A stretch of DNA of 64,000 bases from an uncultured Poribacteria bacterium (lineage in GTDB: Bacteria > Poribacteria > WGA-4E > WGA-3G), in assembly GCA_951828515.1 (NCBI GenBank), contig OX639992.1:2954217-3018216 (forward strand), given 5' to 3'. Under the pieces are notes generated by a model. It had not been told where the DNA came from. It ran no database searches and saw only the letters and a program-made list of their open reading frames with translations. The position numbers and the translations under genes are program-made. The stretch's first letter is position 1. The number at the start of each line of letters is the position of its first letter. Positions 1-64,000 of this stretch are shown here, in pieces.

Positions 1-902
1 CACAACCTATGATAGGAGGCATTTATACCTCAGATGCCGAAAATTTAAGCCTACAGGCAACATTCCCAAGATTCCTGGAAATGGAAAAAGCGCACGGCAG
101 TATTATCAAGGCACTCCGTGCGCAGAAAAAGCAAGCCGCCCAAACCAGTCGAGACACAAGTGGACCTCGCTACAGTCTTTTTCTCTCGTTTAAATCTGGA
201 ATGCAGACCCTGACCGATACACTTACCCAAGCTGTATCCAGCAGTATCAGATTAAATGCGAAAGTAGAACATATTCAACAAACGAGCGATGGGAACAGGT
301 GGCATGTTTCGCTCGCTAACGGAGAAACGCTAAACGCCGAACTTCTCTGCATTGCCCTTCCAGCACCACATACAGCAGCACTCATCGGAGACCTATCAAG
401 TCCACTTACCTCAAAACTCAACGCGATCCCCTACGCCTCCTCGGCAACAGTCAATTTAGCATTTCGCCGTGAAGATATCACACACCCATTGGATGGCATG
501 GGATTCGTTGTCCCTGCTACGGAAAACCTATCTCTCATTGGCTGTTCTTTCAGTAGCATTAAATTTGAAAGCCGCGCGCCAGCCGACCATGTTCTGTTGC
601 GCGCTTTTGTTGGCGAACCCACGTCGAAAAAAACTGAAATGGAACTCATCGAATTGTGTCAGGCAGATTTAACACCCCTTCTTGGGCTCAAAGATGCCCC
701 ACAGTTTGCCATCGTTAGTAAACATTCACAAGCAATGGCACAGTATCAGGTAGGACATCAAGATGTTGTCAGTAGTATAGAGCAGTTCACGAGCGAATTG
801 CGAGGATTAGCCCTCGCAGGAAATGGTTACCATGGCGTCGGCATTCCAGACTGTATTCAGAGCGGAGAAGAGGCAGCACTTACACTCTTAGATGCACTAT
901 AG
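1..902 (+). CDS. hemY: Protoporphyrinogen oxidase, C-terminal part (cut by window start)
   Basis: The reading frame is open from the first bases, so the N-terminal FAD-binding half lies outside the window; about 299 residues are visible. The visible part starts with a GGIYTSDAENLSL segment followed by FPRF and KAHGSI, as in the middle of oxygen-dependent protoporphyrinogen oxidases. It ends with the family-typical AGNGYHGVGIPDCI segment, which closes the FAD site. The enzyme oxidises protoporphyrinogen IX (or coproporphyrinogen III in some lineages) in heme synthesis. The multiheme cytochrome gene downstream is a fitting neighbour, though the gap contains two hairpin repeats. A different FAD amine oxidase is less likely given the ending motif. 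Confidence 0.88.
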   Translation, partial: QPMIGGIYTSDAENLSLQATFPRFLEMEKAHGSIIKALRAQKKQAAQTSRDTSGPRYSLFLSFKSGMQTLTDTLTQAVSSSIRLNAKVEHIQQTSDGNRWHVSLANGETLNAELLCIALPAPHTAALIGDLSSPLTSKLNAIPYASSATVNLAFRREDITHPLDGMGFVVPATENLSLIGCSFSSIKFESRAPADHVLLRAFVGEPTSKKTEMELIELCQADLTPLLGLKDAPQFAIVSKHSQAMAQYQVGHQDVVSSIEQFTSELRGLALAGNGYHGVGIPDCIQSGEEAALTLLDAL

Positions 903-919
903 GGTTCTTTAGTTTTCTT

Positions 920-976
920 GTAGGAGGGAACTCCGATTCCCGACTTCCCTTTGTAGGAGCGAGCGCCAGTTCGCGA
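920..976. repeat. Two adjacent small hairpin repeats (GTAGGAG family)
   Basis: Two repeat units lie back to back: 920-944, with the arms GGGAA/TTCCC, and 953-976, with the arms GCGA/TCGC. Both begin GTAGGAG and end CGAY. The first is identical over about 25 bases to copies at 25449 and 60486. The second ends seven bases before the cytochrome start codon, so it sits in that gene's 5' leader. Confidence 0.8.
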
Positions 977-982
977 TACTTT

Positions 983-1993
983 ATGAGAACGTATCGACGC
1001 AGAGTTACCATAGGCTTCGGACTATTCGGATGCGTGTTGGTGGTGTTAATTGGAAACCTCGCCCCTCATGCTAAGGATACTACAAATCGTGTCGAAGAAG
1101 CCTATCAGGGATTTCAGGAAGGAAAGTGTAAAAGTTGTCACCCCGCAATCTGGAGAGAATGGGAAAATTCGATGCACGCCAAGGCATGGGTTGACGAAAT
1201 TTATCAGGAGGTTGCAAATCAAATTAAGGATAGAGAAGCCAAATGTGACCAGTGCCATGCCCCTCAACCGATCCTCATCACGGGCATTGGAGAAATGCCG
1301 AAACTTAGAAATAAACAACGAGAAGCCGGTGTTTCATGCCTCGTCTGTCATCTTGATGCCGAAGGCGCAATGCACGGACCACCAGCGAGCGCAGAAACCT
1401 ATTTCCACGCGAATGTAACCAATCCTATCTATACCGCACCAACAACGCTCTGTAGTACCTGCCATGGTCAACCGACCGTTCCTGAACACGACCAGGTTTC
1501 CAGTTTTCTGGAGAGTAAATTCGCCGAGGGAGATAAGAGTTGTGCCACGTGCCACATGCCAGTTGTAAACCGACTCCAAAGCACAGCCAGTTATGAAAGC
1601 ATCAAAGGCAGGAAGCATACATGGCGCGGCAGCCGGAGTGTCGCACAACTCAGGCGTGCTGCAGCACTTCAACTTGAAATCGCACCTGAGAAAGTGAATG
1701 TAATGCTACAGAGCAAAACGGGTCACATCTTGCCGGGTGGCACATTGCGCACCATCATTCTTGAAGTAAAACTTCTTTCTCCAAAAGGCACCCAACGGCA
1801 AAAAGAACAAATCTCAATTTCGGATAAGAAGCAAAACCGTCTGCTCCCAAATGAGGAGAGAACTTACATTTTCGACACTTTATCCAGTGCGATTGGGGAC
1901 ACAGTCACAGTCCGATTGATGTACCAATTGACACCGAACACACCTGAATCCGAATGGATATTGATGGCAGAAAAAATTCACATTGTCCGTTGA
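983..1993 (+). CDS. Multiheme cytochrome c (five CXXCH sites)
   Basis: A 336-residue exported c-type cytochrome. An N-terminal hydrophobic segment (about residues 9-26) after an Arg-rich start acts as signal peptide or membrane anchor. Five CXXCH heme-binding motifs are visible at residues 49-53, 88-92, 119-123, 157-161 and 187-191, all in the first 200 residues; the remaining 140 residues are heme-free and beta-rich. The arrangement resembles the cytochrome c554/c-prime group, which carries electrons in the periplasm. No reductase partner lies next to it, so the redox partner is unknown. There is no clear ribosome binding site directly before the ATG; an AGGAG inside the upstream hairpin repeat is too far away. 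Confidence 0.85.
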   Translation: MRTYRRRVTIGFGLFGCVLVVLIGNLAPHAKDTTNRVEEAYQGFQEGKCKSCHPAIWREWENSMHAKAWVDEIYQEVANQIKDREAKCDQCHAPQPILITGIGEMPKLRNKQREAGVSCLVCHLDAEGAMHGPPASAETYFHANVTNPIYTAPTTLCSTCHGQPTVPEHDQVSSFLESKFAEGDKSCATCHMPVVNRLQSTASYESIKGRKHTWRGSRSVAQLRRAAALQLEIAPEKVNVMLQSKTGHILPGGTLRTIILEVKLLSPKGTQRQKEQISISDKKQNRLLPNEERTYIFDTLSSAIGDTVTVRLMYQLTPNTPESEWILMAEKIHIVR

Positions 1994-1997
1994 GGTA

Positions 1998-2744
1998 CTA
2001 AGTGTTCATATTCGGCAACGAATCGGAACCCAGCAGTCGTTTTAAAGTCGGTGTAGCACGTGATACAACTTCATCCGATACCAATTCAAGGTGTGCTTGC
2101 TGCGGCTTCAGGATAGAACGACAGAAAAAACCGAGTAACCCAACGCGCGGTTCATTCGTTCTATTCTCTGAAGATCCGTGCCATATTGCTCCGTTGACGA
2201 TTAAGACGGAGCCGCGGGGTCCACAAATCTGTAGCTCATCGTTGTATGCCACATTGGGTTCAGGTAATGCTTCAAGCCGCCTGTGGCTCCTCGGCACACA
2301 ACTGGTTGCCCCATTTTCAAGCGTCCAGTCGTCTAAGAACCATACGCTGTTGGCAACCATAGGAAAGTTTGGACGTGGGGTCGGGAGCCCAGATAACGGG
2401 TAATCAATATGGAGACCGACATCAGGCGCACCCGGATAAAGCACATTTACTGTGAAGGAACTCAGTGTACAATCTGCATCGAGTAAATGCTCCATCGCTG
2501 CGAGCATTTTTGGCTGTTGAATGGCTTCTTCAAATATCTCGCCTTTGTCAACAAGATTCCAGACCCGTTGTGCGCTACCGTTTGCAAGGTATGAGTGCCC
2601 TTTGCCGGCTTTTTGCTCTGCTACAGCCAGTGCCAAGGCGTGTTCGCGAAGTTCAGTTGTTGTATCTGCAGGTATGAGACTTTCCAGCAGCAAAAAACCC
2701 TGCTGGTCCAATTGATTCTTTTCGGATTCAGTCAAGATAGCCAT
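1998..2744 (-). CDS. Phytanoyl-CoA dioxygenase (PhyH) family oxygenase
   Basis: A 248-residue Fe(II)/2-oxoglutarate oxygenase of the PhyH family. The facial triad is visible as H112-x-D114 (in GLHIDYPL) and H189 (in IWHGS), with R200 in position to bind 2-oxoglutarate. I chose the ATG at 2744 because GGAG lies seven bases upstream; the frame stays open a further 19 codons. It ends four bases from the cytochrome stop, tail to tail. The substrate cannot be read from sequence: relatives hydroxylate fatty acyl-CoAs, amino acids or small natural products. It is one of four PhyH proteins in the window, all only distantly similar. Confidence 0.9.
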   Translation of the reverse strand: MAILTESEKNQLDQQGFLLLESLIPADTTTELREHALALAVAEQKAGKGHSYLANGSAQRVWNLVDKGEIFEEAIQQPKMLAAMEHLLDADCTLSSFTVNVLYPGAPDVGLHIDYPLSGLPTPRPNFPMVANSVWFLDDWTLENGATSCVPRSHRRLEALPEPNVAYNDELQICGPRGSVLIVNGAIWHGSSENRTNEPRVGLLGFFCRSILKPQQAHLELVSDEVVSRATPTLKRLLGSDSLPNMNT

Positions 2745-2772
2745 TTTTTTCTCCGGTGTTATTTTTCTTGAC

Positions 2773-2801
2773 AGTTTAAGCGTTTTTTGATAATATGTCA
2801 A
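2773..2801 (-). promoter_or_regulatory. Sigma-70 type promoter for the PhyH gene at 1998
   Basis: On the minus strand TTGACA (2796-2801) is followed after 17 bases by TAAACT (2773-2778), about 30 bases before the chosen ATG. It diverges from the promoter at 2862. Confidence 0.65.
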
Positions 2802-2861
2802 ACAGATTGTGGATTTCTACCAAAACAGCCAGAAATCTACAGGAAAATTTGAAATTTTGAT

Positions 2862-2890
2862 TTGACATATTTTGAGAGTTGTGGTATTAT
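2862..2890 (+). promoter_or_regulatory. Strong sigma-70 type promoter reading into the 2.9-3.5 kb leader
   Basis: TTGACA (2862-2867), a 17-base spacer and TATTAT (2885-2890), with TTGTGG directly before the -10 box. The TTGTGGTAT stretch is also found in the two tnpB promoters. Transcription from here would cross the relict at 3000-3150 and could reach the large surface-protein gene at 3513. Confidence 0.65.
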
Positions 2891-2999
2891 TATATAGGCG
2901 GGCTGCAATTTAATCGATGATATACGGAAAAGAAACAGACAACGCTGGTGGAGGACAATCGGAGTGTATCGGGAAACAGAAAGTGCGTAACTGCACATT

Positions 3000-3156
3000 C
3001 CCAAAATAGCACTCGTATCTTTTTAGGGCGGCTTGCGCCCTTCGTGGAGAGCGTTGGGTTACCAACCTCTATGAAACGAGAAACATTAACGAAGCTAAGG
3101 CAAACAGGCTTTTAAACAAGTCCCAATGCCTTTAGGCTTGGGTACATTGACGTAAC
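3000..3156 (+). mobile_element. Relict IS200/IS605-type right end without tnpB
   Basis: The palindrome CCCAA-T-GCC-TTTA-GGC-TTGGG at 3122-3142 is followed by TACATTGACG. This is the layout of the right ends of IS200/IS605-family elements, where the TnpB guide RNA (omega RNA) ends. The preceding 120 bases contain AACGAAGCTAAGGC, a kind of sequence often found in the omega RNA scaffold. No tnpB frame is present, so this is either a decayed element or a tnpB-less guide-RNA locus. Confidence 0.5.
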
Positions 3157-3223
3157 TGCAGGACGATTTGTTTACCGGTTTACCCGTGTAACATAATCTC
3201 TCTGACATTTAACGATTAAATGT

Positions 3224-3253
3224 TTGCTTAATTTTGCCACTTTATGTTAAAAT
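3224..3253 (+). promoter_or_regulatory. Possible second promoter for the surface-protein operon
   Basis: TTGCTT (3224-3229), an 18-base spacer, then TAAAAT (3248-3253). The -10 context TGTTAAAATAATAA closely matches that of the candidate at 16938. The rest of 3254-3512 shows a GATGGGCA/TGCCCATC inverted repeat (about 3413-3455) and nothing else I can name. Confidence 0.3.
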
Positions 3254-3512
3254 AATAAAAAAAATTCCCGCAGGGTCAAATCACTAAAGTCAGATGCCCG
3301 CTTCTCATTCGTTTTTGACCTGTGCCTTATGTGATACTAACGCTATTCCATGGCTACATCGGTATCGGGAAATTTTAACGCTCGTTGGTAGGATGTTGAT
3401 TGGATGGGCAGACATCTACCCCAGTCGTCTTTAGTTGTATTCTCGCTTGCCCATCTAAGAAACTCAGTACTGAGTCTTGCGAGCGCGCAGACTTAACGAG
3501 GAGGATGAGTTA

Positions 3513-6500
3513 ATGAAAAAACGAACACTCGTTTGTTTTTTGATTTTTACATTGTGTGTTCTTTACACTTCAATCCCGAACACTGTTTTCGGGCAAGAAG
3601 TTTCTCTCGCTCAACAGGTAGCTGCAAAACACAGCGAGACGCTTCAACGTGAGGATATTCAAGCGGTCTTACCAGCGGTTTTGGAAGGGTTAAAAGACCC
3701 AAGCATCCAACCCCTTTTGAACCCCGCAACCATTGGTCTTGTCGTTGACAATCCGGATCTCCTAGTACAATTCGTTCCAACCATAAATCCGGCATTCGTA
3801 ACCCTTCTGAAAGAAGATGCGGAACTCCAAGCACTGCTCAATGATCCATTGGTGCATGAATTGCTTCAGGATCCAGCAGCGATTGATGAGCTCGCAGGGT
3901 TGTTGATTGATGTTAGTGCCCCCGTGGAACCACCTGTGGACACAACGCCACCCGTGGACACAACGCCACCCGTCGTGGAACCACCCGTGGACACAACGCC
4001 ACCTGTGGATACAGCACCACCTGTCGTGGAACCACCTGTGGACACAACACCACCCGTGGATATTCCGCCGGCTATGGAAGCTCCATCAGCAGATCCGTTC
4101 GCGCAGATAATGCCCGAAGATGAAGCACTTATCGGCAAATCGCGTCTCGGTGGTCTCTCGCTAAATACAACTGCTGGAAAGCGGTTTGTAGAGAGCATGA
4201 TGGCTGCATTAGGAATACCTGGTGGAGCGGAAGACTTCGTGGATGAAATTCTCAAGATAGTGCCGAAAGGAGTTCCTTTTCCCAAAAAGCAAGTTCGGCA
4301 GATTCTAACGTCTAACCATCAAGCGATTGCTTTCGCGAATGAAAGACCCCAGTTGGATCCTGAAAACTTCGGAAATGCTATAACGCCGAATTTCGCCGAT
4401 TATGCCTATTTGGAGCAAGGCGGTAAATACCTAACCAGAGATAGTTTACAGGTTTATACGCGTGTTCCATCAGCAAACATTGGGGGTGTTACGTTTAACC
4501 TTTCAGATGGTAGAACCATTGAAGGCACACAGGTCACGCCAGATGAATTCCAAGCGGATACCATTCCTTATACCTTCCGGCTGGAAGAAACACTCGCCGC
4601 TACCAATCTGCCAGCATGGCCCAGTTTAGACACCCAGTTATTCTCTGGTGTTGATCTCCGCTATTCACAGACAGGTTTGAGAGGGGACTATATCCGTGTT
4701 CCTATGCAGCCGATGGTTGGGGAAAACGGTGTCGTCTGGGAAACAGAAATAGGTATTCCCCTTGGGGTCAGCACCTACTACTACTTTGACGTAATACTCG
4801 CTGAACCCGTGGAACTCACGACCTTCAGTCGCGAAAAACTTGCTGAGATAGCACAGAATCCCCACGCTGTGTCTCTTGAAGGGATCCTGGCCGCAACGAC
4901 AGTACTCCGAATTGAGAATTGGTCAATGCCTGACCCGCGTAACCTTCAGTTAGTGGATCGCGGTATTATTGACGCATTATTCACCCCTGATATACGGGCT
5001 GAAATTACCAATATTATGGGGTCGCCCCAAGGCCTTTCTATCATCTCAAAGATTCTAAACGGACAGTCAGTTAGTCCAGCTGAAGTTTTTGGTGTGATGA
5101 CACCAAAGCAACAACGCAGACTTCAGAATCTATTGCTCCGCAATACCAACGACCTGATGACAAATTTCGAGGCTGATTTTGATCCCTTGTTGGCTTCTGT
5201 CTTCACTGGGCCACGCGTCAACCTCGAAACGGCCTCAGTCTGGGTCGCAAGCATTGATGATATTGCTGACGGTAACTATTACTTAGAGGCTCTGGTACAC
5301 GATGCCGATGGAAATCCGGTAGATCAGATTCAAGAAACCTTCACTGTTGATACCAAGGCACCCGAGGCAGACATCAAGATTGAACCCTATGATACGAATA
5401 CTGCTGGTTATCCGAACAGCGAAGGTATCTACGTTGCAACCGCTCATAATCATGGTCCTGTAATGCTCAAAATTATAGGCGACCCGAAACCGGCTTACGC
5501 AGGTCAAGGTGTCGGTCCAGGCGAAGGATACCTGTTCTATCAAGAAGTCGGACTTGATGCCCACGGTATGCCAACAACCACGTGGATGCCGCTAACAGTT
5601 GAATCTACCATGTTGACATCTAGGATTTGGGCCTCCGTTCTTGAGCGAAATCCAGATCAAAGTGTTCAACTCGTGAAGCAACTCGCCCCACAGGTTGCAG
5701 GCGGACTTGACGATGCGTCAATACTCGGCCTCCTTAAAGCTACCGATCCTAAAATGATAGTGGAGACGCTACTTTCCTCAGAGATAATCCAAACTTCTGC
5801 CAATTCATTTTTCAGAAGTTTAGGGTTAAGGAACTTCACACTCACTGATGCCCAAAGCGAAGCGATATACCAAGCTTTAGGTGCCTCAATAGATATCGTT
5901 GATGAGCTCCTGCCAATAACAATTGAGCCAGGTGAGCACGTGGTGATGCCTATTCTGCCAGGCATATATGGCGACTACGGCATCCGTGCAATGGGGATTG
6001 ATACGCTCTTCAACGTCGGCTCCTATGCTGAACCGACACGGCTCAGAGTCGTTATGCCAGAAGCCGACAAAGCCAGCGTTACAGCCGCCAGTATTGGTGA
6101 CCGAAACGGTGATGGCGACGCGGATGAACCCTATGAAAGCGGAACCATCTACTCGAACACCACAGATGGTGTGATGCTAACTATCACTGTAGATCATCGT
6201 TCACCACATCCCGCACATATCTGGGCGGAATACATGGACGCAAACGGTGCCTGGCAGCCGATCGGTGAAGCGCGGATGTTCGTTGAAGGCGAAGACGTGT
6301 CAATGTTTGAAGTAAGTTGGGATGTCACCGATTTTGACGCACTCGTGAGCGCCGGTGATTCTGTCATGGTGCGTGCTGTGGCAACCAATGCACTTCAACT
6401 TACACATATGTCGGAGCCGTTCTCCATTAAATTGGATGCTGGTGTGCATCCCGTGGATATTGAGATTCTGGCAGTCGTCCTCGACACTGAGTCCATTACG

Positions 6501-9263
6501 AAAACAAATCCAGATAGTGGTGGTCCGCAAGGCACAGTCGTTATCAACGGATATACGCCACAACGGACATATCCAGAGATTGCCTCCCTTAAAGTGGTAA
6601 TCAATGATGAAGTCGTTGGCACAGCCGATACAGGTGTTCTCGCTACCGCAGAAGAAATAGCGGCATTGGCACAGAATACCGACTTCATTACGGATCTCGT
6701 TGCGGTTGCAGCGCAAGCAACAGCCATGGATGAGTTGTCAGGAAAACCGATTCTTTACCCCACCTACCTGAAATGGTCAGTTGAGGTAGACACAACGGCT
6801 CTGGATGATACCATCACAGCAGAAAGTGCAGCAGCACGCGACGCTTCCAAAGATGACAGTCAGCACATGGCAACTGCTATCGCAGTCACCGGCGGTGCTG
6901 AGGAAGTCCCAGGGCGTCCGGGTGCGAAGACGTATCTATCAGTTGACAACGTTGACGATGTCGCCCCACTCGGGCCAACAAACATCGTCGCTGTAGCTGA
7001 TGTTGCTGGTGCCATTGAAGCAGACGCAGATGGTAACTACACAGTTGGTGGAATCGTTGATGAAACAGTTCCAACACCAATAGCAACTTATACCGTTGAA
7101 CCGACTGCCGATCCGAGCACGTATGCCTCGGTTAAGATAGTTCAAGTAGATGCCGATGGCAACGAAACCATGATTGATGGTGAAGCCGGAATGTTGGACA
7201 TTACAACCGATGTCGGGGTGCTTGAAAATGGACCTCACATGCTCCACGCTCTCGCAGTTGACGAATTCGGTAATGTGCAAACCGACGAATCGCCGCAAAC
7301 CACGGTGCATGTGCTAAACTTCCGAGTCGCTGATGTTACAAGGCTGACAGTTACAGCCGTTGACGGTGTGGATGTTCCAAGAACACCACAGGAACCGATT
7401 CCGCTTCGGAGTTCGCTTACTGTAGGCTTTGATGTCGACAACGGTTCGTTAGATGCTGAAGAACTCAGTGGTTCTGTTGATGGTAGTGAAATACCAACCG
7501 AAAGTGAAGAGAATCCTGAAAATACCTTCTCACTCAAGGTAGATGTTTCAGCGTTATCCGACGGAATGTATACACCGAATGCTGTCGTTACCAAACGGAA
7601 CGGTTCGGTGGGTCTCCCACTGAAATCAATCAATTTGGATAACACCGGTCCGATGGTCGAAATTCAAACACCTTCGGAAGACCATACGGTAGCGAGTTTG
7701 CCAACCGTTCACGCAACCTATAACGATGGTGACGGGAGTGGTACTGACAGCACGGGCAAGGAAGTCTTAGCGTGGGCAACCACGGAACTGGCTGCCGGTC
7801 CAACAGTCGGTATAGCACGCATCCACCCCGAAGCAGGGGATGTTGATGTCGCTGTCGATCAGGATGCCATTGAAACGGATAACGGCACGTTGGTTTATAC
7901 CCGCACTGATAAACTCGGTGGTGGCGCGTATCGCGTAACCGTGCGAGTTGCCGATGTCCTCGGAAACGTCGGTGAGGCTACCCGTGAGTTCGCTATCGAA
8001 GGGACTCCGGCAGACACAACACCGCCAGTCATTGCTGAGACGGCTCCGTCTGGAACCATCAAGGGTGAAAGTTGGGTAACGCTCTCAGCAGTTGTTAATG
8101 ATGCGGAATCCAAGGTTATAAGTGTGAAGTTCGGTATAAACGACAAACCACTTCGTTCTGTGGCACCCGCACAGATCGCTGATGGGCGAGTTCAAGTTGC
8201 CGATAGTTTCACAGCAGGAACGCATACCGTCAAGGTCATTGCTATCAGCGAAGGTGGCAAAAGAGAACATTCATGGACCTTCACACTGGTCGTCGATAAT
8301 GTCGCACCTACGATCACCTCAATTACGCCAGCAGGAACTATCCGTGCTGGGCTCCCGGTAATTTCCGCGAGTGCCAACGATGAATCAGGCGTTGATGAAA
8401 TGGATATCGTCCTGATGGATAGTAATGGTAAAGAGGTGAAAGGGGACACCGAAGATGATGGCGAAGACGATGTCGAAGGTATCACACGCTTAGATTTCAT
8501 TCCTGAAGAGCCTCTTGATGAGGGAACTTACTCGATTGAAGTTCGGGCAACCGATACAATCGGCAACTCCGCTACAGCAAAGGGTGGTTTCACAATTGAC
8601 TTCGATACTGCCGCTCCGGTTATCACGATGGCATCGCCACAGAGTGAGGCGCGCCTGACTGAACGTCGTCCGCAGATTTCGATAACCTACTCCGATGCTG
8701 AATCCGGCGTCGATGTTGATTCTATCCGCTTTGTTCTCGATGACCAGCTGATTAACCTCAAACCGAATCAGAAATCGGCAACGCAGGTGATGTATACGCC
8801 GCCTGCCGAGCTCGCTTTCGGTCAACATACCGTTAAACTTGAAGTATCTGACATGGCGCATAAAGAGGGTAACGTTTCTGACAAGAGTACCGGTGCCCGT
8901 AAAGCGAACATGGCGGTTCATGAGTTTACGTTCTTTGTTGAAAGTGAGGAAGGCCCAGTATTGGCATCGCGTCCGATTAACGCCCCTAACCCGTTCAAGG
9001 ATAATACTCGTATTTCCTTTACACTGACTCGACAATCCACAGTGAGCATTATCATTTACGATATGACGCTCCGTCCAGTTCGAGTCCTTGTAGATAACGA
9101 GGTTTGGGATGCAGGCGAGTACGTTGGCAAAGGTGCTATCGGTTGGGACGGAACGTCCACCGCTGGCGAAGATTTAGCTCGAGGCATTTACTTCTGCCAA
9201 ATCATGGTAGCAGACGGTTTCGAGCCAGAGTATGTCATTCTCAAACTCGCACTGACGCGCTAA
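3513..9263 (+). CDS. Giant secreted Ig-like surface protein with FlgD-like C-terminus
   Basis: A 1916-residue protein. I chose the ATG at 3513 because GAGGAGG precedes it and a signal peptide (KKRTLVCFLIFTLC..., about 25 residues) follows at once. Around residues 136-190 is a proline-rich linker of repeated PPVDTTPP and PPVVEPP units. The middle is long and beta-rich without a family I recognise. From about residue 1500 to 1810 there are three Ig-like modules beginning with D-T-x-x-P. The last 95 residues, starting with NAPNPF and ending with a GIYFCQIMV segment, form a FlgD-Ig-like domain, the type used as a C-terminal sorting signal or scaffold in type IX-like secretion. A PorV-like gene follows 72 bases downstream. 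The role is probably adhesion or surface structure; no catalytic motif was seen. Confidence 0.8.
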   Translation: MKKRTLVCFLIFTLCVLYTSIPNTVFGQEVSLAQQVAAKHSETLQREDIQAVLPAVLEGLKDPSIQPLLNPATIGLVVDNPDLLVQFVPTINPAFVTLLKEDAELQALLNDPLVHELLQDPAAIDELAGLLIDVSAPVEPPVDTTPPVDTTPPVVEPPVDTTPPVDTAPPVVEPPVDTTPPVDIPPAMEAPSADPFAQIMPEDEALIGKSRLGGLSLNTTAGKRFVESMMAALGIPGGAEDFVDEILKIVPKGVPFPKKQVRQILTSNHQAIAFANERPQLDPENFGNAITPNFADYAYLEQGGKYLTRDSLQVYTRVPSANIGGVTFNLSDGRTIEGTQVTPDEFQADTIPYTFRLEETLAATNLPAWPSLDTQLFSGVDLRYSQTGLRGDYIRVPMQPMVGENGVVWETEIGIPLGVSTYYYFDVILAEPVELTTFSREKLAEIAQNPHAVSLEGILAATTVLRIENWSMPDPRNLQLVDRGIIDALFTPDIRAEITNIMGSPQGLSIISKILNGQSVSPAEVFGVMTPKQQRRLQNLLLRNTNDLMTNFEADFDPLLASVFTGPRVNLETASVWVASIDDIADGNYYLEALVHDADGNPVDQIQETFTVDTKAPEADIKIEPYDTNTAGYPNSEGIYVATAHNHGPVMLKIIGDPKPAYAGQGVGPGEGYLFYQEVGLDAHGMPTTTWMPLTVESTMLTSRIWASVLERNPDQSVQLVKQLAPQVAGGLDDASILGLLKATDPKMIVETLLSSEIIQTSANSFFRSLGLRNFTLTDAQSEAIYQALGASIDIVDELLPITIEPGEHVVMPILPGIYGDYGIRAMGIDTLFNVGSYAEPTRLRVVMPEADKASVTAASIGDRNGDGDADEPYESGTIYSNTTDGVMLTITVDHRSPHPAHIWAEYMDANGAWQPIGEARMFVEGEDVSMFEVSWDVTDFDALVSAGDSVMVRAVATNALQLTHMSEPFSIKLDAGVHPVDIEILAVVLDTESITKTNPDSGGPQGTVVINGYTPQRTYPEIASLKVVINDEVVGTADTGVLATAEEIAALAQNTDFITDLVAVAAQATAMDELSGKPILYPTYLKWSVEVDTTALDDTITAESAAARDASKDDSQHMATAIAVTGGAEEVPGRPGAKTYLSVDNVDDVAPLGPTNIVAVADVAGAIEADADGNYTVGGIVDETVPTPIATYTVEPTADPSTYASVKIVQVDADGNETMIDGEAGMLDITTDVGVLENGPHMLHALAVDEFGNVQTDESPQTTVHVLNFRVADVTRLTVTAVDGVDVPRTPQEPIPLRSSLTVGFDVDNGSLDAEELSGSVDGSEIPTESEENPENTFSLKVDVSALSDGMYTPNAVVTKRNGSVGLPLKSINLDNTGPMVEIQTPSEDHTVASLPTVHATYNDGDGSGTDSTGKEVLAWATTELAAGPTVGIARIHPEAGDVDVAVDQDAIETDNGTLVYTRTDKLGGGAYRVTVRVADVLGNVGEATREFAIEGTPADTTPPVIAETAPSGTIKGESWVTLSAVVNDAESKVISVKFGINDKPLRSVAPAQIADGRVQVADSFTAGTHTVKVIAISEGGKREHSWTFTLVVDNVAPTITSITPAGTIRAGLPVISASANDESGVDEMDIVLMDSNGKEVKGDTEDDGEDDVEGITRLDFIPEEPLDEGTYSIEVRATDTIGNSATAKGGFTIDFDTAAPVITMASPQSEARLTERRPQISITYSDAESGVDVDSIRFVLDDQLINLKPNQKSATQVMYTPPAELAFGQHTVKLEVSDMAHKEGNVSDKSTGARKANMAVHEFTFFVESEEGPVLASRPINAPNPFKDNTRISFTLTRQSTVSIIIYDMTLRPVRVLVDNEVWDAGEYVGKGAIGWDGTSTAGEDLARGIYFCQIMVADGFEPEYVILKLALTR
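3921..4068 (+). repeat. Tandem repeat encoding a proline-rich linker
   Basis: Near-identical units reading GTGGACACAACGCCACCC and GTCGTGGAACCACC alternate several times inside the surface-protein gene. They encode PPVDTT and PPVVE. The copies differ mainly by silent C/T changes, as expected for slippage-expanded coding repeats. Confidence 0.8.
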
Positions 9264-9335
9264 GTAAATGGCAGTCTGCATATCGGGAATTGGGCATCTG
9301 TCCAGTTCCCGATGTGGACACTGAAGGAGGATATA

Positions 9336-10364
9336 ATGTTAATGACAAAGCACAGTTTTAGACGGGCTTGCAAGCTACGCCCTAAGGCTAAATGGGCTTC
9401 CAAACAGGGCCCGAAATTGCTATGCGGTTTAATACCACTTTTCTTTCTTATCCTAGCGGTGTCACCGGTCAGCTTTGCCGGAGTGGATGCCATGCCACAC
9501 CTACGGCTTGGTGCTGGTGCACGCTCGATCGGTATGGGTGGTGCTTTCACAGCAATCGCCGATGATGCGACCGCAACCGTTTGGAACCCAGCAGGACTCG
9601 GTTCCGCAGCGGATTTAAGTCTCAATTTTTCTACACAGCAACTCGATCTTGATAGAAGCCATAATTTCATCGCATTGACGAAATCTCTCGGCTCAGCCGG
9701 ATCTATCGGACTTGCTGTCACAAACGCAGGCGTAAGTGGTATCCAACAATATGATGCCAAAGAACGCTACGGTGGCACATTCAATTATAGTGCGAATGCC
9801 TATTCCCTCTCCTACGGTATTGGTTTCGGAAGTTTCGGTATCGGTTTAACAGGTCGCATGCTGGCGGATAACTTTGGCGCAGAAGGTGTTGAAAGCCAGA
9901 GTGGGTTTGGCGGTGTAGATGTCGGACTCATGGGACATGCCCTGCACATAGATGTCGGCGAAGAAAAGGTTCCGACTTTCCATTACGGACTCGCCGCGAA
10001 ATACTTGGGGGCAGCCCTTGGTGATGACACCGTCCCGATGGTTATTAGCCTCGGTCTCGCTTATGATCTCTATATGGGTAACGTCGTCACATTTGCAGCC
10101 GATCTTGAGCAAGAGATGGTCAACCTTGACGAGAGCGCGACAAGCCTAAGACTTGGTGCTGAATACACCATTGTCACTTACAAATCCACCGCACTTGCTA
10201 TCCGAGGTGGAGTCAGGGCATCACGCGACACCCAAAATCTCTTTGGGGGATTTGGCGTGAACATCGGCGGCTTGCAGATTGACTATGCTATTCAAGACGG
10301 CATGGCAAGCGAAATTAACGGCGTCGGATCGACTCACTTTGCGTCCCTCTCTTATAGATTTTAA
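9336..10364 (+). CDS. PorV/UPF0164-like outer-membrane beta-barrel protein
   Basis: A 342-residue protein. The ATG at 9336 follows AAGGAGG at good distance. It has a basic N-terminus and a hydrophobic export segment (about residues 29-47). The mature part opens with a LRLGAGARSIGMGGA stretch and then DDATATVWNPAGL, the signature of the PorV/PorQ and FadL-like group. Alternating glycine-rich amphipathic strands run to the end, which finishes in SYRF, a terminal aromatic as in barrel proteins. PorV proteins shuttle type IX cargo in Bacteroidetes. Here the barrel follows a large protein with a FlgD-like C-terminus, which suggests an analogous export role, but no other type IX gene is in the window. 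Confidence 0.8.
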   Translation: MLMTKHSFRRACKLRPKAKWASKQGPKLLCGLIPLFFLILAVSPVSFAGVDAMPHLRLGAGARSIGMGGAFTAIADDATATVWNPAGLGSAADLSLNFSTQQLDLDRSHNFIALTKSLGSAGSIGLAVTNAGVSGIQQYDAKERYGGTFNYSANAYSLSYGIGFGSFGIGLTGRMLADNFGAEGVESQSGFGGVDVGLMGHALHIDVGEEKVPTFHYGLAAKYLGAALGDDTVPMVISLGLAYDLYMGNVVTFAADLEQEMVNLDESATSLRLGAEYTIVTYKSTALAIRGGVRASRDTQNLFGGFGVNIGGLQIDYAIQDGMASEINGVGSTHFASLSYRF

Positions 10365-10376
10365 AGGAGATAACTG

Positions 10377-11240
10377 ATGAAAATGATAAGAGGCACACTG
10401 AAGTTGGCACTGGTTCTGTACATTTGCGCAGCACTTAGTGGCGTTTATGTGTTATCCGCATCCGCGAAGATCACACCGCACGACGGGGATGACAACACTA
10501 TGCTCATCACCATTGTAAAGGGTGATACGCTCTGGGATCTCTGTCAAGAGCACCTCAAGGACCCACTCCGCTGGCGCGAACTGAGCAAATATAACGACTT
10601 CACCAACCCACACCTCATCTATCCCGGCGAAGAATTGCGTATTCCCGTCGCTATGATGAAAGAGGTGAAGAACGTTGCTGAAGAAGAACTTGCCGCTCAG
10701 CAGACAGAACTTGAAAAGTTAAAGGCGGAATTAGCCGAATCCGAAGCAACGCGGGATAAGCTCGAAGCAGAAATTAACGGACTTAGCAAGAGTATGAACG
10801 AACTCAAGGCACAAATCGAAGCTCTTGAGGCAAGCCTAAAATCACAAGAAAAGTTAATGGCTGCTGTGAGTCAATCTGGGGACACAGTCTCTTCCAGTCT
10901 CAAAGAAGCCCTGGCAGCGAACAAAGCGGCTATCATTGACCAGATTGCTCATCTCGACATGCATCTTGAAGAAGCAGCTAAAATGCTTGAAGCACAAAAA
11001 ATGCAAGCAAAAGCAACCCACGAACTTGTTGAATCGATCGAAGAGAACGTGAAGATGTTTTTGGCGAGCATTGAAGCCAACCAAAAGGCAATCAATGAGA
11101 TCAAGATGATACTTGAGGATGCCAAAGGTGTCCACGAGGAACTCTCCTCATCCAAGCGCGCTTTGGTGTTTCTGACGACTGTGGCAGCAGGCGTCGGCTT
11201 GTTTGCTATCAACGCCATGGGTGGACGTAGCGGCGAATAA
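10377..11240 (+). CDS. LysM-domain, coiled-coil envelope protein
   Basis: A 287-residue protein starting 12 bases after the barrel gene with an AAAGGAGA site. It has a signal peptide (about 1-30). A single LysM module spans residues 43-92 (VKGDTLWDLC ... NPHLIYPGEELRIP) and should bind peptidoglycan. A long coiled coil rich in E, K and A covers about 105-260, and a C-terminal hydrophobic helix about 262-280 (FLTTVAAGVGLFAI). It probably links peptidoglycan to a membrane and supports the surface system encoded upstream. It is the last gene of the operon, since a strong terminator follows. Confidence 0.82.
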   Translation: MKMIRGTLKLALVLYICAALSGVYVLSASAKITPHDGDDNTMLITIVKGDTLWDLCQEHLKDPLRWRELSKYNDFTNPHLIYPGEELRIPVAMMKEVKNVAEEELAAQQTELEKLKAELAESEATRDKLEAEINGLSKSMNELKAQIEALEASLKSQEKLMAAVSQSGDTVSSSLKEALAANKAAIIDQIAHLDMHLEEAAKMLEAQKMQAKATHELVESIEENVKMFLASIEANQKAINEIKMILEDAKGVHEELSSSKRALVFLTTVAAGVGLFAINAMGGRSGE

Positions 11241-11260
11241 GCGAAACCCATCACCTTTTA

Positions 11261-11300
11261 GGCAGGGAAGGTGTTCAAACACCTCCCTGCCTTTTTTATA
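11261..11300 (+). terminator. Rho-independent terminator of the surface-protein operon
   Basis: GGCAGGGAAGGTGT and ACACCTCCCTGCC pair over 13 bp with one bulged A and a TCAA loop. The stem is followed by a T-rich run (CTTTTTTATA). Confidence 0.92.
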
Positions 11301-11331
11301 GAATTCGCTACGCATCGAAGGTCCTGGGTAT

Positions 11332-11973
11332 ATGTCATCAAATATCGCTAAATATCCTCAGCCACCCTTCACTCAGGCAATCAAACTTTACGGCGATAGA
11401 GCGGGAAGTAAGGGAACCTTTAGATTCGCTGGCCTCGCGTGGATACAAGATACCAAAGTCATCCTTGTACAAGGCGATGCACGAAGCCTGAACGGTGCCG
11501 CGGAGTGGCGATGTTTTCTACGGCTAACGACACTGGCACATCGACTCAAAAAGCCGGTTGTTTTGTGGAATCTGCCCATTGTACACATCGCTACAGTCCA
11601 ACGTCGAACCTCGTTAGATTCTGCACAGGCGATTCAGAACGCTGAATTGGAACTGCTGAAATTGCCACATCCTATCATCACGGTTTTCGACGAAGCTTAT
11701 GACAGTACGTATGCCTATCCTGAACTTATATGGAATGATGGGGTTGTACTCGTAGCACCACCGGATGCGCAATTTTCTGAGCACGAGAAGGTGAAAATCG
11801 CACAGCGTCCAACGGACATTGAATCCGCAATTTTGGAACTCCTCTGCCAAGTAGAAGCAGTTCCTACCCCAGAATTATTCAAAAATCGGCAAGAATCCTT
11901 ACGGCTCGCAGCGAAAAGTAGAATGGAACTCTCTTCAAACTCGTCCCACAGTGAGGAGGAATCGCATGTTTGA
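11332..11973 (+). CDS. AccA-like carboxyltransferase-fold protein, catalysis uncertain
   Basis: A 213-residue protein. The IKLYGDRAGSKGTFRFAGLAW segment, then a V-I-L-V-Q-G stretch and a LAHRLKKPVVLWNL stretch, follow the order seen in the acetyl-CoA carboxylase alpha subunit (GDRAG, GLA, then a helix and a proline-valine strand). It is much shorter than AccA (about 320 residues) and the GAYPG oxyanion-hole segment is replaced, so enzymatic activity is doubtful. The C-terminus is polar and Ser/Glu-rich. Its stop overlaps the start of the following phosphatidyltransferase by eight bases, which indicates translational coupling and a possible link to lipid synthesis. No strong ribosome binding site was seen. 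Confidence 0.5.
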   Translation: MSSNIAKYPQPPFTQAIKLYGDRAGSKGTFRFAGLAWIQDTKVILVQGDARSLNGAAEWRCFLRLTTLAHRLKKPVVLWNLPIVHIATVQRRTSLDSAQAIQNAELELLKLPHPIITVFDEAYDSTYAYPELIWNDGVVLVAPPDAQFSEHEKVKIAQRPTDIESAILELLCQVEAVPTPELFKNRQESLRLAAKSRMELSSNSSHSEEESHV

Positions 11974-12589
11974 AGCGAAATTAAAACCTCGGCTTGAAAT
12001 TATTTTGTCTGTCGTGGCAAATAAGATGGTCGCAATCGGTATTACGGCGAATATGGTGACATTCTTTGGGTTCGTCGTGAACCTCATAGCGACCTTTTAC
12101 TTTGCAACAGGTCGTCTCGTCACCGGTGGGGTCTTGATTCTGTTTGGAGGAAGCTTTGATATGATAGACGGGGCAGTGGCGCGCGCACAGAGAGACCCAC
12201 GCGCATCGGGCGCACTCTTGGACTCCGTCATTGATCGATACTCGGAGGGGTTTCTTTTTCTTGGAGCCCTCATCTACTTTTACAGTTTGGAAAGTCTACT
12301 CGGAATAGTTCTCGCGTTCAGCGCATGGTTCGGTTCAATACTCGTCAGTTATGTAAGGGCAAGAGCTGAAGGACTTCAGGTGACCTGCAAGGTAGGACTC
12401 ATGCAACGGCCAGAACGCATTATCTTACTTGGTGCTGGAACTCTGCTACAAGGCGCACTCTTGCATAAGCTGCCTGCTCTTCAAAGTACAGGAATGATTC
12501 TTCTCTGCACGCTCGGTATACTCACACTCACCTCACACATCACCGCTATCCACCGCCTCATCTTTTCGTATCAAGAATTGAGTCGCTAA
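11966..12589 (+). CDS. CDP-alcohol phosphatidyltransferase
   Basis: A 207-residue membrane enzyme that joins a CDP-activated lipid to an alcohol. The catalytic signature is complete: D68-G69-x2-A72-R73-x8-G82-x3-D86-x3-D90, which binds the divalent metals and CDP. About five to six hydrophobic helices surround it. The ATG at 11966 follows GAGGAGG. The closest types are the PgsA and inositol/glycerol phosphate synthases; the acceptor alcohol is not readable. Its stop codon overlaps that of the convergent permease gene (12587-12589 against 12586-12588), so the two genes meet tail to tail with no room for a terminator. Confidence 0.9.
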   Translation: MFEAKLKPRLEIILSVVANKMVAIGITANMVTFFGFVVNLIATFYFATGRLVTGGVLILFGGSFDMIDGAVARAQRDPRASGALLDSVIDRYSEGFLFLGALIYFYSLESLLGIVLAFSAWFGSILVSYVRARAEGLQVTCKVGLMQRPERIILLGAGTLLQGALLHKLPALQSTGMILLCTLGILTLTSHITAIHRLIFSYQELSR

Positions 12590-13356
12590 CCTCCACTCAC
12601 ACTCAGCCAAATGAGACGGATGGCAAAAGCCAAAACAGCGACAATCAGCACCACTTTAATCCATTTATCGCCTTTTTCGACTGCCCAATGGCTTCCAAGC
12701 CAGGCACCACACGCGTTACCAATTGCCAGTGTTGGTCCTAAATACCAATTGACTTTGTCTTTTATGATAAAAATACCGAGTGCGACTACGGTATAGAAGA
12801 AGATAACAAAAACTTTAATCGCATTCGTCTGAACTAAGTCTATACCGGTAAGAAGACGTAAAGCAGTGATGACAAGCAAACCTACGCCAGCTTGGATGAA
12901 ACCGCCGTAAATTCCGATAAAGAAGAAAACAACCATTGCGATGATCTTGGAACGCTTGTCTTCGCTCTCGATCCTGTTCTTTAACCGTTCCGTTGGGTTG
13001 ATCAGTGTTAAAATCAGCATAGTGATCATTACAACAGCAAGGATTAGGTTGAATACTGCGTCCTTGATATCAACCGCAATTATCGCACCTATCACGGCAC
13101 CAATAACCGCTGGTATGGCGAGTAGGATGCTGTAACCAAAATCAGAGACCCCTTTACGGCGAAACCCCATAATCGCACTGAGGTTTTGACAGAAAATAGC
13201 TATTCTATTGGTACCGTTTGCTACTGCAGTGGGGAGCCCAAGGAAAATGAGCACAGGTAAGGCAAGTAGCGAGCCACCGAAAGCTACTGTGTTTAAGAAA
13301 CCCGCGGCAATACCTGCACCAAACAGCAAGAGCACATGCAAAAAATTAAACTCCAC
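12586..13356 (-). CDS. TauE/SafE-family membrane permease
   Basis: A 256-residue integral membrane protein with about eight hydrophobic helices and the internal duplication usual for TauE/SafE proteins. The first half carries GIAAGFLNTVAFGGSLLALP with LGLPTAVANGTNRIAI. The second half carries IGIYGGFIQAGVGLLVI with GIDLVQTNAIK. Such proteins export sulfite, sulfoacetate or related organic anions. A link to sulfate released by the sulfatases further on is possible but only inferred. Translation starts at GTG (13356) with GGGGGA upstream; an ATG further down would remove the first helix. Confidence 0.88.
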   Translation of the reverse strand: MEFNFLHVLLLFGAGIAAGFLNTVAFGGSLLALPVLIFLGLPTAVANGTNRIAIFCQNLSAIMGFRRKGVSDFGYSILLAIPAVIGAVIGAIIAVDIKDAVFNLILAVVMITMLILTLINPTERLKNRIESEDKRSKIIAMVVFFFIGIYGGFIQAGVGLLVITALRLLTGIDLVQTNAIKVFVIFFYTVVALGIFIIKDKVNWYLGPTLAIGNACGAWLGSHWAVEKGDKWIKVVLIVAVLAFAIRLIWLSVSGG

Positions 13357-13368
13357 TTTATTCCCCCA

Positions 13369-13647
13369 TTATTTCCGCTTTTTTGATGAATTGGATAGTA
13401 TCTGGCGATATTTCGCAAAGCCGATGAGAGCAAGTGCAACAATATTACCGAAAATAATGGCACTTCCAAACCCCGCAATTACCAAAAAACTACCGATCCG
13501 AAGAATTCCATCTCCAAACGGGCACTGCCAGTGTAAAATAAAGATAGCCACGACAGGAATCAGCATGCCGAGCATGAACCCTATTCCGGCAGCGGTACCA
13601 GCGACATTCTGAAGTTTTTTCAACATCGGCAGTTGAACTTCAAACAT
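13369..13647 (-). CDS. Small two-helix membrane protein of unknown function
   Basis: A 92-residue protein with two hydrophobic segments (about residues 12-38 and 46-74) and a lysine-rich C-terminus. I chose the ATG at 13647 because AAAGGA lies just upstream. It is encoded 12 bases ahead of the TauE-type permease on the same strand, so the two are probably co-transcribed and it may be an accessory to the permease. I do not recognise a family. Confidence 0.6.
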   Translation of the reverse strand: MFEVQLPMLKKLQNVAGTAAGIGFMLGMLIPVVAIFILHWQCPFGDGILRIGSFLVIAGFGSAIIFGNIVALALIGFAKYRQILSNSSKKRK

Positions 13648-13681
13648 CTGTGTCCTTTCATCTAATCTTCGGGCAGGAGAT

Positions 13682-13707
13682 CCCATCCTTTAGGTTTGGG
13701 TAGTTGA
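13682..13707 (+). mobile_element. Solo IS200/IS605-type terminal palindrome
   Basis: CCCATCC-TTTA-GGTTTGGG followed by TAGTTGAC, the common right-end layout of IS200/IS605 elements. It has no tnpA or tnpB beside it. It resembles the palindromes at 3122, 26451 and 27861. Confidence 0.5.
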
Positions 13708-13755
13708 CTTGATTATCAGTTAAGAGGGTTTCTGGTGAGATTACACCCGCCTTTG

Positions 13756-14775
13756 TTAGGTAAGCCCCAAGTACTTATCTCTGCCTTGTACAAGTGCCTC
13801 TATCTTTCGATCTACCACGGAGCGTTGGAGCATCCAAAAGCCGCAGTCCGGATGCACCCAACCAATTCGTCCAGCACCCAACATCTTTGCTGCTGTTTCG
13901 ATACTGACTGCCACGTCATCCGGGGTCTCGATCGGATTGACCTTCACATCGATCACTCCAATACCGAGGACGATATCTGATGTAACTTCCCTGAGTGCCT
14001 CAAGATCTGCCTCAGGACGGTGTTGCAGTTCCAAAACCAAGTGGTCGCACCGAAGCATGTTCAAGAAGTCCACCAGCGCACCCCAGTTCCCTTTTTGGAT
14101 CACCTGGCCGCCATAGTTGCCAAAGCAGAAATGGACTGCTTTCTCCCCACTAAATGCATCGAGGACGATATTAATAGCTTCCGCGGCGCGAGGTCCGTCT
14201 TGTGGATTACCCGGTATATTCGCCTCATCAATTTGAAGACAGGCACAATCCAGTTCTCGAACCTGTGTCGCTAACACTTCCGCCAAAGCGGTCAGCAAGG
14301 TATCAAAGTCGCCATAGTATTTATCCAACAGCGTCCGCGCGAGCATATAAGGGCTCGTTACCGTAAATTTAATGTCCTTTCCTGATACACTCACGGCGCG
14401 CTCGCAATCGGAAACGAGGTTTAACGTGCCTTCTCCCAAGGCAGTCTCAACAACTCCTGCCGGTTTCGCACGAAACGACATCGTCTGCATCTGCCGAAAT
14501 TCATGCCATTCCTGCCTCCCTACTTCCGCCCTCACACCAGAAAGCGGACGGATAAAATAATCAATCATTCCATTGGTATCTGGATGGTTGGCATCAAAGC
14601 GGTAGAGTTCACCATCCGTCGGCAGGTCAATACCCCGTTGCCGCTGGATATCTACGACAACCCGCGTCGCATCAAGCAGGGTCTGCTCTGTTGGCATTGA
14701 CAGTAGCCATGCCGGTACAGGATAGGAACCCACGGTCGTGGTTAAAATTTCTGGTTTTTTTGTTGTGTTTTTCAC
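13756..14775 (-). CDS. MetE-like (cobalamin-independent methionine synthase C-terminal fold) protein
   Basis: A 339-residue protein matching only the C-terminal catalytic half of MetE or the stand-alone UROD/MetE-like group. It begins with LTTTVGSYPVP, and D of DGELYRFD follows. The zinc ligands appear in order: H and C in VHFCFGN, E in LELQHR, C in HPDCGFW. Such short forms transfer methyl groups to thiols from unusual donors or act in methionine synthesis. The donor here is unknown because the folate-binding N-terminal half is absent. It starts at GTG (14775), five bases after the stop of the lipoprotein gene upstream, so the two form an operon. Confidence 0.82.
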   Translation of the reverse strand: MKNTTKKPEILTTTVGSYPVPAWLLSMPTEQTLLDATRVVVDIQRQRGIDLPTDGELYRFDANHPDTNGMIDYFIRPLSGVRAEVGRQEWHEFRQMQTMSFRAKPAGVVETALGEGTLNLVSDCERAVSVSGKDIKFTVTSPYMLARTLLDKYYGDFDTLLTALAEVLATQVRELDCACLQIDEANIPGNPQDGPRAAEAINIVLDAFSGEKAVHFCFGNYGGQVIQKGNWGALVDFLNMLRCDHLVLELQHRPEADLEALREVTSDIVLGIGVIDVKVNPIETPDDVAVSIETAAKMLGAGRIGWVHPDCGFWMLQRSVVDRKIEALVQGRDKYLGLT

Positions 14776-14779
14776 AGAT

Positions 14780-15793
14780 TTAATCTCGGACTAACTCAAA
14801 GGACTCAAGTTCAAAGACCGTGTCGACAGTCACATCACCTCGAGTCTGTGATTGTGTAAATTTAATAATCCCAACATCCGGTGCAACCCATTTTTTTACG
14901 ACAGTGATGTCAAGTGGAACATTCTGGTTTTCAATATCAAATCCCCACCGAAAGGATTCTTGAACTTGGAAGACATGTTCAAAAGTTCCAGCTGGCACGG
15001 TCACGGTCTCTTCTGAAATCACCTCAAATTCGTCGAGTCCACCGCCAATCGGAAAGAGTTCAGGGACTAATTGTGCCTGAAAATTAACCTCCCAACTATC
15101 ACCCGGAATGAGTGGGAATTGGTATAGTGGGAGATACGGCACAAACAGAATCGTATCGCCTGTGCCGGATGTGGTATTCTGCGCGTGCTGTACAATCGCT
15201 GAAACCTCACCGTTTTCATCAAGGCTTGGTCCGAGGTAAGAGTAGTTTACAACGTTCTCTAAGTCTTCAGCCTTGCTCGATTTCTGGAGGACAAAACTCT
15301 CAATGGTTTCCCCACCTGCGCGTTGAATCTGGATGGTGTCCACAATTTCGAAAGTAATTTCAGCACCGCTTGTGTCGCGGTAATGCCAAACATTCCCTAC
15401 AGCCAACGGATAATAGTCTCCAGGACGGGTTCGCCACACTTGGATATCAAGTGTACTTCTCGTAGCGTTTTCCCCATCACTTACCGTGACTTCAATTTGG
15501 TACCTCCGTTCAGTCCGCGGCGCGCGCCAGAGTGCGCCAGAGGCGTTCTCCGTTAGGTCGCCACCTGTAGCCGTCCATGTATATGATAGGGAATGCCCTT
15601 CGAGGTCGCTGGCTTCCAGGCGAATCGGCACCTCTGCCCCTGGTGGAACTATATCCGATTCTGCTTCAAACACCAGAATGTGTGGTGCAACGTTTATACT
15701 GCCGGTTTCATCACCACCACAACCTACCACACTAACACCAATAAGCAAGAACCAGAAAATCTTCCAAGCGTTAACTACGTTTTTAGTTTTCAT
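14780..15793 (-). CDS. Secreted lipoprotein with PKD/Ig-like domain, unknown function
   Basis: A 337-residue lipoprotein. The ATG at 15793 has GGGGAGA upstream and is followed by a signal peptide ending in the lipobox VSVVGC, with lipidated Cys25. Residues about 32-125 form a PKD- or Ig-like beta domain (V-P-P-G-A-E-V-P ... L-S-Y-T-W). The remainder holds a beta-rich region starting with YYPLAVGNVWHYR, found in many predicted outer-surface proteins of unknown role. It is co-transcribed with the MetE-like gene. No catalytic residues were recognised. Confidence 0.72.
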   Translation of the reverse strand: MKTKNVVNAWKIFWFLLIGVSVVGCGGDETGSINVAPHILVFEAESDIVPPGAEVPIRLEASDLEGHSLSYTWTATGGDLTENASGALWRAPRTERRYQIEVTVSDGENATRSTLDIQVWRTRPGDYYPLAVGNVWHYRDTSGAEITFEIVDTIQIQRAGGETIESFVLQKSSKAEDLENVVNYSYLGPSLDENGEVSAIVQHAQNTTSGTGDTILFVPYLPLYQFPLIPGDSWEVNFQAQLVPELFPIGGGLDEFEVISEETVTVPAGTFEHVFQVQESFRWGFDIENQNVPLDITVVKKWVAPDVGIIKFTQSQTRGDVTVDTVFELESFELVRD

Positions 15794-15894
15794 GGTGTTT
15801 TCTCCCCAAATATGACCTTTTTCACACAATCTCCATAAATTTCGGTGGCAGATTCGCTGGGAAGTACCATTCGTCAGACAACACCGTTACTTTT

Positions 15895-16635
15895 TCACAC
15901 GTCAAGAGGTTTGCCGCGTAAGACTTCACGAGATTGGGTCTCACCGTTCCCCGTCACATTGTAGGCAAACGTGTTCATCAGTCGGTCATTCGCCGAATTA
16001 TTTGGGGCAGATCCATGAATAATCAGGGCATTAAAAAAGACCCCGTCTCCCGGTTCCATCTCGACAGCAACAGCGTCTTCCCGTTCTTGATAGTGACCGG
16101 GTAGAAACACGCCAAACGTCTGATGTTTCCGTTCATGCTCTTGTAAACCCCAATTATGGCTGCCGGGTACAAACTGAATGCATCCATTCTCAAGGTTTGC
16201 CTCGTTGATAGCCAATTGACAATTAATCATAACCGGCTTGTTGTTATCATTTTTCCAGTAGGCATAGTCCTGATGCCATGGGATCGCTGTTCCATCGCCA
16301 CCTGCTTTTGGAAGCAATTTGCTGTGATAGAGCGCTATGTTTTCACCCATCATTACTTCCAATATATCCAACACTTCGTCAGAACGAAGCAGACGGTTCA
16401 GTGTCGGGCTCACCAACTCACTGTGCATCAATTGTTTGATACGCGGTGGATGGTCCTCCGAATCGTAGACTTCCCAAGAAATTCCAATGCCATCAGCAGG
16501 TTGTTCTGCCATACGATTGTGTATATCTTGAACCTCTTCCTGAATTCGTGCAATGTCTGTTGAAGAGACAAGCCCTTTTTTCAGGAGATAGCCGTTTTCC
16601 ACGTAAAATTGCTGTTCTTTACTCGTAAGTCCCAT
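15895..16635 (-). CDS. Phytanoyl-CoA dioxygenase (PhyH) family oxygenase
   Basis: A 246-residue Fe(II)/2-oxoglutarate oxygenase. The iron ligands are H121-x-D123 (in PWHQDYAYW) and H207 (in LIIHGSAPN), with R218 for 2-oxoglutarate. The PWHQDYAYW and HGSAPNNS context is the most typical of the PhyH proteins in this window and close to the ectoine-hydroxylase-like and natural-product branch. The ATG at 16635 follows AAGGAG. It stands alone on the minus strand, with the lipoprotein gene 100 bases downstream. Substrate not known. Confidence 0.92.
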   Translation of the reverse strand: MGLTSKEQQFYVENGYLLKKGLVSSTDIARIQEEVQDIHNRMAEQPADGIGISWEVYDSEDHPPRIKQLMHSELVSPTLNRLLRSDEVLDILEVMMGENIALYHSKLLPKAGGDGTAIPWHQDYAYWKNDNNKPVMINCQLAINEANLENGCIQFVPGSHNWGLQEHERKHQTFGVFLPGHYQEREDAVAVEMEPGDGVFFNALIIHGSAPNNSANDRLMNTFAYNVTGNGETQSREVLRGKPLDV

Positions 16636-16758
16636 ACGATTTCTCCTTAGTTCCATTTAGCACACCATAGTTCAGACTTTGGTTCACCAAACTAAATGGT
16701 CCCGAATTCGCCTCCTATGGTAAACCAGAAAAATAAGCAGACATTCTCCCCTCCCCGG

Positions 16759-16782
16759 GTAGGCGAGGTTTCTAACCTCGCC
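16759..16782. repeat. Hairpin repeat, GCGAGGTT/AACCTCGC type
   Basis: A perfect 8-bp stem around a TCT loop after GTAG, in the divergent gap between the PhyH and MazG-like genes (16636-17058). Nearly the same unit stands at 25492, 35916 and 36031; a copy with a compensated stem is at 50204. Confidence 0.8.
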
Positions 16783-16914
16783 GGTGCAGAGTGTACAATT
16801 AATTCTAAAGTTTACCATAAATGGATTGTGCTATTAAAGTATACATCAAGTATTCGGAAAAATCAAAGGGTTTTCATCTGACCGTCTGGTTAAACTCGCT
16901 TTGAGAAAAAAAGG

Positions 16915-16943
16915 TTTACTTCTGTTGTAAATCTTGTTAAAAT
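16915..16943 (+). promoter_or_regulatory. Probable promoter for the MazG-like gene
   Basis: TTTACT (16915-16920), 17 bases, TAAAAT (16938-16943). The transcript leader would be about 110 bases long and carries a perfect 9-bp hairpin TTGAAGGCA/TGCCTTCAA at 16974-16997. Confidence 0.45.
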
Positions 16944-17058
16944 ATTAAGAGTTGAATTTTACGCGGAACCACTTTGAAGGCACGACTATGCCTTCAAGGC
17001 ATACTGTTGCGCGCCTCGTCCGTCGTGAGTACAGAACACCAATGGAGTCAATACTGAT

Positions 17059-17412
17059 ATGGATTATACACTCGAAAATTGCCAAAAACTTGTAGACGAC
17101 TGGGTTCACACCTTTGGGGTCCGCTATTTTTCGGAGTTAACCAATACGACTATCCTTATGGAAGAGGTCGGCGAATTAGCACGGATTATGGCACGCCAGT
17201 ATGGGGAACAGAGTTTCAAAGAGAATGAGAAAGACTTAGACCTTGGTGAGGAGATGGCTGATATCCTTTTCGTACTTATCTGTCTCGCGAATCAAACAGG
17301 AATTGAACTTGAGGACGCATTCAAAAAGTCGATGGAAAAAAAGACACACCGAGATAAAGAACGTCACAGTAAAAACCCGAAACTTCTGAAAAACCGAGGA
17401 TCAGACACCTAA
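17059..17412 (+). CDS. MazG-like nucleotide pyrophosphohydrolase
   Basis: A 117-residue single-domain protein of the all-alpha NTP pyrophosphatase superfamily. The metal-binding pattern is complete: LMEEVGELAR (E-E-x-x-E) in the first helix pair and LGEEMADILF (E-x-x-D) in the second. The basic C-terminal tail HRDKERH is also typical. It should hydrolyse (d)NTPs, perhaps damaged ones, to monophosphates. The large TPR lipoprotein gene starts 19 bases downstream, so they are likely co-transcribed, though no functional link is evident. Confidence 0.85.
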   Translation: MDYTLENCQKLVDDWVHTFGVRYFSELTNTTILMEEVGELARIMARQYGEQSFKENEKDLDLGEEMADILFVLICLANQTGIELEDAFKKSMEKKTHRDKERHSKNPKLLKNRGSDT

Positions 17413-17431
17413 CCGCCGAAGGAGGCGGATA

Positions 17432-20158
17432 ATGATACTCTATAGAGGCAACATACTTTTAATCTTAAGCCTACTTTTTATTATAGGTGGATGTGCTATT
17501 TTCCCAAAAAGTACATCTACTCCCTTGACAGTTGATCCACTTGTTGAACGGAATCGCGAGTGGCGTGAACAGGTTGAACTTGGCAATACTGAACTACAAC
17601 GCAAAAACTTACGAGACGCGCTTACCGCTTACGAAGCCGCTGTGGCAATTCGTCCGGACGCAAGTGAAGTACAACGCAAAATCGCTGAGATATATTTCCA
17701 ACTTGAAGAGTATGAAAACGCTCGAGACGCATTTGTAGCATTTTTGGCACTGGAACCGAAAAATATTACGGCTCTAAACTACGTAGGATACATCTCTGAA
17801 AAATTGCATGACTATACAGCCGCCGCTGGATACTACGAACGAGTCCTTGACATTTCAGTGGATAATCTCTACGCCTTGAATCACCTCGGTTTAGCCTACA
17901 AGCAGATGCAACGTTTCGACGAAGCCATTGAAGTGCTCTACAGGGCATTGGCCGTTGATCCGACATGTGAACGCTCCGAAAGCGAAAATTTACACAATTA
18001 CTTGGGATTAATTTACTTAGAGCGCGGTGAAATAGGGGAAGCCATTGCAGAACTACGGGAATCAATTCGGTTATTTCCAAACGATATCTGGGCAAGGGAG
18101 CAACTCGCGGCACTTTATGAGAACCAAGAACGTTATTTTGAAGCGCAACTCCAATACCAGCAGATTTTGGAAATTGATCCAGATAATCTCCTTGCCTTAA
18201 CACGACTCCAAGTGCTTGCACGACAAGACTTCGGTCCGACGGAGATTGTCGATGTACCGCCCGTTACGCTTCTCGATCCGGATGTTGAGCACATTATCGC
18301 GAGTGCCCCAGACGCGAGCGATTATCCTGATGCCGATACCTTAGTTCTCTTCAACCATTTCAGCCACGATATTCTGCCGACAGGGCAGTCCCGCTATACA
18401 ACGCATCAGGTTGTTAAAATCCTCACCGAAAGAGGCATCCAAAAATACGGCGATATTGCCATTCCTTATCAACCCACCGCGCAAAATATCGGTGTTAATA
18501 TAGCAAGAACAATTACTGCGGACGGCACGGTGCTATACCCGCCCCATGAAGCCTTTAACGATGCAACACCACCTGGATTATTGTCCCAAAATCTCTATTC
18601 CGATGCAATGTGGAAGGTCATTTCCATGGTCGGTCTTGCACCAGGAGTCTGCATTGAATATCAGGTAACACTTGAAGATAAAGTCCCTGGAGGCGAGACA
18701 TGGATTACTGGGGGGTACAATTTCCAAGCGACTGAGGCTACCCTTGAGACGAGTTACGCCCTTCAAATACCCGATACGTGGCATCTTCGATGGAAAATTG
18801 CTAATACGTCAAACCCAAACGCACAAGAACCTGAGGTGTCCTACACAAAAAACGACACTGTTGTGTATATTTGGAGATACGGCGAAACACCCGCACTGGC
18901 AATAGAGGACGGCATGCCACATATTAATGACATCGCTCCACGCTTGCGCTACTCTTCGATTGCCGACTGGAACGATGTTTACTTATGGTATAAAGAACTT
19001 GCGAAAGGGAGATACACGCCGGATGAGAAGATTCAGGAAAAAGTCCAGCAGCTAACCCAAAATCTGACAACAGAAGAGCCAAAGATACGCGCCATCTACC
19101 ATTTTGTCGCCGCAAATATCCGTTATGTCGGTATTGAACTTGGGCAGAGTGCCTATCAACCCTCATCTGCCACTGAAGTCTTTCAAATGCAATACGGAGA
19201 CTGCAAGGATAAAACGACCCTCCTAATTTCAATGTTAGATCTGGTCGGGATCAAGGCTTATCCTGTTATGATGAGTATCGCACCCTACGAGCGAGTTGAT
19301 ACGACACTCCCGGCACTTAGCCAATTTAATCACATGATTGCCGCAATTCCCACCGGATCAAATGCCTATATTTGGTTAGATCCCACCTCGGCGACTTGTA
19401 GTTACGGAGATCTACCTTATAATGCACAAGGACGCACAGGATTTCTCATTTCCGATACACACGGTGAATTTGTGGAAACACCGGTTTTCCCACCTGAATC
19501 CAATAGACTCGTGAGCACTACAGATTTGACCCTAAACAACCAAGGCACTGTAGAAGGGACACTCCACCTTCAGACAAGTGGGCAATATGACCTAAATACG
19601 CGGTGGGCATATCAACAGATACAGCCTCGTGCGATGAAATCCACTTTGGCAACTGAACTCAGCCAACAATTTCCGGGTATCCAGATAATATGGCATGAGA
19701 TGTCAAACCTCAATGAACTCAATGTGCCCGTCGAAATTAGACTCGGTTTTCGCGTTGAGAATTACGCTATACCTTTGAGCAACAACATGTTGATGCCTTT
19801 ACCAATTGATGAATTTGTGGAGTATGCTAAAGCGTTTGCTGACGACCAACGCGTCTATTCATTGGACTTCGGTTATCCAACGCAAGTTGAGAAGACGATT
19901 CGTATTCAAATTCCAGAAGGATGGAGTGCAGCTCTACCGGAAGACAGCTATCACACCATAGAGAGCGCAGAATTGACTCGACAGTATAGACAGGTTGAGA
20001 ATATCATCACTTATCGACTTATATTTACCCTTAAGGATAAGATACTTCCAGCAGCGGCATATTCGGCGGCAAAATTACTTTTTACCTCGCTTGCGAGTGA
20101 AGATGGCAGTCATTTACTGCTAAATATGGGTAGTTATAGTCGCATGTCAAGCCGATGA
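17432..20158 (+). CDS. Lipoprotein with TPR, DUF3857 and transglutaminase-like domains
   Basis: A 908-residue protein with GGAGG before the ATG. A hydrophobic signal ends in the lipobox IIGGC, so it is anchored to a membrane. Residues about 45-255 hold roughly six TPR units. About 290-520 matches the DUF3857 beta domain, which normally precedes a transglutaminase core. In that core the catalytic triad is visible: C591 (in YGDCKDKT), H634 (in NHMIA) and D650 (in WLDPTS). A DUF3858-like beta domain ends the protein. Such proteins may cleave or cross-link peptide bonds in the envelope; the substrate is unknown. Confidence 0.85.
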   Translation: MILYRGNILLILSLLFIIGGCAIFPKSTSTPLTVDPLVERNREWREQVELGNTELQRKNLRDALTAYEAAVAIRPDASEVQRKIAEIYFQLEEYENARDAFVAFLALEPKNITALNYVGYISEKLHDYTAAAGYYERVLDISVDNLYALNHLGLAYKQMQRFDEAIEVLYRALAVDPTCERSESENLHNYLGLIYLERGEIGEAIAELRESIRLFPNDIWAREQLAALYENQERYFEAQLQYQQILEIDPDNLLALTRLQVLARQDFGPTEIVDVPPVTLLDPDVEHIIASAPDASDYPDADTLVLFNHFSHDILPTGQSRYTTHQVVKILTERGIQKYGDIAIPYQPTAQNIGVNIARTITADGTVLYPPHEAFNDATPPGLLSQNLYSDAMWKVISMVGLAPGVCIEYQVTLEDKVPGGETWITGGYNFQATEATLETSYALQIPDTWHLRWKIANTSNPNAQEPEVSYTKNDTVVYIWRYGETPALAIEDGMPHINDIAPRLRYSSIADWNDVYLWYKELAKGRYTPDEKIQEKVQQLTQNLTTEEPKIRAIYHFVAANIRYVGIELGQSAYQPSSATEVFQMQYGDCKDKTTLLISMLDLVGIKAYPVMMSIAPYERVDTTLPALSQFNHMIAAIPTGSNAYIWLDPTSATCSYGDLPYNAQGRTGFLISDTHGEFVETPVFPPESNRLVSTTDLTLNNQGTVEGTLHLQTSGQYDLNTRWAYQQIQPRAMKSTLATELSQQFPGIQIIWHEMSNLNELNVPVEIRLGFRVENYAIPLSNNMLMPLPIDEFVEYAKAFADDQRVYSLDFGYPTQVEKTIRIQIPEGWSAALPEDSYHTIESAELTRQYRQVENIITYRLIFTLKDKILPAAAYSAAKLLFTSLASEDGSHLLLNMGSYSRMSSR

Positions 20159-20194
20159 TAGTTCTCTAACCTTCAGCGTTCTGGGTCCTTCTTA

Positions 20195-20797
20195 TTAACC
20201 CTTGACGTATTTCCAGCCATCAACCAAAACAGGGAGCCCACGAATTAGGCACATGGTAACAACTACAGCAGACAGAATCACGCCTGCCAATTCCAACCCG
20301 ATAACTAATTCCGGGAAAGCACCTGAGTTTTTGAAGGCAATGACACCACCGAGATAAAGAAAGGCGAGAGTTTTTGTGATACCGTAGACACTGCGGCTCA
20401 CTCGTGAACTGGTAAGCGCACGGCTCCATTTGGAAGACATCATCGTATTTTCACCAAAGGCGGTTTTGCCTTGCGCAAAGGCAGCACTCCGCAAGCCATC
20501 TGTGAAAAAACCGCGGGCAATCACGATAACTGGAATCCAGAACGGAATCAATCCAACAACAGCGAAGTATACCCAGAAGATACATTCGACAATCCGATCG
20601 CCAACGATGTCGAATAACGCACCAAAAGCAGAAGTCTGGTTCAGTCGTCGAGCAACGTAACCGTCAACTGCATCAAGGAATAGGATTAAACCTATTAGCA
20701 CCACGAGTAAAATGTCTAAATAGACATGGAGCCCAAAGAGAGAGATCACAACGAAAACCAGAATCAGACGGAAGAGTGTAATCAAATTTGCAATCAT
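20195..20797 (-). CDS. CDP-alcohol phosphatidyltransferase (PgsA-like)
   Basis: A 200-residue membrane enzyme, second of its family in the window. The metal/CDP motif is intact: D45-G46-x2-A49-R50-x8-G59-x3-D63-x3-D67. It has a very hydrophobic N-terminus and about five helices. It starts with GGAGG seven bases before the ATG. The N-terminal ANLITLFRLIL is typical of phosphatidylglycerophosphate synthase, so glycerol-3-phosphate is the likeliest acceptor, but I cannot exclude other alcohols. Confidence 0.88.
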   Translation of the reverse strand: MIANLITLFRLILVFVVISLFGLHVYLDILLVVLIGLILFLDAVDGYVARRLNQTSAFGALFDIVGDRIVECIFWVYFAVVGLIPFWIPVIVIARGFFTDGLRSAAFAQGKTAFGENTMMSSKWSRALTSSRVSRSVYGITKTLAFLYLGGVIAFKNSGAFPELVIGLELAGVILSAVVVTMCLIRGLPVLVDGWKYVKG

Positions 20798-20994
20798 TTT
20801 TTACCTCCGGAAATCTGTGAGGCATTTATGAGTTCTGCAATGCTCTGTTTGATAAGCCTTTACGTTTATAGCCGCTGTGTATTTTCAGGTTAAGTGTTTT
20901 TTTTTCAACCGCTTTTTGCCGCTCTCTTTATAATAGTAACATACGATTTCACCAAAAGCAATACCAATTTTGCAAACGAAAGGGTACTTATTCG

Positions 20995-22593
20995 ATGAAT
21001 GAAAATAGAAAACCGAACATCGTTCTCATCCTGAACGACGATATGGGTTTCTCTGACTTAGGTTGTTACGGCGGCGAGGTTCACACCCCGAATCTGGATC
21101 GGCTCTCCGCAGGTGGGTTGAGGTTTACACAATTTTACAACACCGCACGCTGTTGTCCATCTCGTGCCTCCATGCTTACTGGGTTACATCCGCACCAAAC
21201 TGGAGTGGGGCACATGATGGGCGACGATGGATTAGAAGGCTACCGGGGCGACCTGAACGATCGTTGTATCACCATTGCTGATGCTGTCCGTTCAGAGGGT
21301 TACGGCACCTATATGAGCGGTAAATGGCATATCTCCCGGCATACCGGTCCCGATGGACCCAAGCATAGTTGGCCCTGTCAGCGTGGATTTGATCAGTACT
21401 ACGGTATTATCACCGGTGCTGCAAATTTTTGGAAACCGAACACGCTGACGCGCAATAACACCCGTATCCAACACGATGAACTCCCTGAAGGTTATTTCTT
21501 CACAGATGCTGTCAGCGATGAAGCCGCGACGTATATCCGAAACCATACCGAAAAAGACCCTGATCGTCCCTTCTTCACCTATGTCGCTTATACTGCGCCG
21601 CATTGGCCCCTGCACGCACACGAAGAAGACATCGCCTACTACAATGGACGTTTCGCTGCGGGATGGGACGAGCTCCGAGAAGAAAGGCTCTCACGGATGC
21701 GGGAAATGAAAATTTTGGACGAGGCATGGCAGCTCACGGCACGGGATCCCTCACAGCCACCTTGGAGTGATGCGCAATACAAGGAATGGAATCAACGTCG
21801 CATGGAGGTTTACGCAGCGCAAATCACCCGCATGGATGCAGGTATTGGACGGATTCTCAACACGTTGGAAGAAACAGGCGAACTCGACAACACGCTCATT
21901 CTGTTTTTAGCCGATAATGGCGGTTGCGCCGAAGAACTCGGAGGTCCTCCCGCAATACGCGACAACGATTCACTCATCAGTACCGAAACGACCTCCGACG
22001 GACAACCCGTCTATCGTGGCAATGATCCGGGCATCATGCCCGGTCCCGAAACCACCTATCAAAGTTACGGGGTGCCATGGGCAAATCTGTCCAATACGCC
22101 GTTCCGAGAATACAAACACTGGGTGCATGAGGGTGGTATCGCTACGCCACTGATCGCACATTGGCCAAATGCTATAAAATCGGCGGGAGAGTTGCGCCAT
22201 CGACCCGGACAATTGCCGGACATCATGGCGACATGTCTCGAAGTCTCAGGGGCAACTTACCCTGAAGAACACAATGAGAAACCGGTTTTGCCGTTAGAGG
22301 GAACAAGTTTAGTGCCGATTTTCGATGGGAAGGATAACGGTAAAGATGTTCTGTATTGGGAACACGAAGGCAATTGTGCAGTCCGTCAAGATAAATGGAA
22401 ACTGGTCTGCAAGTTCCCCGGTGATTGGGAACTCTATGACGTGGAAGCCGAGCGGACAGAAATCAACGATCTCGCTGCCAAGCATCCGCAAAAGTTAAAT
22501 GAGCTTGTTGGGCTTTATCGAGACTGGGCGGATCGCTGTTTCATCTATCCGTGGGATCGACTCCAAGAGCAACGCAGGCGGCAACGCCAATAA
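20995..22593 (+). CDS. Type I sulfatase (arylsulfatase family)
   Basis: A 532-residue sulfatase. The formylglycine motif is C53-C-P-S-R57 (in CCPSRASMLTG), so Cys53 must be oxidised by a maturase not seen here. The metal site appears as LNDDMG near residues 14-18, GKWH near 109, and the DNGG stretch around residue 305. No signal peptide is visible, so the enzyme appears to act in the cytoplasm, unless export is by another route. The family hydrolyses sulfate esters of sugars or aryl compounds, and the LYDVEAERTEINDLA ending is standard. It is transcribed singly and converges on the lactonase gene, with a strong hairpin between them. Confidence 0.93.
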   Translation: MNENRKPNIVLILNDDMGFSDLGCYGGEVHTPNLDRLSAGGLRFTQFYNTARCCPSRASMLTGLHPHQTGVGHMMGDDGLEGYRGDLNDRCITIADAVRSEGYGTYMSGKWHISRHTGPDGPKHSWPCQRGFDQYYGIITGAANFWKPNTLTRNNTRIQHDELPEGYFFTDAVSDEAATYIRNHTEKDPDRPFFTYVAYTAPHWPLHAHEEDIAYYNGRFAAGWDELREERLSRMREMKILDEAWQLTARDPSQPPWSDAQYKEWNQRRMEVYAAQITRMDAGIGRILNTLEETGELDNTLILFLADNGGCAEELGGPPAIRDNDSLISTETTSDGQPVYRGNDPGIMPGPETTYQSYGVPWANLSNTPFREYKHWVHEGGIATPLIAHWPNAIKSAGELRHRPGQLPDIMATCLEVSGATYPEEHNEKPVLPLEGTSLVPIFDGKDNGKDVLYWEHEGNCAVRQDKWKLVCKFPGDWELYDVEAERTEINDLAAKHPQKLNELVGLYRDWADRCFIYPWDRLQEQRRRQRQ

Positions 22594-22615
22594 CGTAAAA
22601 AGTTGTGTGTATGTT

Positions 22616-22639
22616 CGGGCGGGTTTCTGTACCCGCCCG
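22616..22639. terminator. Hairpin between convergent sulfatase and lactonase genes
   Basis: CGGGCGGGT and ACCCGCCCG form a perfect 9-bp stem with a TTCTGT loop, lying between two convergent stops. It probably terminates both ways. It shares the GGTTTCT loop style of the intergenic hairpin repeats, so it may be one of them. Confidence 0.6.
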
Positions 22640-22652
22640 TCGTCGTAAAAAA

Positions 22653-23747
22653 CTAAGCACACGGTAGCATCTTCAAACAAACCGGTGTTGGCACCTCTGC
22701 TACATCGCCTGTTGCGTTTAATTCACCCGTTTCAGTGTCAATTGCGAACGTAACAACCGTGTCGGTCTGCTGGTTAGCGGCAAAGAGGAACGTCCCTTCC
22801 GGGTTCAACCCGAAGTTCCGTGGTGATTGTCCTTGCGTTGACTCATAACCGATGGGATTCAGCAGGCCCGTCTCTGAATCAATCGTGCACATCGCAATGC
22901 TATCGTGTCCTCGGTTCGACCCATACAAGAATTTCCCTGAAGGATGAACATGGATATCGGCACAATGACTGGTACCATCGAAATCCTCGGGAAGCGTGGA
23001 GACTGTCTGGAATTCAGCCAGCGTGCCAGCACTCGCGTCGTACCGAAAAGCTGTGAAAGTAGAATCTATCTCGTTAATTACGTATGCGTATTGTCCGTTC
23101 GGATGGAAATCGAAATGCCGCGGTCCCGCACCCGGTTGCACGCGTACCCACGGTTGCGTGTTAGGCGTGAGTGTTCCGTTTTCCGCATCCAATTGATAAA
23201 TGAGGACTTTATCAAGTCCCAAATCAGGTGAAAAGGCATAACGATTGCCCGGGTCGATCATAATCGCATGCGCGTGAGGTTCCATTTGCCGTTGCGGGTT
23301 GATGCTGGATCCCTGATGTTGCACAAAATCCGAGGCTTCACCGAGCCTGCCATCCGACTCTATCGGAAAAGCAGTAACGCTTCCACCGCCGTAGTTTGCC
23401 ACGAGTAGGCATTTGCCAGTCGCGTCCGCACTCAGATGACACGGAGCGCCACCACCGGTAGCACGTTGGTTGAGGTAACTCAGTTCCCCTGTCTCTTTAT
23501 GAATGTAAAACGCTGTGACCGCGCCGCTGGCTTTGCCTTCAAATTCGCCCAATTCATTGACAGCAAAGAGGTACTGTCCACTGGGATGTATCTCCAGAAA
23601 CGACGGATCCTCAACGCCTGTTATCTTGCTGCTATATTCCAACGCGCCAGTCGCTCCGTCTAAGCGGTAGACGTAAATCCCTTCGCTATCCCCTTGCGTA
23701 TAGGTGCCGACATAAACGAAATAGTCTTGGCTGTTTTGTTGCGCCAT
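22653..23747 (-). CDS. Lactonase-family beta-propeller (6-phosphogluconolactonase type)
   Basis: A 364-residue seven-bladed propeller of the YbhE/Pgl lactonase family. It begins YFVYVGTYTQG, carries PHAHAI and GPRHFDFHPNG segments and recurrent FAVNE or LFAANQQ blade strands. The family hydrolyses 6-phosphogluconolactone or related sugar lactones. It follows the sulfatase gene on the same strand with a 14-base gap and an AAGGAG site, so the two are an operon. That pairing suggests the lactone comes from oxidation of a desulfated sugar. No signal peptide. Confidence 0.9.
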   Translation of the reverse strand: MAQQNSQDYFVYVGTYTQGDSEGIYVYRLDGATGALEYSSKITGVEDPSFLEIHPSGQYLFAVNELGEFEGKASGAVTAFYIHKETGELSYLNQRATGGGAPCHLSADATGKCLLVANYGGGSVTAFPIESDGRLGEASDFVQHQGSSINPQRQMEPHAHAIMIDPGNRYAFSPDLGLDKVLIYQLDAENGTLTPNTQPWVRVQPGAGPRHFDFHPNGQYAYVINEIDSTFTAFRYDASAGTLAEFQTVSTLPEDFDGTSHCADIHVHPSGKFLYGSNRGHDSIAMCTIDSETGLLNPIGYESTQGQSPRNFGLNPEGTFLFAANQQTDTVVTFAIDTETGELNATGDVAEVPTPVCLKMLPCA

Positions 23748-23761
23748 TATTGCTAATCTCC

Positions 23762-25372
23762 TTATGATACTTCGAGATGAATCGTTTTCTCTTCACTTTC
23801 ACGGTAACCGATGCGGATTGCTTTGGCACGCACGGTCGTTTCGCCTTTTGATAGGCGCAGTGGATTGGTATACAGTTGCCAACGTGCCTCATCACCCTGC
23901 TCCGTTGTATAAGCAATCGATGCCCCTTGCGTGGAACAGTGAAGTTGCAGAACGAGAGGGGCTGTCCACTCGCCAGCCTCATGCGCCACCTCCGTACCCG
24001 GGTCTTCGGCGTTAATCGGGATAAAAATTGGAGCCGCTGTTTGAGGTTGTGTGCCGTCAGGGTACCAGGTCGCGACCATCTGCTCTTCCGGTATATCCCC
24101 CATATCCCCGAATTCGGATTGCCACTGGGTCAGTGTGTTGCGCATCCTTTCCAGAACGTTATGATGTCCCGAATCATCCGCCAAATTGTTGAGTTCATAC
24201 CTATCATTTTCAACGTCGTAGAGTTCTTCAGTAGGACGCGGGCAACGGAACATAACCGCCTGGTCCCCCTCTAACTCACCCGCGGCATACAACCGCCACA
24301 TCTCCTGCATGATCGGATGCCGGTTACGATAGGGAATCCAGAGCAGATATGGTTTTTCAGGATAATAATTTCTGATGTATTTATACCGCTTGTCACGCAC
24401 AGCACGGACCATATCGTACGATTCGTCGTAGCGATCGCGGGTCGCGAAGATATAGTCGCGCTCCATCTTCGCCGGTCCGAGGAACGGTTGACCCTGTAGA
24501 TGTTGCGGTGCTTGCACACCACAAAGCGAGAGCACCGTTGGACCGAGGTCAATCAGACTCACGAGCTGATCAGTGGCACTGCCAGCAGAAAGCGAGCCGG
24601 GCCATCGCACAATCAACGGAATCCGAATACCAGCATCGTAGGGCCACCGTTTACCGCGGGGGAGTCCTTCACCGTGGTCGCTCCAAAGAAAGACGATAGT
24701 ATTCTCAGCGAGTCCATCTTCTTCCAATTGATCAAGGAGTTCACCAACGCGGGCATCGGCAGTAGCGAGGTTATCATATTGACGTGCCAACGCTTGTCGT
24801 GCTTTTGGTGTATCCGGCAGATAGGGTGGTAACTCTACGTCGTCCGGATTCGTAGTTGTGGTCAACGGGCGATCCTCCCGTTCCCACATACCACTCTCGT
24901 GCGTAACAGTCGGATTGAAGACCGAAAAGAAGGGCTGTCCCGCTTCACGATCTCGCCAATGTGCTGTATTGTCACATGCATCCCAAGCCGTGATTGGCGG
25001 TGTAAATTGATAATCGGTCTTGCTGTTATTCGTACAGTAATAACCGGCACCTCTGAGATATTCGGTAAAAGTTTTGACATAAGGTGGCGGCACTGCGGAA
25101 TACGGGGTTGGCATGTCAGGCGTGTTTTGATTGGTATGGGCGGTGCGCATGTGATGCGTACCAATGGAGGTCTGATACATGCCGGTAATGATTGCGGAAC
25201 GGCTCGGTGCACAGACACCGGCAGTCGAAAACGCGTTCGGAAACCGACAACCGCCAGCAGCGAGCCGATCAATATTCGGGGTCCGTGCGACCGTATCCCC
25301 GTAACAACCGAAACGTGGAGTCGTGTCTTCTACAGAAATCCAAAGAATGTTCGGGCGATCTGGTGTGCTCAT
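23762..25372 (-). CDS. Sulfatase with C-terminal chitobiase-like beta domain
   Basis: A 536-residue protein. The ATG at 25372 has AGGAGT upstream. The formylglycine motif is C54-A-P-S-R (in CAPSRSAIITG). N-terminal metal residues lie in WISVEDTTPRFGCYG, and SDHGEGLPRGKRWPY is the typical late motif of heparan/N-sulfoglucosamine-type sulfatases. After the sulfatase fold (to about residue 440) comes a beta domain with ASIAYTTEQGD and TTVRAKAIRIGY, as in the C-terminal domains of chitobiases. It leads the operon with the lactonase gene. Confidence 0.92.
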   Translation of the reverse strand: MSTPDRPNILWISVEDTTPRFGCYGDTVARTPNIDRLAAGGCRFPNAFSTAGVCAPSRSAIITGMYQTSIGTHHMRTAHTNQNTPDMPTPYSAVPPPYVKTFTEYLRGAGYYCTNNSKTDYQFTPPITAWDACDNTAHWRDREAGQPFFSVFNPTVTHESGMWEREDRPLTTTTNPDDVELPPYLPDTPKARQALARQYDNLATADARVGELLDQLEEDGLAENTIVFLWSDHGEGLPRGKRWPYDAGIRIPLIVRWPGSLSAGSATDQLVSLIDLGPTVLSLCGVQAPQHLQGQPFLGPAKMERDYIFATRDRYDESYDMVRAVRDKRYKYIRNYYPEKPYLLWIPYRNRHPIMQEMWRLYAAGELEGDQAVMFRCPRPTEELYDVENDRYELNNLADDSGHHNVLERMRNTLTQWQSEFGDMGDIPEEQMVATWYPDGTQPQTAAPIFIPINAEDPGTEVAHEAGEWTAPLVLQLHCSTQGASIAYTTEQGDEARWQLYTNPLRLSKGETTVRAKAIRIGYRESEEKTIHLEVS

Positions 25373-25395
25373 TTTAACTCCTGTTTTTGGCAACG

Positions 25396-25424
25396 ATTGT
25401 ACCGCAAACAGCGATTTAAGTCAA
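25396..25424 (-). promoter_or_regulatory. Promoter of the sulfatase-lactonase operon
   Basis: On the minus strand TTGACT (25419-25424), 17 bases, TACAAT (25396-25401), about 24 bases before the sulfatase ATG at 25372. Confidence 0.65.
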
Positions 25425-25448
25425 TAAGATCGCCAAATCCATTTCTCT

Positions 25449-25543
25449 GTAGGAGGGAACTCCGATTCCCGACTCTTACGAACTATTCCCCGCTGGCGAG
25501 GTTTCTAACCTCGCCTTCTAATTGCTGATGGCTGACTGCTAAC
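25449..25543. repeat. Cluster of three intergenic repeat types
   Basis: In order: a GTAGGAGGGAA hairpin (25449-25473, identical to 920 and 60486), a GGCGAGGTTTCTAACCTCGCC hairpin (about 25492-25515; 8-bp stem), and a degenerate GCTGATGGCTGACTGCTAAC stretch (25520-25543). The same order of the last two recurs at 35916 and 50204. Confidence 0.8.
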
Positions 25544-26380
25544 TTAGTTCCAACACCCTTCTGTAAACGCTTCACGATCAAATAATTTCTGGCGATGCGG
25601 GGTAGCACGTTCTATCCATTCCGCAGGGATTTCTTGCGTATAACGATGCGGTGGTCCCGCTTCCTTGAAGATGTCAATAGCGAAGATACGATAAGGCTGC
25701 GGTGAATCCACAGGTTTCGCCTCGGCTGCGTGAAAGATACGGGCATTAATATAGACCATACTCCCTGGTGGCAAGTCGAGCCGTTTCTCTTCCAGTTTGC
25801 GTCCAGCTTCTCTGTCGAAATCACCTGTGAGCATCCGTTCGGGGGTCGCCTCTTTGGTCGGAGCGACTTTGTGGCTGCCCGGTATAACTTTGAGATTCCG
25901 ATCACCACGTGTAAAACCGTTCGGGTAGTACAGAATCTGTATATAGTAGTTATCACGCTCTGCGAGATTAACGGGGTTCTCATGCTTCCAATGGTGATGA
26001 TCCTGATGGTATCCAAGTGGACCGATCCCCCGGGGTGCGATGTTAAGTGCAGAGTGGCAGAAGTGGTAGGCATCGCCAATAGTCGCACGTATTAGGGTCG
26101 TAATGAACGGGTCGTCAATAAGCCGATCGCTATACGCACCGCGATCGTTCCATGGACGAGTAAAATAGGAGCGTGCCTGTTCCTCACCGTTACGCAACGC
26201 CTCAATGAACTGGCGCGCTGGCTCAAAACGCTGCGTGATTTCCGCAATCAATCCTTCTCTACCATCGTCCGTGAATACATCTGGATACGCGATATAGCCA
26301 TTGTCATGAAAAGAATCTATATCCGCCTGCGACGGACCAGATAACCGGAAAAGTGAATCAAGTGTCATAGGTGTTTCCAT
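25544..26380 (-). CDS. Phytanoyl-CoA dioxygenase (PhyH) family oxygenase
   Basis: A 278-residue Fe(II)/2-oxoglutarate oxygenase. Iron ligands are H125-x-D127 (in GYHQDHHHW) and H217 (in RIFHAAE), with R231 as the likely 2-oxoglutarate contact. It contains extra insertions relative to the other PhyH proteins here and is only distantly related to them. The start at 26380 follows AAGGA closely; an ATG four codons later is also possible. It lies downstream of TnpB on the same strand but is separated by the element's right end. Substrate unknown. Confidence 0.87.
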   Translation of the reverse strand: METPMTLDSLFRLSGPSQADIDSFHDNGYIAYPDVFTDDGREGLIAEITQRFEPARQFIEALRNGEEQARSYFTRPWNDRGAYSDRLIDDPFITTLIRATIGDAYHFCHSALNIAPRGIGPLGYHQDHHHWKHENPVNLAERDNYYIQILYYPNGFTRGDRNLKVIPGSHKVAPTKEATPERMLTGDFDREAGRKLEEKRLDLPPGSMVYINARIFHAAEAKPVDSPQPYRIFAIDIFKEAGPPHRYTQEIPAEWIERATPHRQKLFDREAFTEGCWN

Positions 26381-26448
26381 AGTCCTTATTCCTTAAACTC
26401 TACCATAAAGTTTGTTGAACTGAGGCACGGGGACCTTATCCAGTGATA

Positions 26449-26581
26449 GCACCCACTACCTAAAGGTAGGGGCTTCGGATTCGTCGCGACTGCGGTTTTC
26501 TCTAAGAGATGACCGTCTTATTTTCGCTCCACCAGCGGGCAATTCCCTGAAACTCTGAAGCGAGTATCAGGCATATCACAT
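26449..26581 (-). ncRNA. Candidate omega RNA and right end of the first TnpB element
   Basis: Downstream of the tnpB stop on the minus strand there are about 110 bases without a gene, then the palindrome CCCCTACC-TTTA-GGTAGTGGG (about 26451-26472), a standard IS200/IS605 right end. TnpB proteins use a guide RNA made from exactly this 3' region. The RNA boundaries are inferred. Confidence 0.5.
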
Positions 26582-27697
26582 TTACAGAGTGGCTATCCCT
26601 GCCCGCAAAATGTTTATGGCAGCGTTTATGTCCCTGTCGTGGTGTGAACCACATTTAGGACATGTCCACTGCCTATCAGAGAGCGTAAGGTTTTCGTTGT
26701 GAAAACCACAATCACTACAAGGTTTTGTAGTCGCAGTCCACTGACCAACTTGAAGGAACTGACGCTTATGTTTTTGACACTTATATTTCAATATCTCAAC
26801 AAACTGGTAAAACGCAAGGTCAGAGACTTTTCGTCCCCAGAGGCGTTTCATGCCGTCAAGGTTCAAGGTTTCAATGGCGATGGTATCAAACTTCTTGCAC
26901 AGTTCAGAGGCGAGTTGCCAATGAAAGTCTTTGCGTTGGTTGCTGATTTTCCGATACAGACGTGCTATTGTTCTTACACACCGCCACCAGGAATTAGAAC
27001 CTTTGTGCTTACGGCTCAATGCTTTGTTGAGAGACCGAAGTTTGTTCAAGGACTGTTTCAAAGGTTGTGGGTGCTGTTTCTTCTCACCCGTGCTCAGTGT
27101 CAAATATGCGTCTTTCATACCGAAGTCTGCCCCAACTCTCTGACCTGTTGCTGACAGTTCTTTGGTATCTGTATGGTCTGTAACTATACAAATCCAATAA
27201 TCACCACAGTTACCACGTTTGAGTGTGATACGTGCGATAGTTCCGTGGAACTCACGGTGTTTATGAAATGTGAAGGGAATACGCCTAAAAGACCAAATCT
27301 GTTTTCTGGCATTCCACTCACGAAAGGTTATCGTAATACGATTATCGTTTAACGCATAACCCGCTTGTGTAAAGGTAATAGACTTGAACTTACGTCTCGG
27401 CTTACGTCTCGGTTTACCGCCTAACTTCTTGAAAAAGCGGACGTAGGCTTCATCAATACGTTTCAACTCTTGTTGGATCGCTTGGCTCGGCAACGCATTC
27501 CAATGCGGGTGTGTCGTTTTCTTGAGTTCTTTGACGTGTGCAGACATAGCATGATAGTTCGCATAGGGCAACCCGTCTTTGTATCTTTGGTCTTGCCACC
27601 TATGGAAGTAATCATGCACTTGCCACATATCGTCAAGCAAGTTGCCAATGCGGATCGTATTCGATTGTTTCCCAAGCGGGTAGTTATAGGTTTTCAT
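26582..27697 (-). CDS. tnpB: TnpB RNA-guided nuclease (IS200/IS605 family), intact
   Basis: A 371-residue transposon-encoded nuclease. The RuvC residues are all present: D191 (in GADFGMKDA), E276 (in IAIETLNL) and D354/D356 (in HDRDINAA). The zinc finger has C327, C330, C346 and C349. Length and domain order (WED/REC-like N-terminus, split RuvC, zinc ribbon) match functional TnpB. No tnpA transposase is adjacent, so the element needs help in trans to move. A conserved promoter and structured leader precede the gene and are shared with the second tnpB at 30038. Protein identity with that second TnpB is low, so they are not recent copies. Confidence 0.93.
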   Translation of the reverse strand: MKTYNYPLGKQSNTIRIGNLLDDMWQVHDYFHRWQDQRYKDGLPYANYHAMSAHVKELKKTTHPHWNALPSQAIQQELKRIDEAYVRFFKKLGGKPRRKPRRKFKSITFTQAGYALNDNRITITFREWNARKQIWSFRRIPFTFHKHREFHGTIARITLKRGNCGDYWICIVTDHTDTKELSATGQRVGADFGMKDAYLTLSTGEKKQHPQPLKQSLNKLRSLNKALSRKHKGSNSWWRCVRTIARLYRKISNQRKDFHWQLASELCKKFDTIAIETLNLDGMKRLWGRKVSDLAFYQFVEILKYKCQKHKRQFLQVGQWTATTKPCSDCGFHNENLTLSDRQWTCPKCGSHHDRDINAAINILRAGIATL

Positions 27698-27707
27698 GGT
27701 CTATCAA

Positions 27708-27790
27708 GTATCAAGTCTTTGACCCCTGTATAGTGGGTAGGCAGACACGCTACCAAGCGGTAGCGCTATACATGTCTGCCAACTTGATAC
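27708..27790 (-). ncRNA. Structured 5' leader of the first tnpB gene
   Basis: On the minus strand, directly downstream of the -10 box: outer stem GTATCAAGT/ACTTGATAC (27782-27790 with 27708-27716), middle stem GGCAGACA/TGTCTGCC (27773-27780 with 27740-27747), a 7-base one-sided bulge, and inner stem CGCTACC/GGTAGCG (27759-27765 with 27748-27754) with an AAGC/GCTT loop. The outer stem ends 10 bases before the ATG and there is no ordinary ribosome binding site. The same fold with compensated stems precedes the other tnpB. Confidence 0.7.
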
Positions 27791-27794
27791 TTTA

Positions 27795-27823
27795 ATTATA
27801 CCACAATTTTAGGTCAATGTTAA
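27795..27823 (-). promoter_or_regulatory. Promoter of the first tnpB gene
   Basis: Minus strand TTAACA (27818-27823), 17 bases, TATAAT (27795-27800), with ATTGTGG immediately before the -10 box, as in the second tnpB promoter. Confidence 0.75.
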
Positions 27824-27859
27824 ATCTTTTTGATACAACAAACCCATACGCCGTCTACA

Positions 27860-27890
27860 TCCCCAAGCTAAAGCATGGGGTCTTGACGGA
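27860..27890 (-). mobile_element. Terminal palindrome, probable left end of the first TnpB element
   Basis: CCCCAAG-CTAAAG-CATGGGG on the plus strand (27860-27880). It has the CTTTAG loop in the same orientation as the right-end palindrome at 26451, when read on the tnpB strand. Together they would delimit an element of about 1.4 kb. Confidence 0.45.
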
Positions 27891-27933
27891 AGGAAAGATA
27901 AGTAAGGGTTTGGCTGCATGTCTGGACATCAGT

Positions 27934-27962
27934 TTGACTTTTTGCCTATTTGAAGGTATAAT
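27934..27962 (+). promoter_or_regulatory. Promoter of the DUF433 antitoxin gene
   Basis: TTGACT (27934-27939), 17 bases, TATAAT (27957-27962), giving a leader of about 65 bases before the ATG at 28035. Confidence 0.7.
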
Positions 27963-28034
27963 TCTACTATTCTTTACATTTCTGACGCTGTAAAATCCTT
28001 AGTGTCTTCTGTGAGATCAATAGGAGCAAGAAAA

Positions 28035-28262
28035 ATGCAAAAACTTGATCGTATAACGTTCAATCCAAATGTAATGGGCGGCAAGCCTTGTATTCGTGGC
28101 ATGCGGGTCACTGTCGGAATGATCGTTGGTTTGGTTGCCTCTGGTTGTTCCAACGCCGAGATTTTGGATGCCTACCCTTATTTAGAAGAGGAAGACATTC
28201 GTCAATCCCTTTCCTATGCCGCGTGGCGAGTTCAGGAAATTGAAGTGCCAATCGGCCCGTAA
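28035..28262 (+). CDS. DUF433 antitoxin (orphaned)
   Basis: A 75-residue DUF433 protein, a winged-helix type antitoxin and DNA-binding family usually paired with a Mut7-C/PIN-like toxin. Visible features are MGGKPCIRGMRVTV, the family signature, and ILDAYPYLEEEDIRQSLSYAAWR, the second helix pair. The ATG at 28035 has AGGAG eight bases upstream, preferred over the frame opening at 28002. The expected toxin start overlaps the stop codon (TAATG), as in intact pairs, but the toxin is cut off after about eleven codons. The antitoxin itself looks intact. Confidence 0.88.
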   Translation: MQKLDRITFNPNVMGGKPCIRGMRVTVGMIVGLVASGCSNAEILDAYPYLEEEDIRQSLSYAAWRVQEIEVPIGP

Positions 28263-28405
28263 TGAAAGTGCTAATTGATATGAACCTCTCTCCTCACATC
28301 CGACTGTGTCCGTCTTGCTTAAACTTCTCCAACAACGCCGTCAACCGGTCTACAATCTCTGGGTGTTCGTCCCACGGATTGTTTGTTTCCCCCGGATCCT
28401 CATAA
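28262..28405 (+). pseudogene. Truncated DUF5615-type toxin remnant
   Basis: The frame begins MKVLIDMNLSP, the standard start of DUF5615 (PIN-like) toxins that pair with DUF433, overlapping the antitoxin stop by one base. After that the reading frame runs antisense into the 3' end of the convergent sulfatase gene (stop at 28294) and has no family resemblance up to its stop at 28403. The rest of the roughly 110-residue toxin, including its other acidic residues, is missing. Confidence 0.75.
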
Positions 28406-29766
28406 ATCTGATACAATTGCCCTGGGACATCCGATTTCGGAGCTCCATCGCGAGGTGGGGGCCATCCGCCTGAGCCTTGCGTCCCCAGAATCAACTTCCA
28501 CTCGCCATGACGGATAGAGAAAACCCCGGTGCTGGAGTGGTGTACAATAGCCTCCCGCAAGGGACTCTCTATCTCTTCACCTAACAGCGCAGGCAGGACA
28601 TTACAACTGTCCTGTCCCGAATCGTCGGGGACTTCTGTTCCAACGATAGCAGCACACGTCGCCATCAGATCCGTGAGGCAGGTTAACGCGTGGGTTTGCG
28701 TATTGGGTGCAATGACTCCGGGCCAGCGCGCAATCAGCGGTTCACGATGTCCGCCTTCCCAGATATGCGCCTTATAGCCACGCCAATCGCCGCATGACTT
28801 ATGATCATAGAGGTGATACGGCATTAGACTATTATCGCCTTGGATTCGGTCGCCGGGTAGGGCACCGTTATCACTCGTGACGAAAATAAGCGTCTCATCA
28901 GTTTTGCCAGTCCGCGCTAACGCATCCATCACCTCACCGACCATCCAATCGACGAGCCATACCAGATCACCGCGAGGACCAGCGCTACTTTTGCCACGTG
29001 CGAAATCTGGGACGACTGCTTCTGTGCAAGGTTCATGCGGTGCGGAGGGGGTCAGATAGAGAAAGAAGGGAGCATCCGTATCAGCTTGCCCCTCAATATA
29101 TTCAACCGCCTTCTGCGCGATGATAGGATCGGCATCCTTATGCTCCCATCCGGGTACCATCATTCCGGGGCGACTTGTATACTCTGGTATCTCATGATAG
29201 ACACTCGGAGTCTCGACAAACGTATCGTTCTCAATGAAACCATAAGGAGGTTGGCAGGTTGGACAGCCAGCATTTCCGTAGAAGTAGTCAAATCCGAGAT
29301 CTATTGGACCGCCAGTCAATGGTGTATTGAAATCGATATGTTCCTCTAACTCGCGTCCCGCGTTCTGCCACGGCAGCGGCGCGTTGAAATCGAAATCGTA
29401 TCCCGGAACCGTCGAAAATTCGAGACCCAAATGCCACTTACCGACGCATGCGGTATTGTAACCCGCATCTTTCAGCAACCGAGGAACCGTTAGGCGTTCG
29501 GGTTCAATAAGGGGTGGTTCGTACCCGTAAAGCACACCGTGTTTGAGACGGCTTCGCCAGCAGTACCGTCCCGTTAACACTCCGTATCGTGTCGGCGTAC
29601 AGACCGCAGAGGGAGAGTGTGCATCGTTGAAGCGAATTCCCTCCTGCGCAAGTTTATCCATATTCGGGGTAGGAATCTTTGAATCAGGGTTATAGCAGCC
29701 GACATCACCGTATCCCATATCGTCTGCCATGATAAAGACAATATTTGGAGAACTCTGTGTATTCAT
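28294..29766 (-). CDS. Type I sulfatase
   Basis: A 490-residue sulfatase with the formylglycine motif C56-T-P-T-R60 (in CTPTRYGVLTG), which has Thr instead of Ser at the fourth position, as in N-acetylgalactosamine-sulfatase-like and arylsulfatase A-like enzymes. Metal residues are in MADDMGYGDVGCY; GKWHLG and TSDNGALPG are also in place. No signal peptide was seen. Its last codons lie inside the truncated toxin remnant, so a recombination event brought this 3' end next to the antitoxin. Upstream it has the CGCAAGGTAAATTTAAAAA leader repeat in two tandem copies. Confidence 0.92.
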   Translation of the reverse strand: MNTQSSPNIVFIMADDMGYGDVGCYNPDSKIPTPNMDKLAQEGIRFNDAHSPSAVCTPTRYGVLTGRYCWRSRLKHGVLYGYEPPLIEPERLTVPRLLKDAGYNTACVGKWHLGLEFSTVPGYDFDFNAPLPWQNAGRELEEHIDFNTPLTGGPIDLGFDYFYGNAGCPTCQPPYGFIENDTFVETPSVYHEIPEYTSRPGMMVPGWEHKDADPIIAQKAVEYIEGQADTDAPFFLYLTPSAPHEPCTEAVVPDFARGKSSAGPRGDLVWLVDWMVGEVMDALARTGKTDETLIFVTSDNGALPGDRIQGDNSLMPYHLYDHKSCGDWRGYKAHIWEGGHREPLIARWPGVIAPNTQTHALTCLTDLMATCAAIVGTEVPDDSGQDSCNVLPALLGEEIESPLREAIVHHSSTGVFSIRHGEWKLILGTQGSGGWPPPRDGAPKSDVPGQLYQIYEDPGETNNPWDEHPEIVDRLTALLEKFKQDGHSRM

Positions 29767-29812
29767 TTTTTAAACTTACCTTGCGTTTTTTTAATTTACC
29801 TTGCGGTTCGGT
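29767..29812 (-). repeat. Portable leader/ribosome-binding-site repeat, partly duplicated
   Basis: On the minus strand CTGACCGAACCGCAAGG runs into AAATTAAAAAAA, and CGCAAGGTAAGTTTAAAAA is then repeated directly before the sulfatase ATG. The same CCGCAAGGAAAAATTAAAA unit precedes the genes starting at 51425 and 57477. Confidence 0.7.
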
Positions 29813-29864
29813 CAGTTGGGCAAGTTGCAGTGTCAAAAAATATGGTAAAATCTATACAAATTAG

Positions 29865-29890
29865 GTCAAATCTCACACAGATTTTTTGAC
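29865..29890. promoter_or_regulatory. Palindrome between divergent sulfatase and tnpB genes
   Basis: GTCAAATCT-CACAC-AGATTTTTTGAC is an imperfect inverted repeat. Its right arm contains the -35 box of the second tnpB promoter, and its left arm gives TTGACC on the other strand toward the sulfatase gene. It may be an operator; no regulator is known. Confidence 0.4.
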
Positions 29891-29915
29891 ATGGTCCCCT
29901 GAATTGTGGTATAAT
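29886..29915 (+). promoter_or_regulatory. Promoter of the second tnpB gene
   Basis: TTGACA (29886-29891), 18 bases, TATAAT (29910-29915), with ATTGTGG just upstream of the -10 box and ATTAAAG just downstream, as at the first tnpB. Confidence 0.8.
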
Positions 29916-29919
29916 TAAA

Positions 29920-30027
29920 GTATCAGGTTGGCAGACATACAGAGCGTTACCGCCCCCGTCCCAGTAACGGGTGGGGACCCCGGTAACGTGTCTGCCTCCG
30001 ATTCTGTAAGGGATAAACACCTGATAC
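29920..30027 (+). ncRNA. Structured 5' leader of the second tnpB gene
   Basis: Outer stem GTATCAGGT/ACCTGATAC (29920-29928 with 30019-30027), middle stem GGCAGACA/TGTCTGCC (29930-29937 with 29989-29996), a 7-base bulge on the 5' side (29938-29944), inner stem CGTTACC/GGTAACG (29945-29951 with 29982-29988). The inner loop is enlarged by an extra GC-rich arm with CCCGT/ACGGG. The outer and inner stems each carry one compensatory pair change against the first tnpB leader. The ATG follows 10 bases after the outer stem. Confidence 0.72.
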
Positions 30028-30037
30028 CTGATAAACC

Positions 30038-31129
30038 ATGATTTTACGTTCACAGAAGATAGAACTCACTCCAAATAATAAGCAATCCACACAAATGTCT
30101 CAACACGCGGGCTATGCCCGTGTTGCCTTCAACTTTGGTTTGTCGTCGTTCAAAGTCGGTTTAGACCAAGACGAATGGCGAAGCCATGTTGACATAAAGC
30201 GTGAATTCAACGCAGTCAAGTATGATAAGTTTGACTGGTGTAAAGACCTTTCACAGAATGCGTCGAAGAATGCTATCCACAATCTTGGGGACGCAGTAAC
30301 CCGCTGGAAAAAAGGACAAAACAAGTTCCCTGTCTATAAGAACCGATCTGGTAAATGTTCTTACCAAGCAGACAATGGCGAAGGCACTGTAAAAGTCCAT
30401 AAAAAGCGTATTGAACTCCCTAAAATCGGGTGGATACGCATGCGTGAAGAACTGCGATATTCTGGTGAAATTACCAAAGTTGTCATTAGTAAGCATAATG
30501 ACACATGGTATGCTTCTATCACTATGAGACGGCTGGATAGCAGCAACTATAAATACCAACCGCCCCTGTTTAACGAGAATCCACCGATAGGTATTGACGT
30601 AGGTATCAATACACTTGCGACATGCTCTAATGGTGATACCTACGGCAATCCACGACCTCTCAAGCGATATGAACGCAAGTTAGCTCGTGAAAACCGGAAG
30701 TTCGCACGCAAGCAGAAAGGCAGTCAGAACGGGTATAAGCAGAAAAAACGCTTATCTGCTGTCCACGCACGTATTGCGAATATCCGTGAGGACGCTCACC
30801 ACCAAGCGACAATACGGATTGTTCGTAAAGCAAGTGCTATTGGTATTGAGACGCTGAAGATTACCAACATGCTAAAGAATCGGAAACTTGCCAAAGCATT
30901 GTCCGATTCAGCGTTAGGCGGTTTTCTGACAAAACTCAAATACAAAGCAGATAGGCGTGGCATACCGATAGACGAAGCAGATAGGTTCTTTGCGAGTTCC
31001 AAAACATGTAGCAACTGCGGACACAAGAAAGCAGATTTGACGCTCTCTGATAGACAATACCACTGCTCCGAATGTGGACTGGATATTGACAGAGACCTAA
31101 ACGCTGCGAAAAACCTCTGTCCCACTTGA
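30038..31129 (+). CDS. tnpB: TnpB RNA-guided nuclease (IS200/IS605 or IS1341 type), intact
   Basis: A 363-residue TnpB of a different subgroup from the one at 26582. RuvC residues are D187 (in IGIDVGINTLA), E271 (in IGIETLKI) and D351/D353 (in IDRDLNAA). Zinc ligands are C324, C327, C343 and C346. It appears full length with no frameshift. No tnpA lies nearby. The shared leader and promoter with the other tnpB, despite divergent proteins, suggests the 5' region is a conserved control module. The gap to the next gene (31130-31335) probably holds the guide RNA scaffold. Confidence 0.92.
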   Translation: MILRSQKIELTPNNKQSTQMSQHAGYARVAFNFGLSSFKVGLDQDEWRSHVDIKREFNAVKYDKFDWCKDLSQNASKNAIHNLGDAVTRWKKGQNKFPVYKNRSGKCSYQADNGEGTVKVHKKRIELPKIGWIRMREELRYSGEITKVVISKHNDTWYASITMRRLDSSNYKYQPPLFNENPPIGIDVGINTLATCSNGDTYGNPRPLKRYERKLARENRKFARKQKGSQNGYKQKKRLSAVHARIANIREDAHHQATIRIVRKASAIGIETLKITNMLKNRKLAKALSDSALGGFLTKLKYKADRRGIPIDEADRFFASSKTCSNCGHKKADLTLSDRQYHCSECGLDIDRDLNAAKNLCPT

Positions 31130-31262
31130 CCTTCAAACCGTCGCCACGAGTTGCGAGGAGACGATAAACGCCTGTCGAGTTTCTGTAAGACCTCGTTGAG
31201 AGGCACGAAACGACGAAGCAGGAAGTATGGCAGAAATCAAAGAACAGTGTAGAGTTTTATAG
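31130..31262 (+). ncRNA. Candidate omega RNA of the second TnpB element
   Basis: Gene-free 3' flank of tnpB with CGAGGAGACG, GAGAGGCACGAAACGACG and AAGCAGGAAG stretches, which recall the scaffold of TnpB guide RNAs. Unlike the first element there is no CTTTAG palindrome, so the right end is not defined. Confidence 0.4.
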
Positions 31263-31335
31263 GTTTTTATAGATTCTATCACATTCTTGAGGTTTTGTTA
31301 AGTCCTACACAACGGTATAGCGATTGTAGACACGC

Positions 31336-32436
31336 TTACTGTATTTTCGCCTTTAATTCAGCGATGTCCTTGTCAAGTGATGCTTCTTCGGCATAGCTCG
31401 AAAATTCACGCTCCAATTTTGCATCCTGATACGCGACATCCACTTCAGCCGCCGTTTTCGCCAAGGTGGCTGCCTCAGTCGCGTCCTGATCCATCTTCGT
31501 AAGCGTTTCAAACGCTTTACTGCCCTGTATCTCGTTCAACATCTCGCGGAGATGTGCTTCGGCATCAACGTTCCTGTGTTTCGCAACGACGGCTGTCTTT
31601 TTCCCCTCCGCTTCCATCATTTTTTGCTGAAGATGCTCAAGGAGATCACTGAGGTCCCGGACGATTTGTTTCTGATCTCCCCACTGCGTTTTGTATTGAT
31701 CCGCTAACCGTCGGTATTCGTTTCGTTTTTCCAAATCTTCGCGTGCCAAATCCTCGCGTCCGGCTTTAAGGGTAATGAGTGCGCGCGCTTGCCACTGTTC
31801 TGCTTGGGCAACCGCTCCTTCATAAGCGTCTTGAAACTGTTTTTCAACCCCAATAGAGGCAGCAACCTTCTCTCGTGCCGCTGAAAGCCGGTTTTTCATC
31901 TCAACGATGACGCTCTCTAAAACACTCTCCGGGTCTTCAGTTTCAACCTCAGTCTGTTCCGATTCCGGCTCATATTGCACAACGACTGTCTCCGCGAACT
32001 TATCTCCAAGCCGTTGCTGATTTTTCCCAAGGAACCAGAGTAAATCAAAGGGTTGAAAGATACCCGCGAATCGGCGAACGAAAGCATCTTTGAAATTACA
32101 CGGTTTACCGTCTTTCAAACGGACTACTTGTAGGGACAATAACTTTTTACCTATTCCCTGACCCTTCCTGAAGCCGTCGATAAAAAATAGACCGAATATC
32201 CACAAGACAGCAGTAAACAAAGAAGCAAAGATACTGACGCCAACAATGCCAGCCATCAATTTCCCAAACATATTGAAGGATGCGTCTTCGAGAAACAGAA
32301 TCGCTACAACCGATAAAAGAAGTCCGAAAACGGATTGGACGGCACCTAAAACCGCAATATCTATAAAGAGCGCGTATAACCGTGCCATTCGGGATGCCAG
32401 TTTAAATTTTTTCCCTGCTATTTCAATAAACTTCAT
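31336..32436 (-). CDS. RDD membrane domain fused to PspA/IM30-like coiled coil (copy 2)
   Basis: A 366-residue fusion. Residues 1-150 form an RDD domain: FKLASRMARLYALFIDIAVLG, three or so hydrophobic segments, and GIGKKLLSLQVVRLKDG before RRFAGIFQPFDLL. Residues about 175-365 form an uninterrupted charged coiled coil with the PspA/Vipp1 pattern ALITLKAGREDLAREDLEKR and HRNVDAEAHLREM. PspA proteins are ESCRT-III-like membrane-remodelling and stress proteins and normally lack membrane spans. The ATG at 32436 has AGGA upstream. It lies 48 bases downstream of its paralogue on the same strand. Confidence 0.8.
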   Translation of the reverse strand: MKFIEIAGKKFKLASRMARLYALFIDIAVLGAVQSVFGLLLSVVAILFLEDASFNMFGKLMAGIVGVSIFASLFTAVLWIFGLFFIDGFRKGQGIGKKLLSLQVVRLKDGKPCNFKDAFVRRFAGIFQPFDLLWFLGKNQQRLGDKFAETVVVQYEPESEQTEVETEDPESVLESVIVEMKNRLSAAREKVAASIGVEKQFQDAYEGAVAQAEQWQARALITLKAGREDLAREDLEKRNEYRRLADQYKTQWGDQKQIVRDLSDLLEHLQQKMMEAEGKKTAVVAKHRNVDAEAHLREMLNEIQGSKAFETLTKMDQDATEAATLAKTAAEVDVAYQDAKLEREFSSYAEEASLDKDIAELKAKIQ

Positions 32437-32484
32437 CTTCAAATCCTAAAAATCTTTTTGTGTTTGTACCGCGCATTCGATGAA

Positions 32485-33660
32485 CTATCGCTTCTGTAAT
32501 TTCGTCTTTAATTCAGCGATGTCCTTGTCAAGTGATGCCTCTTCAGCATAACTCGAAAATTCACGCGCTAATTTCATATCCTGATATGGGACATCCATTT
32601 CAGCCGCCGCTTTCGCCAAAGTGGCGGCTTCAGTCGCATCTTGATCCATCTGCACAAATGTTTCAAGGGCTTTACTGTTCTGTATCTCTTTCAGCATCTC
32701 GCGAAGGTGTACTTCAGCATTAACGTTCCTGTGTTTCGCGACGACGGCGGCTTTCTCTCCTTCCGCCTCCATCATTTTCTGCTGAAAATGCTCAAGGAGA
32801 TCATTGAGATTCCGGACTATCTGTTTCTGATCTTCCCATTGGTTTTTATATTGATCCGCTAACCGTCGATATTCGTTTCGTTTTTCCAAATCTTCACGAG
32901 CTAAATCTTCACGTCCTGCTTCGAGGGAGATAATAGCGCGTTCTTGCCATCGCTCCGCTAGGGAAACAGCATTTTCATAAGCATCCTGAAACTGTTTCTC
33001 AACGCCGATAGAGGCATTAACCTTCTCGCCTGCTTCCGCAAGCCGGTCTTTCATTTCAACGATGACACTCTCTAAAACCCGCTCTGGGTCTTCAGTTTCA
33101 ACCTCAATTTGTTCCCGTTCTGGTTCATATTTCACAACTACTGTTTCTGCCAACTTATCTCCCATTCGCTGCCGATTTTTTCCAAGCGTCCAGAGAAAAT
33201 CCAATGGTTGAAACACACCTGTGAGTCGGCGAATAAAGGAATCTTTAAAAGTACACGGTTTGCCATCTTTTAGTCGGAGCACCTGTAGTGATAGCAATTT
33301 TTTGCCAAGTCCTTGCCCATTTTTGAAGCCGTCCATGAGGAACATGCCTGCTATCCACAAGGCGGTGCCACTCTGAGCTAAAGTCTCGGGATTCTTATGC
33401 CCCCACGGTCCGAACAGGAAAACTAAGAGCAATTGGGCGACAACCAAGACATTTCTTGGCAGTTTCGTTTTAGGTCCTAATATCCACAGTAATGCACTGA
33501 GCAATCCAATCTGGACAAAACCGGGACTCACAGCTGCGAGAAGAAGGAACAAAGCGAGTAGGATACTCGCTAAGAGCATGCCATCGATGAAAGACGCAAA
33601 TAAGCGCGCGAATCGAGATCCTAATCTGAACTTTTTACCCGTAATTTCAACAAATTCCAT
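32485..33660 (-). CDS. RDD membrane domain fused to PspA/IM30-like coiled coil (copy 1)
   Basis: A 391-residue paralogue of the next gene, longer in the membrane domain by one extra hydrophobic segment (about residues 55-90). The RDD signature FRLGSRFARLFASFIDGMLL and GLGKKLLSLQVLRLKDG are present, followed by RRLTGVFQPLDFL. The C-terminal 200 residues are the PspA-like coiled coil, nearly identical in places to the second copy (AGREDLAREDLEKRNEYR). Very similar C-terminal halves and more divergent membrane halves suggest duplication followed by conversion or selection on the coiled coil. The start has AAAGGA upstream. Confidence 0.8.
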   Translation of the reverse strand: MEFVEITGKKFRLGSRFARLFASFIDGMLLASILLALFLLLAAVSPGFVQIGLLSALLWILGPKTKLPRNVLVVAQLLLVFLFGPWGHKNPETLAQSGTALWIAGMFLMDGFKNGQGLGKKLLSLQVLRLKDGKPCTFKDSFIRRLTGVFQPLDFLWTLGKNRQRMGDKLAETVVVKYEPEREQIEVETEDPERVLESVIVEMKDRLAEAGEKVNASIGVEKQFQDAYENAVSLAERWQERAIISLEAGREDLAREDLEKRNEYRRLADQYKNQWEDQKQIVRNLNDLLEHFQQKMMEAEGEKAAVVAKHRNVNAEVHLREMLKEIQNSKALETFVQMDQDATEAATLAKAAAEMDVPYQDMKLAREFSSYAEEASLDKDIAELKTKLQKR

Positions 33661-33872
33661 CCTGAAAGTCCTTTACGCTTTCTACCGGAACGCGTGTTAC
33701 ATTGAAAGGGACAAACTCACAGTGCTTCGCGCTGAAGCGTGGATCTCGATTGAACACCGGCTTTGTAAATCCCGCCGCGTTCTGTACATGCTTGTTCTGT
33801 ACATACTTATATGGAGTCAGCACATACGAAAAAGGATAGTAAACCTGGGCATACAAAGCAAAGTTAACTGAT

Positions 33873-34478
33873 TTATGCTTGCTGCTTCACCATACTTGCG
33901 AGAATACCGAGAATCTTGTCACACTGTGCAATTGTGTAAACTGCCATGTCAATGTGCAGTTTCTGTCCCTCCAATTTAAGGAAGAGCCAATCTGTTCCGG
34001 AGGTAGTCGTGCCATAAACGTATGGAATGCTATTTTCCCTTTCAGCATTAAAGCGTTGCGCAGCGATCATCTCAGCAACGCATTGGCCCAACCCGAGCTT
34101 CACATCGGCATTTTTTGCTTCTACGAGGGCAATGACCGGTGCCTCTACGAAAAATTGCTCCGGCGACAAACTTATCAAAAAGTCACACACCCCGGTTAAG
34201 TCATTTTCTGCATCAACGTTGAAATCAACACCTGAAAAGAGACTGATGCGGCGATTGAAGTGCTCGCGGAGTTCAAATAAGACATCGGTAATAATTAGTT
34301 CCGATCGGGCTTTTTCTGTACCGATGGCAACCGCTAAAGGCACTTTTTTTCGCAACGCCGCCGTGAAATGTGAACTCACCGTTATGGGTTCTATTTCCGA
34401 GAAGATGTCTATAGATTCAATCCTTTCCAATTTAAACGCTGTTCCGACGGATTCTAAGGTAAAATTACTGTAAGCCAT
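33873..34478 (-). CDS. PD-(D/E)XK nuclease-fold protein, unknown role
   Basis: A 201-residue protein with the nuclease-fold pattern: E60 in an N-terminal helix, D99 (in GVCDFLI), then E120-A-K122 (in LVEAKNAD), and a helix with GLGQCVAEMIAAQRFN. This arrangement is seen in widespread stand-alone proteins near mobile elements, annotated as hypothetical or restriction-like. No DNA-recognition domain is present. It stands alone upstream of the RDD-PspA pair on the same strand, separated by about 210 bases. DNA cleavage is plausible but not shown. Confidence 0.65.
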   Translation of the reverse strand: MAYSNFTLESVGTAFKLERIESIDIFSEIEPITVSSHFTAALRKKVPLAVAIGTEKARSELIITDVLFELREHFNRRISLFSGVDFNVDAENDLTGVCDFLISLSPEQFFVEAPVIALVEAKNADVKLGLGQCVAEMIAAQRFNAERENSIPYVYGTTTSGTDWLFLKLEGQKLHIDMAVYTIAQCDKILGILASMVKQQA

Positions 34479-34536
34479 TTGATAGACCTCGTGAATGTGA
34501 TAGAGGTGATACCCGAGCCCTATGTTCTAAAAAAAA

Positions 34537-35595
34537 TTATAAAGTCGGCACCGTCACTGCAACTTCGCGTCCACCGGCATTCGAGGAATCGATAACACCT
34601 TGAATAATAACGTTCGTGAGCATTACACCATACGGGTCAATCGGCGCAGGTTTCCCTTCACGGACAGCATCAATAAACGCTGAATCCTCTTCGTGAAACA
34701 CACTTACCGATTCAAACTCCGTGAATTCTTGGTCGAAAATTTCACCATCTTTGTCGCCATAAACGCGGACACCGTCCTGTGGTCCACGGACCTCACCAAT
34801 GCCGAGGCGGAGTCCCGCTTTTTTGCCGAGGAAAATCGTCCCACCGAGCGAATCCATGTTCATGCACCAGCACGTCTTGAAAACCATGCGCGCGCCATTC
34901 TCGAAAACCACCCAGCCGACACCGAAATCTTCAACTTCGGTCTCTTTAAGCGCAGGATTCCACGTGTTGTGTAGGCTCAGATAGTTAGAGGTAATACCGG
35001 AGACTGCTACAGGCTTCGGATGTCCCATTAGATAGAGCGCGGTATCCAGTGCGTAAACACCGATGTCTGCGGACGCACCTAAACCCGCTGTTGCTTTGCG
35101 GATAAAACTGCCGCCCGGATTCCCACGTCGTCGATCTGCGACTGTTTCGACGTAGTAAATATCGCCGAGCGTGCCAGCGTCAACAATCTCTTTCGCTTTA
35201 ACGACCTCTGGTGAATACCGGAGTTTCAAGCCGACCATGAGGATTCTATCGTTTTCTTTGGCAGCACGCCACATTGACGCGGCAGCGTCTAATGTCGCTT
35301 CCATCGGCTTCTCGCAGAAAACATGCTTGCCAGCATTCAGCGCGGCGACGGTTGGTGCCGCATGCACACCGGTGGGGGTACAGACGTACACCGCCTCAAT
35401 CTCGTCCATTTTAAGCATTTCGTTGTAATCGGTGAATGTGCGCTTGATGTCCCACTGTTCTTTCGCACGCTCCAAGTTTGCAGGGACAAGGTCAGCGGCA
35501 GCGATAATCTCAGCACCTTCAATTTCAGCAAGCGTTTGACAGTGTGCCCCCGAGATACCACCCGCCCCAATCAAGCCTAATTTAATTGTTCGCAT
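34537..35595 (-). CDS. Gfo/Idh/MocA family oxidoreductase
   Basis: A 352-residue NAD(P)-dependent sugar oxidoreductase. The N-terminal Rossmann fold starts with LGLIGAGGISGAHC, and the EKP motif (in HVFCEKPMEATLDAA) carries the catalytic lysine. The C-terminal half contains GASADIGVYALDTALYLMG, the typical active-site helix with Asp. I chose the ATG at 35595 because GAGGAG is six bases upstream; the earlier in-frame ATG abuts the site. The substrate is probably an inositol or a pyranose; its own promoter and lack of close partners give no further hint. Confidence 0.93.
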   Translation of the reverse strand: MRTIKLGLIGAGGISGAHCQTLAEIEGAEIIAAADLVPANLERAKEQWDIKRTFTDYNEMLKMDEIEAVYVCTPTGVHAAPTVAALNAGKHVFCEKPMEATLDAAASMWRAAKENDRILMVGLKLRYSPEVVKAKEIVDAGTLGDIYYVETVADRRRGNPGGSFIRKATAGLGASADIGVYALDTALYLMGHPKPVAVSGITSNYLSLHNTWNPALKETEVEDFGVGWVVFENGARMVFKTCWCMNMDSLGGTIFLGKKAGLRLGIGEVRGPQDGVRVYGDKDGEIFDQEFTEFESVSVFHEEDSAFIDAVREGKPAPIDPYGVMLTNVIIQGVIDSSNAGGREVAVTVPTL

Positions 35596-35628
35596 TTTCA
35601 TCTCCTCATCAGATATTTTATTCCATTG

Positions 35629-35657
35629 ATTTTATCCATTTCCCCTTTAGAAGTCAA
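35629..35657 (-). promoter_or_regulatory. Promoter of the Gfo/Idh gene at 34537
   Basis: Minus strand TTGACT (35652-35657), 17 bases, TAAAAT (35629-35634), about 34 bases before the ATG. Confidence 0.7.
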
Positions 35658-35695
35658 GCGAAATTCTACACACTTCAGGGCTATTCAACCCTTCT

Positions 35696-36051
35696 GTAGG
35701 AGGGATTTCCAATCCCGGCTCTTATTTCCCCTGATAAGGGGGTTAGGGGTTATCTTCTGTAGGAGCGACCTCTGACGGTGCGGTTATCTTCTGTAGGAGC
35801 GACCTCCCGGTCGCGATGTATTCTGTTCGTAGTCGTGCGATTTATCGCATGTTCCCAATCCTGCAAATCCGTAAATCTTGGAAATCCTGCTTTAGACAAT
35901 TATCCTTTCATTTCCCCGCTGGCGAGGTTTCTAACCTCGCCCACTGACCGCTGATTGCTGACTGCTGACCACTAATTAAAAAGACAGAGCGATGAACCGG
36001 AGTCCACCGCTCTTTCACCCACCACAACGCAGGCGAGGTTTCCAACCTCGC
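35696..36051. repeat. Dense intergenic repeat cluster
   Basis: Between the Gfo/Idh gene and the lamin-tail protein gene lie at least six units: GTAGGAGGGATTTCCAATCCC (35696), two GTAGGAGCGACC units (35759, 35793; the second with a perfect GCGACC/GGTCGC stem), a GCGAT/ATCGC hairpin (near 35840), GCGAGGTT/AACCTCGC hairpins at 35916 and 36031, and the CTGACTGCTGA type at 35944-35971. The order from 35793 (hairpin, then TAGTCGTGCGATT, then TCCTGCAAATCC) recurs at 40497. Confidence 0.85.
35978..36013 (-). terminator. Downstream terminator of the lamin-tail protein gene
   Basis: On the minus strand AGAGCG/CGCTCT arms (36008-36013 with 35986-35991) enclose a 16-base loop and are followed by a run of T. 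The loop core is shared with the terminator at 36068. Confidence 0.65.
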
Positions 36052-36067
36052 AGATACTACTCACAAT

Positions 36068-36114
36068 AAAAAAACAACAGGGCAATGAACCGAAGTCCAC
36101 CGCCCTATTGTTTT
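36068..36114 (-). terminator. Terminator of the lamin-tail protein gene
   Basis: On the minus strand CAATAGGGC and GCCCTGTTG pair (one G-T), enclosing a GGTGGACTTCGGTTCATT loop, followed by a T run. It lies about 50 bases after the stop at 36165. Confidence 0.85.
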
Positions 36115-36164
36115 GGGTAGGTTAGTTAGAAATATCCCTGAAATAACCTTGTTGTTGCTACTAT

Positions 36165-39100
36165 CTATTGATTTGATGTTTTCAAGTCGCCCCACGTCGT
36201 CGTCGCTTTACCCGCAGTGCCTACATGCCCTTTCAGGCGGATGCCACGTGTCAAGGTCTGACGATTACCGTCAAGAGATACATCTTCAATTTGGTAGTAG
36301 TATACGACGTTAGGTTGAGCAGTTGTATCCGAATAGGTATAGAACTGCTTCTCACTCGTTGTTCCTGCACCTGGGATCATAGCCGCGTTGATGACCTTGA
36401 ACTCGCCGTCGCGTTGCTGACTGCGCTTGATGAAGAATCCAGCGTTGTTCAGCTCTGACTGCGTAGACCAGGTAATCACCACTGCGCCAGTCTCCTGACG
36501 TGCCGGACGGAAGTGGGAAAGTTCGACAGGCAATGCACCACCCGCACGGAAGCCGGGGGTACCGACATCGTTCGCAGCACCGTAGTAGCTGCTCGCACGG
36601 ATATGTGTCACTTGTGCGAAACTCGTCTCTGAGGCGAGACCCCAAGAATCCATCATCATGCCATCTTCGGGTTCCGCAGGACCGACTGAGACTTGCACGT
36701 GTTTACGGAGAATCGAACTCCGCGCACCGCTGTCGTCCATCGGCAATGCCCAAGCAGCAGCACCATCGGCACCGAGGTTACCCACGGTATCGGTTGCGGC
36801 TGCGCGAGCGGTGGCTTCTTTCGCATCAGCGACTTTCTTCGCTGCGTCTGCGGCTCGCTTCGCTGCAATCTCAGCTGCCGTCGTTGGCGCGGCGGCTTTC
36901 GCCGCAGGAACAACGATCGGCACCGGCGGCGCGAGTGTGATCTGGAACGCCATATCGCTCAATAACGCATAACGACGTTTCGTGATACCACCGAGAATCA
37001 ACTCCGTCTGATTGCTGTCCCAAAGGTTCAGCACCTGACCGGCGGCATCCGCACCACTGAGGTTATTACGTCCCTGTTCGGTGACGACCAGGATCGTTGA
37101 CGGCGTATCGTGCTGACCACTCGGATCAATCTTCGTACCTTCGGGAATCGTCAGCGTTATCGAACTCACCGAGACATCGGCATCCGCTGCGGCGTTATTG
37201 ACCGTCAGCGTCCAACCGCTCAGATTCACCTGTTCTGTCCGCGAACCGTTGGAGATCTCAATCCACTGTGGCAATGTGCCACCCCCAGCGACCATCAGTT
37301 CACTGATATAGATTTGACCCACCTTCGGCATCGAGACTGACGTATCCGAGGCTTTCGCGGCGGCTGCTGCGGCTGCGTCAGCTTTCGCTTTTGCGGCGGC
37401 GGCTGCTGCGGTGGTTTCGGCTGCTGTGACAAGACGTCCCGCACCGGGACTCCCGATTCGGACGCCTACCGCACCAGACCTGAAGTTAACCGCGGGTGGT
37501 GTTGACGCCATCCACGCTGCTGATGTGTTACCATACGCAGGCATCATCGCTCCTGCTGCTGCTCCTGCTGCCGTCGAAGGAACCATCACGCGATACATCG
37601 AAACCACAGGTTGCGTCGGCACAACAGCTAATAACTCACCCGCCGATTCGCCTTGACCCGTTCGACCACTCTGACCTTTACCCGCGATCGACCAATAGCC
37701 ACCTTTGTCATCTATCGTGCCGATACGGTCAGTCACTCCCGCAGGCAACGCAGCTGGCACAGCTTTTGTCGTCGCCGTTGCCGCTACTGCTGCCGTCTTG
37801 GCAGGTGGCGTTTCATTCGGACGGTAGAAGACAAGATACGTCGCTTCAAGTGCTGCCGTCGCATCATCTTCTTTCACCGTCGTATACTTGGCACCCGGAT
37901 TATACAACTCAATCCACTGGTTGTGCGTAGGATTGCCCAAACTCGCATCTGAACCCCACATCACTTCACTGATAGTCAGTCCAGCATGCGGACTCACAAC
38001 ATCAATCGTGCCACCATTGGCAAGGAACGTCTCTAAGTTGGGTAAACCCGCCTTGATGATATTGTAGGTTTGAAGATTCGGCGCACGCGCCGTCGTCACA
38101 GCTGGATCCTTCGTCGGATCGCCAGCATATTCGATCTGCGTTTCGCTCGTTCGTGCGTCATGGTTGTCGTCGCCATCGCCATCATCTTTCGCAACGACTA
38201 AGTAGCCAGATGCCGCAACGACGATCTTTTCAGGAATGGCGATACGGATACCCGCATCCTTGTCAGCGAGTACCTCTTTGCCAACCTTGATCGTCAGTTT
38301 GTCCTCACCTTCATCATAATCCGCTTCCCTTGAGGGAGGGATATAATCGTTGGCAGTCGGCAGAACCTGATCCGAAAACGCTTTGACCTTTACGACGATG
38401 TCGTCCTTATTCTTATACGTCGGCGTTATCGTCAATACATACGGATAAAGCATCGGGTCTCGCCCGGTAGAAAGCATATTATCTGCTGCGAGAGCTCTTC
38501 CAGCATCATCATTGTCATTACCCAGTTGGTTATCAACACCATCTTCATCGTGAGGTATTGGCTCTAAAGCGACAGGGTCACCCCATGTGGCGTTAGAAAC
38601 GTCTACCTCATCCTTCGTGAACGCTTTCGGTTTTTCACTGAGCAAGATAACGACATCCACTGTTGCAGAAGTAACAGGCACTAACGGGGCACCGGCTCTC
38701 CGCATAGAAAACACCGTCGGAGCACCGTTGTCTGTGTTGACAAAATGGATCATTATCTCAGCCGCAGCATTCTTACCATCCGCCTTTCTGGTGCCATCAT
38801 CATCAAGTTCAGCTCTCGGATCTGCAAGTTCAACCACATGCTTCGGTATACGGAGAAGCACTCTTACTATGCTGGAATCGACTTCGGGTTTCGATAAATC
38901 TATGGTAAAGTTCTGACCATCTGCAGGTGTAGATGGAACAGGAGAGCCCGGATTGACTTCATCATCAACTATATCCGGTGGAGTCTCCGTGCCACCAAAT
39001 TTATTGTAAGCGATGATCTGAAAATCGTTATCAGCGAAGGCTGTGCTGGCGTCCCCATCAGCGGCAAGGGCAACGTCGTGATTGACTACCTTACCAAAAC

Positions 39101-39302
39101 TAACGTTGATAGTAACCGTGTCAGTAAACCCCCCTGGTACGTCATATTCCACTTGAATGCCATCCGCAGAACTTACATCCATGCTATCGTCCACGCTTAG
39201 TGTAGTGCTGAATTCTGCAGCCATTGCGTCCGGTGCGACACCGGCGAGTGCTAATATCACAACTAAAATTGTTAGGGAAAATGTCCATTTATAAGACAAC
39301 AT
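36165..39302 (-). CDS. Large secreted protein with lamin-tail domains
   Basis: A 1045-residue exported protein. The ATG at 39302 follows GGAGG and a signal peptide ending AMA. The first 450 residues are beta-rich with cadherin- or Ig-like character. Two lamin-tail domains follow, seen as ISEVMWG ... NQWIELYNP (near residue 450) and ISELMVAG ... PQWIEISN (near 680). Alanine/lysine-rich linkers separate them (around 640 and 860). The C-terminal 100 residues contain LPVELSHFRP and a TWSTQSELNNAGFFIKRS stretch, the family usually placed before type IX sorting domains. It is probably a cell-surface or matrix protein. It has a consensus promoter and two terminators of its own. Confidence 0.78.
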   Translation of the reverse strand: MLSYKWTFSLTILVVILALAGVAPDAMAAEFSTTLSVDDSMDVSSADGIQVEYDVPGGFTDTVTINVSFGKVVNHDVALAADGDASTAFADNDFQIIAYNKFGGTETPPDIVDDEVNPGSPVPSTPADGQNFTIDLSKPEVDSSIVRVLLRIPKHVVELADPRAELDDDGTRKADGKNAAAEIMIHFVNTDNGAPTVFSMRRAGAPLVPVTSATVDVVILLSEKPKAFTKDEVDVSNATWGDPVALEPIPHDEDGVDNQLGNDNDDAGRALAADNMLSTGRDPMLYPYVLTITPTYKNKDDIVVKVKAFSDQVLPTANDYIPPSREADYDEGEDKLTIKVGKEVLADKDAGIRIAIPEKIVVAASGYLVVAKDDGDGDDNHDARTSETQIEYAGDPTKDPAVTTARAPNLQTYNIIKAGLPNLETFLANGGTIDVVSPHAGLTISEVMWGSDASLGNPTHNQWIELYNPGAKYTTVKEDDATAALEATYLVFYRPNETPPAKTAAVAATATTKAVPAALPAGVTDRIGTIDDKGGYWSIAGKGQSGRTGQGESAGELLAVVPTQPVVSMYRVMVPSTAAGAAAGAMMPAYGNTSAAWMASTPPAVNFRSGAVGVRIGSPGAGRLVTAAETTAAAAAAKAKADAAAAAAAKASDTSVSMPKVGQIYISELMVAGGGTLPQWIEISNGSRTEQVNLSGWTLTVNNAAADADVSVSSITLTIPEGTKIDPSGQHDTPSTILVVTEQGRNNLSGADAAGQVLNLWDSNQTELILGGITKRRYALLSDMAFQITLAPPVPIVVPAAKAAAPTTAAEIAAKRAADAAKKVADAKEATARAAATDTVGNLGADGAAAWALPMDDSGARSSILRKHVQVSVGPAEPEDGMMMDSWGLASETSFAQVTHIRASSYYGAANDVGTPGFRAGGALPVELSHFRPARQETGAVVITWSTQSELNNAGFFIKRSQQRDGEFKVINAAMIPGAGTTSEKQFYTYSDTTAQPNVVYYYQIEDVSLDGNRQTLTRGIRLKGHVGTAGKATTTWGDLKTSNQ

Positions 39303-39415
39303 TACCAATTGTCCTCCATTTAAATCAAACTAAAAAACATTCGTATCAAACATCACGGGGCAGTAGGGATTGATGCCCCTGCACACATTACATCGTGTGC
39401 CTTTTGATTGATAAA

Positions 39416-39444
39416 ATTATACAAGAAAAAGCAGATTCTGTCAA
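39416..39444 (-). promoter_or_regulatory. Consensus promoter of the lamin-tail protein gene
   Basis: Minus strand TTGACA (39439-39444), 17 bases, TATAAT (39416-39421): both boxes are perfect. The leader is about 110 bases; no fold stood out in it. Confidence 0.85.
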
Positions 39445-39516
39445 ATCTTTTTGAAAAAACTGGTGGACTGTCCACCTTTGAATTGGATATCTTGGAAATC
39501 CTTTCATCCTTTCAGG

Positions 39517-40200
39517 CTATCGGGAGCGTGCTTGCAAACGAGCGAGTTGTTCTCGGAGTTGTGCAGCTTCGGCTTCGGCGTTTTCAGCGCGTGCCTCAGC
39601 CGCTTCTGTAGGGGTCTGAAGCCATGCCTCCGAAACTGGATCGTAAATCCCACAGTCCATATCACGCAACCGGAACTCTAAACCTAATGCCTCTGAATAG
39701 AGACCCCCAGCCGTATTCGAGGACATCTCCACATAACTCCCATCCACCAAGGTAAACCCCATCAGCGGTGTCGGCAAATACAGACCCTCCGCGTCATACA
39801 ACACATAGTCCCGTATTCCCAATGAAGCGTAGAGTTCCATCTTCTCCCCTAAGTCCTTTCGATAAGTGGTTTTGCTGCTCATCTCCATCGCGAAATCCGG
39901 CACCTTCCCCTCCTCCCAGACTTTATACGTCAGCCGAGGTTTCTGACCGATTCCGAAAGTGACGAGAACATCGGGGGAAACGACCTTCTGTGGTTGCTCC
40001 TCCACGTAATACATGAGTATATCGCCAGAGACATAGACTTCCGGACGTTGTGTAAAATGATTCTCAAGTGTTTGTATGATGCGAGTGAGGATGCGTCTGT
40101 GCATATCACTGACTGCCATAGGTTTTCCGTCCGTTTCTGGGTAAAGTTCCGTTTCAGTCGGCGCGTAGGGGATTTTGGGGGGATTCGTGTAATTTCGCAT
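39517..40200 (-). CDS. Uma2-family (DUF820) PD-(D/E)XK nuclease-like protein
   Basis: A 227-residue Uma2/DUF820 protein. Conserved points are MHRRILTRIIQTL in the first helix, SPDVLVTFG with the acidic residue, VPDFAMEMSSKTT, then RKDLGEKMELYASLGIRDYVLYD, the family signature. The last 35 residues are an alanine/glutamate-rich coiled coil, common in these proteins. The fold is nuclease-like; the biological function is unknown and such genes are often multiplied in cyanobacteria and in repeat-rich genomes. Its own promoter is visible upstream. Confidence 0.88.
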   Translation of the reverse strand: MRNYTNPPKIPYAPTETELYPETDGKPMAVSDMHRRILTRIIQTLENHFTQRPEVYVSGDILMYYVEEQPQKVVSPDVLVTFGIGQKPRLTYKVWEEGKVPDFAMEMSSKTTYRKDLGEKMELYASLGIRDYVLYDAEGLYLPTPLMGFTLVDGSYVEMSSNTAGGLYSEALGLEFRLRDMDCGIYDPVSEAWLQTPTEAAEARAENAEAEAAQLREQLARLQARSR

Positions 40201-40262
40201 CGATGTTACTCCTTTTCCGTAAAGTGCCTGAAGAACGGGTTTTAGAATTTTGATATATGTTA

Positions 40263-40291
40263 AGTATAATCTAAAATCGGGGTTTTGTCAA
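40263..40291 (-). promoter_or_regulatory. Promoter of the Uma2-family gene
   Basis: Minus strand TTGACA (40286-40291), 17 bases, TATACT (40263-40268), about 63 bases before the ATG. Confidence 0.75.
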
Positions 40292-40327
40292 AGATTTTAG
40301 GTGTTCACCAGGGGCATTCAATTCTCT

Positions 40328-40374
40328 TGTAGGAGGGAAGAAACACCCCAGCAAAAACACTCCGATTCCCGACG
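40328..40374. repeat. Hairpin repeat interrupted by a second repeat
   Basis: The sequence is GTAGGAGGGA, then about 21 bases reading GAAACACCCCAGCAAAAAC, then CTCCGATTCCCGAC. The outer halves reconstitute the unit found whole at 920, 25449 and 60486; the inner piece matches the units at 51502 and 57575. Confidence 0.75.
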
Positions 40375-40449
40375 ATATTAGCATTCGGAAACCATCAGGG
40401 CGGTGGCTCCGCCCCCTCTCAGTTATCAGTAGGTGGCAGATACAACCTA

Positions 40450-40620
40450 CGTCTTTTCTGCTGACTGCCCACAGTTGATTGCTGACAGCTATTTTTGTAG
40501 GAGCGACCTCCCGGTCGCGATTTTCCAGTTTGTAGTCGTGCGATTGTGGAAGGGGTTTTCAACCCCGATTCCGCGCTCCTGCAAATCCCTAAATCCTGCA
40601 AATCCTGATTCTGACAATGG
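40450..40620. repeat. Repeat cluster upstream of the alcohol dehydrogenase gene
   Basis: It holds GCTGACTGCCCACAG and GATTGCTGACAG stretches (about 40459-40490), the GCGACC/GGTCGC hairpin (40497-40521), TAGTCGTGCGATT, a GGGGTT/AACCCC hairpin (about 40552-40565) and TCCTGCAAATCC direct repeats. It is a second copy of the arrangement at 35793-35900. Confidence 0.8.
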
Positions 40621-40630
40621 ATATCTTGTG

Positions 40631-40659
40631 TTGACACAATTCTGATTCTCTGCTATATT
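40631..40659 (+). promoter_or_regulatory. Promoter of the alcohol dehydrogenase - ThuA operon
   Basis: TTGACA (40631-40636), 17 bases, TATATT (40654-40659), 33 bases before the GTG start. Confidence 0.78.
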
Positions 40660-40692
40660 TCAAACAGACTATTAACATCTGAGGAGATTATT

Positions 40693-41724
40693 GTGAAAGC
40701 GGCTCAATTTTACGGTGGAAAAGACATAAGGGTCGAAACGGTACCAGACCCAACACCCGAAGACGGACAAGTGTTGGTCCAAGTAGAAGCAGCAGGGATC
40801 TGTGGTAGCGATCTGCATGGGTACCATCATCAACCAGAGAAACCTCTATCGCCACGCATTGGTGGACATGAATTAATGGGAGAGATTATCGACATAGGCA
40901 GAGACGTTACAGAGCATGAAAAAGGTGCTCGCGTAGCGGTTGAACCGATCACTCCGTGTAACAACTGTCCCGAATGTTTCAACGGCTATTACAATATCTG
41001 TGCGAACCTGCGGCACGGTGGCGGTGGCTTTGCGGAGTTTATGGTTGCCCGTACGCCAAACGTGTACACGTTGCCAGACAGTGTATCACCTGAAGGTGGC
41101 GCGTTAGCAGAGGTTTACGCAGTGGCAGTCCATGCCGTCAACAGAGCGATGGTGTCGCCTGGAGATCGTGTTGCCATTGTCGGGAGTGGTCCCGTTGGGT
41201 TGACAATCGCTCAGGTAGCCGATGTCGCGGGGGCAACCTCTATCGCCATGTTGGGCAAGCCAGATGCTCCGGTACAGATCGCACACGAGGCAGTCGGAGC
41301 CTTGCCTATCAACGTAGATAAGACGGATGCTGTTGAGGCTATCATGGATTGGAGCGATGGTAGAGGCGCGGATGTAGTCTTTGAGGCAGTTGGGGGTAGC
41401 GCGAATACGCTGGAACAGGCGACAGAGATCGCAGCGAAACGAGGACGTATCTGCATGGTAGGCGGTCATCGTACCCCGCTCTCCTTTTCGGAACGTTTCG
41501 CACGAAGCCGTGAACTTACGGTAATCTGGTCGTTCTGTTACGGCAGACGGGGTGGGAAAACAGAATTCCAAATTGCCATCGACTTACTCGCCGCTGGCAA
41601 ACTCGACCCGAATCCATTGGTCACGCATCGGTTCGATTTAGACGACGTTGCACAAGCATTCTCGGTCGCAGCCGGACGTGATGAACACGGATCCGTCAAA
41701 GTTCTCGTACTGCCTAACAATTAA
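40693..41724 (+). CDS. Zinc-dependent medium-chain alcohol/polyol dehydrogenase
   Basis: A 343-residue medium-chain dehydrogenase starting at GTG with GAGGAG upstream. The catalytic zinc ligands are C37 (in GICGSDLHG) and H59-E60 (in GGHE). The structural zinc loop is CNNCPECFNGYYNIC. The NAD-binding site is VGSGPVGLTIAQ. It falls in the sorbitol/threonine-dehydrogenase-like group, oxidising a sugar alcohol or similar. The ThuA-like gene starts 14 bases after its stop, so both form an operon that probably serves sugar oxidation. Confidence 0.92.
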   Translation: MKAAQFYGGKDIRVETVPDPTPEDGQVLVQVEAAGICGSDLHGYHHQPEKPLSPRIGGHELMGEIIDIGRDVTEHEKGARVAVEPITPCNNCPECFNGYYNICANLRHGGGGFAEFMVARTPNVYTLPDSVSPEGGALAEVYAVAVHAVNRAMVSPGDRVAIVGSGPVGLTIAQVADVAGATSIAMLGKPDAPVQIAHEAVGALPINVDKTDAVEAIMDWSDGRGADVVFEAVGGSANTLEQATEIAAKRGRICMVGGHRTPLSFSERFARSRELTVIWSFCYGRRGGKTEFQIAIDLLAAGKLDPNPLVTHRFDLDDVAQAFSVAAGRDEHGSVKVLVLPNN

Positions 41725-41738
41725 TTAAAGGAAGTAAA

Positions 41739-42374
41739 ATGGAAAAACTTAAACTGCTCGTATTTGTCGGAACAGAAGGGATCTATCACGATCATGCCGG
41801 AAACGGACAGTTCCTGACATGCTTTGTCAATGACACCGATAACATTGAAGCCGATTTCTCGCAAGACTACGACATACTTGCCAATGGACTTGACAAGTAC
41901 GACACCGTACTCTTCTATACCGATGTCGGGGAATTCACAGCGGCACAAGAAGCCGGTCTACTCACCTATATCCGAACAGGCGGCGGATTTTTTGGACTGC
42001 ACACCGCAGCGGCTTCCTTCAGAGAAGCCGAAGGCTACCACGGTATGCTCAACGGGTTCTTCGACGGACACAGTCCGTATATGGACTTCACCGTTAATGT
42101 GAGCGACGCTGAGCATCCGATTACCGAAGGATTAGCCGATTTTAAGGTGACGGATGAACTCTATTATCTAAAGCACAATCCCGATACATCGCACCATCTC
42201 ATGCACGCCTATGATGAGACGAAAGATGAGACACATGTCATGGCGTTTCACCATACGTATGGCGAGGGCAGAGTGTTCTACTTCGCACTTGGACACGATA
42301 TGGCTGTGCTTGAGAATCCGAGTTTTCAAACGATTATCCACCGCGGCGCGCTGTGGGCTGGAAACCGACTTTAG
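41739..42374 (+). CDS. ThuA-like domain protein
   Basis: A 211-residue ThuA-type protein of the class I glutamine amidotransferase-like fold. Typical elements are VFVGTEGIYHDH near the start, LTYIRTGGGFFGLHTAAASF (the nucleophile-elbow region, without the amidotransferase Cys) and the late histidines in MAFHHTYGEGRVFYFALGHD. Members have been linked to conversion of trehalose and 3-keto sugars. The pairing with a sugar-type dehydrogenase fits a keto-sugar role. No signal peptide. Confidence 0.88.
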   Translation: MEKLKLLVFVGTEGIYHDHAGNGQFLTCFVNDTDNIEADFSQDYDILANGLDKYDTVLFYTDVGEFTAAQEAGLLTYIRTGGGFFGLHTAAASFREAEGYHGMLNGFFDGHSPYMDFTVNVSDAEHPITEGLADFKVTDELYYLKHNPDTSHHLMHAYDETKDETHVMAFHHTYGEGRVFYFALGHDMAVLENPSFQTIIHRGALWAGNRL

Positions 42375-42386
42375 ATGAGACCCTTG

Positions 42387-42414
42387 TTCGGACAGGGCCT
42401 CGTGCCCGTCTGAA
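42387..42414. terminator. Hairpin between convergent ThuA-like and sulfatase genes
   Basis: TTCGGACAGGGC and GCCCGTCTGAA pair with one G-T and one bulge around CTCGT. It lies in the 54 bases between two convergent stops and probably ends transcription both ways. No U-tract is present. Confidence 0.5.
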
Positions 42415-42428
42415 CCCAACATACATCA

Positions 42429-43757
42429 CTACACCATTTCACGCGCCGGATAATGCGTATCCCCCGGTGATATATCCGTCGGGTCGTTCGATACAGCCGT
42501 CTCCGGTGGCACCATAATCTGGTTTTCGTTCACCGGATCATCGGTTTCCGTCCGCCACTGCTCCAAACGGTCTCGCATCTCCGCCAAAACATCTGCATAA
42601 TCGGGGTTCCCCGCGAGGTTATGCGCCTCCGACGAATCAAACACGAGGTCGTATAACCGCTCCGATTCAACCGGATCATCACCCCAGCCGTGCTCCATCA
42701 TAAAGGTTTTGCTAATGCTGTCATCGCAGTTCGGTAGTGCCCATTTTTCCGCAGTGTCATAGCGGCGGATATATTTCCATCGTTTGGTTCGGATGGCGCG
42801 TTGCGGTTCGTAACAGCAATGGTAGTTGACTTCAGCGAAAATGGCATCGCGAGTATCTTCCGCCTCACCACGAACTAACGGGAGCACAGAGTTACCCTGT
42901 AGCCACTCCGGTGCTTCAATTCCTGCCAATTCACAAATCGTCGGGAAGAGGTCAATCTGACTGACCAATCCATCCGTAACCTGTCCTCCGCTAAATCCAC
43001 CAGGACCGCGAACGATAAGCATTATACCGATGCCGTGGTCGCTGAGATGGCATTTCATACGGGGGAAGGCGAGCCCGTGATCGGTCGTACATATCACAAG
43101 CGTGTTTTCGGCAAGCCCGTTTTCCTCCAACGCGTCAAAAACCACACCCATTTTCCTATCAAGCGTCCGAGCCGCATCTATGTATTCCGCCATATCCTGC
43201 CGAGTGACAGGGGTATCAGGGAACGGTGCTGGTGGTTTCACATAACGTGGGTCGGTTTTCGGTTCGCCATCCGGGGGTGGATCGAATCCTTTCGCTCGAC
43301 GATGTGTTTCGCCAAATCCAACATCTAAGAAAAATGGCGCGTCATGATTCTCCGCGATGAAGTCGCGTGCACGTTCCTCTGCCCCCGCTCGTACGGTGCC
43401 TTCGGATAAAAGCCGCTGGTATCCTGTCTCCTTAAGATCCCGGACGACATGCTGGAATCCTGCCAAGGCTGTGGTGTATCCAGCCTGATTCAAGGTGTAG
43501 GTGATGAGATGCTCTGGCACTGGAAGGCTCCACCCCCGATTTGCCAAGCCACCCATACCGCAGCTATGTGCCCATTGTCCCGTGAGGAGTGCGGCGCGAG
43601 ATGGTGAACAGGTCGGATTCGCACAAAATGCGTTCCGAAACACAACACCCTCTTCCGCAAGTTTCTGGATATTTGGAGTCGGGATTGCATGCCCGTAAGG
43701 CTGGACATACCGACCCGTGTCGTGTGAGTGAATGTAGACTATATTTGGTTTGCTCAT
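42429..43757 (-). CDS. Type I sulfatase (heparan-sulfatase-like branch)
   Basis: A 442-residue sulfatase. The formylglycine motif is C50-S-P-S-R54 (in CSPSRAALLTG). The N-terminal metal site has Asp13 in HSHDTGRYVQPYG, and TTDHGLAFPRMKCHLSDHGI is the second metal region typical of N-sulfoglucosamine sulfohydrolases. The ATG at 43757 follows AAGGAT. It is the last gene of the minus-strand MFS - dehydrogenase - Gfo/Idh - sulfatase group, so it probably removes sulfate from the sugar handled by that group. Confidence 0.92.
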   Translation of the reverse strand: MSKPNIVYIHSHDTGRYVQPYGHAIPTPNIQKLAEEGVVFRNAFCANPTCSPSRAALLTGQWAHSCGMGGLANRGWSLPVPEHLITYTLNQAGYTTALAGFQHVVRDLKETGYQRLLSEGTVRAGAEERARDFIAENHDAPFFLDVGFGETHRRAKGFDPPPDGEPKTDPRYVKPPAPFPDTPVTRQDMAEYIDAARTLDRKMGVVFDALEENGLAENTLVICTTDHGLAFPRMKCHLSDHGIGIMLIVRGPGGFSGGQVTDGLVSQIDLFPTICELAGIEAPEWLQGNSVLPLVRGEAEDTRDAIFAEVNYHCCYEPQRAIRTKRWKYIRRYDTAEKWALPNCDDSISKTFMMEHGWGDDPVESERLYDLVFDSSEAHNLAGNPDYADVLAEMRDRLEQWRTETDDPVNENQIMVPPETAVSNDPTDISPGDTHYPAREMV

Positions 43758-43793
43758 GTAATAATCCTTAATATAAACTTGAGGATCGCTGAA

Positions 43794-44846
43794 CTAACGA
43801 TCTGCCGCTGCTTGTTTCGCTTTGTTAATCTCCGTCAACACGCTCATGGCGTGCAATGACTCCTCTTTATCGTATTGCGGACACTGACGTAAACCGGCGG
43901 CGAGACAGCGATGGACGGCTTCAGCTTGGTAGAGAAAGCCGTGTTGATTCGGAGAGGATCTCGCCATCGCGACGGACCCCGGCAATGGATACTCAAAGTA
44001 ATGCAGCGGGGCAGGTGCGTTGCGCGTCCTGTACTGCGAAGGTACGCCATTCGGGGGTGGGATTCGGATAGAGATACGCGTCGGGCAGTGTCCGGGTCGC
44101 TCAAGCGTGATGCGTCCCTCTGTGCCGACGAGTTCTGTCACCTCTGGAAGTTCGGAGTTGCGCGGCGGAAATGTCAGTATCGCGTATTTGTCCTCACCGT
44201 AATCCACAATCGCACCACCAGCGTTGTTGACGACAACAGTGACCGATATTGGCACGGCAGAGGCACCGAAAGCGAGAGGTGCTGCTTGGACTGTATAGAT
44301 CGGGTCGAAGAAATCGGACTGTGTTAGCACAACCTCCCCAATCGTGCCTGCTTCAATGGCAGCGCGAGCATGCTCCACCGCAGGAAAAAAACGCGTCCAC
44401 ATGCCGTCCTGCATCATTACATCTTTTTTCTCGGCTGCTGCATACATCTCTTGGGCATCGGAGAGGGTCTCTGTGAGCGGTTTCTCACAGAGCACATGTT
44501 TGCCCGCCGCAATTGCGAGAAGGGTGTGTTCCTTGTGCAGCGGGTTGATCGTGCCGATGTATACAATATCTACGTCATCGGCTGCGACCATTTCTCTATA
44601 GTCCCCATAAGCAGTAGCAACACCATACTGCCTCGCGAACGCTTTCGCTCGGTCAATTTCACGTGCCGCCACAGCGGTTACAGTCGCGCCTTCGCAAGCG
44701 TGTAAAGCCCATACCCACTGCGCTGAAATGTTACCAGCACCGAGGATCCCCCAACGTAACGGAAAAGCGACATCTGCCGCACTTGTAATCCCGCGGCGAA
44801 TATCCAGCGGCGTTGAGAGAGGCATGTTGTTTGTCATAGAGTTCAT
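43794..44846 (-). CDS. Gfo/Idh/MocA family oxidoreductase
   Basis: A 350-residue protein. I chose the ATG at 44846 with GGAAAG upstream because the longer frame would overlap the dehydrogenase gene. The Rossmann motif is LGAGNISAQWVW; the EKP motif is in HVLCEKPLTETLSDA. The C-terminal substrate domain includes NNAGGAIVDYGEDKYAIL. It resembles dimeric dihydrodiol- and glucose-fructose-oxidoreductase-like members. It probably oxidises a sugar at C1 or C3. It sits between the dehydrogenase and sulfatase genes in one operon. Confidence 0.92.
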   Translation of the reverse strand: MNSMTNNMPLSTPLDIRRGITSAADVAFPLRWGILGAGNISAQWVWALHACEGATVTAVAAREIDRAKAFARQYGVATAYGDYREMVAADDVDIVYIGTINPLHKEHTLLAIAAGKHVLCEKPLTETLSDAQEMYAAAEKKDVMMQDGMWTRFFPAVEHARAAIEAGTIGEVVLTQSDFFDPIYTVQAAPLAFGASAVPISVTVVVNNAGGAIVDYGEDKYAILTFPPRNSELPEVTELVGTEGRITLERPGHCPTRISIRIPPPNGVPSQYRTRNAPAPLHYFEYPLPGSVAMARSSPNQHGFLYQAEAVHRCLAAGLRQCPQYDKEESLHAMSVLTEINKAKQAAADR

Positions 44847-44881
44847 AACACTTTCCTTCGTCAAAGCAGGTCCGGTTAATT

Positions 44882-45895
44882 TTATTCCCACGGGTCAAGG
44901 ACGACTTTTCCGCAATCATGTGTACACTGCAACGCCCACGCGTCCTGAATCTGGCGCATAGGGAAGGTATGCGTAATGAATGTATCCAGTTGCTCCTTCA
45001 CTTGTGGAATCATCTGCATCATATCAGGTGTGTCCACGAGATTGTAATGCCGCGTGCCGTGTAGTGTCAAACCTTTATTGATAATACTGCTTCCCTGAAT
45101 TGCCACTTCGCCAATTCCACCAATCAATGAAATGTGTCCTTTCGGGCGTGTTACGTCAATCAATAATTGGACTGCCGCTGAAGCCGCAGAGCACTCCACG
45201 CCTTTGTCTACGCCTCTGCCATCCGTCAAATCCCGAATCTGATCGACAACATTCTCGTCTTGTGGGTTAACAACTTCCGCCGCACCGAGTTTTTTCGCGA
45301 GGGTTGCGCGATACGGATGGCTCTCAACAGCGATGACGCGCGCGCCTCTATATACAGCATTAATCACGCCACCAAGCCCAATAGGTCCCATCCCCGTAAT
45401 CAGAACAGTATCGAACGCGTTGACATTCATCAACCGCATGGCATTAGATGTTGATCCAAGTCCACAACATGCCATTCCAGCGTGATGATAGGAGACCCCG
45501 TCCGGAATCGGCACGAGCAGCCAGTCCTGTTTAAGGATGTACTGCGCAAAAGTCGCCGTCACACCCGTCTGTTCGGTAACGTTTAGAATCTTGTTGTCGT
45601 CAGGACAGTGGGCATATTCACCTGCCAGGCAGATATAACACTTTCCACAGGGGAAGTGTGGCATCACGACAACGCGGTCGCCTACCTTGACAGTGCCTTC
45701 TTGTGCGATTTCTACCACTTCACCAGCGGCTTCGTGTCCGAAACTGTCACCCTTACCTTCTGTTTTGAAGCCTTTATATTCCGTACACATGGGAGCCGAA
45801 TGAATCTTGACGACAACGAACTCACCCTTGGCAACCGGGTCAGGTTTATCTATGAGTCCCGCAATTTCGGGACCGAATTTTGCAACGACTTTCAT
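44882..45895 (-). CDS. Zinc-dependent medium-chain dehydrogenase
   Basis: A 337-residue dehydrogenase. Catalytic zinc ligands are the Cys in SAPMCTEYKG and the His-Glu of FGHEAAG; the structural zinc loop is CGKCYICLAGEYAHC. The cofactor site is GMGPIGLGG. It differs clearly from the dehydrogenase at 40693. GGGAGG lies before the ATG. It follows the MFS gene by 91 bases and precedes the Gfo/Idh gene by 35, in one direction. A sugar alcohol or keto-sugar is the likely substrate. Confidence 0.92.
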   Translation of the reverse strand: MKVVAKFGPEIAGLIDKPDPVAKGEFVVVKIHSAPMCTEYKGFKTEGKGDSFGHEAAGEVVEIAQEGTVKVGDRVVVMPHFPCGKCYICLAGEYAHCPDDNKILNVTEQTGVTATFAQYILKQDWLLVPIPDGVSYHHAGMACCGLGSTSNAMRLMNVNAFDTVLITGMGPIGLGGVINAVYRGARVIAVESHPYRATLAKKLGAAEVVNPQDENVVDQIRDLTDGRGVDKGVECSAASAAVQLLIDVTRPKGHISLIGGIGEVAIQGSSIINKGLTLHGTRHYNLVDTPDMMQMIPQVKEQLDTFITHTFPMRQIQDAWALQCTHDCGKVVLDPWE

Positions 45896-45986
45896 CTAAA
45901 CCTCCCTTCTTTGAATAAGGACACTCAGTTTTCCCCTTACGGGTGCCCGCGCACTACACAAATAATTGAAACAGCATTATTATATT

Positions 45987-47372
45987 TTAGGCGTCAGTTT
46001 CCTCTGTCATCTCATCTTCGTGCATAATTTCCTTTAACTGGAGTCCAATACGGAAAGCCGCGAGACAGATACCTATTGAAATAGCGAACAACCACCGATA
46101 ACCGATATGCGGGGCAAGAAATCCGGCAAGAAGGGGGCCGAAGCTCACAGGCATGAGCAGCGTGTTCATGAAACCGATGTAACTTGGACGGTTCCGAGGC
46201 GGCGCGATATTCAACATGTATGCCATAAAGCCTACCATCATTCCGTTTGACAATACACCCCCAACTATGAAGATTAGCAAGAAAGCGGGCATCTGTAATG
46301 AAGTCGGCAGTAGACCCGATGAAAAAGCAAGCGCAGGAGGGATACCCATCAAACCTGCCGTGATAATCAGCAACCATCGAACACCATATTGTTCGCCGAT
46401 GTGTCCCCAGAATGTGTTTGAAACGACACCACTTAACGCGGAGCAGACGATAAAAAATCCCATCGTCGCTTCTGAAAATCCTAACTCATTCAAGGCATAC
46501 GGCATATAGAAAGGGGATGCCATCCCGGAGAAGTGTGCGAACACGCGAAAGAGAATGAAACGCCGATAATTTGCGTCTGTCCGTAGGAAGTATGCCCCGT
46601 GTTTTAAATGTTGCCACATCGGTTGGCGCCTCGGATGGACAGGATGAATAGGTTCTCGCACGCCTAAAAAACTCACGAAAGAAAAGAAGGCTGCTGCCAC
46701 CGAACAGACAAAGAGGAAGGCGTAGTTATACGGAAACCCAAGATCGGTATCCAGACGACAAACGGAACCGATAAAATACATCGTGGACGTTTTGAAAGTT
46801 TGCGTAATACTACCGAGTATACCGGTAAATTCGGATTCGTCCCCGAGCACCGCACGAACAAGAAATCCAACCCAGATCGCGAAAAAGCCACCGTATAGTT
46901 GCCGCAGGCTAAAGAAACGGGCGCGCTGCTGCGGTGCTATCGCTTTAGAAACGATGTCCATGTACGGAAGGGTCGAAACGCCCATGGCGGAAGAGGATAT
47001 GAAATAGAGACTCAGAAAACAGACGGCGAGCAGCATCGGTTTTTGCTCACCAATTGTGATAGTGCAGAAGAAGACAGCAAGCCATGCTAAAACGCGAACG
47101 CTCATACCGAGCGCGTAAAACGGCATTTTTCTCGGACGATGTTCAAGCAAGTTTGACATCAGCAATTGGGGCCACATCCACCCCGCCGTCATCATTGAAC
47201 CCGTTAAACCCACCAGAATGTCGGAACCACTTAATTTATGGATAAAAGCAGGAAGCACCGTCGATGAATCCGCAAACGCGAAGTTGATGCGCATGAAGGT
47301 GCCTTGGAGTATCCCAAATCGGAAGTTTCGCGTATTGGTATCGGGGTTAGAAACCCCTCCTACTTTAGGCAT
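45987..47372 (-). CDS. MFS transporter
   Basis: A 461-residue carrier with twelve predicted membrane helices. It starts RNFRFGILQGTFMRINFAF with SSTVLPAF, as in a group of uncharacterised MFS proteins common in Planctomycetes- and Poribacteria-like genomes. The central loop is basic (HPVHPRRQPMW). No start codon lies between the ATG at 47372 and RNFRFG, and the first helix needs those residues, so the start at 47372 is required. As a result residues 3-13 are encoded by a hairpin repeat (47339-47363). It heads an operon with a dehydrogenase, a Gfo/Idh enzyme and a sulfatase and probably imports their substrate. Confidence 0.88.
   Translation of the reverse strand: MPKVGGVSNPDTNTRNFRFGILQGTFMRINFAFADSSTVLPAFIHKLSGSDILVGLTGSMMTAGWMWPQLLMSNLLEHRPRKMPFYALGMSVRVLAWLAVFFCTITIGEQKPMLLAVCFLSLYFISSSAMGVSTLPYMDIVSKAIAPQQRARFFSLRQLYGGFFAIWVGFLVRAVLGDESEFTGILGSITQTFKTSTMYFIGSVCRLDTDLGFPYNYAFLFVCSVAAAFFSFVSFLGVREPIHPVHPRRQPMWQHLKHGAYFLRTDANYRRFILFRVFAHFSGMASPFYMPYALNELGFSEATMGFFIVCSALSGVVSNTFWGHIGEQYGVRWLLIITAGLMGIPPALAFSSGLLPTSLQMPAFLLIFIVGGVLSNGMMVGFMAYMLNIAPPRNRPSYIGFMNTLLMPVSFGPLLAGFLAPHIGYRWLFAISIGICLAAFRIGLQLKEIMHEDEMTEETDA
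47339..47363 (-). repeat. Hairpin repeat lying inside the MFS gene's first codons
   Basis: Minus strand GTAGGAGGGGTTTCTAACCCC, then GATA: a GGGGTT/AACCCC stem with a TCT loop, of the GTAGGAG family. It reads through in frame as VGGVSNPD. Confidence 0.8.
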
Positions 47373-47562
47373 TCTCTGTTTTGTTCCTATCCAAATTTTT
47401 TATATTATAACCGCAGCAATCAGAAATCCTGCACTTTATCTTTTGACATAATTTCCGCAATTAGGTTGAATTGAAATTTTTATCGTTTGCCCGACACCCA
47501 AAAATTTTCCTTTACAGCACTCCACGATTGTGCTAAAGTTCATACAAACTTTAATAGTAGGC

Positions 47563-47580
47563 ACACTCCATTGTGCCTAA
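47563..47580 (+). repeat. Short GGCACA/TGTGCC hairpin
   Basis: GGCACACTCCATTGTGCC after GTA, upstream of the Gfo/Idh gene start at 47597. It looks like a further variant of the GTAGG hairpin family. The remaining gap from 47373 shows an AT-rich stretch but no convincing promoter. Confidence 0.5.
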
Positions 47581-47596
47581 CGGTAAGGAAACAGAT

Positions 47597-48544
47597 ATGG
47601 AACCTCTTCGAATTGGATTTCTTGGTGCTGGCGGTTTTGCAAGGCACACCATTTATCCCGCATTACATCTTGCCCCGGTCGCATTACAAGCCGTATGCGA
47701 TGCTGACGAAAATCGTGCAAAAGACGCTGCTGGTAAATTTGGCACTGGTAGATACTACACCGATCGGCACGAAATGTTTGAAAAGGAAGACCTGGAAGCA
47801 GTCATCATCTCCATGGGACCCGACCCAAGACAATCGCTTGTCCTTGAAACGCTTGCGGCGGGGTATCATGTATTCACACCAAAACCGCCAGCACCCTCTC
47901 TCGCGGAAACGATCACGCTGGCAGAAACCGCAGAAAAACACGGTAAGACACTCATGGTGAACTTCCAACGTCGGTTCAGCCTCGGCGTGCGAGAGGCAAG
48001 GCAGATTATGCAGACCGAATCCTTCGGTCAACTCACACAGCTCTTCTGCTCGTTCTGTAGTGGGAAATACCCAACAGTCAAAAGTTATCTGCTCGACTTT
48101 GCCATCCACCATTTCGATTTGGCGAGACATATTGCTGGTGCGGATGTGAAGGAACTCAGCGTTTTTCACAATGAAGTCGACGGACAGGGTGCCTTTGCTG
48201 TCGCCGTAGAATACACAAACGGCGCGGTCGGAAGTTTGCAGTTGACCAGCCAACGTCTATGGCAGCGCAACTATGACTACATCGAAATTACTGGACAGCA
48301 CGAATACATCGTTTTAGACGGGTTGTGGGGTGCGCAACACTTCACGGAATCCGGGAACACCTTCACCTCAAACTTCTCTGATCAGCGCAACGGCGAACTG
48401 ACAGGCGATGGTATCAGCCTCACTGAGTTCGTCAACGCCATTCGTGAAGATCGAGAGCCAATATCCAGCATACACGACTGTGTTGGCACGATGCGGTTCT
48501 ACGATGCTGTCCTTCAACGCAAAAAAGGCGTTATCTCCCTTTAA
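47597..48544 (+). CDS. Gfo/Idh/MocA family oxidoreductase
   Basis: A 315-residue oxidoreductase. The ATG at 47597 follows AAGGA; a GTG 24 bases earlier lies in a hairpin repeat and is less likely. The Rossmann start is GFLGAGGFARHTI. In place of the EKP motif it reads HVFTPKPPAPSLAE, keeping the lysine and proline but not the glutamate. The C-terminal half contains LLDFAIHHFDLARHIAG, the usual active-site helix with His-His. Substrate unknown. It stands alone, convergent with the polyol dehydrogenase gene. Confidence 0.9.
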   Translation: MEPLRIGFLGAGGFARHTIYPALHLAPVALQAVCDADENRAKDAAGKFGTGRYYTDRHEMFEKEDLEAVIISMGPDPRQSLVLETLAAGYHVFTPKPPAPSLAETITLAETAEKHGKTLMVNFQRRFSLGVREARQIMQTESFGQLTQLFCSFCSGKYPTVKSYLLDFAIHHFDLARHIAGADVKELSVFHNEVDGQGAFAVAVEYTNGAVGSLQLTSQRLWQRNYDYIEITGQHEYIVLDGLWGAQHFTESGNTFTSNFSDQRNGELTGDGISLTEFVNAIREDREPISSIHDCVGTMRFYDAVLQRKKGVISL

Positions 48545-48675
48545 TCGCTATTGGCAGTCGGCAGTCGGCTATCAGTGTTAATCGAACCTATCAAAAAGGT
48601 CCTTGTTCGCGAGCGTTTCTGAAAATAAAAACGCTCTACTGGCGGCTGACAGCCGACTGCTGACGGCTATTGATG
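48540..48675. repeat. CTGACTGC-type repeats flanking the end of the polyol dehydrogenase gene
   Basis: GGCAGTCGGCAGTCGGCTATC at about 48550-48570 and its inverse GGCGGCTGACAGCCGACTGCTGACGG at about 48643-48667. The second copy overlaps the gene's 3' end and encodes its last residues. A GAGCGTTT/AAACGCTC hairpin (48611-48636) between them may act as a terminator. Confidence 0.7.
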
Positions 48676-50114
48676 CTTTCTAATACCTCAAGACACGTTT
48701 CCCCATTGACCAAACGATGATAATATTGCCCAACGCGCGCCGTAAAGTCCCTATTCCCGTCCAAACCGATTGCAGACGCAGATCCAACCGTGGACCACAG
48801 TGCCGCATTCGAGAAAATAGTAGCGATCCGCTCTTCTACATCTGTTAGGTTCGCGCCAAATGCCCCCTTCAGAACGTTCTGTATTGTTCGATCGGGGTCA
48901 CGGATTTCGTATGTCTCGCCGGTATCGGTGATACCTGTGTAGTCGTCGGGAGACGAGATTGTATGCGGTGTTAAAAACCGAAGTACTGTTGCGAAAGAAT
49001 ATGCAAAATCGGATTTGAAGAGCTCTGTACTGGTATCATAGTTCGGTGAACGGACGATGTCAGCGGCACGTTCGCGAAGTTTCACAGTTTCAATGATATT
49101 AATCCGGGCATTGTCGTCTTTGACGCTACGAATGCGATTGACAAATTCCAGTGTATACGCACGCGCGCTTTTCCCGGCTATCGGGATATCCGCTTCCACA
49201 ATCTCGGCGTATCCGTTCATTAGGCGTTCCAGATGTGGAGCGAACGTTGGGTGTACCGCCGCTTCGTTGACATATTCAATACCGGAAAGTGTTCCTTTGT
49301 GCGTAATCCCCGGCACATGTACGGAATTTACTAAGAGCAATTTCCAGTCATGGTACGGTTCGATACTCTCTCGACTGACAACAACGCCGTAGTCTTGAAG
49401 GTCACCGAAAGGCACGCGCAACAGATCGTCGAGATCCTCCAGGATAAGTGGTGTCGCCGGCATTGCCTCGGCGTATGTTATTAATTCATCTTGAAGTTCA
49501 ATTTGGGCACGCGCAGCAGTTTTAATCTCATCAGGTACAGCGTAAGCTTGTGGCACGAGACGATCACCCATTTCATTGAGAAATCCGACGTTTGCTTCCA
49601 ACCATGCCGCGTAATCATCGCTCCGTCTCGGATACGCATTGCAGAGAATATCGCGAATAATATCGCCGTTATTTCGGAGGTTATCGGTGTTGATAACGCA
49701 AAGCGTCGCATCCGCACCGTGATGACAGAAATAGCGATAGAGGGTCTCTTCCAATACATCCATCACCAGTTCACCCTTGGCGATTCCGGCTTCAGTTACA
49801 CCAATAAGGAGAAGATCCAGCGGATTTTCGGTCTGTGCGTAGAACTGCTCGCGTCCTGCCTCTGTGGCAAGTGTCGTCGCGCCAACGACACTTGAGACCT
49901 GTTGAATGTCGTGGATGCCACTCGAATCGAACGTGACAACATGGTATACGCCGCCTTGTTTGTTGAAGGCATCGGCTTTCTCAGTGCCGCGCGGCTGCCC
50001 GATAAAGATACCGCCGTCATAGAGATTTCGTTGGTTCAGGATATGTACAAATTCATGGGTTAAGGCGCGTTGTAAACCACCCGCGCCAATAGCAAGTATT
50101 TTCGTTGGCAGCAT
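48636..50114 (-). CDS. Mannitol/uronate (tagaturonate-type) dehydrogenase family protein
   Basis: A 492-residue member of the long-chain polyol dehydrogenase family (mannitol dehydrogenase, fructuronate and tagaturonate reductases). The N-terminal Rossmann segment is ILAIGAGGLQRALTHEF. The family's catalytic K-x-x-x-x-N-x-x-H set appears in WKLLLVNSVHVPGITHKG. I start at 50114, with GGAGG twelve bases upstream; an earlier in-frame ATG at 50153 is possible. It probably reduces or oxidises a sugar alcohol or hexuronate. The last ten residues (SRQQSAVSRQ) are encoded by an intergenic-type repeat and are probably not part of the ancestral protein. Confidence 0.85.
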   Translation of the reverse strand: MLPTKILAIGAGGLQRALTHEFVHILNQRNLYDGGIFIGQPRGTEKADAFNKQGGVYHVVTFDSSGIHDIQQVSSVVGATTLATEAGREQFYAQTENPLDLLLIGVTEAGIAKGELVMDVLEETLYRYFCHHGADATLCVINTDNLRNNGDIIRDILCNAYPRRSDDYAAWLEANVGFLNEMGDRLVPQAYAVPDEIKTAARAQIELQDELITYAEAMPATPLILEDLDDLLRVPFGDLQDYGVVVSRESIEPYHDWKLLLVNSVHVPGITHKGTLSGIEYVNEAAVHPTFAPHLERLMNGYAEIVEADIPIAGKSARAYTLEFVNRIRSVKDDNARINIIETVKLRERAADIVRSPNYDTSTELFKSDFAYSFATVLRFLTPHTISSPDDYTGITDTGETYEIRDPDRTIQNVLKGAFGANLTDVEERIATIFSNAALWSTVGSASAIGLDGNRDFTARVGQYYHRLVNGETCLEVLESINSRQQSAVSRQ

Positions 50115-50149
50115 TTTCCGTTTAGACCTCCGTTTTCCATTTCTATTTC

Positions 50150-50265
50150 CCATTTGGCTGTCGGCTGTCGGTTTCCATCAGCAAAGAGGGTTCTGGTATT
50201 TTTCCCGCTGGCGAGATTTCCCAATCTCGCCTATTGACTGCTAATTGCTGACTGCTGAAAGGGTC
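50150..50265. repeat. Repeat cluster upstream of the polyol dehydrogenase gene
   Basis: GGCTGTCGGCTGTCGG (about 50157-50172), a hairpin repeat with arms GCGAGATT/AATCTCGC (50204-50231), and CTGCTAATTGCTGACTGCTGA (about 50238-50258). The hairpin has a pair swapped relative to the GCGAGGTT/AACCTCGC copies: G-C has become A-T on both arms. Confidence 0.8.
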
Positions 50266-50288
50266 GCGTCAGCAACCCGTGCTGATGG

Positions 50289-51425
50289 CTATTCTAAAAT
50301 ATCAGCAAAGAGTGCTAAATAAGCGTCGGCGATGTGTCTCCAATCGTAGGGCTTAACACGTTCAACACTCGCTTTGCCCATCTCAACACGACCTTCACCA
50401 GCGTTAATCAGTTTGACAAGGGAGTGGGCAAGTCCGTCAACATCACCCGCATCGAACAACGCACCGTTAACATCCTCCACCACGAGTTCATCAATGCCTT
50501 GAACACGGCTGGCAACGATCGGCAACCCTGTCCCCATCGCTTCCAAAACGACAAGAGGCATTCCCTCCGCGAGCGAAGGCAAAATGAAAACGTCAGCGTC
50601 GCGATACTTTTGTGGCAATTCGGAATACGGTACTGAACCCGCAAAGCGGATATGTGACGCTACACCGAGGTCTTCTGACAATCTTAGGAGTTCCCCCTGA
50701 TACGGTCCATCGCCGACGATTTCGATTTCAAATCTGTGTGCCGCGTTTTCAATGATTTGCGGGAGCGCACGGATCAAAAATTGGAAACCTTTGCGCGGTA
50801 TAAGTCTCCCAATTGTGAGCACTCGGACCATTTCTGGGCACGCATCGCGTTGGATTGCCTCAAAACGTCCTAAATCCAAGCCATCAGGGATCACATCCAT
50901 CTTTACATCCGTATCCGTCTCTCGCGCCAGTTCACGTAAACCGTTGCTACATGCCACAACCGCTGATGCGTTGCCCCAAATCGCTCGGATGATCGGTTTC
51001 AGGAGCAGGTATAGCCAACGATAATACGGCGGATCGGGGTTACGGCTCGGTACATCACGTCCGCCTAAGAACACGATGTATGGCACGTTACGGAGTTTCT
51101 GCAGAAGATACGCGCCACCACCCGCAGGAATGCCGAAAAAGACCTGAACGATGTCGGGTTGAAACCGCTTCGCAAACCGCAATCCGTAGAGACTTGAACT
51201 CACCGCGTAGGTTAACATTTCGTGAACCGCGCATACATCGCGGTTTTTCCGAAGCGCACGCACGCGATGCACATGAAAACCCTCCACTTTCTCGTCTATC
51301 GGACAATCACGAAACCGGGAGGTAATCAGATGTACTTCATGCCCCGCTGCCGCGAAGTGTTTGCCTAAGAAGTAGCTGACCCAACCACCACCACCACCAA
51401 TCGGTGGAAATTCGTGATTGAACAT
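50289..51425 (-). CDS. Family 4 glycosyltransferase
   Basis: A 378-residue GT-B glycosyltransferase. The N-terminus reads MFNHEFPPIGGGGGWVS, typical of GT4. The donor-binding region has LTIGRLIPRKGFQFLI and PSLAEGMPLVVLEAMGTGLPI with the E-x7-E motif. It transfers a sugar from a nucleotide donor to a polysaccharide or lipid acceptor. The frame stays open upstream to an ATG at 51533, four bases after the ligase stop, but that extension is made of two repeats. I prefer 51425, noting that the codons just before it (KKIL) fit the family start too, so a rare start codon nearby is possible. Confidence 0.87.
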   Translation of the reverse strand: MFNHEFPPIGGGGGWVSYFLGKHFAAAGHEVHLITSRFRDCPIDEKVEGFHVHRVRALRKNRDVCAVHEMLTYAVSSSLYGLRFAKRFQPDIVQVFFGIPAGGGAYLLQKLRNVPYIVFLGGRDVPSRNPDPPYYRWLYLLLKPIIRAIWGNASAVVACSNGLRELARETDTDVKMDVIPDGLDLGRFEAIQRDACPEMVRVLTIGRLIPRKGFQFLIRALPQIIENAAHRFEIEIVGDGPYQGELLRLSEDLGVASHIRFAGSVPYSELPQKYRDADVFILPSLAEGMPLVVLEAMGTGLPIVASRVQGIDELVVEDVNGALFDAGDVDGLAHSLVKLINAGEGRVEMGKASVERVKPYDWRHIADAYLALFADILE

Positions 51426-51428
51426 CAA

Positions 51429-51530
51429 AATTTTTTTCTTTTTAATTTTTCCTTGCGGTTCGGTCAGGCGAGTCTGAATATTAGCGTGCCTCCCCGTAGA
51501 GCTGAAGAAACGCCCAAGCAAAAACCCCTC
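51429..51530 (-). repeat. Composite leader repeat in front of the glycosyltransferase gene
   Basis: On the minus strand GTTTTTGCTTGGGCGTTTC, then TTCAGCTC, GGGGAGGCACGCTAA and, after a local stretch, CTGACCGAACCGCAAGG with AAAAATTAAAAAG. The same parts in the same order precede the gene starting at 57477. Confidence 0.75.
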
Positions 51531-51534
51531 CATT

Positions 51535-52413
51535 TCATGGCATCATATACGACGTTACAAATTTGATGATCGCACCTGCGATATCGATTCCTGTGACCGA
51601 CTCCAACTCCTCAAATCCAGGCGATGGATTGACTTCCAGAACAACGGGTCCCTCGTTCGTCTGAAGCAGATCGACCCCGGCTATCTCTAATTCAAGTGCT
51701 GTTGCCGCATCTATAGCCAAGCGGATGTATTCGTCTGACAGCGTAATCGTTTCCCCAGACGCCCCTTTGTGAATATTCGCTCGGAATTCACCCGGAGGCG
51801 CGCTCCTTTTCATCGCCGCGACGGCTTCACCGCCTACGACAAGAACGCGGATGTCAACACCCTCTGCTTCTGCAATAAAGGACTGAATTACATAATCCTG
51901 ATGGAGATCGCACAGCGCATCCACAGCCGAGGTAAGCGATGTAGGTGTATCCAACAACATAACACCCGTGCCGTGTGTGCCATGGAATGGTTTTAAGATA
52001 AACGGATAATTCCCTACTTCCGCCACAGCGTTCTCTAAAAACTTAGTGGAACCGACGGTGAGACTTGATGGGATGGGTAAACCGTGCTGTGCAAGGATAC
52101 GTAGAGAGTGGAATTTGTGTCGTGCCGCCGTGATCGCTTTTGCCCGATTCACCACAGGAGTCCCGACCCATTCAAAATGTGCTAAGATCTCTTCGCCGTA
52201 CTGTGCTGTTGTCCGGCTGAGTCGTGGCACGATGACATCAAAGTCTTCTGCGGGTTTCCCGTGATAAGTAATACGGTTACCGGTACCTCCGATATGGAGG
52301 TAAAAACCGAAGGGATCTAAAATTTCTGCGGCGTGTCCTACAGTGAGAGCTGTTTCACTAAGCCTGCGTGTGGAGTGGTTTTGAGGTCCCCGCGAGAGGA
52401 TACCGATTTTCAT
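51535..52413 (-). CDS. RimK-type ATP-grasp ligase
   Basis: A 292-residue ATP-grasp enzyme of the RimK/LysX group. It starts KIGILSRGPQNHSTRRL. ATP-grasp elements are FILKPFHGTHGTGVML, YVIQSFIAEAEGVDIRVLVV and GVDLLQTNEGPVVLEVNPSPGFEELE; the acidic metal ligands lie in the last. RimK relatives add glutamate to proteins or peptides, or make dipeptides. It sits between a PIN pair and a glycosyltransferase in one direction, with a 14-base gap to the former, so its acceptor cannot be deduced. Confidence 0.9.
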   Translation of the reverse strand: MKIGILSRGPQNHSTRRLSETALTVGHAAEILDPFGFYLHIGGTGNRITYHGKPAEDFDVIVPRLSRTTAQYGEEILAHFEWVGTPVVNRAKAITAARHKFHSLRILAQHGLPIPSSLTVGSTKFLENAVAEVGNYPFILKPFHGTHGTGVMLLDTPTSLTSAVDALCDLHQDYVIQSFIAEAEGVDIRVLVVGGEAVAAMKRSAPPGEFRANIHKGASGETITLSDEYIRLAIDAATALELEIAGVDLLQTNEGPVVLEVNPSPGFEELESVTGIDIAGAIIKFVTSYMMP

Positions 52414-52427
52414 AGTTGCTTGGCGTG

Positions 52428-52838
52428 CTAACTACCAACCGAAGGTACAAACCCTTGTATCTGGCTTTCAAGTCGAAATGGAGGAGTACAACCCATTTCT
52501 ATGTCCTCAACAGCCAAGTCAGATTTAGTTCCTTCCGATTCTTGTAAGTCTGACGGTGTTCTTGCAAGGGAACTATAAGCATCGTCTGGCTTCTGTTCTA
52601 TTATAGGGCTAAAGGCATTGGCTGTATACTCAATATTTTCTTCTGCATGTTGAATTTGTTTCGCAAGTGTTTCAACGTCGGATGCTCCTACCCATTGTTG
52701 CCGATCTTCGGTAAAATTACCTATGCCTGCTTCAAACTGGTGGATAAAACGAATCATGCCAACCGGTCCAAGTTTGTTAACTAATGCTTCAAAACCGAGT
52801 TCCAAAATTTGCTCATCGGTCATGATAAATGCATTCAT
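52428..52838 (-). CDS. Probable antitoxin partner of the PIN protein
   Basis: A 136-residue protein. I chose the ATG at 52838 because AGGAGG, located within the last codons of the PIN gene, precedes it; the two genes are coupled with two bases between them. The N-terminal part has a short helical region (LGFEALVNKLGPVGMIRFIHQF) seen in small proteins next to PIN genes. The C-terminal half is acidic and low complexity. Its size is larger than most antitoxins, and the toxin-first order is the reverse of the usual one. Function is inferred from position. Confidence 0.55.
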   Translation of the reverse strand: MNAFIMTDEQILELGFEALVNKLGPVGMIRFIHQFEAGIGNFTEDRQQWVGASDVETLAKQIQHAEENIEYTANAFSPIIEQKPDDAYSSLARTPSDLQESEGTKSDLAVEDIEMGCTPPFRLESQIQGFVPSVGS

Positions 52839-52840
52839 TT

Positions 52841-53323
52841 TTAATTGCCTCCTGTAACTGTGTGTTTCTGTAACCATACATCTGGATTTTCAACTCGAAC
52901 GTGAAGTTGCGATTGCACGCGTTTTGCCTTTCCAATCACATCATCATCTGTCGTAAGAAAAACGTCCGCCTTACCGCTTTCGGCACAAGCAATATGCAAA
53001 GCATCGTGATCTTTGAATCCTAATGTCTCAAGCAATCTACCTCTCGCGGTTTCTGTTTTGCTGACGGTAACAAAGACAGCTTGGGGCATGGAATTTAGGA
53101 GAGTCTTTACAAAAAAGCGTTTTCTTGGATTAGAAATTCGGTTAATTTCAGACCTTAAAACCTGACTATCAATCCATTGGAGCTGACCCTTGTGGTAATG
53201 ATAGATGATCTGCCTGATAGCTGAGGTCTCAGTTTTAACCCTGCTTTGGGTCTGTTTATCGTAAGGACGACATATACAACAACTATCAAGATAGACTTTA
53301 CAGGTCTTTAAAGTCGTTTTCAC
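52841..53323 (-). CDS. PIN-domain ribonuclease (VapC-like toxin candidate)
   Basis: A 160-residue PIN-domain protein starting at GTG. The first acidic residue is D13 (in VYLDSCCICRP), then E in LRSEINRI, and the late cluster D-A-L-H-I-A with LTTDDDVI, giving the usual four acidic metal ligands. PIN toxins cut tRNA, rRNA or mRNA. The gap upstream (53324-53495) shows no clear promoter or feature. Confidence 0.8.
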   Translation of the reverse strand: MKTTLKTCKVYLDSCCICRPYDKQTQSRVKTETSAIRQIIYHYHKGQLQWIDSQVLRSEINRISNPRKRFFVKTLLNSMPQAVFVTVSKTETARGRLLETLGFKDHDALHIACAESGKADVFLTTDDDVIGKAKRVQSQLHVRVENPDVWLQKHTVTGGN

Positions 53324-53495
53324 TACCTAGCCCTACTCCCTCTATCTACTCATAGGAGAATGTACTGTTCCGGCAATTAAGGACAAGTGTCTAATACAGT
53401 AGAATAGGACACAAACCAGAATGGAGAATAATTACGCAAAATACTATCTTTAGACGACGGACTGTAAACTAGGCGATTTAAAAAATTTAAGTTTG

Positions 53496-55574
53496 TTATT
53501 GAGTCAGCAATCCTGTGATGTTCTCCGGCAAATGAACACCATTTTTCTGCTGGAAATCTTTAACACTTTCATAATTTCGATGGAATTCAGTGATAATATC
53601 CACTCCCATGTTCTTCGCAGCAACTAAGTCAGAATTGGCTTTTTCCCATTCTGCCATGCCCAACCAAACTATGCCACGATTGTAATAAGCATTGGCATGA
53701 TCTGGATCGAGGGCTATTGCTTTAGTATAGTCTGCAATCGCTTTGTCATTCTCACCTTTGATAAAATAAACCGTGCCACGATTGTAATAGACTCCCGTTT
53801 CATCCGATTTGAGTTCTATTGCTCTATTATAGTCCTCGATTGCTTTATCACTCTCGCCTCTAAGGAAGTAAGCATTACCGCGATCATAATAGGCACCAAC
53901 ATAATCGGGATTGAGTTTTAGTGTCGTGTTACAATCTTCAATTGACTTATCAAGTTCACCTTTGATAAGATAAGCTTTGCCACGATTGTAATAGGCACTG
54001 GCAAACCTTGGAGCAAGAGACACGGCTTCGTTTAAATCTTCAATCGATTTGTCAAACTCGCGCTTGAGGCAATAAACCATACCCCGATTGTAGTAGGCAT
54101 TGACGAGTCTTGGGTTTAATTCTATTGCTTTATTTAGGTCTTTAATAGCAAGATCGTACTCACCTTTGATGCGATAAGCCATCCCTCGATTGCAATAAGC
54201 CTCGGGAAGATCGGGGGCAAGTTCTATTGTTTTGTTGAAATCCCTGATAGCTTTGTCAACTTCACCCCTGATACCATAAGCATTGCCTCGATTGTTATAG
54301 GTTCCAGCAAGCTTTGGATCAAGGACTATTGCCATGTTGTAGTCTTCAATAGCTTGGTCAAGTTTACCTGTATCGCGGTAAGCAACACCTCGATTGTTAT
54401 AAGCACTAGCAAACTTCGGGTTAATATCTATTGCCATGCTATAATCTTCAATAGCCTTGTCAGTTTCACCTTTATCACGATAGATGTTGGCCCGGTTGTG
54501 ATAAGCCTCAGCATCCTCAGGATTGAGTTCTATAGTAGTGTTCAAATTCTCAATGGCTTTGTCAATCTCACCTTTGTCATGGTAAGCAGCCCCGCGATTA
54601 TAGTAAGCATGCGCATCTTTTGGATTCAGGACTATTGCTTTATTTAAATCTTCAATAGCTTTGTCAATCTCACCTTTGATACCATATACAACTCCGCGAT
54701 TGCGATAGATATTACCATCCTCTGGATTCAGAACTATTGCTTTGTTTAAGTCTTCAATGGCTTTGTCAATCTCGTCTTTGATGCTGTAAACAACTCCGCG
54801 ATTATAATAGGCTGCCGAAAGATCTGATTTCAGCTTTAAGGCTTCACTATAGTGCTCAACAGCTTTTTCATACTCATCTCGTTTCTCTTCCGAATTCTTG
54901 GCTGAGTCCCCTCGATTCTGGTAGGTCACTCCCTTATGAAATTCCGTATAGGCACTCTGATGAATGCTCCGATTTCTAATAAACCCTTGGAGATCGTTGT
55001 AGAGAATTTCGGCAGATATATCATACTCCACTCGTAAGTGTTCTAGCATAGTCTGTTTGAGATCTGCAGGAATGGTAATTACATCCTTAGGTTCAATAAA
55101 ACCTGCAGGAGGTTGTACAAATACGATCTTCTGGGATTTGACACGATTAGTTCGGTTGCGCGGAGTCCTGATGTACCCTTCTACATCATCAATTCTTTGC
55201 AAGGTAACTCTACCTTCATCACCAGGAAAACTATCGCATGCAAAAAAAAGGGCAACACGATAATCGGTTGTAAACTCTATCAAATTGGTTTTACCGCCAT
55301 AGCGGTGAATTTCGGCGAGAATTTCAAATTCGTCTGTTTTGTCAGTATACTTTCTTGCCTCGCTCAGGATTTCTGCTTGGACAGCTTCTATATCAAAGTG
55401 TTCTGCCTCAATATCAATGTATTCTCGATAGAGGGACGAGGCTACCCTCTCATAATGTTTGGGTTCACCACGGTAAATGTACTCCCCATCTGCCGATTTT
55501 TTCTCAATTATGCGAATTATTTCTAAAACTTTACTGAATTCATTTTGGTGATCAGTCTGGTTTGGCATATTCAT
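53496..55574 (-). CDS. FRG-domain protein with 12 TPR units
   Basis: A 692-residue protein. Residues about 25-200 are an FRG domain, with EYIYRGEPKHYERVASSL (Y-R-G) and EIHRYGGKTNLIEFTTDYRVALFFAC, the two conserved blocks; its biochemical activity is not known. From about residue 248 to 655 there are twelve consecutive 34-residue TPR units of the AYYNRGxxY...KAIEDLNKAI type, plus one degenerate unit before them. FRG domains often occur in mobile or defence-like contexts. The TPR repeats should bind a protein partner. It has a consensus promoter of its own and GGAG before the ATG. No signal peptide. Confidence 0.85.
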   Translation of the reverse strand: MNMPNQTDHQNEFSKVLEIIRIIEKKSADGEYIYRGEPKHYERVASSLYREYIDIEAEHFDIEAVQAEILSEARKYTDKTDEFEILAEIHRYGGKTNLIEFTTDYRVALFFACDSFPGDEGRVTLQRIDDVEGYIRTPRNRTNRVKSQKIVFVQPPAGFIEPKDVITIPADLKQTMLEHLRVEYDISAEILYNDLQGFIRNRSIHQSAYTEFHKGVTYQNRGDSAKNSEEKRDEYEKAVEHYSEALKLKSDLSAAYYNRGVVYSIKDEIDKAIEDLNKAIVLNPEDGNIYRNRGVVYGIKGEIDKAIEDLNKAIVLNPKDAHAYYNRGAAYHDKGEIDKAIENLNTTIELNPEDAEAYHNRANIYRDKGETDKAIEDYSMAIDINPKFASAYNNRGVAYRDTGKLDQAIEDYNMAIVLDPKLAGTYNNRGNAYGIRGEVDKAIRDFNKTIELAPDLPEAYCNRGMAYRIKGEYDLAIKDLNKAIELNPRLVNAYYNRGMVYCLKREFDKSIEDLNEAVSLAPRFASAYYNRGKAYLIKGELDKSIEDCNTTLKLNPDYVGAYYDRGNAYFLRGESDKAIEDYNRAIELKSDETGVYYNRGTVYFIKGENDKAIADYTKAIALDPDHANAYYNRGIVWLGMAEWEKANSDLVAAKNMGVDIITEFHRNYESVKDFQQKNGVHLPENITGLLTQ

Positions 55575-55611
55575 GTGTATTTCTCCAAGATGCTAATTCT
55601 CTCCGTCCGAA

Positions 55612-55641
55612 ATTATACGATAGTATACACATGTTTGTCAA
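55612..55641 (-). promoter_or_regulatory. Promoter of the FRG-TPR gene
   Basis: Minus strand TTGACA (55636-55641), 18 bases, TATAAT (55612-55617), about 38 bases before the ATG. The rest of the 338-base gap to the next gene (to 55912) is AT-rich with nothing recognisable. Confidence 0.82.
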
Positions 55642-55912
55642 GTTCATTTGCAAAGGCAATGCGTTAGACTCAAATGTAAGGCATCTGGCAGAGAATTGCT
55701 GCAGTGTATTCTACATTGAAGGATGCTTCGCTGAGTCTGTCCGTGAGAGGGGACTAATTTTCATAGTGTTATGACAAAATCAGAATCCTCTGCCGATGGA
55801 ACAGATGTAGAAATAAACGCTAAAAATCTAATCTTTTTATTTTAGGTTAATCCAGATTTTAAGTTTTTCTTCAGCAAGTTCTTCTGTCTTCACTTGAATA
55901 GGAGGTGTCGTG

Positions 55913-56446
55913 CTATCTCGATGCTGGTGAATTCCCGCCTACGAGCAGTTCCAACGGTTCCGTTGATTCCCGCAAAAGTTTTAGTGCCGCCTCTCCGCGA
56001 CAGCGATATTCGTTTTGAAGTTCGGATACACGTGTTCTGAAAAGCAGCATCGTCTCAGCAACCCCCGGTTCTGTAACAGCACCAGCGAGCACACCTCGAA
56101 CAATCAATTGGACATTTTTTAGCGCGGGGTTTTCTTGAACAGAAAATGTTGCACATTCGTTCATCAGAGAGCGATACTCGTTTAGTAAGTCGGGTCCTAC
56201 AAGGGCATTGCTCTCTGTGACCAATGACTCAGCATCCAAGACAAAACCGAAAGTTTTATCCTCTCCGTTCTCGTCAAAAATACTATAGCGATCATTGACA
56301 AACATAAAAATGTACTGGTGATCGCCCGCTAAAAAATCCTCGATGCAAAATCTTTTACCATTCCAATCTTTCGTCGGAACAATAGTGCCTTTCTCAAGAC
56401 ACTCATTGTAATGAGATTCGTCAGTTGTGTAATACGCATCAGCCAT
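55913..56446 (-). CDS. Unknown protein paired with the P-loop/deoxyribosyltransferase-like gene
   Basis: A 177-residue soluble protein that I do not recognise. The first half is beta-rich with aromatic residues (YIFMFVNDRYSIFDENGED) and the second half is helical (ETMLLFRTRVSELQNEYRCRG). It has no signal peptide, membrane segment or known motif. It follows the 338-residue gene on the same strand by 14 bases, so both are likely co-translated and functionally linked. Confidence 0.6.
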   Translation of the reverse strand: MADAYYTTDESHYNECLEKGTIVPTKDWNGKRFCIEDFLAGDHQYIFMFVNDRYSIFDENGEDKTFGFVLDAESLVTESNALVGPDLLNEYRSLMNECATFSVQENPALKNVQLIVRGVLAGAVTEPGVAETMLLFRTRVSELQNEYRCRGEAALKLLRESTEPLELLVGGNSPASR

Positions 56447-56460
56447 AGGATCAAACCTTT

Positions 56461-57477
56461 CTATTTCGTCTTATACGTTGCAGTCAGAAAATCCGCCAGT
56501 TCCTCAAATGTGTCAAAAATCCGGTCACACAAATTCTCAAAGAAGATACTCCGCGTCCCAGGGTAAACTGCATACACGGGTTTGTTGTGGCGAGTAGCGT
56601 AATTCATCTCACTGAGAACACCGGGCGATAATTTATCTGTAGGATAGATAACAACCACGAAATCACTTTGGTGAACGAATTGATAATCCCGTGAAATTGT
56701 TCGCGTTTGAATCTGTTCAATCACTTCCTCACCCATTTCACTCACACGTGGTGTGTCAGCACCTTCATCTTGCGTGAGGGTAACGAGTTCCATGTCCTTG
56801 ATCGTGAGCGGATCGAAGACAATAAATGAACGGCTCAATTTTTCCCCAATCTCGCGGATTTTCTCAATTTCCTTTGGCGTATCTCTCAGGAGAGTGATTG
56901 GGTAGCTAAGGTAAAATTTCGGTTTTGGTGAAAAGAGGAGTTCATAAAAATTTTCGAGATCGTGTTGTCTCGCGACGGTGTAATGTGGCTTCTCTGTGAA
57001 ATGTGCGAGTTGCCGGGTCAGGAACTCTTCTTCATCCAGCCAAACATTGAGTGCCGCTTTTCCCATCCCTTCCCATTGTTGCGTTTTTTCCATCCGTTCC
57101 GATATATCAGTGATGTTGTCAACAACGTTGATCAGCAGATCCGGTAGGAGAATTTCAATATCTCTGAAAGAGAACCCTTCAATCAGGCTCCCGCGCCATC
57201 GGAAACAGGCGTGTAGTCCAATGATAGCATGCTCATAATCCTCGGCACGCCGCGCAATTTCATAGAAAGCCGTGCGCCGCGCCAACGATAAAACCGCAGG
57301 ATCCGAGTCAAGTACCTTGTCTGTGAAATGGACGCGTGCCTCCGCTGCGGCGCGGTGCATAACATCGCCAACGTTGAAAAAGCCGATGTTCAGCTTCCGT
57401 TTCATGCAAAGTATCTTAAAATTCGTCATCAGTTCTTTACGACCCGAACAACTGATGCCAGTACAAATAATTTTCAT
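56461..57477 (-). CDS. P-loop kinase-like domain fused to nucleoside 2-deoxyribosyltransferase-like domain
   Basis: A 338-residue protein. It begins MKIICTGISCSGRKELM, a nucleotide-kinase-like phosphate-binding loop with Gly-Arg-Lys in place of Gly-Lys-Ser/Thr. An adenylate-kinase-like helical region follows to about residue 190. The C-terminal part (about 200-335) has the 2-deoxyribosyltransferase/TIR-like fold pattern: KFYLSYPIT at the first strand, FIVFDPLT, DYQFVHQSDFVVVIYP, SPGVLSEMNYATRHNKPVYAV. This last block is where the catalytic Glu lies in deoxyribosyltransferases. It may act on nucleotides; the combination is unusual. It is preceded by the composite leader repeat with CCGCAAGGAAAAATTAAAAG next to the ATG. 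Confidence 0.65.
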   Translation of the reverse strand: MKIICTGISCSGRKELMTNFKILCMKRKLNIGFFNVGDVMHRAAAEARVHFTDKVLDSDPAVLSLARRTAFYEIARRAEDYEHAIIGLHACFRWRGSLIEGFSFRDIEILLPDLLINVVDNITDISERMEKTQQWEGMGKAALNVWLDEEEFLTRQLAHFTEKPHYTVARQHDLENFYELLFSPKPKFYLSYPITLLRDTPKEIEKIREIGEKLSRSFIVFDPLTIKDMELVTLTQDEGADTPRVSEMGEEVIEQIQTRTISRDYQFVHQSDFVVVIYPTDKLSPGVLSEMNYATRHNKPVYAVYPGTRSIFFENLCDRIFDTFEELADFLTATYKTK

Positions 57478-57710
57478 CTTTTAATTTTTCCTTGCGGAGT
57501 ATTGTCCCGCAGGTTTCCTCTATAGGAGACCTGCGCAAAGGAGGTTTGAAATGTTGTGTGCCTTCCACCTATCTGAAGAAACACCCAAGCAAAAACACCT
57601 CGACTTCGTTACAGACTACAGGTTTTGAAGGTATCGTAAGAGACACCCTTTGTTAGGCGGAAACCTCTTAACTGACTGCTGACTGCCGACTGCTAATTGC
57701 GAATTGCCGC
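57478..57710. repeat. Composite leader repeat and CTGACTGC repeats
   Basis: From the gene start outward (minus strand): CCGCAAGGAAAAATTAAAA, a long hairpin GCAGGTTTCCT/AGGAGACCTGC (57511-57536), a GGAAGGCACACAAC stretch and GTTTTTGCTTGGGTGTTTC (about 57578-57598). Further on, at 57670-57705, are tandem CTGACTGCTGACTGCCGACTG units running into the end of the PhyH gene. Confidence 0.75.
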
Positions 57711-58520
57711 GAGTGCCTCCTGCTCCTCCTTTTGCCACGGACGATGTGCCGGTTTATCCAGTTTCTTAGGCGGACCACCGAACACAAGGATATATGCTCT
57801 GCGTGCTTCCGGTGTATTGTTCGGTGCAGAATAGTGCAGCGTCCGACAGTGGTGGAAAGTCGCACCACCTGCCGGTATCGGACAGGCAACTGCCTCTGAT
57901 GCGTCAACATCATCTGTCACTAATCCGTGTACGAGTGGATCGTCGTTAATGTGACGGTGCCAACGCACCTCTCCTTTGTGTGATTTCGGGATAAATTGGA
58001 GACACCCACTCTCAAGGGTCGCCTTGTCAAGCGGAAGCCAAACACTCAAGCTGTGCGGTAGAATCTCTGGATTCCAGTACGCCTCATCTTGATGCCAAGG
58101 TGTTTCATTGCCGTAATGCGCGGGTTTCAAAATCATGTGTCCACCACCGCTCACCTTGTCAGGTGCGACTTTAAGCAATTGCGCGGCGAGTCGCTGCGCG
58201 TTTCGGAAATAAACAGTCTCACGGAGTTCTGGAAATTGTGCCTCTGGACCTAACACCTGCGGCAACGTCTCGCGCCCGTTATGCGCACGCGGACCGGCAA
58301 GATCGAAGTAACGTCCCTCTGCTTCTCCAGTCCGTCCCGTAAAGAGTTCATCGTAAATGCCTTTGAGCCATTCAACCTCTTCATCTGTCGTGATGCGTGG
58401 AATGCTCAAATATCCATTCTCTTGAAAGAAGGCGACTTGTTCGTCAGTTACATCAACGTGACTTTTGTCAAGCAAGTTTCGGCTTGCAAGCTGTGCCGAA
58501 AGGGCATTATTGGATTTCAT
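57693..58520 (-). CDS. Phytanoyl-CoA dioxygenase (PhyH) family oxygenase
   Basis: A 275-residue Fe(II)/2-oxoglutarate oxygenase. Iron ligands are H143-x-D145 (in PWHQDEAYW) and H229 (in TLHYSAPNN), with R240 or R241 as the 2-oxoglutarate contact. Upstream are KPAHYGNETPW and LESGCLQFIPKSHKGEV, typical of bacterial PhyH proteins. It starts three bases after the SppA stop on the same strand, so the two are co-transcribed. The end of the gene borders on CTGACTGC repeats. Substrate unknown. Confidence 0.92.
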   Translation of the reverse strand: MKSNNALSAQLASRNLLDKSHVDVTDEQVAFFQENGYLSIPRITTDEEVEWLKGIYDELFTGRTGEAEGRYFDLAGPRAHNGRETLPQVLGPEAQFPELRETVYFRNAQRLAAQLLKVAPDKVSGGGHMILKPAHYGNETPWHQDEAYWNPEILPHSLSVWLPLDKATLESGCLQFIPKSHKGEVRWHRHINDDPLVHGLVTDDVDASEAVACPIPAGGATFHHCRTLHYSAPNNTPEARRAYILVFGGPPKKLDKPAHRPWQKEEQEALAAIRN

Positions 58521-58523
58521 AAA

Positions 58524-60377
58524 TCACCGGATTAAAACGTCATAGGGTAGAATTGTTACGACCTGTGCCCCGTCTTTAAAACCAAACAGACTCAGCCACG
58601 TAACGACATATTGCCACCGCGCACCAAACACGGAATGGAAGGCAGGAAGGAGGGAAGGACGGAATCCCCATCCTTCCAATCTTCCAATCTTCCAATCTTC
58701 TAACTGGATTGAACCTTCCATGTCCTCAACCATCCGTTCCAGGAGCTCCTCCAAAAAGGGTTTCTGTTTCGGTAACACGATAAGATTAACTTCATCATCA
58801 TCGGCAAAACCCGCCTGCTCTTTGGCGATAGACAGCGCAGTATCAAGCCCACCGAGTTCATCAACAAGTCCAAGTGCTTTCGCCTGTTTGCCTGTCCAAA
58901 CGCGTCCTTGTGCGATCTCGTCGATTTCGCCAAACGATTTGTTTCTACCTGCTGCCGCTTTACTGACGAAGTCCTTATAGACCGTTTGCATCATCTTTTC
59001 GACGCGTTCCCGCTCGGTCGGTGTAAAACCGCCGTAGTCCGAGTAGAGGGTCGCGTTCTGACCGTGTGAAATAATTTCCTTCGTCAATCCAACTTTGTTA
59101 TAGAAGCCCTTCATGTTCAGTTTACCACCGAACACACCGATTGAACCTGTCAGCGTGCTTGGATGTGCGACAATCGTCCCTGCCGCCATTGCGATGTAAT
59201 AGCCACCAGACGCAGCGACATCCCCCATAGAGACGACAACAGGCTTTTCACGTTGTGTGAGCATGACTTCCCGCCAAATTAGGTCGGAAGCGAGCGCCGA
59301 ACCCCCTGGACTATTTACACGTAGCACGACTGCTTGGATGGTATCATTGGTGCGCACTTTCTCAAACGCCCCCTTCAACTCGTTCGGCATAATCACTGAC
59401 GTTGAAGGGAATAACGAGTCAACATCTGGTAAAATGGGTCCATTAGCGTAGATAAGTGCAATCTGATTCTCTGCCGTGGCAGTCCGGGAGCGTTGCGGCG
59501 GATTTAACATACTGAATAGCTGCATGAGGCCGGCGAAACTATTCATATCTGGCACTTTTCGTTTGCGCTCGTAGTCCGGCTTGACAACCTGAACATCTTC
59601 GTCTGGGGATGCTGTTTTCAGGGTATCAAGGAGTTCGTCGTAGTATTGTAACGCGTCGACCAATTTTTCCTGCTGTGCCTCTTCTGCCGTAAACGGGCCA
59701 CGATTAACCAAATCTGACACACCTTCCGCAGGGATACCGTCTCGGTTCTCAGCGATGTGGTCCAGCAATTGGGCGTATAAATCGTCGAGTAGTACAGTCA
59801 TCGACTCACGAAAGGCATCAGACATGCCGTCCCGCATGTAGGGCTCAACACCGGATTTGTATTTCCCCATCGCCAACATATCGGCTTCGATGTCCAACTT
59901 CTCCAGCAACCCTTTATAGAAGAGGATTTCGGCGCGTAACCCCGTTAAATTAAGACTCCCCGTAGGCATCAGGACAACGCGTTCCATCACAGCAGCGAGG
60001 AGATACTCCGCATTACCACCGCTTTCCAGATACCCTATTGTCTCTTTTTCGACTTCCCGGAATTCGTGAAGTTTATTGCGAATTTCTTGGAGCGTCGCCC
60101 ATCCCACACCGACGTTATCTATTTTGAAGATAATTCCAGCAATTTCATCATCTGTTTTGAGCGTATCTAATTTCTTAAAAAGTCCCCGCAGTGTTTTTGT
60201 TGAGGAGGCACCAAAGGTACCAACTGTTTTAGTATCGGTGTAGGTACCATCCAGTGTGAACTCAACATATTTTTTTACGGGAGGAACGGTTTCTTCTGCT
60301 GCGTGTTCCTCAGCAAATATCGGTGAGACGAGGACAAGCAACGCCAATAGAAACGTGTATTTTTGTAGGAATCTCAT
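58524..60377 (-). CDS. sppA: Signal peptide peptidase SppA (protease IV), long form
   Basis: A 617-residue two-domain SppA. The ATG at 60377 follows AAGGAG and opens a signal/anchor helix (FLQKYTFLLALLVLVSPIF). The catalytic dyad is present: K174 (in GKYKSGVEPYM) in the N-terminal half and S390 (in GDVAASGGYYIAMA) in the C-terminal half, as in the E. coli type. It degrades cleaved signal peptides in the membrane. Near the C-terminus about 30 residues, WKIGRLEGWG and following, are encoded by a purine-rich repeat that interrupts the usual ending; the true end ILPYDVLIR follows it in frame. The PhyH gene comes directly after it. Confidence 0.92.
   Translation of the reverse strand: MRFLQKYTFLLALLVLVSPIFAEEHAAEETVPPVKKYVEFTLDGTYTDTKTVGTFGASSTKTLRGLFKKLDTLKTDDEIAGIIFKIDNVGVGWATLQEIRNKLHEFREVEKETIGYLESGGNAEYLLAAVMERVVLMPTGSLNLTGLRAEILFYKGLLEKLDIEADMLAMGKYKSGVEPYMRDGMSDAFRESMTVLLDDLYAQLLDHIAENRDGIPAEGVSDLVNRGPFTAEEAQQEKLVDALQYYDELLDTLKTASPDEDVQVVKPDYERKRKVPDMNSFAGLMQLFSMLNPPQRSRTATAENQIALIYANGPILPDVDSLFPSTSVIMPNELKGAFEKVRTNDTIQAVVLRVNSPGGSALASDLIWREVMLTQREKPVVVSMGDVAASGGYYIAMAAGTIVAHPSTLTGSIGVFGGKLNMKGFYNKVGLTKEIISHGQNATLYSDYGGFTPTERERVEKMMQTVYKDFVSKAAAGRNKSFGEIDEIAQGRVWTGKQAKALGLVDELGGLDTALSIAKEQAGFADDDEVNLIVLPKQKPFLEELLERMVEDMEGSIQLEDWKIGRLEGWGFRPSLLPAFHSVFGARWQYVVTWLSLFGFKDGAQVVTILPYDVLIR
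58634..58702. repeat. Repeat insertion inside the sppA 3' end
   Basis: TTCCAATCTTCCAATCTTCC tandem units (58675-58702) next to a GGAAGG-rich stretch (58637-58660), with inverted GGAAGGA/TCCTTCC arms. On the gene strand it reads GGAAGATT units, in frame. Confidence 0.7.
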
Positions 60378-60417
60378 CGATTTCTCCTTCTTTTTTTGTA
60401 TCCAATTTAACATTGCT

Positions 60418-60446
60418 ATTCTACTATAAAACCGCGAGTGTGTCAA
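60418..60446 (-). promoter_or_regulatory. Promoter of the sppA - PhyH operon
   Basis: Minus strand TTGACA (60441-60446), 17 bases, TAGAAT (60418-60423), about 41 bases before the chosen ATG. This supports the start at 60377 rather than an upstream frame opening. Confidence 0.8.
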
Positions 60447-60485
60447 GTCGCAAATCCTTCTGAACCAGAGGCGTTCAGTTCCTCT

Positions 60486-60510
60486 GTAGGAGGGAACTCC
60501 GATTCCCGAC
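60486..60510. repeat. GTAGGAGGGAA hairpin repeat
   Basis: Identical over about 25 bases to the units at 920 and 25449, located between the WD40-dockerin gene and the sppA promoter. Confidence 0.8.
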
Positions 60511-60519
60511 TCTTCCTGA

Positions 60520-62604
60520 CTATTCTCCAATATGCTGCGCAACCAAAGTCAAATCCAAGATATTGATAACACCATCGCCGTTGAGATCCGGTGAATTCTC
60601 TCCAAAGCGCGAGGCAATAAACGTCAGGTCCAGGATATTCACGACACCATCGCCGTTGACATCCCACGGAACCTGTGAGGGTGGCACTGCAATCTCCCAC
60701 AGGAGAATCGTGCCGTCCCAACTTCCACTCGCAAGCGTCCTACTGTCGGGTGAGAACATCAACTGTGTTATATCTTTTGTATGCCCTTTGAGGACAGCAG
60801 TGGGTGATTCTTGAGTCTCGTGCGTACGGAAGGTGGATGCATCCCATAGTAGAATCGTGCCATCCAAACTTCCACTCGCAAACGTCCCACCATCCGACGA
60901 GAATGCTAACGCACCTACCTCACCTGTATGCCCTCTGAGCGTAGAAAGCCTCTCTGTAGTGTCTGCATCCCATAGCTGAATCGGTCCATAAGTTCCGCTA
61001 CTTGCCAGGGTTTTACTATCCGGCGAAAACGCCAACCCAAAGACATCATCCCTACGTCCGCCAGCCGATTCCTGTTTTCCAAGGGTCGCTCGATGTTGCC
61101 CTGAATCCACATCCCACAAGAGAACCGCTTTGTCCCCGCCGCCACTTGCCAATGTCTTGCCATCCGGTGAGAACGCCAATTCAAAAATCCAGTGTATATG
61201 TCCTTCAAGGGTAACTTGGTGTTCTCCAGTTGCTAAATTCCACAGAAGAATCGTATTGTTTCCATTCGTACTCGCAAGGGTTCTACCGTCTGGAGAGAAC
61301 GTCGCTGTGCCGAAGAAATCTGGCAACGTAAGGAGTATCTTTGCGCCACCAGTTGCATGCCAGAGATGAACCGTGCCTTCGGAACTTACCCTATTGATAT
61401 AAGCTATGCCATCCGGTAAAAACGCCGCGGCTCTAATCCAACCGTTATGTTCAGTAAAGACGGATTCCTGCTCTTGTGCTGTTTCTGCATTCCATAGACG
61501 GAGAATACCATCCTCACTTCCATTCACAAGCATGCTGCCATCTGGAGAAAAGTCAAGTGCCGTAACAACCCCTGGGTGTGCATGGAGAACGGCCTTCGGT
61601 TGAATATCAACAGTGTTTGGTGTCTGCAGGGTGTCAAAGTTCCACAATCGAACCGTATTATCATCACCTACACTGGCAAGTGTTCTGCTATCCGGCGAAA
61701 ACGCAAGAGAATGGATGTGCCATCTATGTGCTGCAAGCTTGTTCTGCTGTTGTCCGGTGCCTGTATCCCACAAGCGAATTGTGCCGTTTCCGCTCCCACT
61801 GGCGAGGAGTGTGCCCTCCGGCGAGAACGCGAGGGCAGAGACAATATGTGTATGTCCTGTGAAGCTATCGCGAAGCTGATGCGTCTCCATATCCCACAAG
61901 CGAATTCTATTGGCACTGTCTCCGCTCGTGAGGGTCGTGCCACCAGAAGAAAATGCCAAAGCCCAAACCGGAGTCCTTATATGGATAACATCGTGTTCAC
62001 CGGTGGCGACATCCCACAACCGAACCTTGCCATCCCGACTCCCGCTCGCAAGCGTTCTGCCATCCGGCGAAAACTTCACGGCTCTGAGACCTTCCGTGTG
62101 TCCTATAAAGGTAGCACGATGTTGGACAGTAGCGACATCCCACAACTGAACGATATCCTCATAATCCGCACCACTGGCAAGCATGCTACCATCCGGGGAA
62201 AAAGCGAGCGTTACGATTCGCCGCTCATGCGCTTTGAGTGTAGCATGCAATTGTCCGGTCGCGACATCCCACAAAAGAAGGGCACCATCCTCGCCGCCAC
62301 CGGCAAGGATCGTCCCATCCGGCGAATACGCACATGACCAGACGCCACGCGTATGGTCTGTCAGTAAATCGATTTCTTGGTATGTTTGCGCATCATAAAG
62401 CCAGATGCCTATGGAACTTGCTACGGCGATTTGGGTGCCATCCGGCGAAAACTGAACACCAGTCGGCTTGCCTTTACTGAGGCGAGCACTGGCACCTTCG
62501 GGTAAGTGCCACCGCGCCGAATCTTCGGTGAAGCCTTTGTGTAAAAACAGAACAAAGGCAAACAGCGAAGAAACAACAAAAAAGAAAAATTGTGGTTTTT
62601 GCAT
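60520..62604 (-). CDS. Secreted WD40 double-propeller protein with C-terminal dockerin-like repeats
   Basis: A 694-residue exported protein with a signal peptide (MQKPQFFFFVVSSLF...). Fourteen WD40 units can be counted by their F-S-P-D-G strands and RLWD or LLWD ends, enough for two seven-bladed propellers. The last 50 residues hold two EF-hand-like dockerin type I segments, DVNGDGVVNILDLTFIASRF and DLNGDGVINILDLTLVAQHI, which bind calcium. Such proteins are probably scaffolds; no cohesin partner is in the window. It follows a closely related gene after three bases. Confidence 0.92.
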   Translation of the reverse strand: MQKPQFFFFVVSSLFAFVLFLHKGFTEDSARWHLPEGASARLSKGKPTGVQFSPDGTQIAVASSIGIWLYDAQTYQEIDLLTDHTRGVWSCAYSPDGTILAGGGEDGALLLWDVATGQLHATLKAHERRIVTLAFSPDGSMLASGADYEDIVQLWDVATVQHRATFIGHTEGLRAVKFSPDGRTLASGSRDGKVRLWDVATGEHDVIHIRTPVWALAFSSGGTTLTSGDSANRIRLWDMETHQLRDSFTGHTHIVSALAFSPEGTLLASGSGNGTIRLWDTGTGQQQNKLAAHRWHIHSLAFSPDSRTLASVGDDNTVRLWNFDTLQTPNTVDIQPKAVLHAHPGVVTALDFSPDGSMLVNGSEDGILRLWNAETAQEQESVFTEHNGWIRAAAFLPDGIAYINRVSSEGTVHLWHATGGAKILLTLPDFFGTATFSPDGRTLASTNGNNTILLWNLATGEHQVTLEGHIHWIFELAFSPDGKTLASGGGDKAVLLWDVDSGQHRATLGKQESAGGRRDDVFGLAFSPDSKTLASSGTYGPIQLWDADTTERLSTLRGHTGEVGALAFSSDGGTFASGSLDGTILLWDASTFRTHETQESPTAVLKGHTKDITQLMFSPDSRTLASGSWDGTILLWEIAVPPSQVPWDVNGDGVVNILDLTFIASRFGENSPDLNGDGVINILDLTLVAQHIGE

Positions 62605-62607
62605 TTT

Positions 62608-64000
62608 TTACTCCTGTTCCTCAGAAAGATGGCTCGCCACGATCGTCAAATCCAAGATATTGACGATACCATCGCCATTGACATCGGGGGAATCTTGCCC
62701 GAAACCGGAGGCAACGAGTGCCAAGTCCTGGACGCTGACGACACCATCGCCGTTGACATCCCATGGTGTTTGTGAAACTGGCACTAACGATGGATCACGC
62801 TCGGCTGGCGCGAGTTCCCAAAGAAGAATCGTTCCATCCCAACTCCCGCTTACAAGCGTCCCACCATCTGGTGTAAATGCTAAGGCAATGATGCCTTGTG
62901 TATGTCCTTCAAGGGCACTCAGGTAGCTACCCGTAGCGATATCCCAGAAAATAATTGTCCTGTCATTACCACCACTCGCAAGCGTCTTACCGTCCGGTGA
63001 GAACGCGAGGGAATAGACATCATCGGTATGCCCACCACTGAACGTGAAAAGAGAGCTGCCCGTATTTGCATCCCACAATTGAATCCCATAATAGTCCGAA
63101 CAACTGGCGAGGATTTCCCCATTTGGTGAGAAAGTGACAGTTCTAACCCGATGTCCTGAACGAGAAATCTCTCTAAGTAGAGTCTTCAGTTCCCCAGTCT
63201 CTGCATTCCATAACCGAATCACGCCGTCCCAACTACCACTCGCAAGGGTGCTGCCATCTGGTGAAAAAGCAATAGAATAAATGGTTTCTGCGGATTCTTC
63301 AAAGATTATTTGTTGTTGACCGGTGTTGATATCCCGTAATCGAATCGGATCTGTTCCACCGCCGCTGGCGAGGGTTCCGCCGTCTGGAGAAAATGCCAAC
63401 GCAAGGACTCCGTCAGTATGCTCTGTAAGAATTTCCTGTGGTTGGAAATCAATAACCGATGGTAATTGCTCAGTATTTACGTCCCATAACCGAATTGTTT
63501 TGTCGTTACTCCCGCTAGCGAGGATTTTCCCATTCGGGGAGAACGCCAATCCATTAACCTGCCTTGTATGCGCTTTTAACACTATTTCTGGTTGTTGTGT
63601 ATCTACATTCCACAACCGAATCGGGGCTTCCCAACTGCCACTGGCAAGTCTGCGACCGTAAGTTCCACTTGCAAGCGTCCGACCGTTCGGAGAGAGTGCC
63701 ATCGCAGTAATTCCATCCGTATGCCCTTTTAGCACGTGTTCTTGGAGTTGTCCGCCACTTGCACTCCACAATCGAATTGTCCCGTCACGACTGGCACTGG
63801 TAAAGGTTGTGCCATCCATCGAAAACACAATATCGGCGACTTCTTGCGTATGCGCGCTGAGTGTCCTGGTACGTTGTCCAGTGCCTGCATCCCACAAGCC
63901 AATTTCACCGCGCCGACTACCACTGACAAGTGTTTTGCCATCAGGTGAAAACGCAACCGCTGTGAGCCAATCCGAACTCCCCATCAAAGTTGATAGCTGG
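62608..64000 (-). CDS. WD40 protein with C-terminal dockerin-like repeats (5' end outside window)
   Basis: At least 463 residues are visible; the frame is open to the window edge in WD40-like sequence (QLSTLMGSSDWLTAVAFSPDG, split here as QLSTLMGSSD and WLTAVAFSPDG), so the start is outside. Nine WD40 units are visible, followed by a dockerin pair (DVNGDGVVSVQDLALVASGF and DVNGDGIVNILDLTIVASHL). One unit near residue 115 is partly duplicated: LASGTYGR is followed at once by RLASGSWEAP. It is a tandem paralogue of the next gene, with which it shares the operon. Confidence 0.9.
   Translation of the reverse strand, partial: QLSTLMGSSDWLTAVAFSPDGKTLVSGSRRGEIGLWDAGTGQRTRTLSAHTQEVADIVFSMDGTTFTSASRDGTIRLWSASGGQLQEHVLKGHTDGITAMALSPNGRTLASGTYGRRLASGSWEAPIRLWNVDTQQPEIVLKAHTRQVNGLAFSPNGKILASGSNDKTIRLWDVNTEQLPSVIDFQPQEILTEHTDGVLALAFSPDGGTLASGGGTDPIRLRDINTGQQQIIFEESAETIYSIAFSPDGSTLASGSWDGVIRLWNAETGELKTLLREISRSGHRVRTVTFSPNGEILASCSDYYGIQLWDANTGSSLFTFSGGHTDDVYSLAFSPDGKTLASGGNDRTIIFWDIATGSYLSALEGHTQGIIALAFTPDGGTLVSGSWDGTILLWELAPAERDPSLVPVSQTPWDVNGDGVVSVQDLALVASGFGQDSPDVNGDGIVNILDLTIVASHLSEEQE

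Follow-up and report, generated by a model that had tools for sequence, protein, structure and literature searches.

Tandem RDD-PspA fusion genes in a Poribacteria family join a predicted membrane domain to PspA at the place of helix alpha0

Can a bacterial ESCRT-III-like protein work from a fixed membrane anchor in place of its amphipathic helix alpha0? The role of alpha0 in these proteins is an active question, and it is raised by a gene pair in a stretch of 64,000 nucleotides (the window) from an uncultured member of the Poribacteria, a phylum known mainly from marine sponges. The open reading frame list of the window contains two adjoining, co-directional genes on the minus strand, each encoding an N-terminal RDD domain and a C-terminal PspA/IM30 domain. 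Their features, in window coordinates, are as follows.

31336..32436, minus strand: P0001, RDD-PspA fusion of class C, downstream gene, 366 aa (Pfam, AF2); RDD 1-153 with two transmembrane (TM) helices at 16-49 and 57-88, linker 154-165, PspA alpha1-alpha5 from 166
32437..32484, minus strand: intergenic gap of 48 bases, probably within one transcript
32485..33660, minus strand: P0002, RDD-PspA fusion of class A, upstream gene, 391 aa (Pfam, prediction); RDD 1-176 with four predicted membrane helices at 16-43, 48-61, 69-87 and 91-111, PspA alpha1-alpha5 from about 188
33661..33789, minus strand: conserved leader upstream of the class A gene, with a putative promoter

For P0001, the open reading frame list gives a TTG start at 32442, whereas the ATG at 32436 aligns better with the N-termini of relatives. 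P0002 and P0001 probably share one transcript, because close or overlapping gene spacing recurs in relatives. The leader is conserved with one relative locus, L058 (97%), and with another, L038 (84%), and likely holds the promoter, but no consensus promoter stands out within it. The array locus is conserved and is flanked by genes for an oxidoreductase and a sulfatase, one at each end. The segment 29820-31316, lying between the array and the latter gene, carries an IS605-type OrfB/TnpB gene (30038-31129); as this segment is missing at the matching place in both L058 and L038, it is an insertion. Just upstream of the array is a 201-aa open reading frame without a Pfam match (33873-34478), lying in a segment (33790-34535) that L058 and L038 also lack.

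Both proteins matched the RDD profile (PF06271) at 48.5 and 41.2 bits against a cut-off of 24.1, with the match spanning the whole profile (2-136 of 137), and the PspA_IM30 profile (PF04012) at 73.4 and 70.2 bits against a cut-off of 33.9. An earlier note, made from the letters of this DNA, had read each gene as joining RDD to a PspA-like part, and these scores bear it out: both profiles are matched above their curated cut-offs, and the coiled coil scores above background for PspA/IM30. Sequence matches to solved structures at E<0.01 were Vipp1/PspA chains only, and the best 17 Foldseek matches to the model were all Vipp1/PspA. Using VIA-align, the fusion hairpin superposed on E. coli PspA 19-142 at 2.3 A over 121 residues, and BAR, F-BAR and rubrerythrin chains gave similar Z, as expected for long helices. 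Because these unrelated chains score alike, the assignment to PspA rests on the sequence matches, the structural match alone not being decisive. A generic coiled coil was rejected on the PF04012 scores, the restriction of sequence matches to Vipp1/PspA and the Foldseek result. Among 102 distinct intact fusions from 53 loci, with up to four copies per array, the RDD residues R19 and D145 are kept in every copy, D26 in 101 and R16 in 100. By profile, the fusions belong both to the PF04012 domain family and to the RDD family. They are nevertheless not to be filed as PspA proper, since they miss the equivalog cut-off of NCBIfam TIGR02977 (66.6 and 64.2 bits against 242.95) and have no alpha0.

The PspA profile match in the fusions begins at position 20 of 220, and alignment to Vipp1 begins at Vipp1 residue 20-21. 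Since alpha0 of Vipp1 comprises residues 1-22 (PMC8281802), only alpha0 is missing from the PspA part of the fusions. The description of this part as full-length PspA therefore holds for alpha1-alpha5, all present, and fails for alpha0. On sequence comparison, PspA proteins of sister families read ...MSVFSRISTVFKANVNDALTKAEDPEKVLNQ... at the junction, whereas P0001 reads ...AETVVVQYEPESEQTEVETEDPESVLES...; the EDPE motif is kept and everything before it is RDD. This argues that alpha0 was replaced by the membrane domain and not merely preceded by it, in line with the original proposal that an integral membrane domain stands in for the amphipathic helix. Judged from these alignments, RDD is joined exactly at the usual boundary of alpha0 and alpha1. 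When 397 genomes of other phyla were surveyed with PF04012, the listed matches started at positions 1-5, except for the one family member included, which started at 20.

We built an AF2 model of P0001 as a single chain from 40 family sequences. The model has two long membrane helices (TM1 and TM2, as listed above), short RDD strands at 3-6, 9-13, 102-106 and 150-154, with both ends of the RDD on one side, and PspA helices at 169-224, 228-286, 291-338 and 343-365, which match alpha1, alpha2/3, alpha4 and alpha5. Confidence was moderate, with mean pLDDT values of 71.1 (P0001) and 68.9 and pTM values of 0.37 and 0.32, and was weakest in alpha4-alpha5. For P0002, four membrane helices were predicted. 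Both proteins carry positive charges on the N-terminal side and after the hairpin, and P0002 also has them in its middle loop; together with the even number of TM helices, these positive-inside loops would place the PspA part in the cytosol. The RDD anchor is thus predicted to be integral to the membrane. Across 33 aligned copies, the hairpin-tip residues E228, D229, A231, D234, R238 and N239 and the alpha5 residues L361-K362 are invariant. In addition, 56 positions are conserved both in the fusions and in the alpha0-bearing PspA of sister families, and these cluster at the tip (DLAR..L, RNE) and in alpha5 (DLA.LK.K). These results show that the fusions retain the alpha1-alpha5 core, including the hairpin tip and alpha5, the regions of polymer contact in PspA/Vipp1.

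Our phylum sample comprised 84 genomes, 58 of them from the window's own Poribacteria family. The fusion was present in 55 of these 58, as two to four tandem copies, the other three giving no match at the threshold used. Outside the family, the PspA part alone matched within this sample, in stand-alone genes; sister families carry separate alpha0-bearing PspA and RDD genes, and at none of their loci examined were RDD and PspA genes unfused neighbours. In the tree, all 59 fused PspA parts formed one clade (SH-aLRT 100) on a long branch, which fits a single fusion event. When the canonical PspA of a sister family was used as the query, every close match in the fusion family was a fusion starting after alpha0, and the only alpha0-bearing matches were a divergent paralogue of about 227 residues. 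As all the close matches are fusions, canonical PspA appears to have been replaced by the fusion in this family, rather than supplemented.

The earlier note had proposed looking for the same fusion in other phyla. With the fusion profile, the matches listed from 291 genomes of one phylum and from 389 genomes of a second were PspA-only. None of 72,556 plasmids carried an RDD-PspA fusion, and a scan of public genomes, which reaches close relatives only, returned the fusion from Poribacteria only. In longer arrays, the third and last fusion genes repeatedly have between them a gene for a protein of about 100-111 aa that matches nothing in Pfam (L046 5113-5448 and 10 other loci); it is missing from the window. 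In the same phylum, proteins of 458 and 507 aa (L069 2058-3434 and L070 1934-3457) have a C-terminal RDD resembling that of the fusions and paired-cysteine, zinc-ribbon-like N-termini.

A separate psp operon, also raised at the outset, did not emerge: PspC gave no match in the window's genome, control genomes being positive, and the other PspA genes of the genome adjoin ABC-transporter and AAA ATPase genes. No known psp partner gene was found at the fusion locus. The genome's divergent alpha0-bearing PspA (L075 3152-4587; G000:C1 near 1,775,000) overlaps an ABC-transporter ATPase gene, which is followed by a gene for a 546-aa membrane protein, and similar alpha0-bearing PspA genes of 220-250 aa occur across the family. 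At a second place (L076 4139-6892; G000:C1 near 5,710,156), a weak PspA-like protein scoring 31.9 bits, below the cut-off, is followed by an AAA ATPase-domain gene, a pairing reminiscent of ESCRT-III and its ATPase. DUF2170 (YjfI-like) was rejected as a partner, giving only weak matches below the cut-off in three relatives outside the family.

Divergence between the copies is concentrated in one region. In the window pair, the PspA parts are 82% identical and the cytosolic RDD parts 75%, whereas residues 21-85, the TM hairpin, are 23% identical. Over 66 within-array pairs, mean identity was 69% in the first 20 residues, 25% in the TM hairpin, 68% in the cytosolic RDD and 70-71% in PspA. The initial impression that the coiled coils are nearly alike is confirmed by these values; its counterpart, that the membrane parts diverge, applies to the TM hairpin and not to the cytosolic RDD part, which stays alike (68-75%). 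In the RDD tree, copies fall into classes by array position, whereas in the PspA tree the sorting is less clean and a few copies change places, a disagreement that hints at gene conversion. As a check on concerted evolution, we compared four-fold sites in the PspA part, where identity between the window paralogues (43/62) was similar to that between orthologues (53/75 and 41/62). The PspA half may plausibly have undergone gene conversion. Frame changes separate RDD from PspA in one copy each at L065 5977-7058 and L039 5030-6354, the latter in the first copy, which implies that single copies decay in some genomes.

We consider it fairly probable that the fusions are permanently membrane-tethered, ESCRT-III-like proteins of the PspA/Vipp1 type that form a coat and have replaced ordinary PspA. 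The TM hairpin of RDD, with two helices in class C and four in class A, would hold the protein in the inner membrane with PspA in the cytosol; PspA hairpins would polymerise laterally at the membrane, and the grip of the polymer would pass to the bilayer via the RDD anchors, not by reversible insertion of alpha0. Because the RDD anchor would supply the link that alpha0 normally gives, the fusion would always be at the membrane and polymerise there. It may thus serve, under envelope stress, as a constitutive coat that stabilises the membrane or as a curved scaffold, and not as a soluble protein recruited on demand. With no soluble form left, PspA would also lose its usual switch between the soluble and the membrane-bound state. 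Previous work has shown that PspA lacking alpha0 assembles into the same rods as before yet fails to tubulate membrane (PMC12358876), so such a core can polymerise and needs another link to the membrane. Furthermore, the alpha1-3 hairpin of IM30, a Vipp1 homologue, itself binds anionic membranes (PMC12636044). Against a coat, alpha0 lines the lumen of the rod or ring and forms Interface 2 (PMC8281802), and exchanging a 20-residue helix for a bulky RDD might get in the way of rod or ring packing. The moderate model confidence and the lack of a known psp partner gene at the fusion locus also weigh against it.

Since the polymer surfaces are common to the paralogues and their membrane helices differ, the paralogues could co-assemble, as the earlier note had suggested for this pair, in one coat with different membrane partners or environments. 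That they form a mixed, membrane-integrated ESCRT-III-like polymer, in which the ratio of anchor types sets the geometry and the choice of membrane or partner, is a suggestion we make tentatively and with more doubt than confidence.

The roles of the two halves could also be reversed, an arrangement we think improbable: RDD would be the active part, an ion antiporter or a regulator of a membrane protease, and PspA merely a cytosolic oligomerisation module that clusters it. Retention of the RDD Arg and Asp in nearly all of the 102 copies is what an active RDD would predict, and there are functional precedents, one RDD protein having been reported as a Na+(Li+,K+)/H+ antiporter (PMC5996927) and the RDD protein SppI of the sigma-W-regulated sppA operon of B. 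subtilis as an inhibitor of the SppA protease (PMC7568657). However, paralogue TM hairpins that are 25% identical and range from two to four helices are not expected of a conserved transport path; the conserved part that the copies share comprises the polymer-contact residues of PspA, and the fusion appears to have replaced ordinary PspA.

A more remote alternative is that the fusion serves the regulation of PspA as a membrane receptor built into the protein, replacing partners of the PspB/PspC type and signalling stress with no coat. The lack of PspC in the genome would suit such a receptor, and membrane partners of PspA are common elsewhere (PMC11237479). By contrast, the conserved neighbours included no recognised transcription factor or kinase, and the whole core including alpha5 is kept, which is more than a docking stub would need. 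Finally, an assembly or annotation artefact or a decaying pseudogene can be dismissed almost entirely, because the few broken copies (the frame change in L065 and the interrupted first copy in L039) are set against 102 distinct, strongly conserved intact fusions, which come from many independent assemblies, single-contig chromosomes among them.

The natural swap of alpha0 for a TM domain across a whole family could allow a direct test of the role of alpha0. It can be asked whether an ESCRT-III-like coat with a fixed anchor works, and whether it bends the membrane or only stabilises it. The tandem arrays offer, for this, a natural set of anchors on a near-constant polymer core.

The fusions resemble PspA/Vipp1 (IM30; PF04012) in the alpha1-alpha5 core, the hairpin tip and alpha5, being about 30% identical to Vipp1 along the aligned hairpin, but have an integral membrane RDD domain where PspA/Vipp1 have alpha0. 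With RDD proteins such as B. subtilis SppI/YteJ and the H. andaensis RDD protein they have in common the full profile, the Arg and Asp residues and the membrane hairpin; unlike these, they carry a C-terminal PspA domain and a hairpin that varies strongly between paralogues. Another ESCRT-III-like protein, eukaryotic CHMP7, is likewise anchored at a chosen membrane by its N-terminal domain. Its anchor is a peripheral ESCRT-II-like domain and not a set of TM helices. Our literature search found no relevant paper treating RDD and PspA together, and the main text of a 2024 survey of PspA architectures, which describes PspA repeats, PspA-NlpC/P60, PspA-PspAA and an actinobacterial Snf7-RND transporter fusion, makes no mention of RDD (PMC11237479). 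The Snf7-RND fusion described there is a membrane precedent, in which an ESCRT-III-like domain is joined to a membrane transporter. Compared with the fusions set out in that text, the one described here differs in that its added domain substitutes for alpha0 and that the architecture is fixed throughout the family.
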